Below are positions 1 to 64,000 of a DNA stretch of 64,000 nucleotides, in pieces (the first letter of the stretch is position 1; each line of letters opens with the position of its first letter). Source of the DNA: an uncultured Saprospiraceae bacterium (GTDB taxonomy: Bacteria > Bacteroidota > Bacteroidia > Chitinophagales > Saprospiraceae). The notes under the pieces are model-generated. The model searched no databases. It had not been told where the DNA came from and saw only the letters and a program-made list of their open reading frames with translations. Made by a program: the position numbers and the translations under genes. The stretch is taken from positions 1 through 64,000 of the forward strand of contig CALLXF010000026.1 of NCBI GenBank assembly GCA_938015805.1, given 5' to 3'.

Positions 1-13
1 AAAAAAAGGGTAT

Positions 14-50
14 AAAAAAAGCTAGCGATCAGAATAAACCTCCCGCTAGC
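14..50 (-). terminator. Rho-independent terminator of the Pta-N-like gene
   Basis: Seven-base-pair inverted repeat GCTAGCG (21-27) with CGCTAGC (44-50). Read on the minus strand it is followed by seven T residues (14-20). It lies 76 bases past the stop codon of the leftward gene at 126-1226. Confidence 0.7.
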
Positions 51-125
51 CCATCATTATAGAACAACTTCCGACTTTTAGACAGAAGTTTGTATCAAGG
101 TCACATTTTATAAATGTTAAAGTTT

Positions 126-1226
126 TTAAACCTCTAAAACCTTTAGAATGGGGTCTAGATGGATGTTATCCTCTATAAGCTGTATAGCTCGTCGGACTTT
201 CCAAGGGGTATTACGATTTATCTTTACCTCTATACGCGATATTTTTAAGACACTGCCATAGGTATCCAGATCTGTTCGGATGAGTGGTGTTTTATGTTTA
301 TCTATATATTCTATGACGGTTTGATCTATTTCCCCTTCTCCTGTGACGACGATACCTGCTAAAGGAGATTCTTTTTTGTCAGCAGTTGCAGTGATTATAT
401 TTATTTTAGAAATCGCATCAGCTAACACTCTATTGCTCACAACGAGTAGGAGATCTTCCTTATCTCTAACTTTTTCGTAATCGATAAGAGAGCCGGCTAT
501 GATGTTAGCTACTTTATTATCTAACTTATCTATATTATACATGATCTTACCATTGATCGCTTTAGATACCGTCAGGATCAGTGGATAGGCTAAACTGATA
601 TCATAAGGAATTACTCCTAGTAATGGAATTCCTTTTAGATCTAACCATTTTTTTAGATAGTGGGTTACCTTCTCTATCTTATCTACCCGAACTTTATTTA
701 TAATAACACCTATTATTTCTACTCCTTCCTCTCTAAAAAGTGCTGTACACATATTCAGCATATCGATGGTCGATCCGATACCACCCTCTACGACCATAAT
801 GACTTTTGCATTTAGGAGTTTTGCAACCTTTGCATTTGATAATCCCGCTATACTTCCTACACCAGGATGACCCGTTCCTTCGTAAATCACAACATCATGT
901 TTACGTTCGAGCCTTTCTCTCGCATCGAGGATAATCTGTTCTAGATTTTCTGTAAAATCTCCATCTAGTATCTGCTCTGTAGCCCCTCTTCCTAATATCA
1001 GCGGACTATGTATCTCTGGGATAATATCAAAACCTAATAAGTCAGCAAATAAAATGGTATCCTTATCTACTCTTAAATCCCCAATGTCTAGAAATTTTTG
1101 TCCTACCGGTTTAGAGTATCCTACCCTCTTTCCGAGATTGCTGAGTGCAGATACTAAACCGAGGGTAGATGTAGTTTTACCGACATGTTGTTTAGTAGCT
1201 GCTACGTATATACTTTTACTTTTCAT
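126..1226 (-). CDS. Phosphotransacetylase N-terminal-like (BioD-like P-loop plus DRTGG domain) protein
   Basis: 366 residues. The N-terminus has a BioD/dethiobiotin-synthetase-like P-loop (AATKQHVGKTTS, residues about 9-20) followed by the nucleotide-binding core, and the C-terminal half resembles a DRTGG domain (about 210-320). This is the arrangement of the N-terminal part of long phosphate acetyltransferases, but the catalytic PTA_PTB domain is absent, so it should not be called Pta. Stand-alone versions are usually annotated as phosphotransacetylase family proteins and are thought to be regulatory or sensory; the substrate is unknown. It is transcribed divergently from the GH113-like gene with only 42 bases between starts, and has its own terminator at 14-50. 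The domain reading is from visible motifs; no function is shown. Confidence 0.8.
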   Translation of the reverse strand: MKSKSIYVAATKQHVGKTTSTLGLVSALSNLGKRVGYSKPVGQKFLDIGDLRVDKDTILFADLLGFDIIPEIHSPLILGRGATEQILDGDFTENLEQIILDARERLERKHDVVIYEGTGHPGVGSIAGLSNAKVAKLLNAKVIMVVEGGIGSTIDMLNMCTALFREEGVEIIGVIINKVRVDKIEKVTHYLKKWLDLKGIPLLGVIPYDISLAYPLILTVSKAINGKIMYNIDKLDNKVANIIAGSLIDYEKVRDKEDLLLVVSNRVLADAISKINIITATADKKESPLAGIVVTGEGEIDQTVIEYIDKHKTPLIRTDLDTYGSVLKISRIEVKINRNTPWKVRRAIQLIEDNIHLDPILKVLEV

Positions 1227-1268
1227 ACTATTACGTTACTAAAATAATCGAAAATATATCTTTATTGG

Positions 1269-2294
1269 ATGAATCCATTTTTTAAAACTTTATTAATACC
1301 CATTTTACTACTAATACAGTGTGGCACCGCCGAGGATAGCTTTGTTTTTTCTAAAAAAGAAAATATAAAAGGAATTACGGTAGTCGCTCCTCCTGATCCA
1401 TTTAAAGGAGATCCGATGGTCGATGTTAAAAAAATATCTGCGAATTGGATTGCTTTAGTGCCTTTCGGTTTTCACCGAATGGATGAGACAACTGTTAAAT
1501 ACGGTCTCGACTGGCAATGGTGGGGAGAGCAAAAACAAGGTGTAGAAAAATGTATACAACTGGCTCATAAAAATAACCTCCAAGTGATGCTAAAACCTCA
1601 GGTGTATATCCCAGGAGGATGGATCGGAGAATATGATTTAGAAACAGAAGCCCAATGGAAAGAATGGGAAAAATCATACGAATCTTACATCATGTCTTTT
1701 GTGGATATTGCTATAGAAAATAAAGTTTCTCTGATATGTATCGGTACCGAAGCCAGAGTGGCTGTACAGAAACGAGAATCTTATTGGCGTAAGCTAATAA
1801 AAAAGATACGGGCAAAATATAATGGAAAACTAGTCTATTCTTCTAACTGGGATAGTTATGAAAAAGTACCATTCTGGGATGCATTAGACTATATCGGTAT
1901 TAGTTCCTATTTTCCATTGGACGAAAGTCCCACTCCTAAAAAAGAGGATCTAGTAAAAGCATGGAATCCAATCGTAAAAAAATTAAAACATTTTTCTACA
2001 CGTAAACAGAAGCAAATGATTTTTACAGAATATGGATATCTTTCTATAGATGGGTGTGCAGGTAAAACATGGGAACTGGAAAAAAGAGTAAAGTCCACTC
2101 CGATAAATGAGAAGGCTCAGGCGATTGCTTTGGATGCTCTATACACCTCTTTCTGGGATCAAGATTTCTGGGCTGGTGGCTTCTTATGGAAATGGTTTCC
2201 GGAGGATATGGGTCATGAAGGTTATGTGGAGCGAGACTATACACCACAGGATAAAAAATCAGAAGAAGTAATAGAAAACTGGTTTAAGAAGTAG
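1269..2294 (+). CDS. GH113-like glycoside hydrolase lipoprotein
   Basis: 341 residues. The N-terminus is a lipoprotein signal with lipobox LLIQC (Cys18), so the mature protein is probably anchored in the outer membrane or facing the periplasm. The body reads as a TIM-barrel of the glycoside hydrolase family 113 type (beta-mannanase-like): IGTEAR supplies a candidate acid/base Glu161 after strand 4, and IFTEYGY a candidate nucleophile Glu254 after strand 7. A tryptophan-rich segment near the end (FLWKWFPEDMGHEG) is typical of the substrate cleft. Family assignment rests on these motifs; the real substrate (mannan, peptidoglycan-related glycan or other) cannot be told. No other polysaccharide-utilisation genes are adjacent, so it is not part of a recognisable PUL. 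Confidence 0.72.
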   Translation: MNPFFKTLLIPILLLIQCGTAEDSFVFSKKENIKGITVVAPPDPFKGDPMVDVKKISANWIALVPFGFHRMDETTVKYGLDWQWWGEQKQGVEKCIQLAHKNNLQVMLKPQVYIPGGWIGEYDLETEAQWKEWEKSYESYIMSFVDIAIENKVSLICIGTEARVAVQKRESYWRKLIKKIRAKYNGKLVYSSNWDSYEKVPFWDALDYIGISSYFPLDESPTPKKEDLVKAWNPIVKKLKHFSTRKQKQMIFTEYGYLSIDGCAGKTWELEKRVKSTPINEKAQAIALDALYTSFWDQDFWAGGFLWKWFPEDMGHEGYVERDYTPQDKKSEEVIENWFKK

Positions 2295-2336
2295 TGGCTA
2301 TGGCCAATGTTTTAAGTCATAATAAAAAATAAACTT

Positions 2337-3185
2337 TTGAAAATAATCAAGAAAGTAGCTCAGCTGCAAAAAGAAATAACCAAGCTTAAAAAGGCTGGAA
2401 AAACGATAGGATTTACTCCGACGATGGGAGCACTGCACAAAGGTCATGTAACACTGGCAAAACAAATGGTTAAAGAAAACGACATCGGAATCGTTAGTAT
2501 CTTTGTAAATCCTACACAGTTTAACGAAGCATCAGATCTCAAAAATTATCCACGTACACTAAAAAACGATGCCGCACTATTAGAGAAGGCAAAAGTACAT
2601 ATCGTCTTTGCTCCATCTAACGAGGAGGTCTACCCTAAAGGTCTAAAGACCACTCTAAAACTAGATTTAAAAGGGCTCGATAAAAGAATGGAAGGTCAGT
2701 TTAGGAAAGGACATTTTGCAGGTGTATGCCAAGTAGTAAAACGACTCCTAGATATTACGACTCCTGATAGTCTGTATATGGGACAAAAAGATTTTCAGCA
2801 ATTTACGATTATTGATCAGATGATAGCTGCACTAAAAATTCCTACACGCTTAGTCGTATGCGATATCGTAAGAGAGAAGTCTGGCCTAGCTATGAGTTCT
2901 AGAAATAGTCGTCTTACCGGTGACCATAAAAAAAGAGCCACGATCATTTACGAAACCCTACAATGGATTAAGAAAAATAAAAATCGATATTCCTTATCCG
3001 ATCTAAAACAAAAGGCATTAGACAAAATGTCGATCCCTGGTTTTAAGCCAGAATATGTCTCAATCGTAAATGGAAATACCCTAAAAAACATACGTAAAAT
3101 GGGAGCTCATGACTATGTCGTCGTATGCACCGCAGTATGGGCCGGTGAAGTAAGACTGATCGACAATATTATTCTAAAAAAGTGA
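2337..3185 (+). CDS. panC: Pantothenate synthetase
   Basis: 282 residues, normal length. It joins pantoate and beta-alanine using ATP, the last step of pantothenate synthesis, in the cytoplasm. Visible signatures are the nucleotidyltransferase HKGH motif at residues 34-37 within GFTPTMGALHKGH, the pantoate/ATP segment SIFVNPTQFNE, YMGQKDFQQ, and the SSRNSRL loop. The start codon is TTG (2337), which places the conserved motifs at the expected distance; no ATG lies closer upstream in frame. It is followed 61 bases later by panD, which makes its beta-alanine substrate, so the two form a pantothenate pair, although panD also has its own promoter-like element. Confidence 0.96.
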   Translation: MKIIKKVAQLQKEITKLKKAGKTIGFTPTMGALHKGHVTLAKQMVKENDIGIVSIFVNPTQFNEASDLKNYPRTLKNDAALLEKAKVHIVFAPSNEEVYPKGLKTTLKLDLKGLDKRMEGQFRKGHFAGVCQVVKRLLDITTPDSLYMGQKDFQQFTIIDQMIAALKIPTRLVVCDIVREKSGLAMSSRNSRLTGDHKKRATIIYETLQWIKKNKNRYSLSDLKQKALDKMSIPGFKPEYVSIVNGNTLKNIRKMGAHDYVVVCTAVWAGEVRLIDNIILKK

Positions 3186-3220
3186 ATTTAATATTAAGTC
3201 AAAGTTTTATAGACTTATAG

Positions 3221-3228
3221 TATTTTTG
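3221..3228 (+). promoter_or_regulatory. Promoter -7 element upstream of panD
   Basis: TATTTTTG is an exact match to the Bacteroidota consensus TAnnTTTG, 18 bases before the panD ATG. It suggests that panD can be transcribed independently of panC. A clear -33 TTG is not visible at the right spacing. Confidence 0.5.
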
Positions 3229-3246
3229 CCTCTTAAATAATAATAG

Positions 3247-3594
3247 ATGTTTTTACAAATACACAAATCTAAAATCCATAGAGCTGTAGTTACAGAAGCT
3301 AATCTTAATTATGTAGGTTCCATAACGATCGACGAAGATCTGATGGATGCTTCTAAAATTTTCGAAGGAGAACGCGTACAAATTGTAAACAATAGCAATG
3401 GAGAGCGTCTAGAAACTTATGTGATACCCGGAGAAAGAGGATCTGGAGTGATTTGTCTTAACGGAGCTGCCGCTCGTAAAGTAGAAGTAGGTGATATTGT
3501 TATCATCATCTCTTATGCGTGGATGACTTTAGAAGAATTAAAAAATCATAAGCCGATCGCTATTTTTCCTGATGAGAAAAATCATCTCGCTTAA
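3247..3594 (+). CDS. panD: Aspartate 1-decarboxylase (pyruvoyl-dependent)
   Basis: 115 residues, full length. It makes beta-alanine from aspartate for pantothenate synthesis. The self-cleavage site Gly24-Ser25 is present in NYVGSITID; Ser25 becomes the pyruvoyl cofactor after autoprocessing into beta and alpha chains. Other family positions seen are the IHRAVVT segment (residues 10-16) and the GAAAR motif ([16 protein letters not shown]). It lies directly before the flippase-like gene, in a panC-panD-flippase order often seen in this phylum. Confidence 0.96.
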
Positions 3595-3605
3595 GATAGT
3601 CTCTT

Positions 3606-4643
3606 ATCAAGAATCTAATAAAAATCATATTATTTGCAACCTTAGGATTTGCAGTTTTATATATTGTTTTCCGATCTAACCAAGCGGCATATCTAGAAGA
3701 CTGTGTAGGAAAAGGAAGTAATCCAGAGGATTGTATTCTTCTGGATAAAGTTATAAACGATATGAAAACAGCCAATAAATCTTGGCTGGTTTTAGTGATC
3801 TTCTTATTTATGGTCAGTAACATCTCTAGAGCACGGAGATGGGTACTGATGCTGCAGCCTATGGGCTATAAGCCCAAGTTTTTAAATTCGTTATTTAGTA
3901 TAATGATCGCCTATTTTACTAATCTGGGAATTCCTAGATCTGGAGAATTTATACGGGCGGGCACCATGTCTAAATATGAGAATATTTCTTTTGAGAAACT
4001 AATGGGTACTATCGTTCTCGACAGGATTATAGATTTTATCTCTCTATTTATTGTAATCGGTATCGCATTAGTCTGGCAACGTCACATCTTTTATGACTAT
4101 CTGCTAGAAAACATGAATCTGTACGAAAAGCTAGCGTTCTTAAAATCTGGAACCGCTATTATAGCAATGATCGTATTACTCGCATTATCAATTTTAGTAT
4201 TTGTAAAAAGGAAAACGCTACTAAATTCCGGGATCGGTAAAAAAATAACTGGACTGGTAAAAGGTTTTATAGATGGGCTTTTGGCCATTAAAAACATCCA
4301 AAAACCATGGGAATTTTTATTCCACTCGATCGTGATATGGGTCATGTTCTTCTTAATGACTTATTTATGCTTTTTCTCTTTTGAGCCGACCTCTTATCTC
4401 AGTGCAGGTGCCGGGTTAGTCTCATTTATGTTTGGTGCATTAGGAATGGTTTTCCCTTCTCCAGGAGGAATGGGTTCATATCATTTTCTGGTGCAAGAAT
4501 GTTTATATCTATATGGAATCCCTAAGGCAGACGGATTTTCCTATGCGATGATTGCCTATGTAACGATTTCTTTATTTGCGACTGCGTTTTTTGGATTATT
4601 ATCCTTTATTATGATCCCGATCTATAACCGTAAACGTAAATAA
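3606..4643 (+). CDS. Lysylphosphatidylglycerol synthase TM-region (flippase-like) membrane protein, probable non-ATG start
   Basis: Polytopic membrane protein of the LPG_synthase_TM/UPF0104 type, with family segments SNISRARRW, MLQPMGYKP, NLGIPRSGEFIRAG and the C-terminal FPSPGGMGSYH. These proteins move lipids or resemble the flippase part of MprF; the substrate here is unknown. The first in-frame ATG is at 3762, but the same frame is open back to a TAG at 3597 and encodes a typical first helix (IKNLIKIILFATLGFAVLY) and linker. No ATG, GTG or TTG lies in that stretch; the best candidate is ATC at 3606, twelve bases after the panD stop, so coupled initiation on a near-cognate codon is possible. 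It overlaps the next gene by one base (TAATG). Confidence 0.8.
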   Translation: MKNLIKIILFATLGFAVLYIVFRSNQAAYLEDCVGKGSNPEDCILLDKVINDMKTANKSWLVLVIFLFMVSNISRARRWVLMLQPMGYKPKFLNSLFSIMIAYFTNLGIPRSGEFIRAGTMSKYENISFEKLMGTIVLDRIIDFISLFIVIGIALVWQRHIFYDYLLENMNLYEKLAFLKSGTAIIAMIVLLALSILVFVKRKTLLNSGIGKKITGLVKGFIDGLLAIKNIQKPWEFLFHSIVIWVMFFLMTYLCFFSFEPTSYLSAGAGLVSFMFGALGMVFPSPGGMGSYHFLVQECLYLYGIPKADGFSYAMIAYVTISLFATAFFGLLSFIMIPIYNRKRK

Positions 4644-5101
4644 TGCTTACAGAAAAAGACTTATCGATACTCCGTGAGTATAAAGCTAAAGGCCTAAAAA
4701 TCGTCTTTACTAATGGATGTTTTGATATCCTCCATGCAGGACATATCGCGTACCTAAAAGAAGCAAAAACATTAGGAGACATCCTAGTAATCGGACTAAA
4801 TAGTGATGATTCAATAAAAAAAATAAAAGGTCCTGAGCGACCTATCCAGGATGAGCTTACGCGAATGGTTATACTACAATCGCTAAAAATGGTAGATCAT
4901 GTATTTTTATTCGGGGAAGAGACTCCATTAGTACTAATCGAAAGCATCATTCCTGATGTCTTAGTCAAAGGTGGCGACTGGTCTATCGATAATATCATCG
5001 GAGCAGATCTCGTTATAGATTATGGAGGGCAAGTAAAAAGCCTTAATTTTAAGGAAGGACATTCTACCACATCGATAATTGAAAAAATTAAAAATCTGTA
5101 A
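4643..5101 (+). CDS. rfaE2: D-glycero-beta-D-manno-heptose 1-phosphate adenylyltransferase
   Basis: 152 residues, a stand-alone cytidylyltransferase-like domain. It adenylylates heptose 1-phosphate to make ADP-heptose for the lipopolysaccharide inner core. Motifs are the HAGH ATP-binding signature (31-34) in TNGCFDILHAGH, VIGLNSDDSI, and VKGGDW. The kinase half (RfaE1) is not fused, and is not in this window. The start codon overlaps the preceding stop by one base, indicating translational coupling with the flippase-like membrane protein, which fits an envelope-lipid theme. Confidence 0.93.
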   Translation: MLTEKDLSILREYKAKGLKIVFTNGCFDILHAGHIAYLKEAKTLGDILVIGLNSDDSIKKIKGPERPIQDELTRMVILQSLKMVDHVFLFGEETPLVLIESIIPDVLVKGGDWSIDNIIGADLVIDYGGQVKSLNFKEGHSTTSIIEKIKNL

Positions 5102-5112
5102 TCTTATCTATA

Positions 5113-5910
5113 ATGCAGCTCATAAAACTTATCCAATATTTAGAGACTATTGCCCCGTCTCATCTACAAGAAGACTATGACAATGCGGGTCTTATCGTAG
5201 GAGAAAAATCAATGGATATAAAAGGAGTGATGGTCTGTCTAGATTCTACAGAAGCAGTAATTGATGAAGCGATCCAGAAAGATTGTAACGTTGTAGTAGC
5301 TCATCATCCGATTATTTTTAAAGGCTTAAAACAACTTAATGGTAAAAACTACATCGAACGGACCATTATAAAAGCTATAAAAAATGATATCGCAATTTAC
5401 GCCATCCATACTAATCTGGATAACGTTTTATATCATGGTGTCAATCAAAAAATAGCCCAAAAACTAAATCTACAGGGATGCAAAATACTATCTGAGCATC
5501 CTATACACTCTACTAAAAAGACACCTATCGGAGCAGGAATTATTGGAAGCTTAAAAACAGCTATGACTCCGGTTGCTTTTTTAAAAGACATAAAAAAGAA
5601 AATGGATGTCTCCATAATCAGACATACTGATCTAAATATTAGGAAAATAAAGAAAATAGCGGTCTGTGGAGGTAGCGGAAGTTTCCTATTACAGCAAGCA
5701 AGAGCGGCAAAAGCAGATATTTTTATCACCGCTGATTTTAAGTATCACGAATTTTTTGATGCAAATAATGACATAATCATAGCAGATATTGGACATTATG
5801 AGAGCGAACAATACACAATCGAGCTATTACACGAGCTTATAAGCAAGAAATTTCGTAAATTTGCAGCCCATTACACAAAAGTGAACACTAATCCTATAAA
5901 TTATTTTTAA
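5113..5910 (+). CDS. Nif3-like dinuclear metal centre protein
   Basis: 265 residues, the short form without the extra domain found inside many Gram-positive homologues. The NIF3/YbgI fold is recognised by the metal-binding segments VVAHHPIIFKG (His64, His65), YAIHTNLDN, and the C-terminal DIGHYESE. Family members form hexameric toroids with a two-metal site; the reaction is uncertain (GTP cyclohydrolase I type 2-like annotation is inherited, not proven). It sits 11 bases after rfaE2 and its stop codon directly abuts the next start, a pairing with a zinc-ribbon coiled-coil protein that is commonly seen across bacteria. Confidence 0.9.
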   Translation: MQLIKLIQYLETIAPSHLQEDYDNAGLIVGEKSMDIKGVMVCLDSTEAVIDEAIQKDCNVVVAHHPIIFKGLKQLNGKNYIERTIIKAIKNDIAIYAIHTNLDNVLYHGVNQKIAQKLNLQGCKILSEHPIHSTKKTPIGAGIIGSLKTAMTPVAFLKDIKKKMDVSIIRHTDLNIRKIKKIAVCGGSGSFLLQQARAAKADIFITADFKYHEFFDANNDIIIADIGHYESEQYTIELLHELISKKFRKFAAHYTKVNTNPINYF

Positions 5911-6666
5911 ATGGCGGCTAAAGATCAATCAGTAAAAGAAAAACTGACTCAATTATTTGAACTACAACAAATCGATTCTAAAGTAGATGCCCTTTCTATT
6001 TTAAAAGGAGAACTTCCTATGGAAGTAAGTGATCTCGAGGATGAAATCGAAGGATTAAACAAAAGAATCAATAAACTCCAGGATGGTATCAAAGATGTCG
6101 AAGATGAAGAAGTAAGACATAAAGGAAACATCAAGGACTCAGAGGCTCTCATAAAAAAATATGAGAAGCAAATGGATAATGTGAAAAACAATAGAGAGTT
6201 TACTGCATTATCTAAGGAGGTAGAAATGCAAAAATTAGAAATTCAGTTATCTGAAAAGAAAATTGCAGATTCTGCTGGTAATCTAGATATCAAAAAAGAA
6301 ACTCTAGCATTATCTAAAAAGAGATTAAAAGAAAGAACAGCAAACCTAGAAGTAAAGCAAGTAGAGCTAGAGAAGATTATTAAAAAAACAGAAAAAGAGG
6401 AGCGTAAACTGACTAAGCAGTCAGATGCGATCAAAGCCAATATCGAGGAGAGACTTATCAAAGCTTATAACCGATTACGTAATAAATATCGTAATGGTCT
6501 AGGTGTAGTCAGTGTCGAAAGAAGTGCTTGTGGAGGATGTTTTAACAGGATACCACCTCAGTTAAAAATAGAAATAGAAAGTAGAAAAAGAATCCTTTCT
6601 TGTGAGCATTGTGGTAGAGTATTAGTCGATGATGAAATCGCAGGTAAAGAAATGATAGAAGCTTAA
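5911..6666 (+). CDS. Coiled-coil protein with C-terminal C4 zinc ribbon
   Basis: 251 residues. About 180 residues are long charged heptads, forming an extended coiled-coil hairpin (CT398/zf-RING_7-like). The C-terminus has four cysteines in two pairs (CGGC and CEHC) separated by about 20 residues, a zinc ribbon. Homologues are often called nucleic acid-binding, but the partner is not established. The ATG follows the Nif3 stop with no gap, so the two are coupled, and the operon ends at the hairpin terminator about 40 bases downstream. Confidence 0.88.
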   Translation: MAAKDQSVKEKLTQLFELQQIDSKVDALSILKGELPMEVSDLEDEIEGLNKRINKLQDGIKDVEDEEVRHKGNIKDSEALIKKYEKQMDNVKNNREFTALSKEVEMQKLEIQLSEKKIADSAGNLDIKKETLALSKKRLKERTANLEVKQVELEKIIKKTEKEERKLTKQSDAIKANIEERLIKAYNRLRNKYRNGLGVVSVERSACGGCFNRIPPQLKIEIESRKRILSCEHCGRVLVDDEIAGKEMIEA

Positions 6667-6706
6667 TATTGCTTAATGTTACATTAAGTGTTAAGTAAAA
6701 TATAAA

Positions 6707-6741
6707 GCCGCGAGTATGGAAACATCTCGCGGCTTTTTTTT
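6707..6741 (+). terminator. Rho-independent terminator of the panC/D-to-zinc-ribbon run
   Basis: Perfect eight-base-pair GC-rich stem GCCGCGAG (6707-6714) with CTCGCGGC (6726-6733), followed by eight T residues. It stands out strongly in AT-rich surroundings. Confidence 0.93.
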
Positions 6742-6774
6742 ACAACTTATTACATAAATGATCGTCTGACTATT

Positions 6775-8256
6775 GTGAAAATTATTTTGTTTGTATTATG
6801 TCTTTTCAGCTCCGTTGTGTCCCAAGCACAGGGTTATTTTAAAGAGACACCTTTAATAAAAGAGGCTTACGAGCATATAATGGATTTACGTTTTGAGGAT
6901 GCTAATCGGGTAATCGTTAATATAAAAAATCAAGAACCCGATAACTTACTCGTACTGCATTTAGAAAACTACATAGATTTTTTTACGGTCTTTATAAATG
7001 AGGAAAAGAAAGAATTTAAAGCACTAGAAAAAAACAAGAAAAAACGAATCAAAGAAATAGAGAAAAAAGGAGATATCAGTTCGCCCTATTATCTATTTGT
7101 CCAAGCCGAAATCGAACTTCAGTGGGCACTGGCTAGAGCAAAATTTAACGAAGTCTTTAAAGCAGCTTCAGAGTCCTATAATGCGTATAAGTTACTTACA
7201 GAAAACCAAAGAAGGTTTCCTGACTTTATCGCTAATAAAAAAAGTCTCAGTGCCATCCATGTACTTGTAGAATCAATCCCAGGTATAGTGCGTAAGGTTT
7301 TTAGTATTAATGGATCTATAGCACAGGGAACTCATGAAATAGAAGAAGTCATTCGCTATAGCGAAAAAAATGATTTTCTATATCGAGAAGAGGCGATTGC
7401 TATATATACGTATATTTTATTTTATCAGAATAATAAAAAAAGAGAGGCGTGGGATTATCTTTTGCAAAGTGATCTTGATCCGGTAGAAAGTCCTCTGGTA
7501 TGTTTTCTAATGTCTAATATGGCCCAGAAAGTAGGAGAAAATGATCAGGCCATAGAACTTCTGGAAAACAGATCTAAAGACCCTCAGGTCTTTCCATTCC
7601 ATTACTTAGATTTTATGCTAGGGAAATGCAAACTTTATCGCCTAGACGATGATGCGGTTACTCATTTATCTAATTATCTATCTAACTTTAAAGGTGAGCA
7701 TTACATAAAAGAAGCTCATCAAAAACTGGGATGGTATGAGCTCGTTGTGCATAATAACATACCTAAGTATAAACGCTACATGAAAGCGTGTCAAAATACA
7801 GGAAATGATCTTATAGATGGTGACAAACAGGCTCAGAAAGAAGCTAAAAGAAATCTAAACCCACATCCTATTTTGCTAAAAGCCAGATTACTTTATGATG
7901 GAGGCTATAATCAAAGGGCCTATCGAGTCCTGATAAGTAACGCACACTTATTTAATAATGCTTCGGAATATTCCTTAGAATATTATTATAGATTAGGTCG
8001 TGTTACGCAGTCACTAGAAAATCCTAAAGATGCTATCGATTACTATAATGAAGTCATCTTTAAAGGAGAGAGATCGGAACAATATTATGCTTGTAATTCT
8101 GCCTTACAAATTGCACTAATTTTAGAAGAACAAAAAGAATATCGGAGTGCAGAGGATTACTTTAAACGATGCTTAGATATGTCTCCGAGCGACTATAAAA
8201 ACTCTTTACATCAAAAAGCAAAAAGCGGGCTCAATCGATTGCGAGAAAAAAAATAA
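6775..8256 (+). CDS. Secreted TPR-repeat protein of unknown function
   Basis: 493 residues starting at GTG. The N-terminus (MKIILFVLCLFSSVVSQAQ) is a clear signal peptide, so the protein is exported. The rest is helical and rich in tetratricopeptide-like pairs, best seen near the C-terminus (YYRLGRVTQSLENPKDAIDYYNEVI and the following repeat). A lysine- and glutamate-rich stretch lies around residues 75-100. No enzymatic motif is visible. Such exported TPR proteins are common scaffolds in Bacteroidota; the partner is unknown. It is convergent with the LytTR regulator gene, with only 13 bases between stop codons. Confidence 0.82.
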   Translation: MKIILFVLCLFSSVVSQAQGYFKETPLIKEAYEHIMDLRFEDANRVIVNIKNQEPDNLLVLHLENYIDFFTVFINEEKKEFKALEKNKKKRIKEIEKKGDISSPYYLFVQAEIELQWALARAKFNEVFKAASESYNAYKLLTENQRRFPDFIANKKSLSAIHVLVESIPGIVRKVFSINGSIAQGTHEIEEVIRYSEKNDFLYREEAIAIYTYILFYQNNKKREAWDYLLQSDLDPVESPLVCFLMSNMAQKVGENDQAIELLENRSKDPQVFPFHYLDFMLGKCKLYRLDDDAVTHLSNYLSNFKGEHYIKEAHQKLGWYELVVHNNIPKYKRYMKACQNTGNDLIDGDKQAQKEAKRNLNPHPILLKARLLYDGGYNQRAYRVLISNAHLFNNASEYSLEYYYRLGRVTQSLENPKDAIDYYNEVIFKGERSEQYYACNSALQIALILEEQKEYRSAEDYFKRCLDMSPSDYKNSLHQKAKSGLNRLREKK

Positions 8257-8269
8257 CCCATTACTTTAT

Positions 8270-9013
8270 CTAAGAAAAATCATTTATCAAACTTAAGATT
8301 AATGATTTTTTCCTAGCGGCAAATTCATATAAGCTGCCATCAATCATTGTTACATTTCCAACTCTAGACTTGTCTATTTTTGTTACTTTATTAAGATTTA
8401 CTACATGGGATCGATGTATCCTAACAAACTTTTTCTCCTCTAAAAGTTCTTCATAAAATTTCAGTGTTTTATTAGAATAAATATTTTTTCCTCCTTTTAA
8501 GACTACGTTCGTGATACCAGCATCAGCCTGAAAAGCCATGATATCGTTAAGATCCACCTTAATAAATTCCTCCTTACTATCTATTAAAATATCGTTATCG
8601 TTATGATCAGCTGCTTTTAATTTAGATTGTAAAAAAGCAAGCCTGTAATCATTGTTTTCTTTGATCACCATGGCTCTTTGGGTTGCCTCCATTAATTCGT
8701 CAATACTTAATGGTTTTAAAAGATAATCTACTGCAGAGTAGCGATATGCTTTAAGGGCATAATTCTCAAAAGCGGTGGTAAAAATGACGTTTATATTTTT
8801 ATCATCTATTTTTTCTAGTATTGTAAAACCCGAACCATCTGGCAACTCTATATCCATAAATAACAATTGTGGTTTAAGATTATTAATTATTTCTATCGCA
8901 TTTTTTACATTACTGGCCTCTCCGATTATTGTTACTTCGGGAACAAATTTTTTGATCGCATTACTTAGAAACTCTCGGCTATTGTCTTCATCTTCTATTA
9001 TCACTACATTCAT
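8270..9013 (-). CDS. LytTR-family response regulator
   Basis: 247 residues. The receiver domain (1-120) has the acidic pocket (IIEDED), phospho-acceptor Asp54 (FMDIELPDG), the conserved Thr near 79-80 (FTTAF) and Lys100 in YLLKPLS. A linker leads to a C-terminal LytTR DNA-binding domain (about 145-245) with FVRIHRSHVVNLNKV. It should bind promoter DNA after phosphorylation by the kinase immediately upstream; their coding regions overlap by four bases (ATGA), which indicates coupled translation. Target genes cannot be read from the window. Confidence 0.94.
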   Translation of the reverse strand: MNVVIIEDEDNSREFLSNAIKKFVPEVTIIGEASNVKNAIEIINNLKPQLLFMDIELPDGSGFTILEKIDDKNINVIFTTAFENYALKAYRYSAVDYLLKPLSIDELMEATQRAMVIKENNDYRLAFLQSKLKAADHNDNDILIDSKEEFIKVDLNDIMAFQADAGITNVVLKGGKNIYSNKTLKFYEELLEEKKFVRIHRSHVVNLNKVTKIDKSRVGNVTMIDGSLYEFAARKKSLILSLINDFS

Positions 9014-11970
9014 CTTTTTCTTTGTTTTAAATTAATAAGAGGGATTTGAAATTCTGCAATAGTTCCAAGAGAGTTACGATTAGAATGAATTTTAAAATAC
9101 GAATCGATATGTGGAAATTCGATTTTCAAAAGTTTGATCCGGTCTTCTATAATTTTTAGTCCAAAAGAATCTCTTTCTGTTTTTCTGTCAACATTAATTC
9201 CCGAGCCATTATCTGCAACTTTAATATTTATAGCTTCTTGTGTCTTTACCTTTTTAATAAAAATAATAAGCTGTCCGTTATCGATTTCGTTAAAAGCATG
9301 TTTAAGGACATTCTCTATAGCAGGTTGAAATAATAATGGCGGAATAAGAATAATCTCTTCAATAATTTCCTCATCTATCTCAAAGCGATATTTAAATTTT
9401 TCTGGAAATCGTAAAAACTCCAAATCTAGATACGCTTTTAAAAATTGGATTTCCTCATGGAGTGTAACATATTTCTGACTCATCAGATTTAAGCTCTTCC
9501 TCATCAGATTACCAAAACTTGAAAGATAAAAATTAGCTTGTTTTGCATCATCTTTAAAAATGGAGTTCTGAATAGAATTTAGAAGATTAAAAATAAAATG
9601 TGGATTAAACTGATTTCTAAAGGTGGTCAGTTCGGCTATTTCCGTTTGTAGCTTTGCAGCTTGGACAGTTCTTTTAATCTGTTGTTTCTCTAGTTCTTTT
9701 TCAAGTCTTCTTTGATATAAAAAATAGATAAGGTAGAAAAAGAGCAAAAGGGCTAGAATTCTAAACCACCAAGTTCGAGAAAAATGTTTTTTAATGCAAA
9801 ATCTAAGTTCTTCAGTACTCGACCATTCCTTATACTTGTTTTGGGCTTTGACCTTAAAAGTATAATCGCCATGAGGTAAATTATCAATTCTTAGTTCTCT
9901 TTGATCAGTATTTATCCATCGTTCCTCCTCATTATCTTTTTGTAGGGTATAAGAGTAAAAGTTCTTTTTGGGCTTCCTATATGATATGCCGTTATATCTT
10001 ATAAATAGATTGTTCTGATCATGCTCATAGATTCCATTACTTCTAATCACAAGGGAGTCCGGTTCTATAATTGCCGATAATATTTTCATTTCCGGAACAG
10101 ATTCGGAAGTAGGATTATAATCTGTATCCAAGCTGAGTAACCCATTACTCGTCCCGATCCAAAGCCTATCCTTCCATATCTTTAATGCAAGAATAAAATT
10201 ACAAGTTAATCCATCTGTATTATTATAATTAATCGTGGAAACGATCTGAGGCTTACCTTTATTATATCTTACTCTGAGTCGATCTAAGCCTTTATTGGTA
10301 CCGATCCATATCGTAGAATCATTCTCAAATTCTATAGCTTGTACAATATCACTACTGATTCCCTTTTCTAGATCAAATTTTATAACCTCTTCATTATCCA
10401 GTAAACATAAAAGTCCGTTTCCAATACTAGCGATCCATTTGTTGTTGTATTGGTCAATTTTTAGGTCCTGAATTCTAGTGGATAAAAATTCATTCTTATC
10501 TACAATTCTACGGATATTTCTAAAATCATTATCAATTGGACAAAACAGCCCTTCTAAATTAGCAAAGAATAATTGCTGTTTAAGATCTTCCTTTATGATA
10601 TAAATACTAGAATTAATCTCATATACATTTTTGGATTTTTTTTCACTTTCACCAATGTTAGAAAAAAATTCTTTTCCTTCTCTAAATACAGTAATTCCAC
10701 CTTTTGCAATAATTCTATCTCCATTTTCTCGCACAAAACCGATACTGTGTTGTTCACCAAACGAAAAATTTTTCAATTTTAAATTCCCATTTTCATTCTC
10801 ATAAAATGACCAAGTTCCACTTACATGAACTGTTTTTTCGCAAACTGTAAACTTTTTTAAACTGTGTTTAGTTAGGTGAAGTTGTAATTCAACTGAATCT
10901 AATACCTCACTAAAAGATAAAATTTGAAACTTATTAGTTCCGACCAATAAATGGTTACCTATACTCTCTAAATTAACAACGCTATTCCTTACAGAAGTCT
11001 TTGACAGAAATTCAAATGAGGCAATAAAAATTAATCCATGATTTAATGTACTAGCCCAATAATTACCTTCGGCATCCTGCCTAACGGATGTAAAAATTTT
11101 TTCTTTGAAAAATATAGTCGGAGTTTTATTTAGATTTCCCTCGGAAAAAAATATTAAGCCATTTGAGGAGCTAAAAATTAAATTATTATTTGTGTCTCGA
11201 AATACATCATGAAGAGAGCTTTCTGTTTCTAACATAGTTTTCAATTCTCCGTCAAACAGAGCGAAAACTAATGAACGTAAATTATTACTTTTACTTTGAA
11301 AGCGTTGTATCTCATGGCTATTATTGTTTAGAATAAATAACCTTGGACTATTACTATCCTCAAAATCTAAGATCGGTAAATTATGCGAATTAATACTGTA
11401 CATGTTTTTCTTCGAAAAAAATTTAGAGAATAACATTATTTTTAAGTTCTTATGCTCACCTATTTTTTTATTCTTAAAACTAATACGACTCAAGTTTCCT
11501 TTAACATCTATTTTAATAAATTCATTTAAATCCTTTTGATCCTTAACGTTTTCCTTCAATACCTTAATACCATCATCATCTACCTCTAAATAATAAACCC
11601 AATTAGTTCCTAATGCTTTTTTTAAAATATCATTGTATTCATATTTATAAAATTTCCCATTTTCATAATAACTCAGAGAACCATCGTATCCCGTAAACCA
11701 CAGTCGTCCACTTCGATCTGGTATAATCTTAAAATTAGTATTAAAACTAAGTCCGTCCGATGTTGTAAAAGTCTTAACATCATATCCATCATAAATACAA
11801 ACTCCACGATCTGTAGTAAACCAAATCTGATTTAAACTATCTATGTATATATCATGAACTTCATTACTAGGTAGTCCATCACTAATATTAAATACGCGAT
11901 GGAAAGGGTCCTGAGACCGCATTACAGTAGAAATCAATAAGAAAAAAATAACTAAAAAATATTTACCCAC
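9010..11970 (-). CDS. Two-component propeller sensor with LytS-type histidine kinase
   Basis: 986 residues. Order: signal peptide (1-19), a long periplasmic part of Reg_prop beta-propeller repeats (for example ISDGLPSNEVHDIYIDS, and DRSGRLWFTGYDG), a Y_Y_Y domain (about 645-725), one membrane helix (about 735-755), a short coiled coil, and a cytoplasmic His_kinase domain of the LytS family. The phospho-accepting His791 lies in FNPHFIFNLLNS and the ATP-binding N and G boxes in PAIENVLKHAF and ADNGSG. In this phylum such sensors often respond to glycans, but nothing adjacent identifies a ligand. It is paired with the LytTR regulator by a four-base overlap. An exact TAnnTTTG element lies upstream. 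Confidence 0.93.
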   Translation of the reverse strand: MGKYFLVIFFLLISTVMRSQDPFHRVFNISDGLPSNEVHDIYIDSLNQIWFTTDRGVCIYDGYDVKTFTTSDGLSFNTNFKIIPDRSGRLWFTGYDGSLSYYENGKFYKYEYNDILKKALGTNWVYYLEVDDDGIKVLKENVKDQKDLNEFIKIDVKGNLSRISFKNKKIGEHKNLKIMLFSKFFSKKNMYSINSHNLPILDFEDSNSPRLFILNNNSHEIQRFQSKSNNLRSLVFALFDGELKTMLETESSLHDVFRDTNNNLIFSSSNGLIFFSEGNLNKTPTIFFKEKIFTSVRQDAEGNYWASTLNHGLIFIASFEFLSKTSVRNSVVNLESIGNHLLVGTNKFQILSFSEVLDSVELQLHLTKHSLKKFTVCEKTVHVSGTWSFYENENGNLKLKNFSFGEQHSIGFVRENGDRIIAKGGITVFREGKEFFSNIGESEKKSKNVYEINSSIYIIKEDLKQQLFFANLEGLFCPIDNDFRNIRRIVDKNEFLSTRIQDLKIDQYNNKWIASIGNGLLCLLDNEEVIKFDLEKGISSDIVQAIEFENDSTIWIGTNKGLDRLRVRYNKGKPQIVSTINYNNTDGLTCNFILALKIWKDRLWIGTSNGLLSLDTDYNPTSESVPEMKILSAIIEPDSLVIRSNGIYEHDQNNLFIRYNGISYRKPKKNFYSYTLQKDNEEERWINTDQRELRIDNLPHGDYTFKVKAQNKYKEWSSTEELRFCIKKHFSRTWWFRILALLLFFYLIYFLYQRRLEKELEKQQIKRTVQAAKLQTEIAELTTFRNQFNPHFIFNLLNSIQNSIFKDDAKQANFYLSSFGNLMRKSLNLMSQKYVTLHEEIQFLKAYLDLEFLRFPEKFKYRFEIDEEIIEEIILIPPLLFQPAIENVLKHAFNEIDNGQLIIFIKKVKTQEAINIKVADNGSGINVDRKTERDSFGLKIIEDRIKLLKIEFPHIDSYFKIHSNRNSLGTIAEFQIPLINLKQRKR

Positions 11971-11993
11971 TAATGATTCTAGTTAAACTCAAA

Positions 11994-12001
11994 CAAAACT
12001 A
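11994..12001 (-). promoter_or_regulatory. Promoter -7 element of the propeller kinase/LytTR operon
   Basis: On the minus strand TAGTTTTG matches TAnnTTTG exactly, 23 bases before the kinase ATG. No convincing -33 TTG is seen. Confidence 0.45.
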
Positions 12002-12260
12002 CATAGTATCAGATAATACCGCGTCTATTACTATCTATTATAAATATAACTTATATAGTAATATTTAAAATTCTAGAGCTTTCTAAATAGATTATAAATA
12101 CAAAACTCTCACTAAAAGTAACCTTTACTTACTTAAGAATAGGTCTATGTCTAAATCCAAGTAATACCTTTAAATTTTACTTTTTAACAACCTCTATGAC
12201 GCAGAGAAATAACAAAAAAGTAAAATATTAATAAAAAATTTTATCAGCTATAGAGTTTAC

Positions 12261-12306
12261 ATGACACATGATTTATGTGTCATAATTTATGTGTCATAAT
12301 TTATGT
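12261..12306 (+). repeat. Operator-like inverted repeat and 14-bp tandem repeats before the ATPase gene
   Basis: The 351-base gap 11971-12321 separates two divergent genes and carries no ORF. Its right end has ATGACACAT (12261-12269) facing ATGTGTCAT (12275-12283), a perfect nine-base inverted repeat. The unit ATTTATGTGTCATA then occurs at 12271-12284 and again at 12285-12298, with a partial third copy at 12299-12306 that runs into the -7 element. The rest of the gap is AT-rich without recognisable structure. Confidence 0.8.
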
Positions 12307-12309
12307 TTG
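12302..12309 (+). promoter_or_regulatory. Promoter -7 element of the AAA ATPase gene
   Basis: TATGTTTG matches TAnnTTTG and lies 12 bases before the ATG at 12322, which leaves a very short 5' leader. The tandem repeats occupy the place where the -33 region should be. Confidence 0.5.
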
Positions 12310-12321
12310 TATATTTAAGCC

Positions 12322-13440
12322 ATGAACCCATTCTTTATACAACAATATGGTGGACCAAAGTTTTTCTGTGATAGAGAAAAAGAAGTTGCCAGACTGATAG
12401 AATCCGTTACTAATAACAGGTCCCTCATGTTACATTCTATGAGAAGACTCGGCAAGACTGGTCTGATACATCATCTACAGTATTATCTCAAAAAAAAACA
12501 TAAATACACTTGTGTATATCTAGATATCCTAGATACCGATTCTGATGAATCCTTTGTAAACCAATTTATAAACGCTTGTATTTTAACTCTTTTCGACGAC
12601 CAAGCCACTATACTTACTAAAATCACAAACTACTTTGGGAAATATAAACCAAAGTTAAGTATCGATACCCTCACAGGAAATCCCAGCATAGAACTAGACA
12701 TAAAAACAAATAAAGAAGTCGAACTCAGCCTAGACGCAACTTTTAAATTACTCCGTTCTTCTAAAAAACCCATACATATCGCCATTGACGAATTCCAACA
12801 AATAGGTCAATATCCATCCACAAAAATAGATGCTACTATACGTAAACACCTAAGCCAAACTAAAAATGTAAAAATGCTATTTAGTGGAAGCCAGCGGCAT
12901 CTGCTATTAAGCCTCTTTAATAACCCTAAAAAACCAATGTTCGGGTCTGTAGAGCAAATGGAACTTTACGAAATTCCATATCCCAAATATTCTAAATTTA
13001 TACATAAGATGTTCCACAATGGTAAAAAAAATATTGACGAAAGAGTCATCCATAATATTCTTAAATGGACCAGATCTCATACCTTTTACACGCAATATGT
13101 CTGCAATAGATTATACGCTTTAAACAAATCAAGCATCAAAGAAATCGACTTGTATAGAATGCAAAAACAAGTGCTTAATGAGATGCAGATGACCTTCCTA
13201 AGCTATAGAAATATACTTTCTAAAAATCAGTATACTGTACTTAAAGCGATAGCAACAGAATCCTCCGTAAAAACAGTTCGATCCAAAGACTTTACTTCTA
13301 GTTACAATCTAGCCAGTAGTACCGCACAACAGTCATTAGAATACCTTGTAGACAAAGAACTTGTCTACGAAAAACTTACAGAAGAAGGAAAAGAATATTT
13401 TGTTTACGATCTTTTTCTATCTCGATGGCTAGAAAAATAA
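12322..13440 (+). CDS. AAA ATPase of the archaeal-type/MNS group, unknown role
   Basis: 372 residues. Residues about 15-50 contain a Walker A variant (SMRRLGKTGL) where the first glycine is replaced, as is common in this group; Walker B is HIAIDEFQQ (about 153-161). The sensor-1-like segment MLFSGSQRHL follows. The C-terminal part (about 290-372) looks like a winged-helix domain (SYNLASSTAQQSLEYLVDKELVY). This layout matches ATPase_2/archaeal-type ATPases of the STAND/MNS class, often linked to mobile or defence loci, but no effector gene is adjacent, so no defence claim is made. It lies alone behind a repeat-bearing promoter and is convergent with the tRNA gene. An A9 run in codons 58-60 is a possible slippage site. 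Confidence 0.82.
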   Translation: MNPFFIQQYGGPKFFCDREKEVARLIESVTNNRSLMLHSMRRLGKTGLIHHLQYYLKKKHKYTCVYLDILDTDSDESFVNQFINACILTLFDDQATILTKITNYFGKYKPKLSIDTLTGNPSIELDIKTNKEVELSLDATFKLLRSSKKPIHIAIDEFQQIGQYPSTKIDATIRKHLSQTKNVKMLFSGSQRHLLLSLFNNPKKPMFGSVEQMELYEIPYPKYSKFIHKMFHNGKKNIDERVIHNILKWTRSHTFYTQYVCNRLYALNKSSIKEIDLYRMQKQVLNEMQMTFLSYRNILSKNQYTVLKAIATESSVKTVRSKDFTSSYNLASSTAQQSLEYLVDKELVYEKLTEEGKEYFVYDLFLSRWLEK

Positions 13441-13484
13441 ACCTGAGAATGTATAAAATTTAGTTTGAATATTAATAACAATAA

Positions 13485-13519
13485 AAGAGACCCAAAGAAA
13501 TGAATCCTTTGGGTCTCTT
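13485..13519 (-). terminator. Terminator of the tRNA-Met transcript
   Basis: Perfect thirteen-base-pair stem AAGAGACCCAAAG (13485-13497) and its complement (13507-13519) with a nine-base loop. Read leftward it is followed by TTTTATTGTTATT, so it ends the minus-strand tRNA transcript five bases past the tRNA 3' end. It might also slow transcription from the convergent ATPase gene. Confidence 0.85.
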
Positions 13520-13524
13520 ATAAG

Positions 13525-13598
13525 TAGCGTGAGAAAGACTTGAACTTTCGACCTCAGCATTATGAATGCTGCGCTCTAACCAGCTGAGCTACCACGCC
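13525..13598 (-). tRNA. tRNA-Met (anticodon CAU)
   Basis: Minus-strand cloverleaf of 74 nucleotides. The acceptor strand GGCGUGG pairs with UCACGCU (two G-U pairs, at 1-72 and 7-66), and the D arm is GCUC/GAGC. The anticodon stem is CAGCA/UGCUG with loop UUCAUAA, anticodon CAU. The T stem is GAAAG/CUUUC with loop UUCAAGU, and the discriminator is A. CCA is not encoded. Body features fit elongator Met; a lysidine-modified tRNA-Ile2 is the alternative. It is transcribed alone from its own promoter with an unusually long repeated leader. Confidence 0.93.
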
Positions 13599-13742
13599 AT
13601 GTGGTTGCGAGGAGTTTATCCTGATAGCATCATCAGGAAGCTACCACGCCATGTGGTTGCGAGGAGTTTATCCTGATAGCATCATCAGGAAGATACCACG
13701 CCATGTGGAAAGCAGAGATTTATCCTGATAAATCATCAGGAA
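13588..13742 (-). repeat. Three tandem leader repeats, each carrying a copy of the tRNA 5' end
   Basis: A 52-base unit is present exactly twice (13588-13639 and 13640-13691) and a third, diverged 51-base copy follows (13692-13742). The first copy overlaps the first 11 bases of the tRNA, so each unit ends, on the transcribed strand, with the tRNA 5' sequence GGCGTGGTA. Every unit also contains the hairpin CCTGAT/ATCAGG and a CCAC-ATGGC-GTGG element that can pair with the acceptor strand copy. Together they form about 145 bases of structured precursor leader. Confidence 0.92.
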
Positions 13743-13803
13743 GCTACTCACCATTTTTCTTTTATCGATAAGTCTTTTACTTATCCCCTTTCTTACGGGA
13801 CGG

Positions 13804-13811
13804 CAAAGATA
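13804..13811 (-). promoter_or_regulatory. Promoter of the tRNA-Met transcript
   Basis: On the minus strand TATCTTTG is an exact TAnnTTTG -7 element, with a TTG 21 bases upstream in the -33 position. Transcription should start near 13797, which gives a leader of about 200 bases before the tRNA. The leader begins with a GATAAGT/ACTTATC hairpin, followed by the tandem repeats. Confidence 0.65.
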
Positions 13812-13854
13812 TAATTTTTACTTTTATACTACCAACTTTAAAATTATACAATTC

Positions 13855-14526
13855 ATGTTTTTTCCAGTAGGTGATGATCAAGTAATCGGTGGGCATAAGC
13901 CCCTCTTTTCGTATTCATTCCTGGTGATAAACATCCTCGTCTATATATTCCAGCTAACCTTAACGGAACAAGGCTGTAAAGAGTTTATGTATCAATATGG
14001 GAGTATACCCCAGGAAATCATGGCCGGACAAGATTATTTTACTCTTTTTACTAATATGTTTATGCATGCTGGATTCCTCCATATCCTAGGAAATATGCTC
14101 TTTTTATGGGTTTTTGCAGATAATATCGAATCCACAATCGGCAATATCTATTTTATTTTATTTTATATCATCGGTGGCCTTGCAGCTAGTGCGGCTCACA
14201 TTTATTTTAATCCCGGTAGTGAAATACCCACTGTCGGAGCCAGTGGAGCTATAGCTGCAGTACTGGGAGCATACGTAGTTTTATTCCCAAAAAATAATAT
14301 CAAGATCAGATTTTTGATTTTTAAGCCTTTTTCTATGATCGCTATTTTGTTCCTCGGAATCTGGTTTGCTCAGAATCTCTACTCTGGTATTGGTTCCATA
14401 GGCCCTAAAACTGCCCAATCTGGTGGCGTTGCTTGGTGGGCTCATATTGGAGGTTTTGTTTTTGGAGTGCTGATAGGATTTATCGCTAGATATAGTTTTC
14501 TTAAAAAGAAGGTAGAATTGGCTTAA
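13855..14526 (+). CDS. Rhomboid-family intramembrane serine protease
   Basis: 223 residues with six hydrophobic helices. The catalytic dyad is Ser130 in VGASGAIAAVLG and His197 in AWWAHIGGFVFG. The HxxxN motif HAGFLHILGNMLFLW (residues 71-85) is also present. It cleaves membrane helices inside the bilayer; substrates are unknown. The extension before the first helix (FFPVGDDQ) is typical of Bacteroidota members. Its last codons TTG GCT TAA lie in one of the dispersed 14-base palindromic motifs (14518-14531). Confidence 0.95.
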   Translation: MFFPVGDDQVIGGHKPLFSYSFLVINILVYIFQLTLTEQGCKEFMYQYGSIPQEIMAGQDYFTLFTNMFMHAGFLHILGNMLFLWVFADNIESTIGNIYFILFYIIGGLAASAAHIYFNPGSEIPTVGASGAIAAVLGAYVVLFPKNNIKIRFLIFKPFSMIAILFLGIWFAQNLYSGIGSIGPKTAQSGGVAWWAHIGGFVFGVLIGFIARYSFLKKKVELA

Positions 14527-14673
14527 GCCAATGTAAAATTCTCGCTTTCCTCTCTACTTATTTTCTTTTACTCGAATAACAAGATTGTTCTTTAGCTAAA
14601 CATATCTCCAAGAAACAGGAATCTATTACAATTAAATATATGTGTTCTTTAACATTTCTTAACGTCTTTCGTT

Positions 14674-14817
14674 AAACAAGCCTTAAAGGAACAAGGAGTT
14701 GTTATCCTTTAGTCTAGCCTATCAGTCTTTACACTGATTGATAAAGCAAAACAGCTTGTTTCAATTGTATTTGATCAGCATTACGTTATAGGGCCTCAAA
14801 AGTGAAGGCCCTTTTTT
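14674..14817 (+). ncRNA. Candidate structured small RNA or structured 3' UTR
   Basis: The 325-base gap between the rhomboid gene and lpxH has no ORF but strong local structure. The closing stem is AAACAAGC (14674-14681) with GCTTGTTT (14754-14761), both perfect. Inside are two arms: TAAAGGA-ACAA with TTGT-TA-TCCTTTA (14684-14711, GGAG tetraloop) and ATCAGT with ACTGAT (14721-14738, six-base loop). A terminator follows at 14791-14817. This is a three-way junction plus terminator, as in a free-standing RNA. It could also be the rhomboid 3' UTR or a leader of lpxH. I could not match it to a known family; 6S-like RNA is one thing to test. Confidence 0.5.
14791..14817 (+). terminator. Rho-independent terminator before lpxH
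   Basis: GGGCCT (14791-14796) pairs with AGGCCC (14806-14811) and six T residues follow. It ends transcription coming from the rhomboid gene or from the structured RNA candidate. Confidence 0.88.
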
Positions 14818-14851
14818 ATTTGCAGTATTTATCTAATCTTTGAGCACCATT

Positions 14852-15634
14852 ATGAGCAGATCAGATAAGCATATATACTTTGCCTCGGACTTCCATCTAG
14901 GAGCGGATACTCCCGAAGAATCCAGCCGAGAACGAGAATGTAAAATAATCAGATGGCTAGAATCCATAAAAGATCGATGCTCAGAACTTTATCTTTTAGG
15001 AGATGTTTTTGACTATTGGTTTGAATATAAAAAAGTAGTACCTAAAGGCTATATCCGGTTTTTATCCAAACTAGCAGACTTTACAGACTCAGGTATCCCA
15101 GTACATATCTTCACAGGAAATCATGATATGTGGTTATCTAATTATCTGGTAAATGAGATAGGCGTAAAGCTATACCACGATCCCATAGAAATCACCTTAC
15201 ACTCTAAAAAAATTTTACTTGGTCATGGAGACGGCCTTGGCCCTGGAGATCATGGATATAAACTGATAAAAAAAATATTTCGGAATAAATTTAATCAATG
15301 GTTATTTGCTAGGTTACATCCTAACTTTGGCGTAAGCCTAATGACTTTTTTTAGCCGAAAAAGCAGAGCTTACGATAAGGAGGACAACAGCTTTACCGCA
15401 CCAGAAAAAGAATGGCTCGTGCAATATTGTGAGGAACAGATCGGAAATAGAGAACTAGACTATCTTATTTTTGGGCATAGACATTTACCTATAGATTATA
15501 CCTTATCTAATGATCATAGTCGTTATATTAACTTAGGAGATATGATATCTTTTAATTCCTACGCCGTGTTGGCGGATGGTGAGCTTACACTTAAATCTTA
15601 TGAAAATCCTTCCCTACGTATTTTTGGTAATTAG
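14852..15634 (+). CDS. lpxH: UDP-2,3-diacylglucosamine diphosphatase (LpxH-type)
   Basis: 260 residues from the ATG at 14852; a TTG at 14840 would add four residues, but the ATG start MSRSDKHIYFASDFHLG is closer to the family. It is a calcineurin-like metallophosphoesterase that splits UDP-diacylglucosamine to lipid X in lipid A synthesis at the inner membrane face. Metal-site motifs in order: SDFHLG, LLGDVFDYW, FTGNHDMW, LLGHGDG and FGHRHLP. The final 35 bases overlap the start of the next lipoprotein gene, suggesting coupling. Confidence 0.9.
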   Translation: MSRSDKHIYFASDFHLGADTPEESSRERECKIIRWLESIKDRCSELYLLGDVFDYWFEYKKVVPKGYIRFLSKLADFTDSGIPVHIFTGNHDMWLSNYLVNEIGVKLYHDPIEITLHSKKILLGHGDGLGPGDHGYKLIKKIFRNKFNQWLFARLHPNFGVSLMTFFSRKSRAYDKEDNSFTAPEKEWLVQYCEEQIGNRELDYLIFGHRHLPIDYTLSNDHSRYINLGDMISFNSYAVLADGELTLKSYENPSLRIFGN

Positions 15635-16445
15635 CCTGTGGACATTAGTATCTTGTACCGGTACTAAAGCTATCGAAATTCAGCCTACATTGTCGTCCTC
15701 AGAACAGGTCTCTGCTCGCAGCTATCCGGAAAGTGTGGATTTTTTTGAAATCGATAAATTTGAAAACATCTATATCGTCAACGGCAACCGATTAAAAAAG
15801 GTCGATCAGCTTACCGCGAATTTAACGACTTACGAAAACGACAGATACGGTAATATAACAAGTATCGATGTTACTAATCCTCAGAAAATATTGGTTTTTT
15901 ATGATCTTTTTGATATCGTGATTACTTTAGATAACTCCCTTGCAGAAACATCTAATATAGATTTAAAGATTTTTGGGTATCAAGATATAAATGCCATCGC
16001 TGCATCTAATGATAATAATATATGGCTTTACGATCCTGTATATTTTAGACTCAAAAAAATAAATAACAGAGGAACCGTTATCGCAGAAAGCCTAAATCTC
16101 TCTGGATACTATCTCGACCAGGTCCACCCTACTTCTATAAAAGAACGAGGAAATAAAGTGTATCTAAACAGTCCAGAGGATGGTATATTATTATTCGATA
16201 ATTTAGGCCAATTTATAAAAGTATTGCCGCTCAAAGATTTAACAGATTTCCAAGTCAGAAAAAGCAATATCATTTATCATTCCTTTAAAGGTGCTTTTAT
16301 ATATTTTACAGAAGGCTTGTATGATAAACCGTTAGTCGATATCGATTTATCAGAACTTGCTGAGTGGAAACAATTTAGAATGTCTAAATCACATTATTAC
16401 ATTGCTTTTCCAGACGGAGTAGATAAAGTTAGTATTATGCAATAG
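15600..16445 (+). CDS. Lipoprotein of unknown function
   Basis: 281 residues from the ATG at 15600, inside the end of lpxH. This start gives a proper lipoprotein signal (MKILPYVFLVISLWTLVSC) with Cys20 in the lipobox; an earlier in-frame start at 15576 would add eight residues and is less likely. The mature part has repeating short hydrophobic-aspartate strands (IDKFENIYIVNGNRLKKV, NNIWLYDPVYFRLKKI) that resemble a beta-propeller. No catalytic motif is seen. Similar small lipoproteins are found beside lpxH or tRNA-processing genes in this phylum, role unknown. A bidirectional terminator lies downstream. Confidence 0.78.
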   Translation: MKILPYVFLVISLWTLVSCTGTKAIEIQPTLSSSEQVSARSYPESVDFFEIDKFENIYIVNGNRLKKVDQLTANLTTYENDRYGNITSIDVTNPQKILVFYDLFDIVITLDNSLAETSNIDLKIFGYQDINAIAASNDNNIWLYDPVYFRLKKINNRGTVIAESLNLSGYYLDQVHPTSIKERGNKVYLNSPEDGILLFDNLGQFIKVLPLKDLTDFQVRKSNIIYHSFKGAFIYFTEGLYDKPLVDIDLSELAEWKQFRMSKSHYYIAFPDGVDKVSIMQ

Positions 16446-16579
16446 TGATCGTAGTTACTATTATTTCTTAAAAAAATTAAACTAAATTTTTAAGTCCACT
16501 ACTGAGGTCTCGTTCTTAATATTTTTGTGATTAAGTTCTAAAGATTTTGTATCACTTCTATCGGAATTTTTTAAAATAA

Positions 16580-16613
16580 AAAAGGAGCATCGATTTATAT
16601 CCATGCTCCTTTT
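16580..16613. terminator. Bidirectional terminator between the lipoprotein gene and frr
   Basis: AAAAGGAGCAT (16580-16590) pairs with ATGCTCCTTTT (16603-16613). It is A-rich on one side and T-rich on the other, so it can stop both converging transcripts. Confidence 0.82.
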
Positions 16614-16639
16614 ACTCATATACATCATCGGTTTAATAA

Positions 16640-17200
16640 TTACACCGTCATGATTTCTTTTTCTTTTACTTCTAGTAGCGAATCGATTTTAGAATAGTAT
16701 CCTTTTATCTGAGCATCTATTTCTGACTCTCTCTTTTTTCCTGCATCTTCAGGATAACCGTCCTTAACCTCTTTTTTAACAAAGTCCATCATTTTTTGTC
16801 TTACGCTTCTTAAACTCACCTTTGCATCTTCTCCTAGCGTTTTAGTTTGCTTTGCGAGCTGTACTCTCCTCTCCTTAGTTAATGGCGGAATATTTATTCT
16901 TACAAATTCTCCATCATTCATTGGCGTTAAGCCTAAATTAGCCTCAAAGATGGCTCTTTCAATAGGAGCAAGCATAGACTTTTCCCATGGTTGTAAACTC
17001 AGCGTACGTGAGTCAGGTGCTGATACATTTGCGACCTTAGTTATGTCAGTCGGCGTACCATAATAATCTACCATGAGACCCGATAACATAGCCGGCGTAG
17101 CTTTCCCAGCACGTATTTTTCCTAACTCATCTACTAAATGCTGTATTGCTTTATCTAAAGAGTCTTTTCCTTTTTTTAAAACACTTTCTATTGTTTCCAT
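16640..17200 (-). CDS. frr: Ribosome recycling factor
   Basis: 186 residues, the usual length. It splits the post-termination ribosome together with EF-G in the cytoplasm. Recognised from the family core LGKIRAGKATPAMLSGLMVDYYGTP split by conserved turns, followed by LSLQPWEKSML, the NDGEFVRINIPPLTKERR segment, and the C-terminal helix. No pyrH is adjacent, unlike in many bacteria. It lies downstream of the zinc peptidase in the same direction, 68 bases apart. Confidence 0.97.
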   Translation of the reverse strand: METIESVLKKGKDSLDKAIQHLVDELGKIRAGKATPAMLSGLMVDYYGTPTDITKVANVSAPDSRTLSLQPWEKSMLAPIERAIFEANLGLTPMNDGEFVRINIPPLTKERRVQLAKQTKTLGEDAKVSLRSVRQKMMDFVKKEVKDGYPEDAGKKRESEIDAQIKGYYSKIDSLLEVKEKEIMTV

Positions 17201-17268
17201 AATTGTATAATATTCAAAATCTAAAATTTACTTATAATCAGGGTATCCTATTTATTAGGAAATCCACA

Positions 17269-17958
17269 TTAGTCATTGCCTAACAAACGTAAAGCAAAAT
17301 AAGCAAACATTACTAAAGCTGATAATGCAGCAGATACATATGTCATCGCAGCCCACCATAAGGCATCTTTTGCTCCATCATACTCTGCCTCACGGGTTAT
17401 ATTTGCAGTATCTAACCAAGCAAGAGCTCTCCTTGATGCATCAAATTCTACAGGTAATGTCACAAGACTAAATAGTGCAGCTACCCCAAAGGTTATCGTC
17501 AAGGCAATCATCATATAATTTCCAAAAGCAGGACCCATTACCGACCCAAAAATAAAGCCCATAAATAAAAACTGCTGGATACGAGAAGAAAACTGTACCG
17601 CTGGCACAAGCTTAGATCTCATCTGTAACATACTGTATGCTTCTGCATGCTGAACCGCATGACCACACTCGTGTGCTGCTACTGCTGCTGCAGCTACTGA
17701 TCTTCCAGAATATACATCGGGACTGAGGCTGATGACCTTACTGGTCGGATTATAATGATCCGTAAGCATCCCTTGCCCCTGAGTAATTTTTACATCGTGA
17801 ATATTATAATGCTGTAGCATCGCATTTGCGATTTCTGCACCCGACATATTATTAGCAAGGCCCACCTGGCTATACTTTTTAAATTTACTTTTTAATCGCG
17901 AACTGATTAAAAATCCGACTAGGGTAAAAAACCCAATTATGATATAATAACCTATCAT
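17269..17958 (-). CDS. Membrane zinc metallopeptidase (YugP/Zn_peptidase_2 type)
   Basis: 229 residues. An N-terminal membrane helix (1-20) is followed by a conserved soluble region with LSPDVYSGRSVAAAAVAAHE and the zinc motif HECGHAVQH (His and Glu residues near 95-103), then two or three membrane helices near the C-terminus. The family is predicted to be a neutral zinc metallopeptidase; substrate is not known. It is 18 bases downstream of serS in the same direction, so the two are probably co-transcribed. Confidence 0.9.
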   Translation of the reverse strand: MIGYYIIIGFFTLVGFLISSRLKSKFKKYSQVGLANNMSGAEIANAMLQHYNIHDVKITQGQGMLTDHYNPTSKVISLSPDVYSGRSVAAAAVAAHECGHAVQHAEAYSMLQMRSKLVPAVQFSSRIQQFLFMGFIFGSVMGPAFGNYMMIALTITFGVAALFSLVTLPVEFDASRRALAWLDTANITREAEYDGAKDALWWAAMTYVSAALSALVMFAYFALRLLGND

Positions 17959-17976
17959 CTATTTTTTATTTACTTT

Positions 17977-19257
17977 TTAATTAATAATACTAAAACCGGT
18001 ATACTTTCTTATGACCTCCGGGATGACGATTCCGTCACCCGTTTGGTTATTTTCTATGATACATGCCATAATCCTAGGAAGGGCTAATGCACTTCCGTTT
18101 AAGGTATGTACCAGTTCTTTTTTACCGTCCTCATTCTTAAATCGCAGCTTTAAACGATTACTTTGGAATGTTTCAAAATTAGAAACAGAACTTACTTCTA
18201 ACCATCTTTTTTGAGCTGCAGAATACACCTCAAAATCGTAAGTCAGTGCGGAAGTAAACCCTAGATCTCCACCACATAAACGTAAAATACGGTATGGTAG
18301 TTCCAGTTTTTTAAGCAATCCTTCCACATGATCGACCATAGTCATCAGCACGTCATAAGATTGTGACGGATGGACCATCTGTACGATCTCTACTTTCTCA
18401 AACTGATGTAAACGATTAAGCCCTTTTACATCCGCTCCATAAGACCCAGCCTCTCTTCTAAAACATGGAGAAAAAGCAGTATATTTTAAAGGTAAATCTT
18501 CAGTCGATAATATCTCATTTCTGTGAATATTAGTTACTGGAACCTCAGCTGTCGGTATCAGATAAAATTTATCTAATGGCACCGCATACATCTGTCCCTC
18601 TTTATCAGGAAGTTGTCCCGTGCCTCTTCCAGAATCTTCATTTACTAAAAAAGGAACATTTACCTCATTATATCCTGCCGCCTCTGCTTCGTTTAAAAAG
18701 AACTGTACGAGTGACCGTTGCAACTTTGCTCCCTTTCCTGTATATAATGGAAAACCTGCTCCCGTAATTTTTACACCTCTCTTAAAATCTATAAGCTTAT
18801 AATCTTCCACCAGCTCCCAGTGAGGTTTTGCAGATGTTCCTAGATCAGGCAAAGCACCCTCCAGGTCCTGATACACCTCATTGTCATCCTCTGTACTGCC
18901 GGCCGGGACAAGAGTATTAGGTACATTAGGTACCTGAAATAATAGTTCTTGCAAAGCTTCTTTATTGGCTTTAGCCTGATCCTCTAGATCTGACGATTTT
19001 TGTTTTAAAGCTTGCACTTCAGACTTTCTAGCATTGGCCTCTTCCTGATTTCCAGACTTAAATAAATCTCCTATCGATTTAGAAATAGCGTTGATCTGTG
19101 ATAAAATAGTATCTAATTCTGTCTGAATATTTTTACGTTCGTCATCCTTTTTGACGATGTCATCTAGGATACTGAGTCTATCATCATCCCACGATCTTTT
19201 ACGCAAGCCTTCTACGATCTGATCTTTATTTTCTCTTATATACGGTACCTGAAGCAT
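17977..19257 (-). CDS. serS: Seryl-tRNA synthetase
   Basis: 426 residues, full length. Class II aminoacyl-tRNA synthetase that charges tRNA-Ser. Residues about 1-110 form the helical hairpin that binds the long variable arm of tRNA-Ser; the catalytic core has motif 2 (FSPCFRREAGSYG), the KFYLIPTAEVPVTN segment and motif 3 (NGSALALPRIMACIIENNQ). The next gene, the zinc peptidase, follows 18 bases downstream in the direction of transcription. One copy of the dispersed TTGGCTTTAGCC motif lies inside it (18965-18976). Confidence 0.97.
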   Translation of the reverse strand: MLQVPYIRENKDQIVEGLRKRSWDDDRLSILDDIVKKDDERKNIQTELDTILSQINAISKSIGDLFKSGNQEEANARKSEVQALKQKSSDLEDQAKANKEALQELLFQVPNVPNTLVPAGSTEDDNEVYQDLEGALPDLGTSAKPHWELVEDYKLIDFKRGVKITGAGFPLYTGKGAKLQRSLVQFFLNEAEAAGYNEVNVPFLVNEDSGRGTGQLPDKEGQMYAVPLDKFYLIPTAEVPVTNIHRNEILSTEDLPLKYTAFSPCFRREAGSYGADVKGLNRLHQFEKVEIVQMVHPSQSYDVLMTMVDHVEGLLKKLELPYRILRLCGGDLGFTSALTYDFEVYSAAQKRWLEVSSVSNFETFQSNRLKLRFKNEDGKKELVHTLNGSALALPRIMACIIENNQTGDGIVIPEVIRKYTGFSIIN

Positions 19258-19595
19258 AGCTTATGATTTAAAAAAGCAAAATTGCCACTAAAATTTATCA
19301 ACTACTAATCTGTATCCATTAATTTTTTTGGCTTTCGCCAATACTACAATCGTAATCATCCCGTTTAATAGAAAGTACGCTTTTCGTAACCATCATCGAA
19401 TACACCATTTTTAATACTTGTTTATAGTAATTTCTAAATTAAAATTGACTTAATTTTGATTTGGGCTTTACTTTTTGAATAAAAGAATCTATTTTTACAG
19501 AATATTATTAATTAACGTAAATTAAAATCTGCATATAAGTTTATAGATCTACACTTAAATTAAAATTGTTTTTAACCGATTTAAAGTGGATTGCT
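19258..19595. other. Divergent intergenic region between serS and the sigma factor gene
   Basis: 338 AT-rich bases with no ORF and no strong hairpin. It must hold the promoters of serS (leftward) and the ECF sigma factor gene (rightward). TATTTTTA near 19490 is one base off the -7 consensus. A TTGGCTTTCGCCAA copy of the dispersed motif is at 19328-19341 and is the only copy seen outside coding sequence apart from gene ends. Confidence 0.6.
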
Positions 19596-20177
19596 ATGAG
19601 TTTATTGCAAATGTCAGATCAGGAGTTAATTAAATCCTACCTCAATGGAAGCGAAAAAGCTTTCGAAATTTTATTAAGTCGTCACAGAGAAAAAATTTAC
19701 ACCTCTATTTATCTATTCGTAAAAGATAGAGATTTAGCTCAGGATATTTTCCAAGATGTTTTTATAAAAATTATTAATACCCTAAGAAAAGGACGTTATA
19801 ATCACGAAGGTAAGTTTGTACAGTGGGCCATGCGTATATCGTATAACATGTGTGTAGATAACTTTAGAAAATCTAAGCGTCGTACTAAAATTTCGGCAAC
19901 GGAAACCTTTGATATTTTTGATGTTCTCGAAAACAAGGATGATAACATGGAAACAACCATGATCAAAACACAAGCTCATAATAAAATTAAAGAGCTAGTA
20001 GATCAGTTACCTCCTGAACAAAAAGAGGTAGTGGTATTGAGACATTATGCAGATATGAGTTTTAAGGAAATATCCCAGCTCACTAGAGTAAGTATTAATA
20101 CGGCTCTAGGCCGAATGAGATACGCACTTATAAATATGAGAAAAATGGTCGAAGATCAAGAACACTTATTAAAATAG
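19596..20177 (+). CDS. ECF-type RNA polymerase sigma factor
   Basis: 193 residues from the ATG at 19596; a TTG at 19566 would add ten residues, but MSLLQMSDQELIKSYL is the typical N-terminus. Sigma region 2 is seen in DLAQDIFQDVFIKIINTLRK and FVQWAMRISYNMCVDNFRK, and region 4 in LPPEQKEVVVLRHYADMSFKEI plus the helix-turn-helix STNALGRMRYAL-like segment (SINTALGRMRYALINMRK). No anti-sigma gene is adjacent, so it may be one of the constitutive Bacteroidota ECF-like factors rather than a stress switch. A terminator follows. Confidence 0.92.
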   Translation: MSLLQMSDQELIKSYLNGSEKAFEILLSRHREKIYTSIYLFVKDRDLAQDIFQDVFIKIINTLRKGRYNHEGKFVQWAMRISYNMCVDNFRKSKRRTKISATETFDIFDVLENKDDNMETTMIKTQAHNKIKELVDQLPPEQKEVVVLRHYADMSFKEISQLTRVSINTALGRMRYALINMRKMVEDQEHLLK

Positions 20178-20227
20178 CTAGAAAGCAGCTTATAAGTGAG
20201 TCAAAGAATTAGCTTATATATAACGAC

Positions 20228-20260
20228 AAAAGGCGATGCTAAAGAGTGTTGCCTTTTTTT
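20228..20260 (+). terminator. Rho-independent terminator after the sigma factor gene
   Basis: AAAAGGCGATGCT pairs with AGTGTTGCCTTTT through Watson-Crick and G-T pairs, with an AAAG loop and seven T residues at 20254-20260. Confidence 0.85.
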
Positions 20261-20360
20261 ATGCCCTAATTACAGATTATGTCATACTAGATCTATCAGT
20301 TAGATAGATATTCCCTTATTTTCGAGTTTTGTTAGACTTATTTTAAGTTATCCAGTCATT

Positions 20361-21356
20361 ATGAGACAGTTTATAATATTTGCTTTATTAGTGTTTATCT
20401 CTTGTAAAAATTCTAAGACAGAAGAGATCAAAAGTACACTGACAGGAGATCCGATCCTAGATCAGATGACCACTGATATGATGCGTAATCCTGATGATCC
20501 TAATACCTATTACACTAGAGCAAAATATCTTTACGATCAAGAGTTCTATGACGAGGCCATCAGAGATATGGCCCAGGCGATGAAAAGAGATTCCACTACC
20601 ATAGAATATTACCATCTACTCTCTGATATTTATATGGATTATTATCAGTCTGATAAAGCATTAAACGTGATGTATAAAGCATCACTGCTCGAACCAGAAA
20701 GAATTCCTACCCTTCTTAAATTATCAGAAACTCAGTTTATTCTTAAGAGATATGAACCATCAGTAAAAACATTAAATAATATCCTCAAATATGATCCCCA
20801 AAATGCAGAGGCCTATTTTATGCTAGGACTAAATTTTAAAGAAGGAGGTGATATTCCGAGAGCGATTAATAGTTTCCAGACGGCTATCGATTTTGATCCG
20901 GAGCTGATCGATGGATGGCTAGAATTAGGAAATATTCTAGAATCACAAAAAGACCTCAGAGCGATAGACTATTATAATGGAGCAGTAAATGTGGCTCCAC
21001 AAAACATCTCGGCCTTACATAGCAAAGCCTATTTTTTACAAAACCATCAAAAAGAAACAGAAGCTATAGAAATATACAATCAAATAAATAAAATAGATCG
21101 AGAATATAAAGATGCATATCTCAACAAAGGCATACTTTTCCTAGAGGCAGAGAATCTAGAAAGAGCTTACGAGGAATTTAATATCCTGTGTAATCTGCAC
21201 CCGACCTACCATCTAGGTTTTTACTACAGAGGAATCGTAAACGAACTCAATAATAACACTGATGCTGCAAGAGCAGACTATCAAAATGCTGTTAATCTCA
21301 AATCTGATTTCAAAAAAGGAGTCGATGCACTATCTGCGATTAAAGAACTGCAGTAG
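20361..21356 (+). CDS. TPR-repeat lipoprotein
   Basis: 331 residues. The lipoprotein signal is MRQFIIFALLVFISC with the acceptor Cys15. The mature part is a string of about eight tetratricopeptide repeats (for example AYFMLGLNFKEGGDIPRAIN, and GWLELGNILESQKDLRAIDY). It is probably an outer-membrane-anchored scaffold; no enzymatic site is seen. Similar TPR lipoproteins occur widely in Bacteroidota. It stands alone, convergent with the T9SS protein gene to its right. Confidence 0.87.
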   Translation: MRQFIIFALLVFISCKNSKTEEIKSTLTGDPILDQMTTDMMRNPDDPNTYYTRAKYLYDQEFYDEAIRDMAQAMKRDSTTIEYYHLLSDIYMDYYQSDKALNVMYKASLLEPERIPTLLKLSETQFILKRYEPSVKTLNNILKYDPQNAEAYFMLGLNFKEGGDIPRAINSFQTAIDFDPELIDGWLELGNILESQKDLRAIDYYNGAVNVAPQNISALHSKAYFLQNHQKETEAIEIYNQINKIDREYKDAYLNKGILFLEAENLERAYEEFNILCNLHPTYHLGFYYRGIVNELNNNTDAARADYQNAVNLKSDFKKGVDALSAIKELQ

Positions 21357-21486
21357 GATTAATCTGTAAGATCCGTAATATTATATGAACATTAAGTATA
21401 TAATTTTGAAGACATCTCTTTTACGTTCGATATGAAAAATACCTGTAGATAACTAGCTGTGTTTTAAAACTGTATCCAGCTTACTC

Positions 21487-23022
21487 TTAGTCCACCACCA
21501 CCTGTGCCGTATAGATACGTCTAGCCTTATTTTCTTTAGGGATATACTCTATAAAATAGAGCCCCGTAGGATAGATTGATAAATCTATCGTATAGCGAGC
21601 TGCGATCTGATGGATCTCTTTTTGTAATATCGATTGTCCACTGGCATCTATTATAGATAAGTAGCCTGTAGTCTGATCCTCTGGTAAATCTATAGTCATC
21701 GGTCCTGTACTCGGATTAGGATATACCTTAAGATCCTGACGATAATACACCAGCTCTCCAAACAAGGAAACGATACTACTATCACATTTTTCCTCCTCAT
21801 CTACTCGCCACCGTGGAAAATTAGGCCAGGCCCCTCTCTCATTTGTATAGGGAAACTGTATTCCCTGCTGCACAAAATCACAAGCTACTCCTCTCTCGTT
21901 TGGTTTATTGATCACATTTACAGACTGGGTACTCGATCCTGATCTGATATATATACGGCAGTCTGGCCCCAGTGCCGCATCAAAAAATGTAGTCGGAAAT
22001 GGATCTGTTATTCCGTTCCACTCTTCTATAAAAACATTACCCTCTTCTAGATTCTGGTAGGATAAATCTACCTGCCATAAACTATCATGCGTCATGTAAT
22101 AAAGCAACTCCGAATTAGAACTAAATTCTATAGAACTAAAATAAGCATTATCTATTTTTGCGGTTATCAGTGACCTTGCATTAGATAACTCACCTGTCGA
22201 TCTATCAAAATCAAAAACATGTAAGCCGTCTTCCTTATTATAAAAGGCATATATATTTCCATCTGGAGAAAATCGAGAATTTCCAGCGGCAGAACTATAA
22301 AATTCACTATGTGGACGTATGGCAGTCTGCGTATCTATTTTTTCAAATCCGTTTTCCGTAAGTAATATCCGCAGATAAGAATTCTCCTTTTCTATAGGTT
22401 GTAATATCCACCAGTCTCGCTGATTAGTATGTTTTATAGCTGTTAAATAGGCAAGTAATATTCCTTGCTCAACATTTGTATAAAATGGAATATTTTTTTC
22501 TAACACAGCTCCCTCTCCATTATTACCATCCATATCGACATAGGTATATTTTAAATAATGAACCGCTAATCCAGAATTTGTAGAAGTATCATATTCTATA
22601 GTTTTATGAATTATATAAAACCCTCTCTCATTCCCAGGATCGTCTAAAATCATAATGTCTTGTGGTCCAGGATAACCAAATCGACAATCTCCTAACCAAG
22701 CTGTATCAAAAAAAGCACCTGCATTTATACTGTCTCCGTTCATCATAATGGTATGATCGGCAGTAGCCACAGCACAGCCATTAGTATAAAAAAGCAAATT
22801 TCCATCCTCATCTGATATAGAGGCATTATTATGATCAAAAGTCAGGCCTGCATCTCTGGTCCCTACCTCAAATGGAACTGTATTAAAATCAAATTGTAAG
22901 GCTCCAAAAGTGGGTAATCCATCAGAGTCATTTCCAAATATCCAATGATAGTCCCGCTTTGACTGAGCATGACTACTCAGGGTAAATAATATAAAAAATA
23001 CAGCGGTGTAGATTTTTATCAT
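21487..23022 (-). CDS. T9SS-exported protein with type A sorting domain
   Basis: 511 residues. Signal peptide MIKIYTAVFFILFTLSSHAQ, then about 400 residues with strand-rich WD40/PD40-like repeats (FSPDGNIYAFYNKEDGLHVF, FSSNSELLYYMTHD). The last 80 residues are a T9SS type A sorting domain (VYPNPSTGPMTIDL, and YPTGLYFIEYI), so the protein should cross the outer membrane by type IX secretion and be anchored or released. No enzymatic motif is visible. It lies 96 bases downstream of the beta-helix T9SS protein in the same direction. Confidence 0.88.
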   Translation of the reverse strand: MIKIYTAVFFILFTLSSHAQSKRDYHWIFGNDSDGLPTFGALQFDFNTVPFEVGTRDAGLTFDHNNASISDEDGNLLFYTNGCAVATADHTIMMNGDSINAGAFFDTAWLGDCRFGYPGPQDIMILDDPGNERGFYIIHKTIEYDTSTNSGLAVHYLKYTYVDMDGNNGEGAVLEKNIPFYTNVEQGILLAYLTAIKHTNQRDWWILQPIEKENSYLRILLTENGFEKIDTQTAIRPHSEFYSSAAGNSRFSPDGNIYAFYNKEDGLHVFDFDRSTGELSNARSLITAKIDNAYFSSIEFSSNSELLYYMTHDSLWQVDLSYQNLEEGNVFIEEWNGITDPFPTTFFDAALGPDCRIYIRSGSSTQSVNVINKPNERGVACDFVQQGIQFPYTNERGAWPNFPRWRVDEEEKCDSSIVSLFGELVYYRQDLKVYPNPSTGPMTIDLPEDQTTGYLSIIDASGQSILQKEIHQIAARYTIDLSIYPTGLYFIEYIPKENKARRIYTAQVVVD

Positions 23023-23118
23023 AATTATATAATTATAAACGATTATAGACCTAAGTCAAAATACAGGGAAGAGTTATGTAAACTCTTCCCTATGTCTTAT
23101 TTGTAAATTAATACTTTT

Positions 23119-26100
23119 TTATTCTATCAGTGTGATTTTCTTAGTTACAGAGGCTCCTGTGTCGTCTGTAATAATAAGGAGGTATATACCAGAGTGATAT
23201 ATACTCAGGTCTAATTCTGCAGAATCATCATGGATATTATCATAAATAGACAACACTCTACTCGTCTGATCTCTTAACTGTATAGACTGTATAAGTCTTT
23301 CTGATTTAATCAGTACTTTATTCTGTGCTGGGTTAGGATAAATTAAGATATCGAATTCATTAGATTTTTTAACCGATCTTCCTTCTACAATATTTCTACC
23401 GCATAGATCATCATTTTCGTCATATCTCTGTCCGTTACCGATACGTAGTAAACTTCTAGCCCAATGCACAGCATCCCCATACTCAGCAGGGCATAGTGCT
23501 GCTGTTTCTTTAAGATCTATTTTCATTATCGGAGTAAGGGTTTGATATCTTAAATAATGAATTACAATTTTTAAAACATTTTTATTGTTATCCAGTAAGT
23601 TATCTACACAATCAAATCTATCTAAATCTATTTCTATCTGATCTAACCCATCGGAGATTCCTCGTCGTCTATCACCACCATTCCGATCAAGGGGTGTGTT
23701 AGAAAATAATTTTTGTAAATCTTGCTGCGCTTTAGACAGTATTACTAGCCCATTACAATCTTCTGAGTTTATGTACTTTTTTAAACATTCTGGCCAAGCA
23801 CTCATCGGTAATTTTTCCAGATAAAATAAAATCCAGTGATAAATATTTATTCTACGAGCATTTGCACTTTGATTGTTATTTTTAATCTGAGAAAAAATTC
23901 TGCAAAATTCTGCACTTGTAGGTATTGTTAAACCTGGTCCAGCTTTACCATCACAGTCATATGTAGATCCATTTGAATCTCCTTCATCAAATAAATCTGA
24001 TGGGTCTATTAAATCTGGCCAATATTCTGTATTACCGTCTCCATCCTCATCTAAGGCCACTCTGTCTACTATAAATTTTGAACCTACAGCAGCAAAAGAA
24101 GAAACATTTACTTCACTGTCTCCAAAAGAATTTTCGTCCGGACCAAAAAATTTATTGCCTGCATGAAATTGGGTACCTACTGGTGACTCAGCATCAAAAT
24201 CAAGGCTTGCATGCATCTCATTACCCTCTATATTATGAGTCATAGAATTAGATGATATAAACATACCTGTATTAGAAGCATGGAGTTCATTACATTGATA
24301 ATCATTATTTGCCGAGTTTAAATTCAATACTCCATTAGTAACCTCGCCCTCAGTGAGATTATAATGAATATTTTGCAAAGATGATCCCTCTAGTCTAATG
24401 GCACTAGTTCTAAATCCGTCATCAGCCTGTACTCCATTATGTACAATCTGGACATTAGGGTTATCTACAGTACATCCGCTCAGCCATATTCCTGCCGAGG
24501 CGTTATTACACGTTATCTGATTATCAGCAACATTATTTAAAGACATAAATAAGTGTATCCCACTACTATTTACTCCAGCTGAGGTGGTAACATTAATATC
24601 AGGATTATCATGTATATCTACTCTAGAGGAAAGGATGGATAAAATACCTGTATTCTTAGCATATACCCAATTACCTCGGATCTCGGAGTTAATTTGATCA
24701 CCTACTAACAGTATACCATTTTGACCTTTACCATCAGTTAATCCTATAGAATTTCGAGCAATATCAAAAGAACCATTTACACTACTTATTCCAGCAGATC
24801 GATATCCAATATCATTAAAAAACAAGCTAGATCTAATAATGTTATCAAACATTCTAATCCCTATACCGTTATTAATAAATTTATTATATCTCACAAATGC
24901 GGCAGCGTTATTTATTTGTATCCCACTACCACAGTTATCAAAAATATTCTTATTGGAAGAAGGACATTCTAGATTTATAGCACTATTAGTGTCTTCTACA
25001 TGAATACCTATACCGTTATTATCAAATAGATTGTCATTAAAATTTGCCATATTATGTCCATCACCAGTAAAGTAAATACCTCTTTCTGAAGAATAAAAAT
25101 TGTTGTCACTTATACTTACAATCGTCGACATAGAATTAGTAGAAGACACACTAACATCTGTAATATTTTCTAAAAAATCACTGTTGGAAATATTAATAGA
25201 AGAGCCAGGTAGAGCATTTATTCCAATCTCTGCACCAGATATAGTAGACCTTCTCGGAGTACTAGGGGCGTCGTCATATATAACAAATAAAATCCCCCCT
25301 TTCCTAACTTCTATACTCTCCCATACGTCCTGACATCCTCTAAAATCACAATTTTTTAAGGTAAGAGTAACTCCTTCTTCAATTACTATTTTTGAATTTG
25401 CGTCCATAAAAAAATCTATTGCTGTATATTGCGTCGCAGTAGGAATATCAAATATAAAAGTAGAATTTTCTAGAACATGGACGTTGGATTCCATACCTTC
25501 TGGATCGTTTGGGTCCATAGAGGAATAATAAAACTGGCCACTCACATGCTGGAAAAAATCTGATTGAGAGCCGGGAGACGGTTGCTCAACTTGAAAATGT
25601 ACTGTCTGAATCTTATGCTCAAAACATTCTGTTTCGCCGATAGGGTTTAAAAAGATATCAATATTATCGTCTCCTTTAATACCTAATACATCCATTTTTG
25701 GTTTTACAAAAGTAGATAAGTACAACTGAGATGGATAATCTGGTTCATCATTAAGTGGTAAACCTGAGAAATCCATTAAACCACAGATTAGGTCTGGTAG
25801 ATCTGAGTCATTTGGGTCTGGCTTCGTAAAAGTGCTCGATATAAAATCATGTTGAATTATATCATAAAGATCACGTAATTGATAACAGACTTCATAAACT
25901 TGATCATTTGTTACGGGTGCACCTAAACTTATTTGCAAAGAGCCATAAATTTCATCTCCACATACACCTGGAAGAATATATCTATTTGCCCCCAAAGATT
26001 GATCAGGCGTAGTTAGGTCAGCAGTCCCAAAAGCGTATAAATAAAATGCTTTACCTCCACACTGAAAATCAACTTGTTCCGCATTAGATGCATTAATGTG

Positions 26101-26166
26101 TATAAAATCATCATAGGAGATATTATCCGGGACGCAAGGGATATTCTGCGCAAAACTATTGCTCAA
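23119..26166 (-). CDS. Large beta-helix T9SS-exported protein, signal peptide out of frame
   Basis: About 1015 residues in the open frame. The middle (about 250-680) is a right-handed parallel beta-helix with repeating N-rich rungs (ISDNNFYSSERGIYF, INNAAAFVRYNKFINNGIGI), and the last 80 residues are a T9SS type A sorting domain (IYPNPAQNKVLIKS). The open frame can only begin at a TTG (26166) next to SNSFAQN, which is the tail of a signal peptide. The ATG with the rest of that signal (26202-26204) lies in another frame, separated by three copies of a seven-base repeat; one more copy would restore one continuous signal peptide. It therefore looks switched off by repeat slippage in this copy, or carries a recent frameshift. 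Confidence 0.85.
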   Translation of the reverse strand: MSNSFAQNIPCVPDNISYDDFIHINASNAEQVDFQCGGKAFYLYAFGTADLTTPDQSLGANRYILPGVCGDEIYGSLQISLGAPVTNDQVYEVCYQLRDLYDIIQHDFISSTFTKPDPNDSDLPDLICGLMDFSGLPLNDEPDYPSQLYLSTFVKPKMDVLGIKGDDNIDIFLNPIGETECFEHKIQTVHFQVEQPSPGSQSDFFQHVSGQFYYSSMDPNDPEGMESNVHVLENSTFIFDIPTATQYTAIDFFMDANSKIVIEEGVTLTLKNCDFRGCQDVWESIEVRKGGILFVIYDDAPSTPRRSTISGAEIGINALPGSSINISNSDFLENITDVSVSSTNSMSTIVSISDNNFYSSERGIYFTGDGHNMANFNDNLFDNNGIGIHVEDTNSAINLECPSSNKNIFDNCGSGIQINNAAAFVRYNKFINNGIGIRMFDNIIRSSLFFNDIGYRSAGISSVNGSFDIARNSIGLTDGKGQNGILLVGDQINSEIRGNWVYAKNTGILSILSSRVDIHDNPDINVTTSAGVNSSGIHLFMSLNNVADNQITCNNASAGIWLSGCTVDNPNVQIVHNGVQADDGFRTSAIRLEGSSLQNIHYNLTEGEVTNGVLNLNSANNDYQCNELHASNTGMFISSNSMTHNIEGNEMHASLDFDAESPVGTQFHAGNKFFGPDENSFGDSEVNVSSFAAVGSKFIVDRVALDEDGDGNTEYWPDLIDPSDLFDEGDSNGSTYDCDGKAGPGLTIPTSAEFCRIFSQIKNNNQSANARRINIYHWILFYLEKLPMSAWPECLKKYINSEDCNGLVILSKAQQDLQKLFSNTPLDRNGGDRRRGISDGLDQIEIDLDRFDCVDNLLDNNKNVLKIVIHYLRYQTLTPIMKIDLKETAALCPAEYGDAVHWARSLLRIGNGQRYDENDDLCGRNIVEGRSVKKSNEFDILIYPNPAQNKVLIKSERLIQSIQLRDQTSRVLSIYDNIHDDSAELDLSIYHSGIYLLIITDDTGASVTKKITLIE

Positions 26167-26187
26167 GTAAAAAGTAAAAAGTAAAAA
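26167..26187 (-). repeat. Heptanucleotide repeat inside the beta-helix protein signal peptide
   Basis: GTAAAAA is repeated three times without interruption (26167-26173, 26174-26180, 26181-26187). On the coding strand it reads TTTTTAC three times, encoding Phe/Leu/Tyr-rich residues in the hydrophobic core of the signal peptide. From the ATG at 26204 the present three copies lead to TGA at 26165-26163. Four copies give MNYFKNFYFLLFTFYLSN, continuing in frame into SFAQN and the mature protein. Confidence 0.9.
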
Positions 26188-26204
26188 TTTTTAAAATAAT
26201 TCAT

Positions 26205-26637
26205 AAAAAAAGATTTTGGAATGGGTGTACCTATAGAATCAAAACCAAACGTACTGCAAAATTACGTGTTTGGCACTCAGGAAATCTAAGCTCTATAGAC
26301 TTAAAAGTTTACTTTAAGGGTGTTATACGTAAACTATCAGTTCCATAATTATAAAACCAAAAAGAAATGATATGAATAAAATATTTACTCTAGAAAAATG
26401 TAAAAGTGATAGCTTTCATTTTAGTGATAATTTAGTAATAAGTGGGTAATTTAGATCATTCCAAATCACATTTCAAAATGATTTATTATAGATTTTAATT
26501 AAATTATGTAATACGCCGATTAAGAACCATTTACAAATGAAAATTAAAATGAATATAAATAATTTTATATCAACATAATACATATTACAAAAAAATGTAA
26601 TATATTAGTGTTCTTAAATAACTCAATTTAGACGACT
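26205..26637. other. Divergent intergenic region between the beta-helix protein and dodecin
   Basis: 433 AT-rich bases. A minus-strand TAATTTTG (26264-26257) matches the -7 consensus and could drive the beta-helix gene. A 25-codon ATG frame at 26371-26448 has no recognisable product. Near the dodecin end there is an ATTACA-to-TGTAAT inverted repeat. No terminator, tRNA or mobile element is seen. Confidence 0.55.
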
Positions 26638-26841
26638 ATGGCGATATTAAAAGTAATCGAGGTATTAGCAAACTCGACAAAAAGCTGGGAAGATGCAACA
26701 GCAATAGCAATTAAGAGAGCATCTAAATCTGTAAAAAATATAAAATCTGCATTTGTCCAAAGCCAATCAGTAACTGTGGCTGGTGGAAAAATTAAAGATT
26801 ATAGGGTTAATGTAAAAATCACTTTTGAAGTAAAAGCGTAA
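26638..26841 (+). CDS. Dodecin family flavin-binding protein
   Basis: 67 residues, the normal dodecin length. Dodecins form hollow dodecamers that store or buffer flavins. The family core is clear: KVIEVLANSTKSWEDA with the flavin-stacking Trp17, then ATAIAIKRASKSVKNIKS and the strands VTVAGGKIKDYRVNVKITFEV. It is a single-gene unit with a hairpin terminator downstream. Confidence 0.94.
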   Translation: MAILKVIEVLANSTKSWEDATAIAIKRASKSVKNIKSAFVQSQSVTVAGGKIKDYRVNVKITFEVKA

Positions 26842-26861
26842 TGCATTAATTTTTAAAAACT

Positions 26862-26937
26862 AGACTGCCAAGGCTATATACATTCCCCTGTATTCTCCGC
26901 TTTTGATTCTGAACACATTGAAAGGGCAGTCTTTTTT
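26862..26937 (+). terminator. Terminator after dodecin, with a long apical part
   Basis: AGACTGCC (26862-26869) pairs with GGCAGTCT (26925-26932) and the tract continues TTTTTT to 26937. The 55 bases between the arms include a smaller ATACA/TGTAT hairpin. The large apical part is unusual for a plain terminator, so a small RNA or processed 3' UTR is possible. Confidence 0.65.
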
Positions 26938-27295
26938 CTATTTTTTCTTATCCGTCTACAATTCATTTTGACCTGGATTTCATTGGGTCAACCCAATAAT
27001 AAAACCTTCTTTATCTCAATCAAACCAATTTTAAGATCTAACCTCTACATTATCATTAGTAAAGGACAATCGATAAACAAAAGAATACTTAGTAGATAAA
27101 CATTCACTATCGGAAAAATTCCCAACCCTTATGATTAATCCGAGGAGCTTAAAATAGAGGTTAATTTACGATCCTTTAGTTCTCCCCTATTATACTTCTT
27201 TTTACCTTTGTCTTTCTTTAGATCTATGATTCCTATGTAGAAACTCTTTTTAGTGTCTATTATCGGGTCGAGTGTTAATAATAGTAAAGGTGATT
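26938..27295 (+). other. Leader and intergenic region of thrS
   Basis: 358 bases with no ORF of note. It contains the palindrome ATTGGGT-CA-ACCCAAT (26982-26997) and the thrS -7 element at 27203. Nothing resembling a T-box is visible, as expected for this phylum. The thrS 5' leader would be about 80 bases long. Confidence 0.55.
27203..27210 (+). promoter_or_regulatory. Promoter -7 element of thrS
   Basis: TACCTTTG is an exact match to TAnnTTTG, 85 bases before the chosen thrS start. A -33 TTG is not obvious. Confidence 0.45.
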
Positions 27296-29215
27296 ATGAT
27301 CAATATTACATTTCCAGATGGAAATATCAGACAGTACGAAGAAGGAGCTACATCATTAGATATTGCAAATTCAATCAGTGAAGGCTTAGCTAGAAATGTT
27401 CTTTCTGCAAAGGTAAATGGAGAAGTATGGGATGCAACTCGACCCATACACACAGATGCGACCCTCAGTTTATTTACATTTAAAAATCCGGAGGGTCAAG
27501 CCAGTTTTTGGCATTCCTCCGCTCACTTATTGGCGGAAGCCTTAGAAGCCATATATCCGGGAACTAAATTTGGGATCGGTCCTGCGATCGATAACGGTTT
27601 TTATTATGACGTTGATACTGGAAATAAATCACTTACTCCAGATGACCTAGAAGCGATAGAACAAAAAATGCTAGAGCTGGCAAGAGAAAAAAATGAGTTT
27701 ACTCGTAAAGAAGTCTCTAAGTCCGATGCTATTGCATTTTTTAAAGAAAAGAATGATGAGTACAAATTAGAATTACTCGAAGAACTAGAAGATGGTTCCA
27801 TTACCTTTTACGAGCAGGGAAATTTTACAGATCTATGTAGAGGACCACATATCCCTCATACAGGATTTGTAAAGGCAGTAAAACTTACAAAACTTGCCGG
27901 GGCTTACTGGAGAGGAGATGAGAAACGCAAGCAGATGACTCGTATATATGGAGTGAGTTTCCCTAAACAAAAAGAACTAAAAGAACACCTAGCCTTAATA
28001 GAAGAAGCAAAGAAAAGAGATCATAGAAAACTGGGTAAAGAACTTGAACTATTTATGTTTTCTCAGAGAGTGGGATCCGGTCTACCGATATGGTTACCTA
28101 AAGGGACTCAGCTCAGAGAAAGATTACAAAACTTTCTAAGAGAAGAACAAGAAAAAAGAGGATATCAGATGGTAGTCACTCCACACATCGGATCTAAAGA
28201 ACTATATGAGACTTCAGGCCACTATGCAAAATATGGCGAAGATAGTTTCCAACCTATAACCACTCCGCGAGAAGGCGAGGAGTTTTTACTAAAGCCGATG
28301 AACTGTCCTCATCACTGTGAGATTTTTGCAAATGCTCCTCACTCATATAAGGAATTACCTTTAAGAATCGGAGAGTTCGGTACGGTATACCGTTATGAAC
28401 AAAGTGGAGAGTTACATGGACTGTCTAGAGTAAGAGGATTTACCCAAGATGATGCTCATATTTTCTGTACACCCGAACAAGTAAAAGGAGAGTTCCTTGA
28501 TGTCCTAGACTTAACTACTAAGGTGCTCAAGAAAATGGGATTCGATAACTATACGGCTCAGATCTCATTAAGAGATCCAGAAACACCAGAAAAATATTTA
28601 GGTACCGCAGAAAACTGGGAGATAGCAGAACAAGCTATCATCGATGCCACAAGTGAGGTAGATCTAGAAACGGTTATTGAATATGGAGAAGCTGCATTCT
28701 ACGGTCCTAAATTAGACTTTATGATAAAGGATGCTTTAGGAAGACAATGGCAGCTCGGCACGATACAGGTAGATTATAATTTGCCTATCCGTTTTGGTCT
28801 AGAATATATCGGAGCTGATAATGCACCGCATGTTCCTGTAATGATACACCGTGCACCTTTCGGATCTATGGAGCGATTTATCTCTATACTTATCGAACAT
28901 ACTGGAGGTAAGTTTCCATTATGGCTGACACCAGATCAGTATGCACTCTTACCAATATCTGATCGACTAAACGATTATTGCAAAGGCATACAAGCAGAAC
29001 TGGCTAAGCATGATATTAGAGGATTTATAGATGATCGTACGGAGTCTATTGGAAAAAAAATAAGAGATACCGAACTAAAAAAAGTGCCGATTATGCTAAT
29101 CATCGGTGACAACGAAAAAGAAGCAGGTACGGTATCCGTTAGGATCCAAGGAGATGGAGACAAGGGAGCCATGAGCACTGAGGAATTTGTAAAATACTTC
29201 CAAAACTTAATCTAG
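27296..29215 (+). CDS. thrS: Threonyl-tRNA synthetase
   Basis: 639 residues from the ATG at 27296, preceded by AAAGGTG; a GTG at 27272 would add eight residues that the family lacks. Domains in order: TGS (about 1-60), the editing domain with [11 protein letters not shown], the class II catalytic core with the zinc-site segment [10 protein letters not shown] and motif 2 ([21 protein letters not shown]), and the anticodon-binding domain (about 540-639). It charges tRNA-Thr. infC and the L35/L20 genes that often follow thrS are not here; an exchanger gene follows after six bases. Confidence 0.97.
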
Positions 29216-29221
29216 CATTTA

Positions 29222-30844
29222 TTGAAACAAATACTATCAGAAAATCCTTTACTACTACTTTTTGTAGTGGCCTCTATCGGCTATTTAATCGGAACCATAA
29301 AATTTAAGGGTAGTTCGCTCGGAGTCGCAGCGGTCTTGTTTGTAGGATTAGGTTTTGGGGCAATAGATAAGAGCTTTTACATTCCGGATATTATTTTTTC
29401 GTTGGGGCTTGTATTATTCGTGTATTCTATAGGACTTAGCTCGGGAGATGCATTTTTTAAATCCTATAAGAAAAACGGATTGCGGGATTTTATGTTTATC
29501 CTGTCTATGCTAGTGTTCTCTGGATTGATCGCGGTAGCATTATCTTTTTTGTTTGGGATTGATGCCGCTAAGATTACAGGAATCTATGCAGGTAGTACTA
29601 CTAATACTCCTGCTCTTGCAGGAGTCCTAGAATATATGCAAGGCAATGGTCTCGGAGAGTCTGCTGATAGTAATAATATAGTCGTCGGGTATTCCTACAG
29701 TTATCCTATGGGTGTACTCGGAAGTATCATCGCCATAGTGCTCATAAAGAACCTTTTAAAAATAGATTTTAACAAAGAAAAAGAAGCTCTTAAATCTGAT
29801 TATCCTCTAGGAGAAAATCTAACCTCCAGATCTATAAAAGTACTTAACGAAAATGCGATAGGTGTGGAGTTAAGAGATATGAAAAAATCTCAAAAATGGA
29901 ATGTCGTTTTTGGTAGAGTAAATATTAAGGGAGAAGTGGCTCTTGCCAATTTTCAGCATAAATTAGCACACGGAGATGAAGTTCTAGTGGTGGGATCAGA
30001 GAAAGAACTTATGAGAGTGGCTCAGTTTATGGGTCGTATGAGTGAGGAAAAATTATCATGGTATAGAGGAGATTATGATTCGAGAAGGATTTTTGTTTCC
30101 AATCCTAAAATCGTAGGACGTACAGTGGCATCCCTTAATATCGACGAAGAATTTGGAGCGATTATCACACGTATCCGTAGAGGAGATGTAGATATGCTTG
30201 CTCACGGAAGTACTATTTTTCAGCAAGGAGATAGAGTACGTTTTGTAGCAAGAAGAAAAGATTTAAAAGCATTATCCAAATATTTTGGAGATAGTTATCA
30301 CCGAGTCAGCCAGGTAAATTTATTTTCTTTTGGTTTAGGAATAGGGATTGGACTTTTACTCGGACTAGTACAGATTACGCTCACCGACACGATTTCTTTT
30401 AAGTTAGGAAATGCTGGAGGACCACTTATAGTAGCACTAATATTAGGAGCCTTAGGAAGATCGGGACCGATCGTTTGGACATTACCTTATAGTGCAAATA
30501 TCACTTTACAGCAGATCGGTTTACTACTACTACTCTCTGCCGTAGGAGTAAAATCCGGAAATGCTTTTATAGAAAGTTTTGCCTCAGACGGATTTACGAT
30601 GATCGCCGCTAGTGGAATCATCAGTATATTAGGTGCACTGATTACTTTATGGTTTGGATACAAGGTGGTTAAAATCCCTTTTAGCTTACTGATGGGGATC
30701 GTGTCTAATCAGCCTGCGATATTAGATTTTGCAAATTCTCAAGCAAAAAATGGTATTCCTAATTTTGGATATACGATGGTCTTTCCTATTGCTTTGATTA
30801 TAAAAATAGTAATTGCCCAGGTCATTTATGTATTGCTAGTTTAA
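29222..30844 (+). CDS. AspT/YidE-type exchanger with TrkA-C domains
   Basis: 540 residues starting at TTG. Two blocks of about five membrane helices each (Asp-Al_Ex family, residues 1-180 and 365-540) flank two soluble RCK_C/TrkA-C domains (about 195-360, for example RVNIKGEVALANFQHKLAHGDEVLVVGS). Conserved family segments are AGSTTNTPALAGVLEYM and SNQPAILDFANSQ. Characterised AspT exchanges aspartate for alanine, but most homologues have unknown substrates and this one cannot be assigned further. It overlaps the end of the convergent MBL-rhodanese gene by four bases. Confidence 0.88.
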   Translation: MKQILSENPLLLLFVVASIGYLIGTIKFKGSSLGVAAVLFVGLGFGAIDKSFYIPDIIFSLGLVLFVYSIGLSSGDAFFKSYKKNGLRDFMFILSMLVFSGLIAVALSFLFGIDAAKITGIYAGSTTNTPALAGVLEYMQGNGLGESADSNNIVVGYSYSYPMGVLGSIIAIVLIKNLLKIDFNKEKEALKSDYPLGENLTSRSIKVLNENAIGVELRDMKKSQKWNVVFGRVNIKGEVALANFQHKLAHGDEVLVVGSEKELMRVAQFMGRMSEEKLSWYRGDYDSRRIFVSNPKIVGRTVASLNIDEEFGAIITRIRRGDVDMLAHGSTIFQQGDRVRFVARRKDLKALSKYFGDSYHRVSQVNLFSFGLGIGIGLLLGLVQITLTDTISFKLGNAGGPLIVALILGALGRSGPIVWTLPYSANITLQQIGLLLLLSAVGVKSGNAFIESFASDGFTMIAASGIISILGALITLWFGYKVVKIPFSLLMGIVSNQPAILDFANSQAKNGIPNFGYTMVFPIALIIKIVIAQVIYVLLV

Positions 30845-32244
30845 CTGATCGTACAAGATGCATCCACTATCTTAAAACCTTCTTCCTTTTTTATAGCTCC
30901 ATATCCTCCAGCGATTTCTACTATTTGGTCATATCCCAATTTTTTCATCATGGAGGCGTAGATCATAGATCGATATCCTCCTGCACAATGGATGTAATAC
31001 TCTCTATTTTTAAGGGAGTTTATCTGATCATCTATATAATCTAATGGCATGTTAACGGCATTATGTATATGACTGACCTGATACTCACCTGGTTTACGTA
31101 CATCTAATACATTTAGTTTAGCCTGCGATAATTCATTGGCGAAAGCCAAGGCGGAAATAGACCTTATTTTATCAATAGGTTTACCCGAATTCTTCCATTT
31201 GTCAAATCCTCCTTCTAAAAAACCTAGTACATGATCAAAACCTACTCTGGATAAACGAGTTATAACTTCTTTTTCTGAACCAGGGTCAGCGATAAAAATA
31301 ATCTTAGTCTTCACATCTTTTAAAACTGATCCTACCCACGGAGCAAAACTTCCTTTTAAACCAAAGAAGAGAGATCCTGGTACAAAACCATCTTTAAAAA
31401 TCTGCTGATGCCTAGTGTCTATCATTACTACATCTTCCTCTTGTCCTATGCTCTCAAAATCCTCAACTGATAATGCCGTCATCCCCTTCTTTATAATTTT
31501 ATCAAGTGCATCGTAACCAGATTTATTAAGCATCGCATTTAGGGCAAAATACTCCGGCGGTGGAGGCATCCCATCTAAAACCTCTTTTATAAAATCAGTC
31601 TCGGACATATCTGTACGTAGAGCATAATTCTTTTTTTTCTGGTTACCCAATGTATCAAATCGTTCTTTACTCATATTTTTACCACAAGAAGAACCGGCTC
31701 CATGAGCTGGGTAAATGATCACGTCATCTGGTAAAACCATTATTTTTTCTCTAAGACTTTTATAGAGCATTTTTGCTAGATCCTCTTTACTGAGGCCGTT
31801 ATCTATAGCAAGATCTGGTCTTCCTACATCACCGATAAATAAAGTATCACCTGTAAATAAAGCATGCGGTTTTTGATCCAGATCATGTAATAGATAACAC
31901 ACACATTCGAGTGTGTGGCCTGGCGTATGCAAGACTTTAAAGGTAAGGCCACCGAGGGTTAACTCTGTACCATCTGCAACTTGTAGTACCTCAAAATCTG
32001 GATCGGCATCTGGACCATAAACGATTGTTGCCCCTGTCTTTTTTGCCAGATCTAAATGACCTGAAACAAAGTCTGCATGAAAATGAGTCTCAAATATATA
32101 CTTGAGTTTTACATTGGCTTTAGCCAATTTTTCCATGTAAGGCTCTGACTCTCTAAGCGGGTCTATAATTACAGCCTCCCCATTATGCTCGATATAGTAA
32201 CTCGCCTCGGCCAGACATCCCGTATACATCTGTTCTATGATCAT
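30841..32244 (-). CDS. Persulfide dioxygenase-like MBL-fold hydrolase with two rhodanese domains
   Basis: 467 residues. The N-terminal metallo-beta-lactamase domain (1-230) has THFHADFVSGH, HTPGHTLEC and the TGDTLFIGDVGRPDL segment of the ETHE1-like persulfide dioxygenases. Two rhodanese domains follow. The first (about 260-350) lacks a cysteine at the active-site position (IADPGSEKE), so it is probably inactive; the second keeps it (HCAGGYRS). The enzyme should oxidise low-molecular-weight persulfide to sulfite. It overlaps the TauE/SafE gene by four bases (ATGA) and is the last gene of the leftward sulfur operon. Confidence 0.9.
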   Translation of the reverse strand: MIIEQMYTGCLAEASYYIEHNGEAVIIDPLRESEPYMEKLAKANVKLKYIFETHFHADFVSGHLDLAKKTGATIVYGPDADPDFEVLQVADGTELTLGGLTFKVLHTPGHTLECVCYLLHDLDQKPHALFTGDTLFIGDVGRPDLAIDNGLSKEDLAKMLYKSLREKIMVLPDDVIIYPAHGAGSSCGKNMSKERFDTLGNQKKKNYALRTDMSETDFIKEVLDGMPPPPEYFALNAMLNKSGYDALDKIIKKGMTALSVEDFESIGQEEDVVMIDTRHQQIFKDGFVPGSLFFGLKGSFAPWVGSVLKDVKTKIIFIADPGSEKEVITRLSRVGFDHVLGFLEGGFDKWKNSGKPIDKIRSISALAFANELSQAKLNVLDVRKPGEYQVSHIHNAVNMPLDYIDDQINSLKNREYYIHCAGGYRSMIYASMMKKLGYDQIVEIAGGYGAIKKEEGFKIVDASCTIS

Positions 32245-33038
32245 AAAATGATTTCTTTAAAAATTATAAAACAAGCAAGGACTAACACAAAGTATCCAAA
32301 CATTTGTTTAAGTCCCTTATTAGAAACAAAACGTGTTAACCAGTTCCCTACTAATATTCCCATCATACTAAGTCCCGTGAATATCATTAAAAATTGCCAA
32401 TCGATATTCTGTGCGATCTGGATGTCTCCAATAAAACCTACTAAGGATTTCATCATGATGATAAATAATGAAGTTCCGACGGCCATTTTCATTTCTAATC
32501 CAAAAAGAATAACCAATGCGGGTATGATTAAAAATCCTCCTCCAGCTCCTACCATCCCTGTTAAAAAACCTACAATGGCTCCGTCACAAGCGATGTTTAG
32601 TATAGTTTTTAGATTAAACGTTTTAGGCTTCGTGCTGCTATACGTTTTCTTTGCAATCATAACATAAGCCGCAGCTAGCATTAGAAGTGCAAAAAGAACC
32701 ATGATAAGTAAGTCCTTAGTAATTAATGTAGATCCAATAGTCGTTATCTCATCCGGGATCCAAGGAAGTATTAATCTACGAGTGAGATAAACCATGACCA
32801 AAGATGGGAGTCCAAAGATGATCCCGATTCTATAATTTACTAGACGCTCTCTAATCTTTCCCACGAGTCCTACACCTGCTGTAGTACCGACTATAAATAA
32901 TGAATACGCTGTAGATAATACTGGACTTACCCCCATTAAATAAACCAATATAGGTACGCCTAAAACGGAACCTCCTCCACCTAGCAATCCCATCACTAAT
33001 CCGATAACCACTGCACCTATATATCCCATTACTTCCAT
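32241..33038 (-). CDS. TauE/SafE family sulfite or sulfonate exporter
   Basis: 265 residues with about eight membrane helices. The family repeats are visible at GLLGGGGSVLGVPILVYLMG (about 18-37) and again in VGFLTGMVGAGGGFLIIPAL (about 150). Family members export sulfite or sulfonates or take up sulfur anions; in this operon, sulfite efflux to the periplasmic SorAB pair is the simplest reading, which is inferred from neighbours. Its stop overlaps the start of the persulfide dioxygenase-like gene. Confidence 0.9.
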   Translation of the reverse strand: MEVMGYIGAVVIGLVMGLLGGGGSVLGVPILVYLMGVSPVLSTAYSLFIVGTTAGVGLVGKIRERLVNYRIGIIFGLPSLVMVYLTRRLILPWIPDEITTIGSTLITKDLLIMVLFALLMLAAAYVMIAKKTYSSTKPKTFNLKTILNIACDGAIVGFLTGMVGAGGGFLIIPALVILFGLEMKMAVGTSLFIIMMKSLVGFIGDIQIAQNIDWQFLMIFTGLSMMGILVGNWLTRFVSNKGLKQMFGYFVLVLACFIIFKEIIL

Positions 33039-33135
33039 AGTTAGGCAAAGATAAATTAGTATTTAGATAACCAGATTGTAAAGCATAAATTAAAAGAAAT
33101 GGTCTTATCTGGAGAAATTTTTATTAGCCTCTTCT

Positions 33136-33663
33136 TTAGTTGCTCTCTTCTAAATTTAAAATGTACCACTCGATGGTTTCTATATCTAAATTTTCTCTAC
33201 GACCTAGTTCCGTAGGAGCGTAATACTCAGCCAAATAATCTAGGATGATAGGTTCTTTATCTCCTAAATCATTTAATCCTTGCGTCTCCTGCATCCAGTC
33301 GATCATACTTTTCCATCCTTGTCTGGTTGCTCTGTTTTGGGTGATTAGTTTTGCGGAATGACATGACGTACAAGAACTTATGATTAGCTTTAGATTAGGA
33401 TCAGATTTTAGCCCAGTTTTTACGTGGATCCCATTTTCTACAAGATCCCAATTATCAGCTCTTTCCTTGTTTCTACTAACTTCTCGATTTTTTGCAATCT
33501 TATTTAATTGATCTTGAGTATAAACAGGTCGATTAATATATTGCCTTATTTCCTCTTCCAGTAATAGATATCCAAAGAGCATCACTGCCCCTAATATTGT
33601 AATCATTAAGGTAGTAAAGAATGCCTTCCATAAAGTCTCAGTATGATAATTATGCTGATCCAT
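33136..33663 (-). CDS. Membrane-anchored monohaem cytochrome c, SorB-like
   Basis: 175 residues. An N-terminal membrane helix (about 13-35) anchors a periplasmic domain with one haem c motif CTSCH (98-102) and a candidate axial Met120. The stop of the upstream molybdoenzyme abuts its ATG with no gap (TAA then ATG), as in sorAB pairs. By analogy it takes electrons from the sulfite dehydrogenase and passes them to the respiratory chain. Sequence is otherwise not diagnostic, so the SorB label rests on haem count and position. Confidence 0.82.
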   Translation of the reverse strand: MDQHNYHTETLWKAFFTTLMITILGAVMLFGYLLLEEEIRQYINRPVYTQDQLNKIAKNREVSRNKERADNWDLVENGIHVKTGLKSDPNLKLIISSCTSCHSAKLITQNRATRQGWKSMIDWMQETQGLNDLGDKEPIILDYLAEYYAPTELGRRENLDIETIEWYILNLEESN

Positions 33664-34890
33664 TTACTGCACTTTTATCGCAATGCGATGACAGGCATTA
33701 TTTAAATATCCTTTAGGGTTCCACCCCGGTAATAACATAGGTTGGGTATTTCCATCTGAGTCGGTAGCTCTAGCCCAAACTTCGTAGTATCCTTTCTCGG
33801 GAAAACTGATTTTAGTTTCAAAGTGTTGCCAAGCGTATTTATTATCGCTATCAGATAAATTACAATCCGTCCATGTCATTCCAAAATCAATGGATAATTC
33901 CATTTTTATAATCTCCAGCTTAGAGGTCCAGGAATGACCAGAAACAGTAAGCTGTTGGTTTAGATTTATGGTTGCTCCGGTTTTAGGATAAGTGATTAAA
34001 GATTTTACTGGCATGTCTTCGATAATACACATATCCTCATCCTTAACTTTAGCTCCAGGTGCAACAGGCTTACATGGAGTCCTATATGAACTACCTTTCA
34101 TTTTCTGACCATCATGCACTTTATTCCTTACGGCAATTTTGCTTAACCATTTTCCAGAACAAGAAGCTGGATAGCCACCAAAAACAAGTCTTAAAGGATA
34201 TCCATTTAAAAGGGGAATATCTTGATCGTTCATGGCCCAGGCGATGAGGCTCTCTTCTTCTTTCGCTTTAGCAATAGGTACACCTCTGGAGATGGAGTCT
34301 TTATCAGGCGATCCCGACAAATGACTATCGGCACCGTAGTAACCTATATAAACAGCATCTGACCTTAGTCCTACATCCTTTAATACATCTCTTAGTCTTA
34401 CACCTGTCCACTTAGCACATCCGACTGCTCCCGTGGTCCATTGGTTTCCTTTTGCAGGAGGGTTAAATTCTTTTCTACCATTTCCACCACATTCTAATGT
34501 TAAGTGATAACTAACATTCTCAAATTTGGATTTGAGTTCTTTTAAGGTGTATGTTTTTGATTTTTTTACAGATTCTCCAGTAATCTTTAGCGACCAATTA
34601 TTTACATCAATTGTACTAGGTGGGATTCCATTATTACGAACAAAAAATAAATTATTGGGAGTAAGTTTATCGTTGAGTAAATGAGCAGGCGTCTCTATAT
34701 TAATCGGTCTATCATTTAAAACCGTCAGCAGATTACTTTTACCTGGAAACTGATCGGCTATATTATTTTTAAAAGCTAGCAATTCTAAACCGTTAGGTAT
34801 ATTTTTACCAAAAACGATATTAGTTCCTAATGTTGCTGCAAGAGAAGCTAATACCGATTGCTTGATAAATTTTCTACGATTATCTTTCAT
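33664..34890 (-). CDS. Periplasmic molybdenum sulfite dehydrogenase, SorA-like
   Basis: 408 residues. The N-terminus is a twin-arginine signal (NRRKFIKQSVLASLAATLG), so it is exported folded. The oxidoreductase molybdopterin domain (about 60-260) has the molybdenum ligand Cys134 in TLECGGNGRKEF and RLVFGGYPASCSGKW; a Mo-co dimerisation domain follows (about 285-405). It should oxidise sulfite to sulfate. The immediately coupled cytochrome c gene supports a SorAB type rather than a vertebrate-like sulfite oxidase with built-in haem. Confidence 0.9.
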   Translation of the reverse strand: MKDNRRKFIKQSVLASLAATLGTNIVFGKNIPNGLELLAFKNNIADQFPGKSNLLTVLNDRPINIETPAHLLNDKLTPNNLFFVRNNGIPPSTIDVNNWSLKITGESVKKSKTYTLKELKSKFENVSYHLTLECGGNGRKEFNPPAKGNQWTTGAVGCAKWTGVRLRDVLKDVGLRSDAVYIGYYGADSHLSGSPDKDSISRGVPIAKAKEEESLIAWAMNDQDIPLLNGYPLRLVFGGYPASCSGKWLSKIAVRNKVHDGQKMKGSSYRTPCKPVAPGAKVKDEDMCIIEDMPVKSLITYPKTGATINLNQQLTVSGHSWTSKLEIIKMELSIDFGMTWTDCNLSDSDNKYAWQHFETKISFPEKGYYEVWARATDSDGNTQPMLLPGWNPKGYLNNACHRIAIKVQ

Positions 34891-34924
34891 TAAAATATTT
34901 ATTCCTTTTACGAAAAGCTATTCG

Positions 34925-35800
34925 TTATGAGTCTCCTTTTCTAAAACCATATACATTTTGACCTATAAAGTCTTGTGGAAATTGATCATCTCCTTTAAAA
35001 CCTATTTCTATAGTTCCACTATCTTCAGGAACATAATGCGTTCCGAAAATATAATCCCATAAACTGAGACTGATACCATAATTCATTCCATTGCGACCTT
35101 CAGGAAGAACATAGGCATGATGGTATAAATGCATTACTGGATTATTAAGAATATATTTAAATACACCCCAGGTTATCTTAACATTTGCATGATTAAGATG
35201 ACCGATAGCGATAGTAATAAAGTGGACGATATAGGCCTGCTCTGGCTCAAACCCACCGAGAATCATAACCCCGAATGTCTTTAAAGGTTTGTATAAAATA
35301 TTTTCCATCCAGTGGTATCTGAGATGAGCTGCAAATCCCATCTCTTTTACACTATGATGTACTTTATGAAATTTCCAAAGGAATGGATATCGATGTAAAA
35401 GAACATGAGTAAACCATTGCACAAAATCTAAAATGATAAAGAAAACAAGCAATTGTATCCATGGTGACCATAGAGAAATATCAATCAATGCTAGACTCTT
35501 AGTGGTAAAGCCAACATTACTAAATAGCATTTCTAGCACCTTATAAACGCCGCTGATGACAATCGAAAAAATGAAGAAATTAAAAAACATGTAAAAGCAA
35601 TCTAACCAGAAATCTTTACGGATTATCTTTTGCTCCTTACGCCAAGGGAATGTAATTTCTAATATCCAGACAAATACTGAGATCGCGATAAGGCCCCAAA
35701 AATAATTAGTATACCACGGCACATCAAAAATGATAGATCTCCACGTCCAATCAACGGTACCTAGGAATGATTCAAAAAATACATTTAAATAGTTGCTCAT
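34925..35800 (-). CDS. Sterol desaturase/fatty acid hydroxylase superfamily protein
   Basis: 291 residues with four or so membrane helices and the di-iron histidine clusters of the superfamily: HVLLHR, FHKVHHS, HLNHA and HLYHHA. Such enzymes hydroxylate or desaturate lipids in the membrane. It is the first gene of the leftward sulfur operon, 34 bases before the SorA-like gene, which is an unexpected partner. A role in hydroxylating a sulfur-containing lipid is possible but purely inferred. It faces the Crp/Fnr-type operators. Confidence 0.88.
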   Translation of the reverse strand: MSNYLNVFFESFLGTVDWTWRSIIFDVPWYTNYFWGLIAISVFVWILEITFPWRKEQKIIRKDFWLDCFYMFFNFFIFSIVISGVYKVLEMLFSNVGFTTKSLALIDISLWSPWIQLLVFFIILDFVQWFTHVLLHRYPFLWKFHKVHHSVKEMGFAAHLRYHWMENILYKPLKTFGVMILGGFEPEQAYIVHFITIAIGHLNHANVKITWGVFKYILNNPVMHLYHHAYVLPEGRNGMNYGISLSLWDYIFGTHYVPEDSGTIEIGFKGDDQFPQDFIGQNVYGFRKGDS

Positions 35801-35868
35801 AATTTTAATATAAAATTAAACAAGTGTTTCCTCGTAAATGCAAGTTAAGAACTAAGTCTATATCAGCT

Positions 35869-35884
35869 TGTAACTTATGTTACA
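35869..35884. promoter_or_regulatory. Crp/Fnr-type operator, perfect palindrome
   Basis: TGTAAC-TTAT-GTTACA is a perfect 16-base palindrome in the 185-base divergent region. GTAACnnnnGTTAC is the shape of several Crp/Fnr-family sites. It lies 69 bases before the sterol desaturase-family start codon. Confidence 0.65.
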
Positions 35885-35915
35885 TTCTAAGAATCCTAAA
35901 GCCTAAAATTAATAA

Positions 35916-35931
35916 TGCAACTTAAGTTACT
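35916..35931. promoter_or_regulatory. Second Crp/Fnr-type operator, near-palindrome
   Basis: TGCAAC-TTAA-GTTACT differs at two positions from the first site and is centred 47 bases from it. It lies 55 bases before the rightward membrane-protein gene, so each divergent gene has one nearby site. Confidence 0.5.
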
Positions 35932-35985
35932 CAACTTGAATAAAAAGGTGCTTATTTTGTTAAAGAAACAAGAAAATTTGTCAAT

Positions 35986-36666
35986 ATGTTTAAAAGAGAT
36001 TTCGGCACGCAATTTACAGGATGGTCATTTATTATGGCGGCATTACTGCTTTTTTTCGGTTGGGTCTTGTCTCCTCACCACATAGGAGAATATATTGTTT
36101 TTGATGACTTTGCAGCAGTGGGAGAAAACGTCTGGTTTTGGATTTGGATGTACAGAATTCATATTTTTGGTTGGGTTACTATGGGAATTTCCCTTTTTGC
36201 TTTAGTGTCCATTACATCTCGAAACCAAAGAGTACTTATGCTACCAGGAGCGGGCATGGTCATCATAGGAACTTTTACCTTAGCCATTGCTGCTGCATAC
36301 TTTTATAATCATGGAGCATGGGGAGTAGGACAAACGGCTGGTATGTCGTCCGCTGAGATAGAAGAATTTATGGAGAAACTACTTTTTACTAATCAGTATG
36401 TCACCTGTTTTATCCGCTTTGGTCGTATTTTCTCAGGAGTGGGATTAATTATTCTAGGAGCAGGATTTTTAAAGTGGGACATGTTTCATAAAGCACTAAC
36501 GTGGTTTACTATTTTATTAGGCCTAGTTGCCATGTGCATTATTTTATTTATACCTGATAATTTTGAAATTTACAAGCCTGTATTTTATGTTAAAGTAGTT
36601 TGGTTATTAGCAATGGGAATTACTTTATTAGTGAGAGGAATTAACCTTACCGAAGCTTCAGCATAA
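35986..36666 (+). CDS. Membrane protein of unknown function
   Basis: 226 residues with six or seven hydrophobic segments (for example FIMAALLLFFGWVLS, IFGWVTMGISLFALVSI, LTWFTILLGLVAMCIILF). No known catalytic motif is visible; conserved-looking aromatic residues and His cluster at HHIGEYIVFDDF and WMYRIHIFGW. It is transcribed away from the sulfur operon through a shared region with two Crp/Fnr-type sites, and convergent with the Crp/Fnr gene 40 bases on. Co-regulation with sulfite oxidation is therefore likely, function unknown. Confidence 0.75.
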   Translation: MFKRDFGTQFTGWSFIMAALLLFFGWVLSPHHIGEYIVFDDFAAVGENVWFWIWMYRIHIFGWVTMGISLFALVSITSRNQRVLMLPGAGMVIIGTFTLAIAAAYFYNHGAWGVGQTAGMSSAEIEEFMEKLLFTNQYVTCFIRFGRIFSGVGLIILGAGFLKWDMFHKALTWFTILLGLVAMCIILFIPDNFEIYKPVFYVKVVWLLAMGITLLVRGINLTEASA

Positions 36667-36706
36667 AAATCGTAATAAGAAAAATAAAAATTACAGATAA
36701 GATCAT

Positions 36707-37372
36707 TTAGAACAAGAACTCTAATAGATCTACACGATTTCGATATTGTTTAATGACACCTTCTTCCTCTAGTTTTTTCATAAGTCTAGAGATAACAACG
36801 CGAGAAGAGTTTAAGTCATGTGCAATCTGTAAATGAGTGATTTTTAGCTTTCCATTTTGCATCAGCTTTGCACGATTACGGAGATATTTAGATAATCTTT
36901 CTTCCATGTTATGAAACGCCAGATTATCTATAGCCTCTAGCATTTCATTCATTCTAGAGTTGTATGATTCTAGAACAAAACTCCTCCAGCTTTGATATTT
37001 AACCATCCATAAATCCATATATTTTACGGGTATAAAGAGGATTTCAGTAGGTTCCTCAGTCATGGCGGAAATGACACTTTTTGACAAACTAGAGCAACAT
37101 TTTAAAGTCATTGCACACGTATCTCCTAGCTCGAGATAATACAATAGTAATTCTTCTCCATTTTTGTCTTCTGTCATCACCTTCAAGCTACCAGAAATAA
37201 TAAGCGGCATATGGGTAATCGTCTCACCAATTGAAATAAGCTCTGTATACTCTGCAATTTTTCTTAACTCGCCAGCATTACATATTTCATCGATCAGCTC
37301 CTTTTCAAATAGATTTTGAAAACGTTCTAACAAATCATTGTTAGTAACTATGTCAGAAAAATTAAACGCCAT
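36707..37372 (-). CDS. Crp/Fnr-family transcription regulator with clustered cysteines
   Basis: 221 residues. The N-terminal cyclic-nucleotide-binding-like beta-roll (about 20-130) is followed by the dimer helix and a C-terminal HTH_Crp domain with THLQIAHDLNSSRVVISRLMK. Four cysteines stand out: Cys31 and the cluster Cys86, Cys92, Cys93 (GDTCAMTLKCC), near the loop where CRP binds cAMP. The residues that bind cAMP phosphate are not obvious. Redox or thiol-persulfide sensing is a plausible role, given the neighbouring sulfur operon and the two palindromic sites, but this is inference. Confidence 0.9.
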   Translation of the reverse strand: MAFNFSDIVTNNDLLERFQNLFEKELIDEICNAGELRKIAEYTELISIGETITHMPLIISGSLKVMTEDKNGEELLLYYLELGDTCAMTLKCCSSLSKSVISAMTEEPTEILFIPVKYMDLWMVKYQSWRSFVLESYNSRMNEMLEAIDNLAFHNMEERLSKYLRNRAKLMQNGKLKITHLQIAHDLNSSRVVISRLMKKLEEEGVIKQYRNRVDLLEFLF

Positions 37373-37455
37373 ATAGTTAAAGATATGTTTTTAGCTACTT
37401 AGTAAAATGAAAAAGAATTATAAAGCCAATGATAGCAATCTTAAAATCAAATTAT

Positions 37456-39093
37456 TTATGATAAATACTTCCCCACGATAGGCATCCTTCTACCCATCCC
37501 AAATGCCTTGGAAGACACCCTCAAAACAGGAGCGGTCTGATATCTTTTAAACTCATTAATATTTACTAATCTCAGGATCCTTTTTACTAATTTTTCGTCA
37601 TGGCCCATGGCAATAATATCCTGAGGCCCTTTCTGATTTTCTATATATTCATATAATATCTCATCGAGGATAGCATAGTCAGGAAGGCTATCAGAGTCTT
37701 TTTGATTGGGCCGTAATTCGGCAGATGGCGGTTTTGTAATTGTATTTCGGGGAATAACTTCTGCGTCTTTATTCATATATTCTGCCAGTTCAAAAACTTC
37801 AGTTTTATACACATCCGCTATAACAGAAATTCCACCACAGAGATCTCCATAGAGTGTACCATATCCTACAGCCATCTCACTTTTATTAGACGTGTTTAAC
37901 ACAATGTTCCCAAATTTATTGGACAATGCCATGTTAAGCATACCTCTTATTCGTGCTTGTATATTTTCTTCTGTTACATTAAATTCTAAGTCTTTAAAAA
38001 TGGGTGCTAACTCATTCGCGTAAGCGTCATAAATATCTTTAATCGCGATGATATCATAATGTATACCTAAATTCTCAGCTAGTAGTCTTGCATCGTTTAC
38101 CGAATGATCAGAAGAAAACTGAGATGGCATTAAAAGTACCCGGACATTTTCTTTCCCTAGGGCTCTCTGTGCAAGTACTGCTGTCACTGCAGAATCGATC
38201 CCACCAGATAAACCAAGTATCGCTTTTTTAAATCCTAATTTTCCAAAGTAATCCTTTATTCCTAGGACCAAAGCATCATGAATCTTTTCTATTTTGTTAT
38301 ACTGCTGAATATCATTTTTACCTCCTTGCATCACCTCTTCTAAATCAAATGTTTGCAATGCTTCTTTAAAATAATCCATCTCTTTATATGCAAGACCATC
38401 TGGAGACATCACGACCGATCCACCTGCAAAAATAACCTCGGTCTGAGCACCGATATGATTAATATAAAACATAGGAAGCTGATATTTCTCGACATTCTTT
38501 TTTAGGATATGCATTCTATTATCCGCATGGTTGTAACTAAATGGAGAAGCGGAAACATTAATTACAAAGTCCGGCTTAAGAGGCATCATCTCATCTAATG
38601 GACAAATGGTATAAAGCGGATTATCATTGCCTATATTCCAGATATCCTCACAAACTGTCAAGGCTATTTTTTTTCCTTTAAATTCTACAATTCCAAATTT
38701 ACTAGCTGGCTCAAAATATCGATACTCATCAAAAATATCATATGTTGGTAAAAGTGCTTTATGCTGTACATATTTTACCTCTCCGTCTGCAATAAAGTAA
38801 ACAGAATTATACAAATCTTTTCCTTCCGGGACAGGATTACGTGTAGGTGCTCCCAGCACTATGGCTATATTCTCAGACAATGCTGTAACCCGATCAATCA
38901 TTTTTTCCGAAAGTTCGATAAAGTCATCAAACTCCAGAAAATCTCTAGGAGGATAACCACATGTGGCTAATTCGCCAAAGCAAACAATATCTGCATTCTC
39001 TTGTTTTGCTTTCGAGACAGCTATTTTTATTTTTTCAAAGTTTCCTTCAAAATTGCCTATATGATAATTGAGTTGAGCGATTGATATTTTCAT
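37456..39093 (-). CDS. nadE: Glutamine-dependent NAD+ synthetase
   Basis: 545 residues. The N-terminal nitrilase-type glutaminase (1-250) has the catalytic triad Glu41 (FGELATCG), Lys112 (HKALLPTYD) and Cys148 (TVCEDIW). The C-terminal synthetase has the PP-loop SGGIDS (296-301) and the NAD substrate-binding segment NTSNKSEMAVGYGT. It amidates nicotinic acid adenine dinucleotide to NAD using ammonia from glutamine. A TAAGTTTG -7 element lies only five bases before the ATG, so a leaderless or nearly leaderless transcript is possible. Confidence 0.96.
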   Translation of the reverse strand: MKISIAQLNYHIGNFEGNFEKIKIAVSKAKQENADIVCFGELATCGYPPRDFLEFDDFIELSEKMIDRVTALSENIAIVLGAPTRNPVPEGKDLYNSVYFIADGEVKYVQHKALLPTYDIFDEYRYFEPASKFGIVEFKGKKIALTVCEDIWNIGNDNPLYTICPLDEMMPLKPDFVINVSASPFSYNHADNRMHILKKNVEKYQLPMFYINHIGAQTEVIFAGGSVVMSPDGLAYKEMDYFKEALQTFDLEEVMQGGKNDIQQYNKIEKIHDALVLGIKDYFGKLGFKKAILGLSGGIDSAVTAVLAQRALGKENVRVLLMPSQFSSDHSVNDARLLAENLGIHYDIIAIKDIYDAYANELAPIFKDLEFNVTEENIQARIRGMLNMALSNKFGNIVLNTSNKSEMAVGYGTLYGDLCGGISVIADVYKTEVFELAEYMNKDAEVIPRNTITKPPSAELRPNQKDSDSLPDYAILDEILYEYIENQKGPQDIIAMGHDEKLVKRILRLVNINEFKRYQTAPVLRVSSKAFGMGRRMPIVGKYLS

Positions 39094-39097
39094 AAAA

Positions 39098-39105
39098 CAA
39101 ACTTA
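39098..39105 (-). promoter_or_regulatory. Promoter -7 element of nadE
   Basis: On the minus strand TAAGTTTG matches TAnnTTTG exactly, four bases before the nadE start codon. If used, the mRNA would begin at or inside the start codon. Confidence 0.4.
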
Positions 39106-39239
39106 GTTACTGTTTCTAACTTTTGCATTAAGAAATTAAGAATAACAATAAATCAATAAACTCCGATTATGCATGTTTAATACATAAATCGGGATAAAAC
39201 AATCGAAAGCAGTATTTTTACCTTAACAGATATTTATTA

Positions 39240-40979
39240 ATGAGCCAATTTGTAGTATCAGCAAGAAAGTATAGACCTCAAAAATTTGAAGAGGTAGTCG
39301 GGCAAGATCATGTAGCCAGCACATTAAAAAATGCGTTAGTTAATAATCAACTTGCTCATGCCTTTCTATTTTGTGGTCCGCGAGGTGTCGGAAAAACTAC
39401 ATGTGCAAGAATACTAGCCAAAGTACTTAACTGCGAAAATCTCCAAAACCAAAGTGATCCATGTAATGAATGTAGTTCCTGCAAATCTTTTAATGATAAT
39501 GCGAGTTTTAATATCATAGAATTAGATGCAGCTTCTAATAATTCTGTAGAGCATATAAGAAATCTTATAGAACAAGTCCGATTCCAACCACAGCATGGAA
39601 CACATAAGGTCTTTATCATAGATGAGGTCCATATGCTCAGTAGTCAAGCGTTTAATGCTTTTCTTAAAACACTGGAAGAACCACCACCATATGCTGTTTT
39701 TATTTTAGCCACTACTGAAAAGCATAAAATATTACCTACTATATTATCCAGATGTCAGATTTTTGATTTTAAAAGAATCCAAAATGCCGAGATCATTACC
39801 CAATTAAAAACAATAGCAGAAAAAGAAGATGTAGCTTATGATGAAGAGGCATTAAATATCATCGCTCAGAAATCTGATGGAGCGATGCGGGATGCCCTTT
39901 CTATTTTTGATAAAGTAGTGAGTTCGACGGATCGTAATGTAAAGTATCAAGAAGTAATCGATAACCTAAATATTCTTGATTTTGATTATTTCTTTAATCT
40001 CACTAATGCATTTGCACAGGAAAATGTAAGTGAGGTTATGATTACTTTTGATGAGATCTTAAAAAAAGGTTTTGATCCGGAACTATGTTTACTGGGACTG
40101 GCAGAACATTTTAGAGAATTATTACTTGCTAAAAATGTGGCGACGCATCATCTTATCACTGCCAGTGCTGCCTTAAAAGAGAGATATATAAATCAAGCTC
40201 AGATCTTATCGCAGTCTTATCTACTAAGTGGTCTAGGAATTTTAAGCCAAGCGGACATACATTTCCAAAAGGCTAAAAACAAAAGATTGCATGCAGAAAT
40301 TTCATTGAGTAAGCTCGCACTTGTAAATCGGGAAATTATTGGCTCCAGCCAAATAAAAGAATCTGTCCAAAAAAAAACTTTAGCTGAATCCACTCATGTA
40401 ACCAAGGAGACAATTCCATCTAATAATATTCCGCTAACTAAACCAAAACAAGAAGAAAGCTCTTTAACTTCCACTGTTCAAAGGAAAACGGAAAGTCCTA
40501 TAATAAAGAAGACTATCCCTAAAATAAGTATTGGATTTAGTAGTGAGGAAGACTTGCTACATGTTATAGAAAAAGAAGAGGATAAAAAGAAGCAAAAACC
40601 TAAGGCTCTAGATTTGGATATTATTAACCAAATATGGGACACTTATATTGAAGAGGCTAATTCGCCTTCATTAAAAGCCAGTCTTAAGGTCAAGGATTTT
40701 GAACTTTTAGTTAGTAAGTTGATCATAAATTTACCATCGCCTAGTGTTTTAAATACGGTGGTACAGGAAGAAGGACTTCTAAATAGGATAAGAAATGCTT
40801 TTGATATAAGCGATTTAGAAATTACTCCATTATTAAACAATGAGAAATTTCCAGATCATAAAAAATTTACACCAAAAAAGAAGATGAGTAACCGAGAAAA
40901 GTATGAGATGATGTATCAGGCTAACCCTTTACTAAAAAGTCTTAAAAACAAATTTGAGTTAAAGGTGGACTCGGATTAA
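39240..40979 (+). CDS. dnaX: DNA polymerase III subunits gamma and tau
   Basis: 579 residues as tau. Clamp-loader AAA+ ATPase: Walker A FCGPRGVGKTTCAR (about 44-57), zinc-binding Cys65, Cys75, Cys78, Cys81, Walker B VFIIDEVHML (about 124-133), and the SRC sensor (170-172). Domains I-III end near residue 365; the rest is the tau-specific C-terminal part. Codons 377-380 contain an A9 run after which both other frames stop almost at once, so a shorter gamma product of about 382 residues may be made. The Crp/Fnr-like gene starts 11 bases after the stop. Confidence 0.96.
   Translation: MSQFVVSARKYRPQKFEEVVGQDHVASTLKNALVNNQLAHAFLFCGPRGVGKTTCARILAKVLNCENLQNQSDPCNECSSCKSFNDNASFNIIELDAASNNSVEHIRNLIEQVRFQPQHGTHKVFIIDEVHMLSSQAFNAFLKTLEEPPPYAVFILATTEKHKILPTILSRCQIFDFKRIQNAEIITQLKTIAEKEDVAYDEEALNIIAQKSDGAMRDALSIFDKVVSSTDRNVKYQEVIDNLNILDFDYFFNLTNAFAQENVSEVMITFDEILKKGFDPELCLLGLAEHFRELLLAKNVATHHLITASAALKERYINQAQILSQSYLLSGLGILSQADIHFQKAKNKRLHAEISLSKLALVNREIIGSSQIKESVQKKTLAESTHVTKETIPSNNIPLTKPKQEESSLTSTVQRKTESPIIKKTIPKISIGFSSEEDLLHVIEKEEDKKKQKPKALDLDIINQIWDTYIEEANSPSLKASLKVKDFELLVSKLIINLPSPSVLNTVVQEEGLLNRIRNAFDISDLEITPLLNNEKFPDHKKFTPKKKMSNREKYEMMYQANPLLKSLKNKFELKVDSD
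40369..40377 (+). other. Candidate slippage site for dnaX gamma
   Basis: Nine consecutive A residues in frame CAA-AAA-AAA-ACT. A -1 shift reads AAC TTT AGC TGA (stop at 40385-40387); a +1 shift reads CTT TAG (stop at 40381-40383). The run sits at the junction of the ATPase/collar part and the tau tail. Confidence 0.55.
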
Positions 40980-40990
40980 TTATAGATGTT

Positions 40991-41677
40991 ATGAAAGAAC
41001 AATCACTTTGGTATTTAGAAAATTTAGATGTAGGTAATATCTTTTGTCCTACAAAACTGGGTTCTACGGTAGATGACAAACATTCTAAGAACTATAGTAA
41101 AGGAGATTATATTTATTTACCCGAACAGAGTTCAGATAAAATCTTTTTTATCAATTCTGGAAGTGTAAAAATAGGTTCGATTAATGATGGAGGAAAAGAG
41201 ATTACAAAAGCCATTTTAAATAATGGAGAAGTCTTTGGGGAGTTATCAATGATAGGAGAAGAAAAAAGAAGGGATTTTGCAGTCGCTATGGAAGATTGTA
41301 TGATTTGTTCTATAACGACAGACGAAATGAAACATCTTATTAAAGATCATAGTAATCTTAATTTATTTTTGATGCGAGTTATGGGATCCAGAGTTTTAGA
41401 AATGGAACAACGCCTAGAATCTCTAGTTTTCAAAGACAGTCGGAGTAGGGTAATCGAGTATTTAAACGAATTAGTTACTAAAAAAGGGCAAAGAGTGGGA
41501 TATGAATGGGTTGTACGTAAATTTATTACACATCAAGAAATAGCAAATTTAACAGCCACTTCACGCCAAACGGTAACTACAGTCCTGAATGAACTAAGGA
41601 ACGATAATATCATCACATTCAATAGAAAGCGATTATTAGTTCGCGATATTGATAAATTAAAAGAAGAAATTTCGTAA
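40991..41677 (+). CDS. Crp/Fnr-family transcription regulator
   Basis: 228 residues. The nucleotide-binding-like domain (about 25-140) contains GEVFGELSMIGEEKRRDFAV, closer to the cAMP-pocket pattern than in the other regulator of this window, though the usual Arg-Ser pair is not intact. The HTH is ITHQEIANLTATSRQTVTTV. It starts 11 bases after dnaX and is probably co-transcribed with it. No clear target operator was found in nearby non-coding DNA. Confidence 0.92.
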   Translation: MKEQSLWYLENLDVGNIFCPTKLGSTVDDKHSKNYSKGDYIYLPEQSSDKIFFINSGSVKIGSINDGGKEITKAILNNGEVFGELSMIGEEKRRDFAVAMEDCMICSITTDEMKHLIKDHSNLNLFLMRVMGSRVLEMEQRLESLVFKDSRSRVIEYLNELVTKKGQRVGYEWVVRKFITHQEIANLTATSRQTVTTVLNELRNDNIITFNRKRLLVRDIDKLKEEIS

Positions 41678-41812
41678 TTTTAGTGACGAATTAGTTTTGC
41701 CATACGTCTTGTTACTGAATCATCTGATCTAGTACTAAATTTCCAGTATAAATTTTAACGTTTTCATTAGCGATTTATCGCTATGTAATTTATTCTTTAT
41801 AGAATTTTTAAA

Positions 41813-41820
41813 TATTTTTG
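41813..41820 (+). promoter_or_regulatory. Promoter -7 element of the OmpA-family gene
   Basis: TATTTTTG exactly matches TAnnTTTG, 21 bases before the ATG at 41842. It overlaps an alternative in-frame start at 41818, which argues that the ATG at 41842 is the real one. Confidence 0.6.
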
Positions 41821-41841
41821 CGACTTAAACTAAACACAACA

Positions 41842-43644
41842 ATGAAAAGATTAACGATCACGTTATCGTTCGCACTGTTTTTTGCATGTACTTATGCACA
41901 AAATGTTGATAGTGTAGAATGGAAAAACAATAGCAAATTCTCAATTGGACTTCACTTAGGTGCTTCTCAATCAGGAACTGATACACACAGTTGGGGAAGA
42001 CATGGAGAAGGTATTTTAGACAAAGCAGCTTTTGCTTTTGGTGCAAATGCGAGATACTCTTTATCTGATAACCTTGGTCTTAGAGCAAACTTTTTTAGCA
42101 CAAAAATCAGTGGAGATGATAACGATCTTACAGGTCCTTGTAATTCTCTTGATGCTGATGGAAACGAAACACCAGATGATGATGATAACCCATGTCATCA
42201 AAATAGAGGATGGTCATTCACCTCTCCACTTACTGAGGTAAGTTTAGACTTAGAGTGGGAACTATTTGGACATAAAAGAAATCAATCTGATGCCTTTTAT
42301 GATGCAAATGGTAACAGAGTAAATGTGAGAAACATCATGATGAGTGATGCTACTTACTATGATAAAGATGGTGACATCGCAGATCTTTCTTCTTTTGGAA
42401 AGACAAAGAAAGTAATTACTCCTTATTTTGGAATCGGTGCAGCTGCTACTTTTGTAAATCCTGATATAGACTTCGGTGATACAGACGTACCAGGGAACGC
42501 AGCTTTTCTAGCTAATAAAGCTACAGATGAGGAAAACTTCAAAAAATTACAATGGCAGTTTCCTGTAACTGCAGGTTTAAGATTTGATCTTACAGAAAAA
42601 TTATTCCTAGATCTAGAAGCTAGAGGTGTATTACAGACTAGTGATATGTTAGACGGAATGGAAGCAGTTACTAATAATGGTAACGAATTAAACAATGATG
42701 ATTCTTATCAGATGTTATTAGCTAGACTTTCTATTAGATTAGGAGGAATAGGAGATTCTGATAAAGATGGAATCAACGATAATGTAGATCAGTGTCCTAA
42801 TGAGCCGGGTTTAGTATCTCAGTGGGGATGTCCTGATACAGATGGTGACGGTATCATCGATAAGATGGATGCTTGTCCTAATGTACCTGGAATAAAAAGA
42901 ATGAATGGTTGTGCAGATACAGATGGTGATAATATCGCTGACAATAAAGATGATTGTCCTAAAGTAGCAGGTATCGCTAGATTCAATGGTTGTCCTGATA
43001 CAGACGGTGACGGTATCCAAGATAAAGATGACAAATGTGTAAACACTCCAGGTGAGAAAGCTTACAACGGTTGTCCTGCTCCAGATAGAGATAAGGATGG
43101 TGTATTAGATGCAAATGATCCTTGTCCTGATACTTACGGAACAGTAAAAGGATGTCCTGATACAGACGGTGACGGTATCATCGATATAGAAGATAAATGT
43201 CCTACCGTAAAAGGTATAGCTGCAGAAAAAGGTTGTCCTAAAAAGATAGTTAAACCAGCAGTTACAAGACCAGTTCTTTTAACATGTGAGACTATTTACT
43301 TTAACACTAACCAGTCTTCTGTAAGTAATAACACAAAAGATAGATACCTAGACTCTAAAGAAAATATGGCGATCTTTAATAGAGCCTTAGCTAAATTAAA
43401 AGAAAACCCATCTTATAGAGCTGTAGTACAAGGTCATACAGATAGTAGAAATACCGAAGAATATAACCAAGCTTTATCAGAAAGAAGAGCTAACGAAGTA
43501 TTACAGGATCTTTTGAAAAAAGGATTTGATGCAAGCAGAACAAGTGCTGTAGGTTTTGGTGAGTTATCCCCAGTATCATCTAATGATACTAAAGAAGGTA
43601 GAGCACAAAACAGAAGAGTAGAAATCTGTATCTACGATAGATAG
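41842..43644 (+). CDS. OmpA-family outer membrane protein with thrombospondin type 3 repeats
   Basis: 600 residues from the ATG at 41842, giving the signal peptide MKRLTITLSFALFFACTYAQ. Residues about 20-310 form an eight-strand-type outer membrane barrel; six or seven calcium-binding TSP3 repeats follow (DTDGDGI and DxCP units, about 310-470). The C-terminal OmpA domain (about 475-600) has the peptidoglycan-binding segments VVQGHTDSRNTEEYNQ and LSERRANEV. It links the outer membrane to the cell wall. The promoter and terminator suggest a single-gene, probably highly expressed unit. Confidence 0.94.
   Translation: MKRLTITLSFALFFACTYAQNVDSVEWKNNSKFSIGLHLGASQSGTDTHSWGRHGEGILDKAAFAFGANARYSLSDNLGLRANFFSTKISGDDNDLTGPCNSLDADGNETPDDDDNPCHQNRGWSFTSPLTEVSLDLEWELFGHKRNQSDAFYDANGNRVNVRNIMMSDATYYDKDGDIADLSSFGKTKKVITPYFGIGAAATFVNPDIDFGDTDVPGNAAFLANKATDEENFKKLQWQFPVTAGLRFDLTEKLFLDLEARGVLQTSDMLDGMEAVTNNGNELNNDDSYQMLLARLSIRLGGIGDSDKDGINDNVDQCPNEPGLVSQWGCPDTDGDGIIDKMDACPNVPGIKRMNGCADTDGDNIADNKDDCPKVAGIARFNGCPDTDGDGIQDKDDKCVNTPGEKAYNGCPAPDRDKDGVLDANDPCPDTYGTVKGCPDTDGDGIIDIEDKCPTVKGIAAEKGCPKKIVKPAVTRPVLLTCETIYFNTNQSSVSNNTKDRYLDSKENMAIFNRALAKLKENPSYRAVVQGHTDSRNTEEYNQALSERRANEVLQDLLKKGFDASRTSAVGFGELSPVSSNDTKEGRAQNRRVEICIYDR
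42829..43179 (+). repeat. In-gene direct repeats spaced exactly 162 bases apart
   Basis: A 27-base sequence beginning TGTCCTGATACAGACGGTG is present at 42991-43017 and 43153-43179, identical, and at 42829-42855 with one change. Both intervals are 162 bases (54 codons). They encode TSP3 repeats of the OmpA-family protein, and recombination between them would add or remove 54 residues in frame. Confidence 0.9.
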
Positions 43645-43664
43645 TAGATAACTAAATAATATTC

Positions 43665-43697
43665 AAGGGGATTGGCATTTGTCGATCCCCTTTTTTT
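43665..43697 (+). terminator. Rho-independent terminator of the OmpA-family gene
   Basis: AAGGGGAT (43665-43672) pairs with ATCCCCTT (43685-43692) and the T tract continues to 43697. Confidence 0.92.
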
Positions 43698-43791
43698 ATG
43701 CCTTACGGCGAATGGTAAAAGTTTGTCGATTATCCCCGATTGTATTTTAAAAACTCTATTTTAGGAGGTTTAAAGAAAAACAATCTACTCT

Positions 43792-45165
43792 ATGGATAAA
43801 CTACGAGATCAGCCACAGTTGTTTGGTCACCCGATCGGGTTATACGTCTTATTTTTTACTGAAATGTGGGAGCGATTCTCCTATTATGGTATGCGAGCAA
43901 TCCTTGTCTTGTACATCACGTCCAAAACAATCGGTGAAAACCCTGGAATGGGCTGGACAGATGGAGAGGCACTCGTACTATACGGATGGTATACCATGCT
44001 CGTATATGTTGCATCCATTCCAGGAGGAATCATAGCTGATAAAATCATAGGTCAAAAAAAGGCTGTTCTATGGGGAGGAATTATTTTAGTTGCTGGTCAT
44101 ACTATTTTAGCGATTACACAAGACTGGGCATTTTATACTGGACTAGGATTAATTATAGCTGGTGTAGGATTGCTAAAGCCTAATATTTCTACTATGGTCG
44201 GGGGCCTATATGACACTAATGATGAAAGAAGGGATAAAGGATTTACTATTTTCTACATAGGTATCAACGTTGGTGCTTTTCTATCTAGTTTAATAGTAGG
44301 GTATGTTGGAGAGTACATTGGATGGCATTATGGATTTGGACTTGCAGGAATCGGTATGCTAGCAGGACTATTAGTCTATGTGTGGGGTCTAAAACATTTA
44401 AAACTCGTGGGTAACTATTTAGGGGAAGCAGATAATCCACAAAAAGAAGAACTAAATAAACCATTGACGAAAGTCGAGAAAGATAGAATGATTGTAATGT
44501 TCCTATCCTTCCTACTGATCATCGTTTTCTGGGGAGCGTTCGAACAAGCAGGGGGGCTAATGAATCTTTATGCCGACAATAAAACAGATAGAATGCTGAT
44601 GGGATGGGAAGTTCCAGCATCATGGTTCCAATCTGTCAATGCATTTTTTATCATTACACTAGGAACAGCTGTTGCTGGTTTTTGGTATAGATGGAAAATG
44701 AAAGGGAAAGAAGGGTCTTCTCTATTTAAAATGGCAATCGGTCTTATAATTATGGGTCTGGGTTTTATGTTTATGAGATTTGCAGCTCAAGAATTTGAAG
44801 CCACAGGATCATCTGCTATGTACTGGTTAATACTTGCCTACCTACTACACACAATCGGAGAATTATGTGCCTCTCCTGTTGCATTATCTTTTATAACTAA
44901 ACTGGCTCCCGTAAAATATGCCTCCCTTATGATGGGAGCTTACTTTGCAGCTACGGGACTTGGAAATAAGGTAGCCGGATTAGTAGGATCAGCAGCAGAA
45001 GGAGCTGGCGAAAAAGCAATTTTTACTGGTATTGTGATATTTACAGTTTCGGTAGGACTAATTGTACTAGCTCTATTAAAACCTTTAAAAAGATTAACCC
45101 ACGGTGCAGAAGATTTAGTCCTAGATGACAATGACGAGGCCGAGGGATTCGAATTAGCATCATAA
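43792..45165 (+). CDS. POT-family proton-coupled peptide transporter
   Basis: 457 residues with about 12-14 membrane helices. The POT signature is present: TEMWERFSYYGMRAILVLY at the N-terminus (the E-x-x-E-R-F motif), GGIIADKIIGQKKAV, and FYIGINVGAFLSSLIVG. It imports di- or tripeptides across the inner membrane with protons. It is the first of two adjacent paralogues, 26 bases apart. Confidence 0.95.
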   Translation: MDKLRDQPQLFGHPIGLYVLFFTEMWERFSYYGMRAILVLYITSKTIGENPGMGWTDGEALVLYGWYTMLVYVASIPGGIIADKIIGQKKAVLWGGIILVAGHTILAITQDWAFYTGLGLIIAGVGLLKPNISTMVGGLYDTNDERRDKGFTIFYIGINVGAFLSSLIVGYVGEYIGWHYGFGLAGIGMLAGLLVYVWGLKHLKLVGNYLGEADNPQKEELNKPLTKVEKDRMIVMFLSFLLIIVFWGAFEQAGGLMNLYADNKTDRMLMGWEVPASWFQSVNAFFIITLGTAVAGFWYRWKMKGKEGSSLFKMAIGLIIMGLGFMFMRFAAQEFEATGSSAMYWLILAYLLHTIGELCASPVALSFITKLAPVKYASLMMGAYFAATGLGNKVAGLVGSAAEGAGEKAIFTGIVIFTVSVGLIVLALLKPLKRLTHGAEDLVLDDNDEAEGFELAS

Positions 45166-45191
45166 TAAAAATATAAACTAACTGTATAAAT

Positions 45192-46946
45192 ATGAATTCT
45201 ATTAAATCATTTGATATAAAACCTGATGTACTAGGACATCCGTCCCAGCTCTTTGTATTATTCTTTACAGAAATGTGGGAACGTTTTTCATACTATGGTA
45301 TGAGAGCCTTACTAGTAATGTTTTTTACTGCAGCACTTATGGATCAAGGCTGGGGATGGCCAAGAGAACACGCTTATGCTATTTTTGGTACTTACACATC
45401 TCTCGTTTATCTATCTTGTCTACTAGGTGGATACATGGCCGATAATAAAATTGGTTATCGATACGCAGTACTATTAGGAGCTATACTTATGACTATAGGT
45501 CATGGATGCATGGCATTAGAAACTCCGTTTTTTATATATGCAGGATTAGGATTTTTAGTGATGGGAAGTGGCTTTTTCAAGCCGAACATCACATCTATCA
45601 TTTCCGAAATGTATAAAGATCATTCTGAGAAAAAGGATGGAGCTTACACTATTTTTTACATGGGTGTAAACGCTGGAGCATTTCTGGGGATTCTATTATG
45701 TGGATACTTAGGGGAGACCGTAGGCTGGTCACTAGGTTTTGGACTAGCAGGAATATTCATGCTATTCGGTTTGTTGCAGTTCTGGTTTGCTCAGGGGATC
45801 TTTGGTGATATAGGACTTAAACCTACTAAAACTGATGCAGATCGTGTATTAGAAGAAGGAGAAACTCATTTTAATTACTTTACACCTGCTCAGAAAGTAC
45901 TGGGTGGATTATCAGCCTTTTTAGGGTTAGTGTGGATTTTTAACGATCCGATTTCTAAAATATCTGGAGGCGAAACTAATATCGTGGGTTTTCTAGACGG
46001 AGTTGTCGGAAGTGTTAGTGGTTCTAATGTATTAATCCTTACTGCCCTTGCTTGTTTTATTGCAGTATTAGCTATGCGTATTCCTAAGTATGCTCCTGTT
46101 GTAAGAGATAGAATGCTTGCGGTTATTTTCTTTGCGTTCGTTACGGTTTTTTTCTGGGCTCTTTTTGAACAAGCTCCATCATCCCTTACGATCTTTGCAA
46201 AAGATTATACGGCTAGAGGACTCGTAGGAAATGGAGCTCTTACGTTTAAAATTGTTAATTCACTAATGACCATAATCCCACTATCGATAATTACATGGGT
46301 CCTCTTTTTATTATTTAAAAAGACTTTTAAAAACTATGCTTTATCTAATATCATTTTATCAATAAGTTTTGTGATCATCTGGGCTATAGCCATATGGATG
46401 TTATATACAGAATTCCAAAAAGATACTACTGAAGTTCCTGCCTCTTGGTTTGGAGTATTAAATTCATTATACATTATTGCCTTCGCACCATTATTTTCTA
46501 AGTGGTGGGAAAGCAAATACAACCCTAATGCCAATATGAAATATGCTATAGGTATGTTTCTTTTAGGATTAGGAATGGCAGTGGTAGCTATCGGATCAGC
46601 GGGTATAGCTCCAGGAGCAGAAACTGCTGCTGTCAGTATTTTCTGGCTTGTACTGGTTTATCTATTCCATACTTTAGGTGAATTATGTGTATCTCCAGTG
46701 GCACTGTCTTATGTGAGTAAACTGGTTCCAGGACGTATGATTGCATTTATGTTTGGGATGTGGTACATAGCAGTTGCTATCGGAATGAAACTGGCAGGAG
46801 TATTTGGAGAAGTATCAGAAGGTATTGCCAAAGAATATGGACTAAGCACTTTCTTTTGGATTCTGACTGGAGTAGCCATGATACTTGCAGTGCTCTCAGC
46901 AGTCCTTTATCCTGTAGTTAAAAAACTAATGCACGGTATAAGATAA
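45192..46946 (+). CDS. POT-family proton-coupled peptide transporter, longer paralogue
   Basis: 584 residues. Same family motifs as the preceding gene: FFTEMWERFSYYGMRALLVM, GGYMADNKIGYRYAV and FYMGVNAGAFLGILLCG. It has an extra loop of about 100 residues between helices in the middle (about 215-300) and two more helices, which explains the length difference. The two genes are probably one transcript that ends at the terminator at 46969-46999. Confidence 0.95.
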   Translation: MNSIKSFDIKPDVLGHPSQLFVLFFTEMWERFSYYGMRALLVMFFTAALMDQGWGWPREHAYAIFGTYTSLVYLSCLLGGYMADNKIGYRYAVLLGAILMTIGHGCMALETPFFIYAGLGFLVMGSGFFKPNITSIISEMYKDHSEKKDGAYTIFYMGVNAGAFLGILLCGYLGETVGWSLGFGLAGIFMLFGLLQFWFAQGIFGDIGLKPTKTDADRVLEEGETHFNYFTPAQKVLGGLSAFLGLVWIFNDPISKISGGETNIVGFLDGVVGSVSGSNVLILTALACFIAVLAMRIPKYAPVVRDRMLAVIFFAFVTVFFWALFEQAPSSLTIFAKDYTARGLVGNGALTFKIVNSLMTIIPLSIITWVLFLLFKKTFKNYALSNIILSISFVIIWAIAIWMLYTEFQKDTTEVPASWFGVLNSLYIIAFAPLFSKWWESKYNPNANMKYAIGMFLLGLGMAVVAIGSAGIAPGAETAAVSIFWLVLVYLFHTLGELCVSPVALSYVSKLVPGRMIAFMFGMWYIAVAIGMKLAGVFGEVSEGIAKEYGLSTFFWILTGVAMILAVLSAVLYPVVKKLMHGIR

Positions 46947-46968
46947 CCGTCGTAAATTATATAATCAT

Positions 46969-46999
46969 AAAAAGGCTCAGAATATTCTGGGCCTTTTTT
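46969..46999 (+). terminator. Terminator of the peptide transporter pair
   Basis: AAAGGC-T-CAGAA pairs with TTCTG-G-GCCTTT around a TA centre (46971-46996), with six T residues at 46994-46999. It overlaps the stop codon of the convergent DUF3108 gene. Confidence 0.88.
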
Positions 47000-47798
47000 A
47001 TTCGACGTAAGTCTTATACTCTTTTAAACCTATAGCAGAAACTAATATTGCTTTTACTGATCCGATAGAAACAGGAGATTCTATTAGTAATGGAATTCTG
47101 TTTTTGTCATTGGAGACCCAGATATTCATTTTAGAGTTTTCGTCAAAAACTTCCCCTGCGACTACCTCTGGAATCAAATGTATCGTTTCCTGCTTACCTA
47201 AACCTTTAATCTTTTTACGCTTCCTTTTACCTATCTCCAATTTTAAATTAAATTCCTCGCGATCAAAAAATACACTAAACGGTATAACGCTACCCTCTCC
47301 TTTATTTTCTAAATCTAAATTTCTTACATTATATAAAATAGAAATAATATCATGAGCACAGTTACTTAGATGTTCCTCATATGGTAGCGATGTTTCTCTA
47401 GTTTTGCCTAATGAACCTACAGCTCTGTTTTCCATATGATTAAAACTAATACTATCATATCGTACATAACTACCCTCCTTTATTTTGCGTATAAAATTCT
47501 TAGGCATCCCGGTAGTTTTATCGATACGAGAAAAAAAGTAATCATCCACTTCAAAAAAAGAATTATAAGAATCAAAGGTCTTTCCAACTACCTCTATCAA
47601 ATAATTCTGCTCGATCTCTTTTACAGAAAATCTAACCTCTCCTGCAGGAATCCAAACAAATTTCCAATTATAATAAAGACGATACTTTAATACTTCGCCA
47701 GAAGAAAAACGATCTTGCTTGTATGTGCAAGCTACGTCCTGAGCAAACAACAGAGACACACTAAAAATTAAGCCTAATACTATACTACTCTTTCTCAT
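46998..47798 (-). CDS. DUF3108 exported protein
   Basis: 266 residues. Signal peptide MRKSSIVLGLIFSVSLLFAQ, then a strand-rich domain typical of DUF3108 (YRLYYNWKFVWIPAGEVRFSV, and WVSNDKNRIPLLIESPVSIG). The function of this family is not known; it is predicted to sit in the periplasm or outer membrane. Its start overlaps the upstream flippase-like gene by 14 bases, so the two are coupled, and a shared envelope-lipid role is possible. Confidence 0.85.
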   Translation of the reverse strand: MRKSSIVLGLIFSVSLLFAQDVACTYKQDRFSSGEVLKYRLYYNWKFVWIPAGEVRFSVKEIEQNYLIEVVGKTFDSYNSFFEVDDYFFSRIDKTTGMPKNFIRKIKEGSYVRYDSISFNHMENRAVGSLGKTRETSLPYEEHLSNCAHDIISILYNVRNLDLENKGEGSVIPFSVFFDREEFNLKLEIGKRKRKKIKGLGKQETIHLIPEVVAGEVFDENSKMNIWVSNDKNRIPLLIESPVSIGSVKAILVSAIGLKEYKTYVE

Positions 47799-48786
47799 AT
47801 CCTAACGATCCTAGGATGTTTGTTTTTAAAACGAAAAATAATCCTAAAAGGGATGGAATAATCAAATTAATAATCCAAAGTAAATAAGATGCAGATAAGA
47901 TACCGAGTGAATTGTTATCAAATTGCCCCCAAATAAATAAGGCAATCTCACCTCTTGCAGCAATTCCGATAAGTGGAGGAAGTGGAATTCCTGTCTGTAA
48001 TAAATAGATAAGAGATACTCCTGTAATTCCAGTTACCCAATCGATGTCGATTCCAAAAAAGAATAAAATCATTACATATTGCAATACATAAATAACGTAT
48101 CTCATGAGTGACCAATTAATCACTGCAATTTTAGTTTGTATTGGAATGGCTTTTAGATAACGTAAGCGATCCAAAATAGGCTTAAGCATTTTCTTTAAAC
48201 CTAAATCCGCAAGCACGTTTTTAACTTTTCTGAGATTAGTACCCAAAAAATAGAGTAGAACGAGTAATATAAACCCAGCTAAAGCTATAAAAATAAGATA
48301 TCGCTGATCAAATTCTAAAACATTACTCTGTAAAAATATCACTGCTCCTACGAGACCTAATGCGACATTTACCATATTCTGAGCAATACTACAAAGAAAA
48401 GTGGACGACACGCCTTCCCAGTTAAATTTAGATGGTAATACTAGAATCCTACCTCCATATTCTCCTATACGTTGTGGTGTTATAATCCCTAAGGACAAAC
48501 CTGACAATATTCCCTTAAATGCCTCTTTAAAATTTAGGTTGTAAAAAGATTTTACGAGTAATTGCCACTTTCTAGTTTCTAATAACCAGTTTACTGGCAT
48601 CAAAAAGAGACAACCGATAAACCAAAATTTACTAGATTGAGAAAACTGTAAAACAAAAGCGTTATATAACTCAGTGACATCACCTTTCCCTATAACTTGT
48701 TTATATATAAAATAGATTACTATAAAAAACACCATGAACTTGATGCTCGGATTTATAAACTTACGTGCAGATGATTCTTTTTTCAA
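47785..48786 (-). CDS. Second lysylphosphatidylglycerol synthase TM-region (flippase-like) protein
   Basis: 333 residues with eight or so membrane helices. It shows the family pattern ILSGLSLGIITPQRIGEYGGRILVLPS and the C-terminal LQTGIPLPPLIGIAARGEIALFI. It is a distant paralogue of the flippase-like protein at 3.6 kb. Coupled to the DUF3108 gene downstream. The lipid substrate is unknown. It is divergent from ruvC across 63 bases. Confidence 0.87.
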   Translation of the reverse strand: MKKESSARKFINPSIKFMVFFIVIYFIYKQVIGKGDVTELYNAFVLQFSQSSKFWFIGCLFLMPVNWLLETRKWQLLVKSFYNLNFKEAFKGILSGLSLGIITPQRIGEYGGRILVLPSKFNWEGVSSTFLCSIAQNMVNVALGLVGAVIFLQSNVLEFDQRYLIFIALAGFILLVLLYFLGTNLRKVKNVLADLGLKKMLKPILDRLRYLKAIPIQTKIAVINWSLMRYVIYVLQYVMILFFFGIDIDWVTGITGVSLIYLLQTGIPLPPLIGIAARGEIALFIWGQFDNNSLGILSASYLLWIINLIIPSLLGLFFVLKTNILGSLGYEKE

Positions 48787-48849
48787 TTATATGGAATAAT
48801 TATATAATTCTAAGGTATACATCATATATGTATTAATTTTACTACGAGC

Positions 48850-49404
48850 ATGGAAAAATATAAAATTTTAGGAGTTGACCCCGGTACAAATATTTTAGGC
48901 TATGGTCTTTTAGAGGTAGAAGGTAAAAAAATTAGGCTCATTACGATGGGTGTTATAAAACTTACCTCGTACCCTAATCACCAGACAAAACTAAAAGAGA
49001 TATACTTACAACTACAGGAAATCATAGAAGTGTACTTACCTAAAACGCTGGCCGTAGAGGCTCCTTTCTTTGGGAAAAACGTACAATCTATGTTAAAACT
49101 AGGCCGTGCTCAAGGAGTAGCTATGGCTGCAGCTATTACGATGGGACTGGAGATAGTGGAATATTCCCCAAAAGAGATAAAAAAGTCCGTTACAGGTAAT
49201 GGTAATGCCTCCAAAGAGCAACTAGCAGCCATGCTCACAAGTATTTTGGGTAAAAAAATGGAATCTAAATATTTAGATGCTAGTGATGCGGTTGCAGCGG
49301 CATATACTTATTTTAATAAGTCTACAGGCCCACTTAAGGGTAAAAAAGCATTTACTGGATGGGATAGTTTTATTAAGGATAATCCTAAAAAATTAGCTAA
49401 ATAG
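48850..49404 (+). CDS. ruvC: Crossover junction endodeoxyribonuclease
   Basis: 184 residues. Holliday-junction resolvase with the RNase H-like active site: Asp10 (LGVDPGT), Glu70 (LAVEAPFFGKN), and the C-terminal aspartates in YLDASDAVAAAY. It acts with RuvAB, which are not in this window. Its last eight bases overlap the end of the convergent HIT gene. Confidence 0.97.
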   Translation: MEKYKILGVDPGTNILGYGLLEVEGKKIRLITMGVIKLTSYPNHQTKLKEIYLQLQEIIEVYLPKTLAVEAPFFGKNVQSMLKLGRAQGVAMAAAITMGLEIVEYSPKEIKKSVTGNGNASKEQLAAMLTSILGKKMESKYLDASDAVAAAYTYFNKSTGPLKGKKAFTGWDSFIKDNPKKLAK

Positions 49405-49801
49405 CTTGACTAATTTTAAAGGCTATTTCTGCCATTTCATCAGGGTTTATATTGAGCTTAGGACGAGTAATATTAAAAACAGCCTCTTCCTCAAAAGGAA
49501 TAAGATGGATATGTGCATGGGGCACTTCCGTGCCAATGACTAAAGAACCGACCCGTTTACAAGGAATAACCTTTTTTATTCCAACAGCAACCTTTTTTGC
49601 AAAAATATGAAGGGCTGCGATCTGGGCATCAGATAAATCAAAAATATAATCCTCCTCTATTTTAGGAATTACTAAAGTATGACCTTTTACGAGTGGGTTT
49701 ATATCTAAAAAGGCATAGTGCTGATTATCTTCTGCTATCTTATAAGAAGGGATATCTCCGTTAATTATTTTTGTAAATATACTGGACATACTATATGCCA
49801 A
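49397..49801 (-). CDS. HIT-family hydrolase
   Basis: 134 residues. The histidine-triad motif is VPHAHIHLIP near the C-terminus, with SSIFTKIINGDIPSYKIAED at the N-terminus as in HinT-like nucleoside phosphoramidase relatives. Its start overlaps the greA end by 11 bases, so greA and this gene are coupled. Substrate probably a nucleotide conjugate, not further assignable. Confidence 0.93.
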   Translation of the reverse strand: MAYSMSSIFTKIINGDIPSYKIAEDNQHYAFLDINPLVKGHTLVIPKIEEDYIFDLSDAQIAALHIFAKKVAVGIKKVIPCKRVGSLVIGTEVPHAHIHLIPFEEEAVFNITRPKLNINPDEMAEIAFKISQAI

Positions 49802-50264
49802 TATCTAAAATCTCAAATTCCATGTTTCCTCGTGGCGTCATCACAGTAGCAACTTCTCCTATTTTTTTTCCTAACAACCCTTTTCCTATAGGAGAAGTGA
49901 CGGATATTTTTTTACTTTTTAGATCAGCCTCGGACTCAGAAACTAAGTTATAAGTCAGCTCTGCACCATTTGCCTTATTCTTTATTTTTACTTTACATAA
50001 GACCGTAACTTTAGAAGTATCTATATCACTTATGTCGAGTATTCTAGCATTAGATAGGACTTTTTCCATCTCATTTATCTTGAGCTCGAGCATACCTTGG
50101 GCATCTTTAGCAGCATCATACTCGGCATTCTCAGAAAGATCTCCTTTTTCTCTTGCCTCTCCTATCGCCTTAGCTATTTCTTGTCTACCTGTAGTCTTTA
50201 GTTTTTCTAGTTCTCCTGAAAGTTTATCATACCCTTCCTGAGTCATATAATTTATACCGGACAT
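49791..50264 (-). CDS. greA: Transcription elongation factor GreA
   Basis: 157 residues. The N-terminal coiled coil (YMTQEGYDKLSGELEKLK, then AREKGDLSENAEYDAAKDAQ with the acidic tip) is inserted in the RNA polymerase channel to promote cleavage of backtracked RNA; the C-terminal FKBP-like domain ends in SPIGKGLLGKKIGEVATV. Directly upstream, the leader has a nine-base-pair hairpin (50290-50312). It is followed by the HIT gene with an 11-base overlap. Confidence 0.97.
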   Translation of the reverse strand: MSGINYMTQEGYDKLSGELEKLKTTGRQEIAKAIGEAREKGDLSENAEYDAAKDAQGMLELKINEMEKVLSNARILDISDIDTSKVTVLCKVKIKNKANGAELTYNLVSESEADLKSKKISVTSPIGKGLLGKKIGEVATVMTPRGNMEFEILDIGI

Positions 50265-50289
50265 TGTAAAATATTTTCTAATTTAAAAT

Positions 50290-50312
50290 TTATAACTGCA
50301 CATCAGTTATAA
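50290..50312 (-). promoter_or_regulatory. Hairpin in the greA leader
   Basis: TTATAACTG (50290-50298) and CAGTTATAA (50304-50312) form a perfect nine-base stem with a five-base loop, 26 bases before the greA start codon. It could be an operator or an RNA leader structure. Confidence 0.55.
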
Positions 50313-50313
50313 A

Positions 50314-50352
50314 AGCAAAACGCTTCTATCTTAAAGATAGAAACGCTTTGTA
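50314..50352 (-). terminator. Terminator of the PorV-family gene
   Basis: On the minus strand GCGTTTCTATC faces GATAGAAGCG with one mismatch, followed by TTTTGCTTTT. It lies between the PorV-family stop and greA. Confidence 0.65.
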
Positions 50353-50393
50353 TTACTTAAAAATAGTATTTTTTATAAAAAAGTTCCTAAGTC

Positions 50394-51416
50394 TTAGAAA
50401 CCTATTCTCAAAGTTAAATTATGACTTCCTTTAAAAGGATTAGTCGTTCTATACGCATAATCTATACCAAAATTTACAGATTCTGATGCTTTAAAATTGG
50501 CGGAAGCCCCTGCTGCTACACCTGTATAAATATTATCTCCAGCTCCTGAAGAACTTCCAAAATCTAATTTATAACCTCCTCTAAGTGCATAATTATCCAT
50601 AAAAATAAATTCTAATCCACCTCCGATCTGATCTCTAGAAAAAGCATTAGATGTAAAATTTCCCAAGGCTCTCAGTGTGCTTTCTGCTCCGAATGCAAAA
50701 TCATAAGATACTCCTATGTTAAGAGCAGAAGGCATTTCTAAATTTGCAGACCTCTGTTCTAGAGTGATAGGCGTCCCATCATCTGTTATCGTTTGGAAAG
50801 AAAGACCCTCTCCCTCAAAAGCCATCGGTGATCCTACATTTCTTAGGGATATTCCTAGTTTAAATTCATCATTATCACCAGACACGTATTGTACTCCAGC
50901 ATCTATTGCAAAACCCGATGCACTTACATCTGTAATGGACTCAAAAACTCCTCTTACAAGTACACCTACAGAAATTTTATTAGCATAGGTATGTGAGTAT
51001 CCTAGTCCAAAATGAAAAAACCGTGGAGAATACGTTCCACCTATTCCCTCTGGCTGATCCGTAGTAGTGATCTGAATATCACCAAAATCAACAGAAGCCA
51101 TGGTAATAGCAAACGCTCCATTTTCTCCTACTTTTTTTGCAAATCCAAAAGCATTAAAGTTAAGATCAGAGCCTTCATAAAGTCTAGCTGTTCCGAAGGA
51201 AAATTCAGTATTCTCAATACGTCCAATACCTGCAACATTTAATCTCATTGCCTCTACACCTGTTACGCTAGATGTAGTCATAGAGTGTAATCCGGCACTT
51301 CTCGCCCAAGGGTTAAATAATAATTCACTCGCCCCGGCTTCTCCTTGTCTATCTGGATTACCTGCGTAGGCAGTAACAGTGATAAGGGTAAGTAGTAAAA
51401 GATAGATTTTTTTCAT
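50394..51416 (-). CDS. PorV/PorQ-family outer membrane protein
   Basis: 340 residues. Signal peptide (MKKIYLLLLTLITVTAYAG) followed by an outer membrane barrel of the PorV/PorQ type, with LLFNPWARSAGLHSMTTSSVTGVEAMRLN at its start (split here in mind: LLFNPWARSAG, then GVEAMRLN) and a final aromatic strand ending in RIGF. PorV is the T9SS outer membrane shuttle that carries cargo to the attachment complex. This gene lies downstream of a giant secreted protein and a TonB receptor, so it may serve that cargo specifically. Confidence 0.85.
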   Translation of the reverse strand: MKKIYLLLLTLITVTAYAGNPDRQGEAGASELLFNPWARSAGLHSMTTSSVTGVEAMRLNVAGIGRIENTEFSFGTARLYEGSDLNFNAFGFAKKVGENGAFAITMASVDFGDIQITTTDQPEGIGGTYSPRFFHFGLGYSHTYANKISVGVLVRGVFESITDVSASGFAIDAGVQYVSGDNDEFKLGISLRNVGSPMAFEGEGLSFQTITDDGTPITLEQRSANLEMPSALNIGVSYDFAFGAESTLRALGNFTSNAFSRDQIGGGLEFIFMDNYALRGGYKLDFGSSSGAGDNIYTGVAAGASANFKASESVNFGIDYAYRTTNPFKGSHNLTLRIGF

Positions 51417-51440
51417 ACTTCAGCATTTGTCTTTTAAGTA

Positions 51441-51467
51441 ATAGAGGAGGAATTTCACCTCCTCTAT
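51441..51467 (-). promoter_or_regulatory. Hairpin between the giant secreted protein and the PorV-family gene
   Basis: Perfect ten-base stem ATAGAGGAGG (51441-51450) with CCTCCTCTAT (51458-51467), seven-base loop. Read leftward no T tract follows, so it is more likely an RNA stabilising or processing element than a full terminator. Confidence 0.6.
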
Positions 51468-51479
51468 AGTTTTGTTATT

Positions 51480-54400
51480 TTATAATCCTGTAGGATCAAA
51501 TTTTCTATGTACACCAAACCATTTAATCGTTCTTTCTGCTTGCAGGTCTGGAGCTTCTATATGTATTAGATAAACACCACTTGCTACAGGAATACCAGCA
51601 AAGTTTTCTAAGTCCCATTCCACATCTGGAAAAACTTGGAAATTAGATACTCCTGGGTTAGAGCCGGGCTTAGCACCTGGATTCTCATTACGTTTAAACT
51701 GTCTGATAAATTTACCATCGATAGAATAGATCGTAACATTTGCGTTAGCTGGTAAATTAGTAATCTTTACTGTATTTGTAAACTGCGATATCTCATACTG
51801 CGAGTAAGCGTAATACGGGTTAGGTACCACATTTACATTCTCTAAAGCCCCTTCATAATCGTCTTCTGTTAGGTCTTCGGCAGCAGTAGGAGAAAAATCT
51901 AATCTGTATTTAGGCAATCCTTCGATTGTCTCACACTCTGCATTATTTTCTGACACACCATACAAATGAGTTCTTTCTTCATTATAATTATTCTGAACTC
52001 TTAATTTAATGGTAAGTTCGTTAGGAATTAATCCATCCGCTATAGAAAGCATTTCTGTATCCGGTGCCATCATTGCTGCACTTGTCCATGTAACTTGCTG
52101 TAATGCTTTGTTTTTATCAAAACAAATAAAATTACACGGATTTCCTTTTCCTAAATCTTCTCTAATTGCTGCACATTCATCATATTCCTGACGGGTAACA
52201 TAAACCATGTGTCCTCCTCCTGTCATCCAGTTAAAAATGGAAAAGTCTTTTTCGTTATCGATAACTATCTGATCAGTAGGGTTAAATAACATATCATTTC
52301 CTACTGCAGTACCGTTATCATAAAACTCTATCCACTTATCATCATACATCGAGTTTTCCCCAAAGAAGATATTCAATCTTTTTCCAGTCTCTATATCTAT
52401 AGCAAAACCAGGGAACCATCCCATACCTTTTCCATCACCATCATCATTTCCATCTTTTCCTACAGAATTATGATCTCTAAGATCAAACTGGGTAACATTT
52501 CCTTCCGCTTCGTAATCACTATCCGCTTGTCTATGTGCTGAATAAGATGTTTCTACTACTACACATCTACTCCACTTAGACTTATCAGCTGTAAATACAA
52601 TATCTACATTATTTAAGTCCTTTAGTCGCGTACCACTTCTTACAAATCCACCTCCATTATGCTCTACATAACCAGGAGAAATGTAAGGAACTGCAAATTG
52701 AGAAGTAGGATCAGGAGCAAGATAATCTGTTAAAAAGAACGGGTAGAAAAATCCATTTCCAAAGTTTGTGAAATCTTGATCTGGATCAAATTTCTCATCT
52801 ACCTCACCACTTCCTGTTTTTAAGAAGTTGAAAAATGCTCTTTGTGGTCCTTGCAGACCTAGACTATTTCCTTCGTCACTTATTCCTAAATACCAGCTCT
52901 GCTGTTCGTTATTTGCATATTCTAAAGTAGCACCTATTGCTCCTACACCATTATCAGTATTCTCACCTGCATCCTCTGTTTGAGAAATAGAAACAGTAAA
53001 TCCATAGTCCACTACTAGCTGCTCATTTAATTCGTCTATCGTAACATCCGAATTAATTACTTCGCCAGATCCTAGATCTGTCATTTTCCACGTGGCACCA
53101 TCTCTAAGCGTACAAGCTGAACTTCCAGATTTCTCACCTACTAGTTCTAATTCGAACTGAGCATCTTTTACTTCTAATGGATTATATACTTTAACATCTA
53201 CAGGAGACTGTCCTTGCTCGTAAGTGACTTCTCCATTAAGTGTGCCATCTAGAACAGCATCATATGTTCCTTCTACCACTTCTAGGAATGTATCACCTGC
53301 TCCTTCTCCTTGTAACCTTGTTACAATAGGACCATCTCCGTAACCAGAATTCAACGTGGAATAAATAATAGGTCTCGGTACAAGAGTGTATGTACTAATA
53401 TTTCCTCTACCTTCTAGGTAAGGTGTTCTCTGACCGGTCTCATAAAGAGAATCTGTAGCATCTACATTCCAATCTTTCCAGTTATTGTAAGCATAAGCTA
53501 GAACCATAAAATGATATTCCTTGTGATTTACCAGCTTAGTATCAGCACCAGATGCAAAAGCATCTTCCGTAACTCTGAAAGTAGTTCTTAGCCCCTGATC
53601 AGCTCCATCTACTTTTTCTTCAGATTGCCATAATCTTTCATCATTTAAAGGATTTAATACTCCCGTCCAATTATGAAGATCGGTTACGCCATTTTGTAAA
53701 TCTACTTGTCTAATTAATTTAGCTTTATCTGGATCGTCTAATTCCTGAGGAGATACATTTCCTGCAACTAATTGGAATATTTTATATCCTTCAAAAACAT
53801 AAAGAGAATCTGACTCACCATCTGGAACTAAAAGATCTTTTTCCTCATAGTTAAGATTTGCATTGTTAGATGTTACTAGATCGTTAGTTAACACAAGTAC
53901 TACTTCTCTATCTAACTCTATAGAACAAACATCTGGAGCATCTGGTCCATCTGTAATATCAAAACAATTATCGAATAAAGCCTGAGCTAAATCATCTGCA
54001 ACTTGTAATTTAGAAATATCAGGACATGGATAATTAATATTAGGTACCCACACAGCTCCTACTATAAGCTCATTGATAGCTCCTGGCTGTAATAAGAAAG
54101 GACCCGAAGCCTGTATCGTTCTTCTGTCACCGAATGGTAATCCTGCTGAACACATTGACCATTCTGTATCTACAGAGGGTAAACCTGGAAAAGCATAACT
54201 TGTAATATCGGTACTATTAGGATCATATCCTGACCCTCCTACTGTAAAATTAGTTCCATCTCTCCATCTACCTGTTAGGTAGTTATAAAATTCATCAGCA
54301 ACACCTGGATCTGTAGTACCAGCCGGGTTATTTCCTACTCCTCCATTATTGGAATAGGTAAAAGAAGACATTCCTAACTCAATAGAAATATCCGGCTGCA

Positions 54401-55658
54401 CAGGACCATCTGCAGGTGTGATAGGTCTTACAAAAATAGTATCTCCTAATGAATATAAGTCCTCATCATAACCATCGTCCGCTTTAACAATTACGTGTTG
54501 GTTACCTTGAGTTATATTATCAACTATTAGCTGAGGTCCTAAAGGTCCACGGAAATAATCTACTCCTAAAATTGGAACTTCATCTTCGTAAGTAGGAACT
54601 CCACCTTCACAAGTAATCCCTGTTGTTCCATCTAAAGCATCTTCATTATATACATATGCCATAGATCTCTCGACATCACATCCGACGTAGTCATCTGTGT
54701 AACATCCTAAATCTGGATCCACCCACATTGCAAAATAACAATCACCGATATCTCCCTGAGCTCTATTGATCAGTTTATATCTCTGGAATGTCATATCATT
54801 TATTTCATCATTCGTTGCATAAGCAAACGCCTGTACTTGTATCTCCATTTGGATTTCGTCTCCTTGAGAATTAGTGTGGGGTCCACCTGCATCATTATAA
54901 ATCCAAAATATCATCTGATCAGGAATAAGCTCTACTGCTTGCTTTCTATTAAAAGGCTCACAACCTCTAATATCTATAAGCGGAAAATCTCCCTGACAAG
55001 GATCATATAAACCATCTGCATCTTCATCCCAAAACGAACCTAATCCCTGACCTGTACTAGGTAACTCAAAATCAAATTTCTCTAACCAATAAGGATTTCC
55101 TTTACCTGGATAATATCTGATGTCATCTGCTACAGAATCACAAGGAAATGAAGTAGGATTAGCATCATAAATTTTAGTTGCTCTTCTAACATCATCACCA
55201 AGGACTTCGTAAAAACGATCCCAATCTTTACAAATCGGTAAATCTGTTTTACCGGTTACTGGATCTAATGGACCTGGATAATAATCATTCCTAGTTCCAT
55301 TACGGTATTGTCCTGCAGCAAGCTTTAGGTTACCCTCTGAATCAAATCCACCTATCCATACAGAACCTGCGAAAATAGAAGATACTTCTGGATCACCTGG
55401 TACTGGGATAGGTACAATATATCGACCATCGGATAAATCCCACCAAACATCACCACCAGTCGTCAGTTTTGCTCTAACGTTATTAATATTCTGGTCAGTA
55501 GATCTCTCTGCCGGATTACAATCCTCTCTATAATTAACTGTTGGCTTTTCTTTGTTAGGTTTAGGTGCATTAGAATCTGTAGGACCTATGTGAGCATCAG
55601 CCACAAAATATCCTAAGCATATCATCAACATTAAACCAATTTTCCTGAAATTTTTCAT
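51480..55658 (-). CDS. Giant secreted protein with C-terminal FlgD/T9SS-like domain
   Basis: 1392 residues. Signal peptide MKNFRKIGLMLMICLGYFV-like at the N-terminus, then strand-rich regions with many acidic DxDxD-type loops (FWDEDADGLYDPCQGDFPLI) that may bind calcium. The C-terminal region (VVPNPYYAYSQYE, VTIYSIDGKFIRQF, and GIPVASGVYLIHIEA) is an FlgD-like/T9SS sorting domain, although residues continue past the usual end (VHRKFDPTGL). Enzymatic motifs are not visible. It lies 36 bases downstream of the TonB receptor and 63 bases before the PorV-family gene, in one probable operon. Confidence 0.85.
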   Translation of the reverse strand: MKNFRKIGLMLMICLGYFVADAHIGPTDSNAPKPNKEKPTVNYREDCNPAERSTDQNINNVRAKLTTGGDVWWDLSDGRYIVPIPVPGDPEVSSIFAGSVWIGGFDSEGNLKLAAGQYRNGTRNDYYPGPLDPVTGKTDLPICKDWDRFYEVLGDDVRRATKIYDANPTSFPCDSVADDIRYYPGKGNPYWLEKFDFELPSTGQGLGSFWDEDADGLYDPCQGDFPLIDIRGCEPFNRKQAVELIPDQMIFWIYNDAGGPHTNSQGDEIQMEIQVQAFAYATNDEINDMTFQRYKLINRAQGDIGDCYFAMWVDPDLGCYTDDYVGCDVERSMAYVYNEDALDGTTGITCEGGVPTYEDEVPILGVDYFRGPLGPQLIVDNITQGNQHVIVKADDGYDEDLYSLGDTIFVRPITPADGPVQPDISIELGMSSFTYSNNGGVGNNPAGTTDPGVADEFYNYLTGRWRDGTNFTVGGSGYDPNSTDITSYAFPGLPSVDTEWSMCSAGLPFGDRRTIQASGPFLLQPGAINELIVGAVWVPNINYPCPDISKLQVADDLAQALFDNCFDITDGPDAPDVCSIELDREVVLVLTNDLVTSNNANLNYEEKDLLVPDGESDSLYVFEGYKIFQLVAGNVSPQELDDPDKAKLIRQVDLQNGVTDLHNWTGVLNPLNDERLWQSEEKVDGADQGLRTTFRVTEDAFASGADTKLVNHKEYHFMVLAYAYNNWKDWNVDATDSLYETGQRTPYLEGRGNISTYTLVPRPIIYSTLNSGYGDGPIVTRLQGEGAGDTFLEVVEGTYDAVLDGTLNGEVTYEQGQSPVDVKVYNPLEVKDAQFELELVGEKSGSSACTLRDGATWKMTDLGSGEVINSDVTIDELNEQLVVDYGFTVSISQTEDAGENTDNGVGAIGATLEYANNEQQSWYLGISDEGNSLGLQGPQRAFFNFLKTGSGEVDEKFDPDQDFTNFGNGFFYPFFLTDYLAPDPTSQFAVPYISPGYVEHNGGGFVRSGTRLKDLNNVDIVFTADKSKWSRCVVVETSYSAHRQADSDYEAEGNVTQFDLRDHNSVGKDGNDDGDGKGMGWFPGFAIDIETGKRLNIFFGENSMYDDKWIEFYDNGTAVGNDMLFNPTDQIVIDNEKDFSIFNWMTGGGHMVYVTRQEYDECAAIREDLGKGNPCNFICFDKNKALQQVTWTSAAMMAPDTEMLSIADGLIPNELTIKLRVQNNYNEERTHLYGVSENNAECETIEGLPKYRLDFSPTAAEDLTEDDYEGALENVNVVPNPYYAYSQYEISQFTNTVKITNLPANANVTIYSIDGKFIRQFKRNENPGAKPGSNPGVSNFQVFPDVEWDLENFAGIPVASGVYLIHIEAPDLQAERTIKWFGVHRKFDPTGL

Positions 55659-55694
55659 AATTGTTATTTAAAGTAAACTATATAAAGGTTGTTG

Positions 55695-58600
55695 TTAAAA
55701 ATCAAATATTGCTCCTATGTAAATTCTACGTGGAAGTGTAAAATTACCTGGATCTAAAACTCTTGCTTGATAAGAAGCAAAGTAATTATCTAAATCTTTT
55801 CCTGTATCTAGAATCCCATCAATCGCATCTTGTCCAAACGAAGACACTAAAAATCCATCGTCTTCTGAATCACTAGTTACTGGGAATACGCCTAGAATAT
55901 TACGAGTATTTAATAAGTTAGAAATTCTTAAATACACATTGGCGTTAAGCTTTCTTTTCCCTTCCCCTCCTAAGTTGATACCAATTCTTTTATCAACTCT
56001 AAAATCAACATTGAAAGTCCAAGGTAATCTAGCTCCGTTTATCGATCCTAAAAATCCAGATCCTTGACCATTTTGAATGGACTGAGGAGTTCTAAATCTC
56101 GTATATGGTCTACCTGAAACTGTAGTTACTAGTAGATTTACCCCAGCATCAGCAAATACATCCATACCTGCAATTTGTGGCCCATTGTAATTCTTACCAC
56201 TACCATATCTGTAATCCGCAACGATCGCAAGTCTATGTCTCTCATCGTAAGTAAGAGGTAACAGCGTTCTAATATTTCCTCTGGTATTTAAACCATTAGA
56301 TGAGTTTGCATCAGAACCTGTTCCATCAGCAAACTGTAAAGTATAACTCGCCGTAAATTCGATATTTTTAGTTCTTCTTAAATCATACTGGAAAGCAAAA
56401 CCTTTTACCGTTCCAAAATCTAAGTTTCCATAAGCCTCATAATTAAATAGTGGTGCTGGAATAAATAAGAACTGTCTTCTCTGTATCATGTTCCTCAACT
56501 CTTTGTAGTATGCAGATACTTTAAGAGCTGATGAATTAGTTAATTTTTGCTGGAACCCTACCTCGTAGTCAATTGTCTGTTCTGGCTTAAGATTAGGATT
56601 ATCTAGAGGTGTTCTATCAGGGTTATTAAAGTAATAATAACTTCTAGCTGTAGCAGCAGTTCCTGTAGGTGGTCTCTGAACTAATATATCGTAGTGAGCA
56701 AAGAAGTTTGCATCTTCTGAGATCGGGAATGAGAATGCCAATCTAGGCATTACATTTATCGTAGGGGTAAAATCCTCAAACGAACTACTTACATTATATC
56801 TTTCCGACTCAGGTGTATTTGGATCAAAAGGAGACTGTATATCTAACACTGCATTATCAAACCTACCTACATAAGATGGAAATACTACATTACCTACATC
56901 AGAGAATAATACCGCACCGTTAGCAACAGCTGTTCCATTAGGTAAGAAAAACTGATCACCTAGTCTAAATCCTTTTATATCATCAGACTCCTCGTCTGTT
57001 ACGTATACTTCATAGTCGTCACCGATAGATGATGGCTGTTCTTGACCTGTACGAGCATAAAATTCTGAAGCCGTTTCTATATCATATAACGCATGTGGTG
57101 TTTTAAGTACCTTAGTATTAGCATCGTAATAATCTAATCTAACACCTAATCGGAAGATAATATCTTTATAAGAAAACTTATCCTGCAGATATGCAGACCA
57201 ATAAATAGGTTTTAGTGGAGCTACATCAAAAGTTCTGATCCCATCTGCATCTCTGCTTGTAAAGAAATCGTCAAAAGTTGTACTGGCACTTAACTTATTA
57301 CCTAGATAATCATATCCATAGTAATTTATTAAACCAAAGTTATTTAGTTCCCCTGCAGAGAAAAAGTCCATTCTCATTTCGCTAGGATCAATACCGTCAG
57401 TATTAATATACTGATCTATAGCTACCCCTTGTGATTCTCTTACTTTTCTATAAAAAGAAGCTTCTTGGTCTATTTCTAAAAGATTTCCATATTGAATAAA
57501 TTCTGTATTAGGAAATCCTGGAATATCTTGAAAAAATGTTCCTACCATTTGGGTAGTATCCACACCTGTAATATGTCTGTTTGCATTTAATCGGGCTAGT
57601 GTCCATAAACCTTCTGGTGCTGCTACATAAAATCGATCTATTCTATATTCATAGTTAAAACCCATCTGAATAGAGTGACGTCCTTGCTTAGAACCTCCTG
57701 GTAATAAATCAAATCCAAGTGCAATATTTGCTGTATATCTGTCTGATTCGGTTTTTTCAAAACGATTATATACCTGACCTACATTTTGGTGTAAACCATT
57801 AAATACATCATTTAGGGGATTATTTGTAAATCCATTTAATTCATTATAACTAGAAACTGCTCCATTAATATTACTAGGAGTAAATTCTCCATTTACCTGT
57901 ATGTCTCCTTGATGATCCCATGTATTTCCAATAATATCTTGCTGAATTCCTTTACCTCCCCAATTGTCTGGGTCTGTTACTATTGTGGCTAAAGGCATCC
58001 AAGAAACATCCTGATGTCCATAATATCCGTAATCAAATAAACGATCTTCATGTCTTACGTCTTCTTCTCTAGTCTTTCTTTTTTCAAAACCAGCTTGTAA
58101 AGAATAATATGCATTTCTGATTAATCCAGAAGAACCTTCATTATCTGTGTCTTCTCCTAATCCTTGTTTTCCAATTTTATGTCTTAGTCTAAAAGATGTT
58201 CTAAAACCATCACCGTACTCAAAAGGATTATTTGTCCAGTTCAACAATGCCCATCCGTCACCAGGCGTAAACTGATCTGTAAATTGCTCATATCCACCGG
58301 ACAGAGAAACATCGATATTATCTGTAATTCTAGCATCTATTTTTCCTGTGATATTTACATCCGTTCTATTTTCGTTTGGACGAGTATTAAGTACTCCTGC
58401 GATATCATCTGCTCCCAAAAATTCTGCACTCGGAACTGGCGTGTTTCCAATAAAACCAACAGGGTTTGCTTCTAATTCTGCAATACGTTCTTCAGGCATT
58501 CTATAAACACCTACTGCAGACGGTCTTCCATCATCTATCGATCTATACTGTCCTGAAAATCTAAATCCTAATATCGATTTATCTTTTCCACCTTCGATAT

Positions 58601-59375
58601 CACTTTTCTTTTTTAGCAATGGACCACTTATATATCCCATAAGAAGGTTATAGCCAAAACCGTCTAAAGAGGTTTCCACTTCTGCACCACCTGTATAATT
58701 ATCAGAAGGACCTTTAGAAGTAATAGAAATAATCCCTCCTGTTACATCACCATATTTTGCTTCCATACCACCTGTAATCACTTGCAACTGATCAATCTCA
58801 GAAGCTGGAATACTACTAGCAGAAACTCTAATTCCATCTACATAAATATTAGTAGCATCACTTCTAGAACCTCTCACAGAAATATCATCACTACCATCAG
58901 TGGTAGATAGTCCTGCAGAAGTAGCTGCTATGGCACCGATACTCTTAGTAGGTAAAGATCTGATCTGATCTGCAGTTACAGTTTTTCCTTGAGTTGTATT
59001 ATCCTGTTGAATAAGTGGAGCTTTGTAAGCTTTGATTTCTACTACATCGATCATTACACCTTCAGATAAACTTACATTTACCCTATTTGTTTGACCGTTA
59101 TAAAGTATCACACCCGTTTCTCTTACAGATTGATAACCTGTATATTTGGCTTCAATGTCATAAGTTCCTGCTTCTAAACCCGTTAAGGCATAATTTCCAT
59201 CAAAATCAGTTGCAGTTCCAGTAATAAATACATCGTTTTTATACAGAGTAACTTCTGCACCGATAAGTCCTTCTTTGAGTTCCTCATCCAATATTTTACC
59301 TTCTATAGACGCCTGTCCAAAAGTAAAAAAGGAAAGAAGAACAAATGAAAAGCTAAGTAGTAAATGTTTTTTCAT
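55695..59375 (-). CDS. TonB-dependent outer membrane receptor with carboxypeptidase-like N-terminal domain
   Basis: 1226 residues. Signal peptide (1-20); a carboxypeptidase-regulatory-like domain (about 22-105, IEGKILDEELKEGLIGAEV); a plug domain with SIGAIAATSAGLSTTDG, DDISVRGSRSDATNIYVDG (about 140-215); then the 22-strand barrel, ending in aromatic GAIFDF. No TonB box can be pinned down by eye. No SusD-type partner is adjacent; instead the operon continues with the giant secreted protein and a PorV-family protein. Substrate unknown. Confidence 0.93.
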   Translation of the reverse strand: MKKHLLLSFSFVLLSFFTFGQASIEGKILDEELKEGLIGAEVTLYKNDVFITGTATDFDGNYALTGLEAGTYDIEAKYTGYQSVRETGVILYNGQTNRVNVSLSEGVMIDVVEIKAYKAPLIQQDNTTQGKTVTADQIRSLPTKSIGAIAATSAGLSTTDGSDDISVRGSRSDATNIYVDGIRVSASSIPASEIDQLQVITGGMEAKYGDVTGGIISITSKGPSDNYTGGAEVETSLDGFGYNLLMGYISGPLLKKKSDIEGGKDKSILGFRFSGQYRSIDDGRPSAVGVYRMPEERIAELEANPVGFIGNTPVPSAEFLGADDIAGVLNTRPNENRTDVNITGKIDARITDNIDVSLSGGYEQFTDQFTPGDGWALLNWTNNPFEYGDGFRTSFRLRHKIGKQGLGEDTDNEGSSGLIRNAYYSLQAGFEKRKTREEDVRHEDRLFDYGYYGHQDVSWMPLATIVTDPDNWGGKGIQQDIIGNTWDHQGDIQVNGEFTPSNINGAVSSYNELNGFTNNPLNDVFNGLHQNVGQVYNRFEKTESDRYTANIALGFDLLPGGSKQGRHSIQMGFNYEYRIDRFYVAAPEGLWTLARLNANRHITGVDTTQMVGTFFQDIPGFPNTEFIQYGNLLEIDQEASFYRKVRESQGVAIDQYINTDGIDPSEMRMDFFSAGELNNFGLINYYGYDYLGNKLSASTTFDDFFTSRDADGIRTFDVAPLKPIYWSAYLQDKFSYKDIIFRLGVRLDYYDANTKVLKTPHALYDIETASEFYARTGQEQPSSIGDDYEVYVTDEESDDIKGFRLGDQFFLPNGTAVANGAVLFSDVGNVVFPSYVGRFDNAVLDIQSPFDPNTPESERYNVSSSFEDFTPTINVMPRLAFSFPISEDANFFAHYDILVQRPPTGTAATARSYYYFNNPDRTPLDNPNLKPEQTIDYEVGFQQKLTNSSALKVSAYYKELRNMIQRRQFLFIPAPLFNYEAYGNLDFGTVKGFAFQYDLRRTKNIEFTASYTLQFADGTGSDANSSNGLNTRGNIRTLLPLTYDERHRLAIVADYRYGSGKNYNGPQIAGMDVFADAGVNLLVTTVSGRPYTRFRTPQSIQNGQGSGFLGSINGARLPWTFNVDFRVDKRIGINLGGEGKRKLNANVYLRISNLLNTRNILGVFPVTSDSEDDGFLVSSFGQDAIDGILDTGKDLDNYFASYQARVLDPGNFTLPRRIYIGAIFDF

Positions 59376-59516
59376 ATGTCTAAATATACATTGATAAATT
59401 TCAAGCCATGTAAAACGGCAACTGCAATGTTACTAAATATTACAATTGTATTCAAAAATAATTGAAGATGGAATCAATAAAAAATTAAAGGTTCCTTAAC
59501 GTCGTCGCAAGTACTA

Positions 59517-60458
59517 TTAATGTTCATATTTTTTAATTTTATATATTAAGGTGTTTGCGATTTTTTCTAGCGACTCTTTTGTCCATCCTGCAACATGTGG
59601 AGAGCATAATATATTAGGATGTTTAAACAATGTAGAATACATAGACCTCTCAGCTTCATTATAAGTGTAAGGCTTTTCATTTTCAAAGACATCTAAGCAA
59701 GCTCCTTTTACTTTATCAGACGCTAATCCATCTAATAATGCAGCAGTATCGATAACATTTCCTCTAGAAGTATTTATTAAAATTATTCCTTCCCGACATT
59801 TAGAGATAAATTGGGAATTTACTAGGTGTTTTGTCTCCTCCGTTAGAGGTAAATGCAAACTGATGATTTGTGCCTGTTGTAGAAGGGTTGATAAATCTGT
59901 CTCCTGTACAAAGTCCATATCTTGACTATATCCTGGATCGAGATATTTATCGTAAGCCAGAATCTCTATATCCAGACCTCTTAAAACATTGGCGAAAGCC
60001 CTACCAGTATTACCAAAACCTATAATACCTAACTTTTTTCCAGACAACTCAAAACCTCTATGAGCCTCTCGATCCCATTTAGGAGTATTTATATTATTAT
60101 GTCCACTGACTATCTTATTGGCGAAAGCCAAAAGCATTCCTAAAGCATGTTCAGCAACTGCGTTCCTATTGCCTTCCGGCGAATTAAATACTGCTATCCC
60201 TTTTTCTTTTGCATAATTCAAATCTATAATCTCCAGCCCAGAGCCTAATCTTCCTATAAATTTGAGTTTGACAGCTTGATCGATAAGGTCTTTAAACATC
60301 TTTATTTTAGAGTTTATAATGATCCCTTCATAATCATGTATACCAGCTGTTACCTCAGCCAGAGTAATGTTCTTCTTATAAGTTACCTGATATCCTAATT
60401 GAGATAATCCATCTATAAGATCATCATGAACATAATCAGTTATTAATACCTTCTTCAT
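59517..60458 (-). CDS. D-2-hydroxyacid dehydrogenase, phosphoglycerate dehydrogenase-like
   Basis: 313 residues from the ATG at 60458; a longer frame upstream overlaps carB on the other strand and is not credible. The NAD-binding motif is LGIIGFGNTGRAF. Catalytic residues: Arg in GRLGSGLE, Glu in DVFENEKP, His in SPHVAGWT. It may oxidise 3-phosphoglycerate in serine synthesis or another 2-hydroxyacid; no serC is adjacent. Two copies of the dispersed TTGGCGAAAGCC motif lie inside it. It is divergent from carB over about 50 bases. Confidence 0.92.
   Translation of the reverse strand: MKKVLITDYVHDDLIDGLSQLGYQVTYKKNITLAEVTAGIHDYEGIIINSKIKMFKDLIDQAVKLKFIGRLGSGLEIIDLNYAKEKGIAVFNSPEGNRNAVAEHALGMLLAFANKIVSGHNNINTPKWDREAHRGFELSGKKLGIIGFGNTGRAFANVLRGLDIEILAYDKYLDPGYSQDMDFVQETDLSTLLQQAQIISLHLPLTEETKHLVNSQFISKCREGIILINTSRGNVIDTAALLDGLASDKVKGACLDVFENEKPYTYNEAERSMYSTLFKHPNILCSPHVAGWTKESLEKIANTLIYKIKKYEH
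60118..60131. repeat. Dispersed 12-14 base motif TTGGCGAAAGCCAA and close variants
   Basis: Copies seen: TTGGCGAAAGCCAA at 31136-31149, 60118-60131 and, reverse-complemented, 19328-19341; TTGGCGAAAGCC at 59989-60000. Close variants: TTGGCTTTAGCCAA (32114-32127), TTGGCTTTAGCC (18965-18976), TTGGCTTAAGCCAA (14518-14531), TTGGCTCCAGCCAA (40339-40352), TTGGCGGAAGCC (27530-27541 and 50497-50508). The core is a short hairpin GGC-GAAA-GCC. In protein genes the minus-strand reading is usually Ala-Phe-Ala-Asn or similar in the same codon phase. Confidence 0.75.
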
Positions 60459-60484
60459 AATATTTATAATATATAACGAATATC

Positions 60485-60492
60485 TATATTTG
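60485..60492 (+). promoter_or_regulatory. Promoter -7 element of carB
   Basis: TATATTTG matches TAnnTTTG exactly, 18 bases before the carB ATG at 60511. The start at 60490 would lie inside it, which supports 60511. Confidence 0.55.
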
Positions 60493-60510
60493 CCCCGATT
60501 AATCAGAACC

Positions 60511-63327
60511 ATGCCACGAGATACATCAATAAAGTCCGTCCTTATCATAGGAAGCGGCCCTATTATCATAGGACAAGCTTGCGAATTTGACTACTCAGGA
60601 TCCCAAGCCTCCCGATCGTTAAGAGAGGAAGGTATAGAGGTTAGCCTGATTAATAGCAATCCAGCAACTATAATGACCGATCCTGTTACGGCAGATCATA
60701 TCTATCTAAAACCTCTAACCCCTCAAAGTATCGAGGAGATATTGCAGGAAAGACAGATCGATGCTGTCTTACCTACGATGGGTGGGCAGACTGCTTTAAA
60801 TCTAGCAATAGAAACTGGAAAACTAGGCATCTGGGATAAATATAACTGTAGACTAATCGGAGTAGATTTAGAAGCAATAGAACTCGCAGAAAATAGAGAG
60901 GCATTTAGAGAACATGTAGTAAAACTAGGTCAGTCAGTGGCTCCTTCTTTTATAGCTAATAGTTTTTTAGAAGGTAAAGATGCTGCTCAGAAACTGGGAT
61001 TCCCGCTGGTAATCCGTCCATCTTATACACTTGGCGGTTACGGAGGTGGTTTTGTAATGAACGATGAAGAATTTGACGAGGCATTAAAAAGAGGTTTAGA
61101 TGCCTCTCCTACACATGAGGTTCTCGTGGAGGAAGCAGTGCTGGGATGGAAAGAATATGAGCTGGAATTACTCCGTGATGCTAATGATAATGTTACGATT
61201 ATCTGTACTGTGGAAAATATGGATCCTATGGGGATCCATACAGGAGATAGTATAACTGTCGCTCCAGCAATGACATTATCCGATACGGCTTATCAGAAAA
61301 TGCGGAATGATGCGATACAGCTGATGAGATCGATGGGTAATTTTGCAGGAGGATGTAATGTGCAGTTTGCCGTGGATCCTAAAACAGAAAAACTAATATG
61401 TATAGAAATAAATCCTAGAGTATCTAGGTCCTCAGCATTAGCGAGTAAAGCTACAGGTTACCCCATCGCAAAAATAGCAGCCAAATTGGCAATCGGCTAC
61501 CACCTGGACGAACTGAAAAATCAAATTACAGGTAATACTTCTGCTTATTTTGAGCCGACATTAGATTACGTTATAGTAAAAATGCCGCGATGGAATTTTG
61601 AGAAATTCTACGGAGCAGAACATACACTGGGACTACAGATGAAGTCTGTAGGTGAGGTAATGGCAATCGGTCGTAATTTCTTAGAGGCTTTACAAAAAGC
61701 ATGTCAAAGTCAAGAGAATAATAGAAGTGGACTGGGTGCGGATAAAAAAGAATGGATAAAATCTGACGACATCATTAAACGATTAGAAACACCTAGTGAT
61801 GATCGTATTTATAGAATTAAAGATGCCCTGAGACTAGGTGTCCCATTAAATACCATCCACAGACTAACGCTCATAGACAAGTGGTATTTAAAACAGATAA
61901 AAAGATTAGTCACCTACGAAAATGAGTTACTCCGATACAATGTAGCGGAAGATATTCCTCATGACTTTTTTAGAGAATTAAAAGAGGTAGGTTACTCTGA
62001 TGCTCAGATCGCCTGGACATTGCGGATTTCTGAAGAGGAAGTAACGAACCAAAGAAAGAAAATCGGTATACACCGAACTTATAAAATGGTGGATACCTGT
62101 GCTGCGGAATTCCAAGCACAGACTCCTTATTTCTACTCTACTTTTGATCAGGAAAACGAAAGTATCCCTTCAGACAAGAAAAAAATAATCGTACTCGGAT
62201 CAGGTCCTAATCGAATCGGCCAGGGAATCGAATTTGATTACTGCTGTGTCCATGGATTATTAGCGATAAAAGAAGCTGGTTATGAAGCAATTATGATCAA
62301 CTGTAATCCTGAGACTGTGTCTACGGATTTTGACATGGCAGATAAGTTATACTTTGAGCCTGTGTTCTGGGAACATATCGAGGAGATAATAGAATTAGAA
62401 AAACCAGAAGGAGTAATCGTACAGCTCGGCGGACAGACTGCTCTCAAGCTTGCAGAGAAGTTTCATGATAGAGGCATAAAAATTATTGGTTCGAGTTTCG
62501 ATGCCATGGATCTGGCAGAAGATAGAGGTCGTTTTTCTAATATGCTTAAAGATCTAAGTATTCCGTATCCTAAATTTGGGACTGCTGATAATGCAGACGA
62601 AGCATTAGCTGTAGCAGATGAAGTATCTTACCCTGTACTAGTAAGACCATCCTACGTTCTAGGTGGACAGCGAATGCGTATCGTTATAAATGATGCAGAA
62701 TTAGAGAGACATGTACTTTCTATTTTTAAGCATATGCCAGGTAATAAGGTACTGATCGATCAGTTCTTAGAACGAGCAAAAGAAGCAGAGATAGATGCAA
62801 TCTGTGATGGAGAAGATGTACATATCATGGGCATCATGGAACATATAGAACCAGCTGGTATACATTCTGGTGATAGCTCTGCTATGTTACCTACTTACAG
62901 CCTTTCTGATCAAGCTATCGAGAAGATGAAAGAGTATACTCGTAAACTAGCATTTGCTCTAAAAATTAAAGGACTGATCAACATACAGTTTGCTATAAAA
63001 GATGATAACGTATATGTAATAGAAGCTAATCCTAGAGCTTCTAGAACGACTCCTTTTATCGCAAAAGCGTATCAAGTTCCTTATCTAAATGTTGCGACTC
63101 ACGTCATGATGGGAACTAAAAAATTATCTGATTTTACGATCGATAAAAAGCTAGAAGGATTTGCTATTAAGGTACCTGAATTTTCTTTTAATAAATTCCC
63201 TAATGTCGATAAGCAACTGGGACCAGAAATGAAATCTACAGGAGAATCTATACGCTTTATTAAAGATTTATCAGATCCGTTTTTTAGAGAACTAGATAGA
63301 AATAGATCCGTTTACCTGACGAGATAG
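60511..63327 (+). CDS. carB: Carbamoyl-phosphate synthase large subunit, short form
   Basis: 938 residues from the ATG at 60511. Two ATP-grasp synthetase halves are seen: the first with VLIIGSGPIIIGQACEFDYSG and IEINPRVSRSSALASKATGYP, the second with IIVLGSGPNRIGQGIEFDY and VIEANPRASRTTPFIAKAY. It makes carbamoyl phosphate for pyrimidines and arginine together with CarA, which is not here. The C-terminal allosteric MGS-like domain of about 130 residues is missing; the protein ends soon after the second grasp domain. This short form is common in Bacteroidota. Confidence 0.96.
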   Translation: MPRDTSIKSVLIIGSGPIIIGQACEFDYSGSQASRSLREEGIEVSLINSNPATIMTDPVTADHIYLKPLTPQSIEEILQERQIDAVLPTMGGQTALNLAIETGKLGIWDKYNCRLIGVDLEAIELAENREAFREHVVKLGQSVAPSFIANSFLEGKDAAQKLGFPLVIRPSYTLGGYGGGFVMNDEEFDEALKRGLDASPTHEVLVEEAVLGWKEYELELLRDANDNVTIICTVENMDPMGIHTGDSITVAPAMTLSDTAYQKMRNDAIQLMRSMGNFAGGCNVQFAVDPKTEKLICIEINPRVSRSSALASKATGYPIAKIAAKLAIGYHLDELKNQITGNTSAYFEPTLDYVIVKMPRWNFEKFYGAEHTLGLQMKSVGEVMAIGRNFLEALQKACQSQENNRSGLGADKKEWIKSDDIIKRLETPSDDRIYRIKDALRLGVPLNTIHRLTLIDKWYLKQIKRLVTYENELLRYNVAEDIPHDFFRELKEVGYSDAQIAWTLRISEEEVTNQRKKIGIHRTYKMVDTCAAEFQAQTPYFYSTFDQENESIPSDKKKIIVLGSGPNRIGQGIEFDYCCVHGLLAIKEAGYEAIMINCNPETVSTDFDMADKLYFEPVFWEHIEEIIELEKPEGVIVQLGGQTALKLAEKFHDRGIKIIGSSFDAMDLAEDRGRFSNMLKDLSIPYPKFGTADNADEALAVADEVSYPVLVRPSYVLGGQRMRIVINDAELERHVLSIFKHMPGNKVLIDQFLERAKEAEIDAICDGEDVHIMGIMEHIEPAGIHSGDSSAMLPTYSLSDQAIEKMKEYTRKLAFALKIKGLINIQFAIKDDNVYVIEANPRASRTTPFIAKAYQVPYLNVATHVMMGTKKLSDFTIDKKLEGFAIKVPEFSFNKFPNVDKQLGPEMKSTGESIRFIKDLSDPFFRELDRNRSVYLTR

Positions 63328-63352
63328 AAGTATAGTTACAAGGCTGTAACGA

Positions 63353-64000
63353 TTAAAATTGCAAACTATAGATATAGTAGTTTTCTCGCTTGTAATTAGG
63401 ATCAGAAAATACTTTCCATTCTCTCATTTTAGGGAAGCGTCTTTTATCTATAGGTTCTGGGCTAACGTATATTATTCCGGACACTTTTTTAAATTTTGCA
63501 AACAAGGCCAGCTCCTCTTCAGTGGTTAAGTATATTTTTTCTAACCACTTAAAATAAGTAAAGGGTTCTCCAGATGGTAATTCATAAAAGGCTCTATCTG
63601 CGTACCCGATCACCGGAGTAGATTCAAATTTATTAGCTGTAATTATAGGAACATTTTGAGGGACATTTTCTTTTAAAAAAAGTCCTGCCTTCTGTGCATT
63701 TGTAAAAGGCTGCGTAAAGTCTGTATAAAAGGATTTTACAGAATGTATCGTATGGAAAACTGTAAAAACTAAAATAGGCAAGAGAAAAAATCTATGCCTT
63801 TTTAGATTTTTAAAATTAGCTAATTCCATGAGACAGATAAAAAACATAAACAACATCCCCCACTGTCTAATACCGCCATTATAAACATTTACAGCAAAAA
63901 GATAAAACACGAAGAAAGTAATTCCTAAGGTGAATAATAAATTTTTACGTTTCCAAAAAATACTGAGCATACTGAGTATCACTAAAACAGATAAGATGAA
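63353..64000 (-). CDS. Membrane protein, 5' end beyond the window
   Basis: The minus-strand frame is open from 64000 to the stop at 63353, so this is a C-terminal fragment of about 215 residues. A GTG at 63982 could be taken as a start, but the upstream codons (FILSVL) continue a hydrophobic stretch. Two to three membrane helices (for example LLFTLGITFFVFYLFAVNVY) are followed by a soluble C-terminal domain of about 120 residues. The pattern is like C-termini of membrane glycosyltransferases (PMT-type), but no diagnostic motif is present. Confidence 0.7.
   Translation of the reverse strand, partial: FILSVLVILSMLSIFWKRKNLLFTLGITFFVFYLFAVNVYNGGIRQWGMLFMFFICLMELANFKNLKRHRFFLLPILVFTVFHTIHSVKSFYTDFTQPFTNAQKAGLFLKENVPQNVPIITANKFESTPVIGYADRAFYELPSGEPFTYFKWLEKIYLTTEEELALFAKFKKVSGIIYVSPEPIDKRRFPKMREWKVFSDPNYKRENYYIYSLQF

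Follow-up and report, generated by a model that had tools for sequence, protein, structure and literature searches.

Introduction

Leader sequences of tRNAs are usually regarded as short and disposable, and tRNA genes are targets for the integration of islands and phages. Repeats that each carry a piece of a tRNA occur in the tyrT operon of Escherichia coli, where they measure about 178 bp, lie downstream of the gene and carry the 3' end of the tRNA. This tRNA transcription unit gives an additional RNA during processing, rtT RNA, represented in Rfam by the RtT family (PMC4986893, PMC2965389). Another system to which the present locus can be compared is that of the REP/BIME palindromes, in which the transposase TnpA-REP recognizes GTAG together with a hairpin and cuts at CT (PMC8266576). 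Here we describe a tRNA-Met gene preceded by three tandem units, each with a copy of the 5' end of the tRNA, a hairpin and a tail complementary to the 5' strand of that tRNA, and the recurrence of this design before other tRNAs. No description of such tRNA leaders was found in the open-licence papers searched.

Organization of the tRNA-Met Locus

All elements of the locus are on the minus strand of the window (the whole 64-kb stretch of DNA analysed) and follow one another in the transcript as TTG, 21 bases, TATCTTTG, a small hairpin, units A, B and C, tRNA-Met(CAT) and an intrinsic terminator. Each unit consists of P (tRNA nt 1-12), a perfect hairpin (TCCTGAT..ATCAGGA) and a tail, P', complementary to the tRNA 5' strand. 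The features are listed below, read directly from the sequence unless another basis is given.

13833-13835, minus strand: upstream promoter element TTG, exactly 21 bases before TATCTTTG
13804-13811, minus strand: Bacteroidota-type -7 element TATCTTTG of the tRNA-Met promoter; the stretch GTAAAAATTATATCTTTGC is kept in the same-genus genome G002
13767-13785, minus strand: small hairpin GATAAGT-aaaag-ACTTATC at the leader start (also in the predicted fold)
13703-13752, minus strand: unit A, 50 nt, the most diverged copy, with a degenerate P (GGTGAGTAGCT), hairpin TCCTGATGATTTATCAGGA and a tail ending in CCACAT
13651-13702, minus strand: unit B, 52 nt, with one change in P (GGCGTGGTATCT), hairpin TCCTGATGATGCTATCAGGA and a tail ending in ACCACAT
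13599-13650, minus strand: unit C, 52 nt, abutting the tRNA upstream, with P identical to tRNA nt 1-12, the hairpin and a tail ending in ACCACAT
13619-13638, minus strand: hairpin of unit C (TCCTGATGATGCTATCAGGA), 7-bp stem; over 14 loci the equivalent helix shows 98.8% pairing
13599-13605, minus strand: P' of unit C, ACCACAT, complementary to GTGGT of tRNA nt 4-8 (complementarity scoring and ViennaRNA)
13587-13598, minus strand: tRNA nt 1-12, GGCGTGGTAGCT, copied at the head of each unit (sequence repeats)
13524-13598, minus strand: intact elongator tRNA-Met, anticodon CAT (ARAGORN; Rfam RF00005, 67.7 bits)
13485-13519, minus strand: intrinsic terminator hairpin 3' of the tRNA (inverted repeat)
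12322-13440, plus strand: flanking gene, ATPase_2/AAA protein
13855-14526, plus strand: flanking gene, rhomboid-family protein

An earlier sequence-only reading of this DNA had pointed out the promoter with its TTG, the small hairpin ahead of the repeats (13785-13767 in transcript order) and a CCTGAT/ATCAGG stem in each unit, all of which were recovered. Its three repeat units also stand, with lengths of 50, 52 and 52 nt rather than the 52/51 it gave, and the segment GGCGTGGTA of the tRNA that it saw in each unit is indeed carried there, as part of a longer copy of 12 bases. The direct repeats are spaced 52 nt (13587-13638, 13639-13690 and 13691-13742), the first two being identical in that register and the third 63% identical; a single base, located in P, separates units B and C. 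The tails (ACCACAT, or CCACAT in unit A) are complementary to GTGG(T) of both P and the tRNA. The part added per unit is about 40 nt, without integrase or cargo, and the leader of this single-copy tRNA-Met amounts to about 205 nt. In most relatives the tRNA-Met gene has a TAnnTTTG element shortly before the tRNA, a promoter consensus that is also named in papers on Bacteroidota.

The arrangement exceeds chance expectation in the genome concerned. The 12-mer GGCGTGGTA[G/T]CT occurs three times in the 64 kb, always at the tRNA-Met locus; among the 30 tRNA loci of the genome, upstream copies of the own 5' end were detected for the elongator tRNA-Met only, and, this locus apart, the exact hairpin pattern was present at a single place in 3.6 Mb. 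The predicted fold of the transcript was better than 200 of 200 dinucleotide shuffles (z = -4.1).

Distribution of the Units

Copy number in close relatives, a comparison that the sequence-only reading had proposed, showed no unit before tRNA-Met in either of two same-genus genomes. In G002 the promoter stretch is shared and the neighbour reads as the same rhomboid-type gene, with a leader of 26 nt; in G001 the tRNA-Met leader measures 16 nt and a cassette is present instead at tRNA-Ala. Most relatives whose leader was read also have short tRNA-Met leaders. The array before the tRNA-Met of the window was probably gained recently, since in G002 the same promoter is followed by only 26 nt of leader. 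Contigs of G002 and of a further same-genus genome, G003 (L032, L033 and L034), end inside tRNA-Met, which suggests that additional partial copies of this tRNA broke those assemblies.

Scanning 84,980 species genomes for P directly followed by a TCCYG..CRGGA hairpin yielded 37 stretches, about two thirds of them from Bacteroidota and, in most cases, followed by an intact tRNA-Met 50-230 nt further on; several matches in other phyla, with no tRNA nearby, are probably due to chance. Two designs were distinguished. Type 1, carried by Saprospiraceae, two Flavobacteriales and others, contains P, the hairpin TCCCGA..TCGGGA, ACAGGCA(G)CTTCGC and P'. One carrier, L150, seems to be a cultured organism, the Flavobacteriaceae isolate 14752. 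In type 2, found in Prolixibacteraceae and other Bacteroidia, a TCCCGA..TCGGGA hairpin takes the place of the D loop and another that of the anticodon arm, and there is no P'; these units are about 92-125 nt long, some in tandem, and copy leader sequence as well as the tRNA.

Using a covariance model of type 1 on 396 genomes of the order, cassettes were detected before tRNA-Ala (twice in tandem in G367, and in G073 and G001), tRNA-Val (G251), tRNA-Arg (G322, with about five units) and tRNA-Met; unit C was the top match of the R1 model in the window genome. One further locus (L143), whose phylum label may be a binning error, has a cassette before tRNA-Phe, and among the matches listed for tRNA-Phe in 60 relatives no nearby partial copies were present. 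Specificity for tRNA-Met is ruled out by the cassettes before the Ala, Val, Arg and Phe tRNAs, together with the invaded copies of many tRNAs in G023. A narrow pattern of P repeated with a gap of 20-50 nt matched in only 2 of 396 genomes, being too narrow. Many of the loci come from metagenome bins, with contigs that end inside arrays.

A pattern restricted to the cassette core, which holds no acceptor-stem sequence, matched in 15 of 398 genomes of the family (4%), at one locus each, and its reversed control gave none. Every match was preceded by a tRNA-like 12-mer (tRNA nt 1-12), and an intact tRNA of the same kind lay directly downstream except at contig ends or at tRNA-Arg, where further units intervene; with this pattern no core was seen away from a tRNA in the 398 genomes. 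The core TCCCGA..TCGGGACAGGCA(G)CTTCGC precedes different tRNAs in different families. In the window it is diverged (TAAACTCCTCGC where the consensus has ACAGGCAGCTTCGC), and for this reason the window was matched by the covariance model and missed by the core pattern. The leaders of relatives, which the sequence-only reading took as one point on which its interpretation could fall, are of both kinds: some are short and plain, others hold conserved hairpins of the same design.

Interrupted copies of tRNAs were also observed in other arrangements. In G285, four tandem 52-nt units with a hairpin that replaces the D loop precede tRNA-Gly(gcc) (L166), and another unit stands before a second tRNA-Gly. 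In G023, copies interrupted by palindromes accompany many of the tRNAs; at two loci (L097 and L093) the intact tRNA-Val(gac) and tRNA-Thr(tgt) are each enclosed by the two halves of a pseudo-copy of themselves, the 5' half upstream and the 3' half downstream, and an inverted repeat links these halves (TCCCGTCTTTTT..AAAAAGACGGGA; TCCCGCTTT..AAAAAGCGGGA). Downstream of the intact tRNA-Met, palindrome-interrupted pseudo 3' halves occur in L037 (G041), L128 and L016 (G017), the palindrome being TCCGCC..GGCGGA in the first two.

Target Matching and Boundary of the Duplication

The tails match the tRNA before which they stand. Over 21 loci, the mean pairing energy of the tail with the 5' strand of its own tRNA was -10.3 kcal/mol, compared to -7.5 +/- 0.48 kcal/mol with those of the other loci, and none of 5000 permutations was as good, values that are not strictly probabilities because the loci are related by descent. 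Among the GGCG-type loci with the tail motif, a T at tRNA position 5 is accompanied by A in P' in 6 of 6 cases and an A by T in 7 of 8, a tally in which L122 and G474, both holding ACCAC and ACCTC, were read by eye. As MAFFT misaligns P', pair 5-57 is undercounted in the helix analysis and P' was scored separately. In the hairpin helix of the 14 loci analysed, two pairs were changed on both sides. In addition, there is a tendency for the bases ahead of TTC to match tRNA nt 14-16 (GCT/AGC, ACT/AGT, ATT/AAT), with gaps and exceptions (the window, L152); this match, which matters because nt 14-16 lie outside the unit, is suggestive only.

Where a single event could be recognised (12 loci), the repeat common to pseudo-P and the tRNA reaches no further than tRNA nt 1, the extra matches beyond it (0, 0, 0, 0, 0, 1, 1, 1, 1, 2, 2 and 3) being at chance level; in three loci with earlier copies the repeat extends further. 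Therefore, the duplicated target comprises nt 1-12 and its left edge is the mature 5' end. Both in the window and in L117, divergence is greatest in the copy at the largest distance from the tRNA, which is what repeated hits on the intact, re-created tRNA, or slippage working from the tRNA side, would lead one to expect.

These boundaries bear on the proposal that the tRNA start was simply duplicated in tandem and decayed, with template switching producing the hairpins and the inverted P', no mobile cassette being involved and the shared core having arisen by convergence or by recombination between tRNA loci. The near-identical tandem units of the window and of the tRNA-Gly locus in G285, the copying of leader sequence along with the tRNA in type-2 units and the palindrome-interrupted copies at many tRNAs of G023 are what such a process would leave. 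Nevertheless, the same core before different tRNAs in different families would be hard to reach by convergence, and the ends of type-1 copies fall precisely on tRNA nt 1 and are not scattered. Plain duplication is regarded here as an unlikely account.

Predicted Folding and a Possible Regulatory Role

The sequence-only reading had proposed that the element CCAC-ATGGC-GTGG could compete with folding of the cloverleaf, and the computed ensembles agree with it. For the bare tRNA, ViennaRNA predicts the native acceptor pair G4-C70 with near certainty. Its probability drops to 0.16 once one unit is placed in front and to about 0.04 for the full leader or for three units, since the 3' acceptor strand is then taken up by pseudo-P and the tRNA 5' strand by P'. 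The native and alternative folds are a near-equivalent exchange of helices, and therefore small errors decide between them; the co-transcriptional order would favour the formation of P:P' first, which is the harmless fold. Over 19 type-1 loci, native pairing averaged about 0.27 with the real unit versus about 0.03 when P was kept and the rest shuffled, and in several of them it was not reduced (0.90 in L150, 0.83 in L152). Type-2 units gave little or no rescue. In these models the decoy 5' end left by the event is probably sequestered by P', and neutralisation of the decoy would explain the covariation of P and P' without a regulatory role.

A regulatory role would be played by a cis-acting folding switch, in which P' and the bases preceding it keep the pre-tRNA from folding by pairing with tRNA nt 3-16, until pseudo-P competes for P' and releases the tRNA, the balance setting maturation. 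The complementarity of P' to its own tRNA, the tendency of the bases before TTC to match nucleotides outside the unit, the preference of the window ensemble for a misfolded state once at least one unit is present and the conservation of the hairpin with double changes are all consistent with this idea. It is difficult to reconcile with a patchy occurrence in 4% of the family genomes, the presence of the cassette at different tRNAs in sister genomes, type-2 units devoid of P', the type-1 loci with unreduced native pairing and the exceptions to the nt 14-16 match, and no ligand or signal is evident; we consider it improbable. Between the two interpretations put forward by the sequence-only reading, regulation of processing and scars of duplication, the scars are the better supported, given the patchy distribution, the different tRNAs concerned in close relatives and the absence of units at the tRNA-Met of same-genus genomes; the backing for decoys is computational.

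Known Elements Considered

In the Rfam covariance search of the leader only the tRNA reached the gathering score, with no T-box or RtT match, so that a known cis-regulatory RNA of that collection is not supported. A viral origin is not supported either, two pattern scans of viral contigs having given no match, and the plasmid matches span only about 24% of the query, which corresponds to the length and position of its tRNA.

The order GTAG, CT and hairpin before tRNA-Met fits the description of REP elements (PMC8266576), and palindromes of the form TCCCGAT..ATCGGGA are dispersed and common in some relatives. The cassette could in that case be a REP/BIME-type palindrome mobilized by a Y1 transposase (TnpA-REP), the tRNA happening to supply GGTAGCT before the hairpin. 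GTAG is indeed next to the palindrome at tRNA-Met, tRNA-Arg and tRNA-Gly; at tRNA-Ala and tRNA-Val, however, the sequence is TTAG or ATAG, the cassette core is confined to one locus per genome and the window genome lacks the dispersed palindromes. The Y1_Tnp domain (PF01797) was not found in the window genome (G000) nor in the carriers G001 and G455; G000 is 98.8% complete and a missed gene is possible. A dispersed REP palindrome was thus rejected for the window genome, and the REP reading, largely refuted here, has a very low probability.

Four relatives (G032, G012, G023 and G006) contain 28 to 53 dispersed palindromes TCCCGATnn..nnATCGGGA per genome, the reversed control giving 0-1; these are often the perfect palindrome TCCCGATAGCTATCGGGA.

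Proposed Insertion-Like Events at tRNA Nucleotide 12

The cassettes look like an undescribed tRNA-directed insertion. The reading that we place slightly on the probable side is that repeated, target-matched insertion-like events took place at tRNA nt 12, each duplicating 12 nt, and left removable scars in the leader. Each event, directly after nt 12 (..TAGCT^C), would leave one unit as its footprint, adding about 40 nt that comprise the hairpin cassette and a tail matched to the target; a templated duplication at nt 12 would be an alternative form of the insertion. As nt 1-12 would be duplicated, an intact tRNA gene would remain downstream and could be hit again. Repeated events, together with slippage between identical units, would stack the copies between promoter and tRNA, the tRNA-proximal one being the youngest. 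The leader would be transcribed from the promoter and then removed by RNase P, and the P' tail would find its pairing partner in P, the pseudo-5' end of the same unit, keeping the decoy off the 3' acceptor strand of the tRNA.

Several points count against insertion. A mobilising enzyme and a donor copy were not found; the cassette was never seen away from a tRNA in the genomes scanned, which leaves mobility without the support of a free or dispersed copy; units B and C are one base apart, so slippage alone could explain the copy number; and the core of the window is diverged from the consensus.

A more far-reaching proposal, which we hold tentatively and as somewhat doubtful, is that these units are a minimal mobile or self-propagating cassette family of Bacteroidota that targets the D-arm side of tRNAs by base pairing, or else a tRNA-matched leader switch that controls maturation. 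As a mobile family, it would bear a guide-like inverted segment (P' and the preceding bases) complementary to tRNA nt ~3-16, insertion would re-create the tRNA and copies would accumulate in tandem in tRNA leaders.

Comparison with Known Systems

Leader cassettes adapted to the tRNA behind them are present at several kinds of tRNA in one phylum. They may represent either a very small tRNA-directed element with a mobilising enzyme or an antisense leader that controls the folding of the pre-tRNA, and both possibilities bear on tRNA genes as integration hot spots and on how a tRNA folds in spite of decoy 5' ends.

With tyrT/rtT the locus shares tandem repeats that hold a piece of the tRNA, here placed between the promoter and the tRNA and presumably transcribed; it differs in that the repeats are about 52 nt long, lie upstream, carry the 5' end of the tRNA and have no RtT match. 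The resemblance to REP/BIME and TnpA-REP consists of a short hairpin after GTAG with CT at the junction, here at tRNA-Met only, whereas the cassette is undispersed, does not need GTAG at other tRNAs and is not accompanied by a detected Y1 transposase. As in the integration of islands and phages, the target is a tRNA gene and the duplication of 12 nt of target leaves an intact tRNA; unlike them, the added segment has about 40 nt, bears no integrase or cargo, lies at the 5' D-arm side and is absent from the viral contigs scanned.

Follow-up and report, generated by a model that had tools for sequence, protein, structure and literature searches.

The window, the 64,000-nt stretch of DNA analysed here from an uncultured Saprospiraceae bacterium, carries a set of short sequence features between a rhomboid protease gene and a gene for an LpxH-like metallophosphatase that together outline a predicted small-RNA gene (Table 1). 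The name LpxH for the product of 14852..15634 comes from the original prediction and from gene order. The original prediction had placed an RNA at 14674-14817 in non-coding DNA, and the non-coding setting was borne out, as the interval falls between rhomboid (13855-14526) and lpxH. The ends given for the RNA are predicted ones, with the start set 12-13 nt after the -10-like block and the 3' end at the end of the U tract. A covariance model built from the core and the terminator (R2) matches the window at 14749-14821 with an E-value of 8.6e-14, and the genome of the window has a single copy of the gene. Further upstream, at 13587-13742, a 52-nt repeat occurs three times in tandem, two units being identical and the third 63% so; the first unit overlaps the 5' end of a minus-strand tRNA-Met gene (13524-13598).

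Table 1. Features of the small-RNA locus and its neighbours in the window
Feature	Position	Strand	Remarks
Rhomboid protease gene	13855..14526	+	PF01694, 4e-37; upstream neighbour
Four TTAA boxes, activator-site-like	14649-14652, 14659-14662, 14672-14675, 14683-14686	+	last two at -53 and -42 from the -10-like block
-35-like block GTTATCC	14701..14707	+	TGTTATC invariant in three genus members; weak match to the strict motif
-10-like block GTCTTTAC	14725..14732	+	AGTCTT invariant in genus; GTC(T/A)(T/A/C)AA in other genera
Predicted small RNA	14737..14818	+	length about 82 nt; ends predicted, the start to within several nt
Predicted 5' hairpin AUUGA..UCAAU, inner AAGC/GCUU	14737..14765	+	fold prediction
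Near-invariant, presumed pairing segment UUGAUCAGCAUUAC	14771..14784	+	UUGAU(C/U)AGCAUUAC in 32/38 copies
Intrinsic terminator GGGCCU/AGGCCC, loop region CAAAAGUGA, six U	14791..14817	+	model pairs covary
lpxH-like metallophosphatase gene	14852..15634	+	PF00149; downstream neighbour, ATG at 14852

Distribution and gene context

A DNA search of 60 genomes, including that of the window, detected the locus in two further genomes of the same genus (G001 and G002), in both of which the gene order of the window is kept: rhomboid, RNA, lpxH and the next gene. A rod fold common to two genus members (model R1), searched over 41 genomes of the family, led to one more genome, G035; an R1 match in G000:C47 was an ordinary terminator without the core, and the rod was dropped after other genera had located the promoter-like blocks. 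A pattern of the 3' element, run over 398 family genomes, matched in 47 of them, many by chance, and pointed to further genera. Using R2, we observed 39 matches below an E-value of 1e-5 in 29 of the 398 Saprospiraceae genomes, representing 7 of 112 genera; at E up to 0.1 the matches extended to 83/398 genomes, the weaker ones not being counted as members. Searches of the same type over the order (298 genomes) and the phylum (296 genomes, partly the same) returned nothing else carrying the core. On reading, four matches outside the seven genera (L205, L224-L226) were without the core, and none of the five weak extra matches read in the window genus and in genus g92 (L260-L263, L266) had the core with a terminator. 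Fifty-one stretches of viral contigs matched as well, none of them with a terminator on reading, and an exact 17-mer was present in 25 stretches of genome contigs, followed by a terminator only in two genus relatives (L019, L026).

The copy counts that follow refer to a set of 38, that is, 40 matches minus L157, whose 5' end is cut by the contig, and L212, an ordinary terminator. In 28 of these copies the gene upstream, in the same orientation, is rhomboid, while lpxH is the next gene in 15, so that it is not the constant downstream neighbour expected of an lpxH leader. Four copies have lpxH without rhomboid, six have neither and 32/38 lie beside one or the other; the other next genes encode 3-HAO, radical SAM, AAA_26, DinB_2, a sigma-70 region 2 protein and a Ribonuc_L-PSP protein. 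Judged from these arrangements, the RNA's place beside rhomboid and/or lpxH is dependent on neither gene, and the 32 copies beside one of them leave room for a role in cis.

Some genomes have tandem copies, two in G035 and three each in G256 and G202. Contigs end inside the RNA gene at L157, L158 (G302) and L171 (G020), as would happen if the assembly had broken at near-identical copies, and copy numbers in genus g18 may be underestimated. L238 (G107:C11:163560-163648, minus strand) has UUGAUCAGCAUUAC in two variant forms separated by 71 nt; behind each comes a hairpin that lacks a U tract, which suggests decayed copies or decoys.

We also built a tree of 39 LpxH proteins, consisting of the best LpxH loci and the RNA-linked ones, with the others picked by LpxH score and with g18, g92 and g104 absent; its 12 RNA-linked rows form one side of a branch (92/89). 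The RNA family is apparently of single origin, which this tree does not reject, and, as far as the searches reach, it is confined to one clade of Saprospiraceae. Rfam, searched at gathering and at relaxed thresholds, gave no match above cut-off at the RNA, with no family at E up to 10 for the window or up to 1 for eight loci, and the families that the original prediction had put forward (6S, Flavo-1 and Bacteroidales-1) have no match at the locus. A literature search returned no report of this RNA, nor of small RNAs studied in Saprospiraceae. The RNA is an undescribed small-RNA family, of a kind that is in itself ordinary; going by the aligned copies, its sequence and control region are unusually rigid.

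A recurrent promoter-like control region

Upstream of the copies there is a recurrent architecture, approximately GTKACYT, 13-18 nt and GTC(T/A)(T/A/C)AA, and the -35-like block of the window occupies a place homologous to the GTKACYT of other genera. Going by general consensus sequences, we take this two-block element to be like ECF (sigma-E) promoters. A promoter-like score of 13 or more is reached by 30/38 copies, compared with 0.65 expected from shuffles, with a motif derived from the same sequences it was scored on; the copy in the window scores 11 of 14. Because of this shared derivation, a strict form was phrased from genera g111 and g131, where it fits 7/12 copies, and was tried on the rest, where it occurs in 16/26 copies against 0.04 from background, a test that was not blind because the g33 and g18 sequences had already been seen. 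The strict form is found in none of the three copies of the window genus (g1), nor in the one of g92 or the two of g104. The ECF-type blocks are clear in g18, g33, g111 and g131 and looser in g1, g92 and g104, in which a GTTA or GTAAC block stands 16-17 nt before GTCTT. The strict motif has another match in the window at 12129 (plus strand), about 190 nt upstream of an open reading frame at 12322-13440.

In 27/36 copies (the 38 minus two scoring under 11) a TTAA box precedes the -10-like block by 50-54 nt, where 4.2 would be expected, and this includes all copies counted in g1 (3/3), g92 (1/1) and g104 (2/2). Pairs of TTAA boxes spaced by 10 and by 11 nt occur 12 times each, compared with about 1.2 in shuffles; going again by general consensus sequences, the boxes are like the direct repeats of OmpR-type regulators. 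Boxes and blocks together align the control region of the window with that of the family, which puts the predicted transcript start near 14737.

The transcript and the proposed junction

Conservation reaches far beyond the genus in the 3' part of the locus (14771-14817), while the 5' part is variable even within the genus. The near-invariant segment ends in CAGCAUUAC, directly before the terminator. An exact block of 31 nt, GTAAGTCAAGATAGGAATTGAT(C/T)AGCATTAC, is present in 25/38 copies, compared with LpxH proteins that share about half of their residues; TTGAT(C/T)AGCATTAC is present in 32 and the loop CAAA(A/C/T)GTG in 30 of the 38. In the window genus and g92 only the last part of the 31-nt block is common, behind a different 5' hairpin. 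The same 5' hairpin pairs as in the window are predicted in G001 and G002, and a different hairpin at a like place in g92. Thus folded, the predicted transcript is made up of two hairpins joined by a linker. For the window copy the prediction leaves the conserved segment unpaired (mean accessibility 0.68), and over 30 copies its median accessibility is 0.47, i.e. it is half accessible in many of the predicted folds. Conservation this extreme exceeds that of an ordinary seed and could reflect protein binding.

A strong terminator had been claimed, and GGGCCU/AGGCCC with six U, ending at about 14817, does form one with a predicted energy of -12.9 kcal/mol. All seven model pairs change on both sides, with 95.1% of cells paired and 81 cells changed on both sides, a count that leans towards the model because the model's structure guided the alignment. 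The covariation score was reached by none of 500 shuffles, and sliding the partner strand reduced the paired cells to 63.5% or less. A simple pattern scan did not call the terminator of the window.

The remainder of the original prediction described a three-way junction, and as a single-sequence fold it is there: the minimum-free-energy structure of 14674-14762 (-25 kcal/mol, z -3.24, 3/200 shuffles equally good) includes the 8-bp closing stem (AAACAAGC/GCUUGUUU) and both internal arms, one with an AAGGAG-type loop. Within the genus it does not hold as a functional unit. In two homologues (G001 and G002 only, with 7 of the 8 closing pairs counted) 5/7 closing-stem pairs, 4/12 of arm 1 and 6/10 of arm 2 are kept in each; the covariation check yielded a single compensatory cell over closing stem and arms in these two, and each of them, folded alone, takes another fold. 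The GGAG loop, proposed as a functional part, belongs to these unconserved arms and is located immediately 5' of the -35-like block. The predicted start lies downstream of arm 1, so that the 5' strand of the junction and the AAGGAG-loop arm would be control-region DNA, illustrating how a stable single-sequence fold can mislead. Thus, the small RNA proposed as a stand-alone unit is retained, whereas the shape and limits proposed for it are not.

A longer RNA starting from about 14674 and adopting the junction fold could still appeal to that stability, to the outer closing-stem pairs, which the genus keeps, and to a conserved TAACG-CTT near 14660 that could be a second promoter. We consider it very improbable, given arms that are not conserved, relatives that fold differently and a 5' half that coincides with the TTAA boxes and the -35-like block of other genera. 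A cis-acting lpxH leader, in which the promoter drives lpxH and the segment with its terminator acts as an attenuator deciding on read-through, would fit the window genus, g111 and g131, where lpxH comes next on the same strand, and the gap to lpxH of some tens of nucleotides in single or last copies. In 23/38 copies, however, a gene other than lpxH is listed next, or the stretch contains none, and the identity of this gene varies; a leader would have no use for several tandem copies that each carry a terminator, and a non-systematic look revealed no alternative antiterminator fold. We regard a leader as unlikely.

Somewhat less likely again is that the rhomboid mRNA is processed at its 3' end to give a small RNA, or that the locus is simply the terminator region of rhomboid. 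The position of rhomboid in 28 of the 38 copies speaks for such an origin, but the other ten have no rhomboid just upstream (one of them, L167, starts at a contig end), the full promoter motif is present in three of these ten, all from g131, and the promoter-like blocks conserved between gene and RNA favour an own start. A divergent housekeeping RNA such as 6S RNA, binding RNA polymerase, would account for the strong conservation, for the usual single locus per genome and for the long rod into which the untrimmed region folds in two relatives. This seems to us the most remote of the four, as there is no Rfam match and 6S-Flavo is over its cut-off in 0/60 genomes, the predicted transcript lacks the shape of a rod with a central bubble, and copies occur in tandem.

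A probable antisense RNA under ECF-type control

The reading that we consider rather probable is that a small-RNA gene, together with a control region of its own, occupies 14649-14818 of the window and encodes an Hfq-independent antisense RNA under inferred ECF-sigma-type control. At the level of sequence, its stand-alone nature is supported by its occurrence in seven genera, the changing downstream genes, the tandem copies, and the promoter-like architecture and covarying terminator that it has independently of its neighbours. An ECF sigma factor, assisted by an activator of the OmpR type bound at the TTAA boxes, would give rise to an RNA about 70-130 nt long, and about 82 nt long in the window, whose exposed segment would pair with mRNA start regions, most likely those of envelope-protein mRNAs, and repress them, without Hfq and perhaps with an RRM protein as partner. 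Hfq was found in 0/13 genomes with a search that was positive in 5/14 known control genomes, and RRM_1 proteins are present in 9/10 genomes, G149 having none. The antisense action is suggested by the architecture and by analogy with FopS and FoxI/FoxJ. A scan for antisense sites in 10 genomes, with up to 3 mismatches, gave no recurrent start-region target and none that was convincing; the sites read were mostly in coding sequence, often codons of SNADQ. There were more hits than with the reversed control, yet nothing is claimed from this because the control differs in composition.

More tentatively, and as a possibility that we would not favour, the family could be the non-coding arm of an envelope-stress response (ECF sigma factor and OmpR-type regulator), Hfq-independent and tandemly amplified in some genomes; the 31 nt identical in 25/38 copies would then mean that the segment serves several essential targets or also binds protein. 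The family offers a handle on antisense control in Hfq-less Bacteroidota and on the ECF sigma factor serving it.

RybB and MicA of enterobacteria are sigma-E-type small RNAs behind ECF-type promoters, with proven sigma dependence and porin targets, and they need Hfq. FoxI and FoxJ are sigma-E-dependent small RNAs of Fusobacterium (PMC11005410); our RNA is similar in being a stand-alone short gene behind an ECF-type promoter and, like FoxJ, which was first taken for a 5' leader, in its fixed place just upstream of a gene, but sigma dependence and porin targets are proven there and inferred here. It differs from FoxI/FoxJ and from RybB/MicA in having no C-rich seed, and its sequence is unrelated to theirs as far as Rfam shows.

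FopS and GibS are small RNAs of Bacteroidaceae that act with the RRM protein RbpB and resemble ours in phylum, in short length, in a conserved and presumably single-stranded seed ahead of an intrinsic terminator, and in paralogous copies (PMC11697453). The setting is also alike, RRM-1 proteins being present and Hfq not found here. FopS has housekeeping-type promoters and 14 dispersed copies, and the targets of FopS/GibS are known (PMC11697453), in contrast to the ECF-like blocks, the one to four, partly tandem copies and the putative targets here. No sequence match to FopS/GibS was obtained via Rfam for the window and eight loci, with an Rfam copy that may lack FopS.

Within Bacteroidota, the Rfp RNAs of Flavobacterium psychrophilum, which belongs to another family and order, can be compared by description: one of them, Rfp11, has a promoter of a class whose CGT -10 box is attributed to ECF sigma factors (PMC9723704). 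The 6S-Flavo RNA (RF01685), likewise non-coding, about 100 nt long and from the same phylum, has no match at the locus, and the fold predicted here is not a rod. In one g104 copy (L215, G107) the same-strand gene next after the RNA encodes a protein with sigma-70 region 2 (PF04542, 4e-8), which is a candidate for the sigma factor involved.
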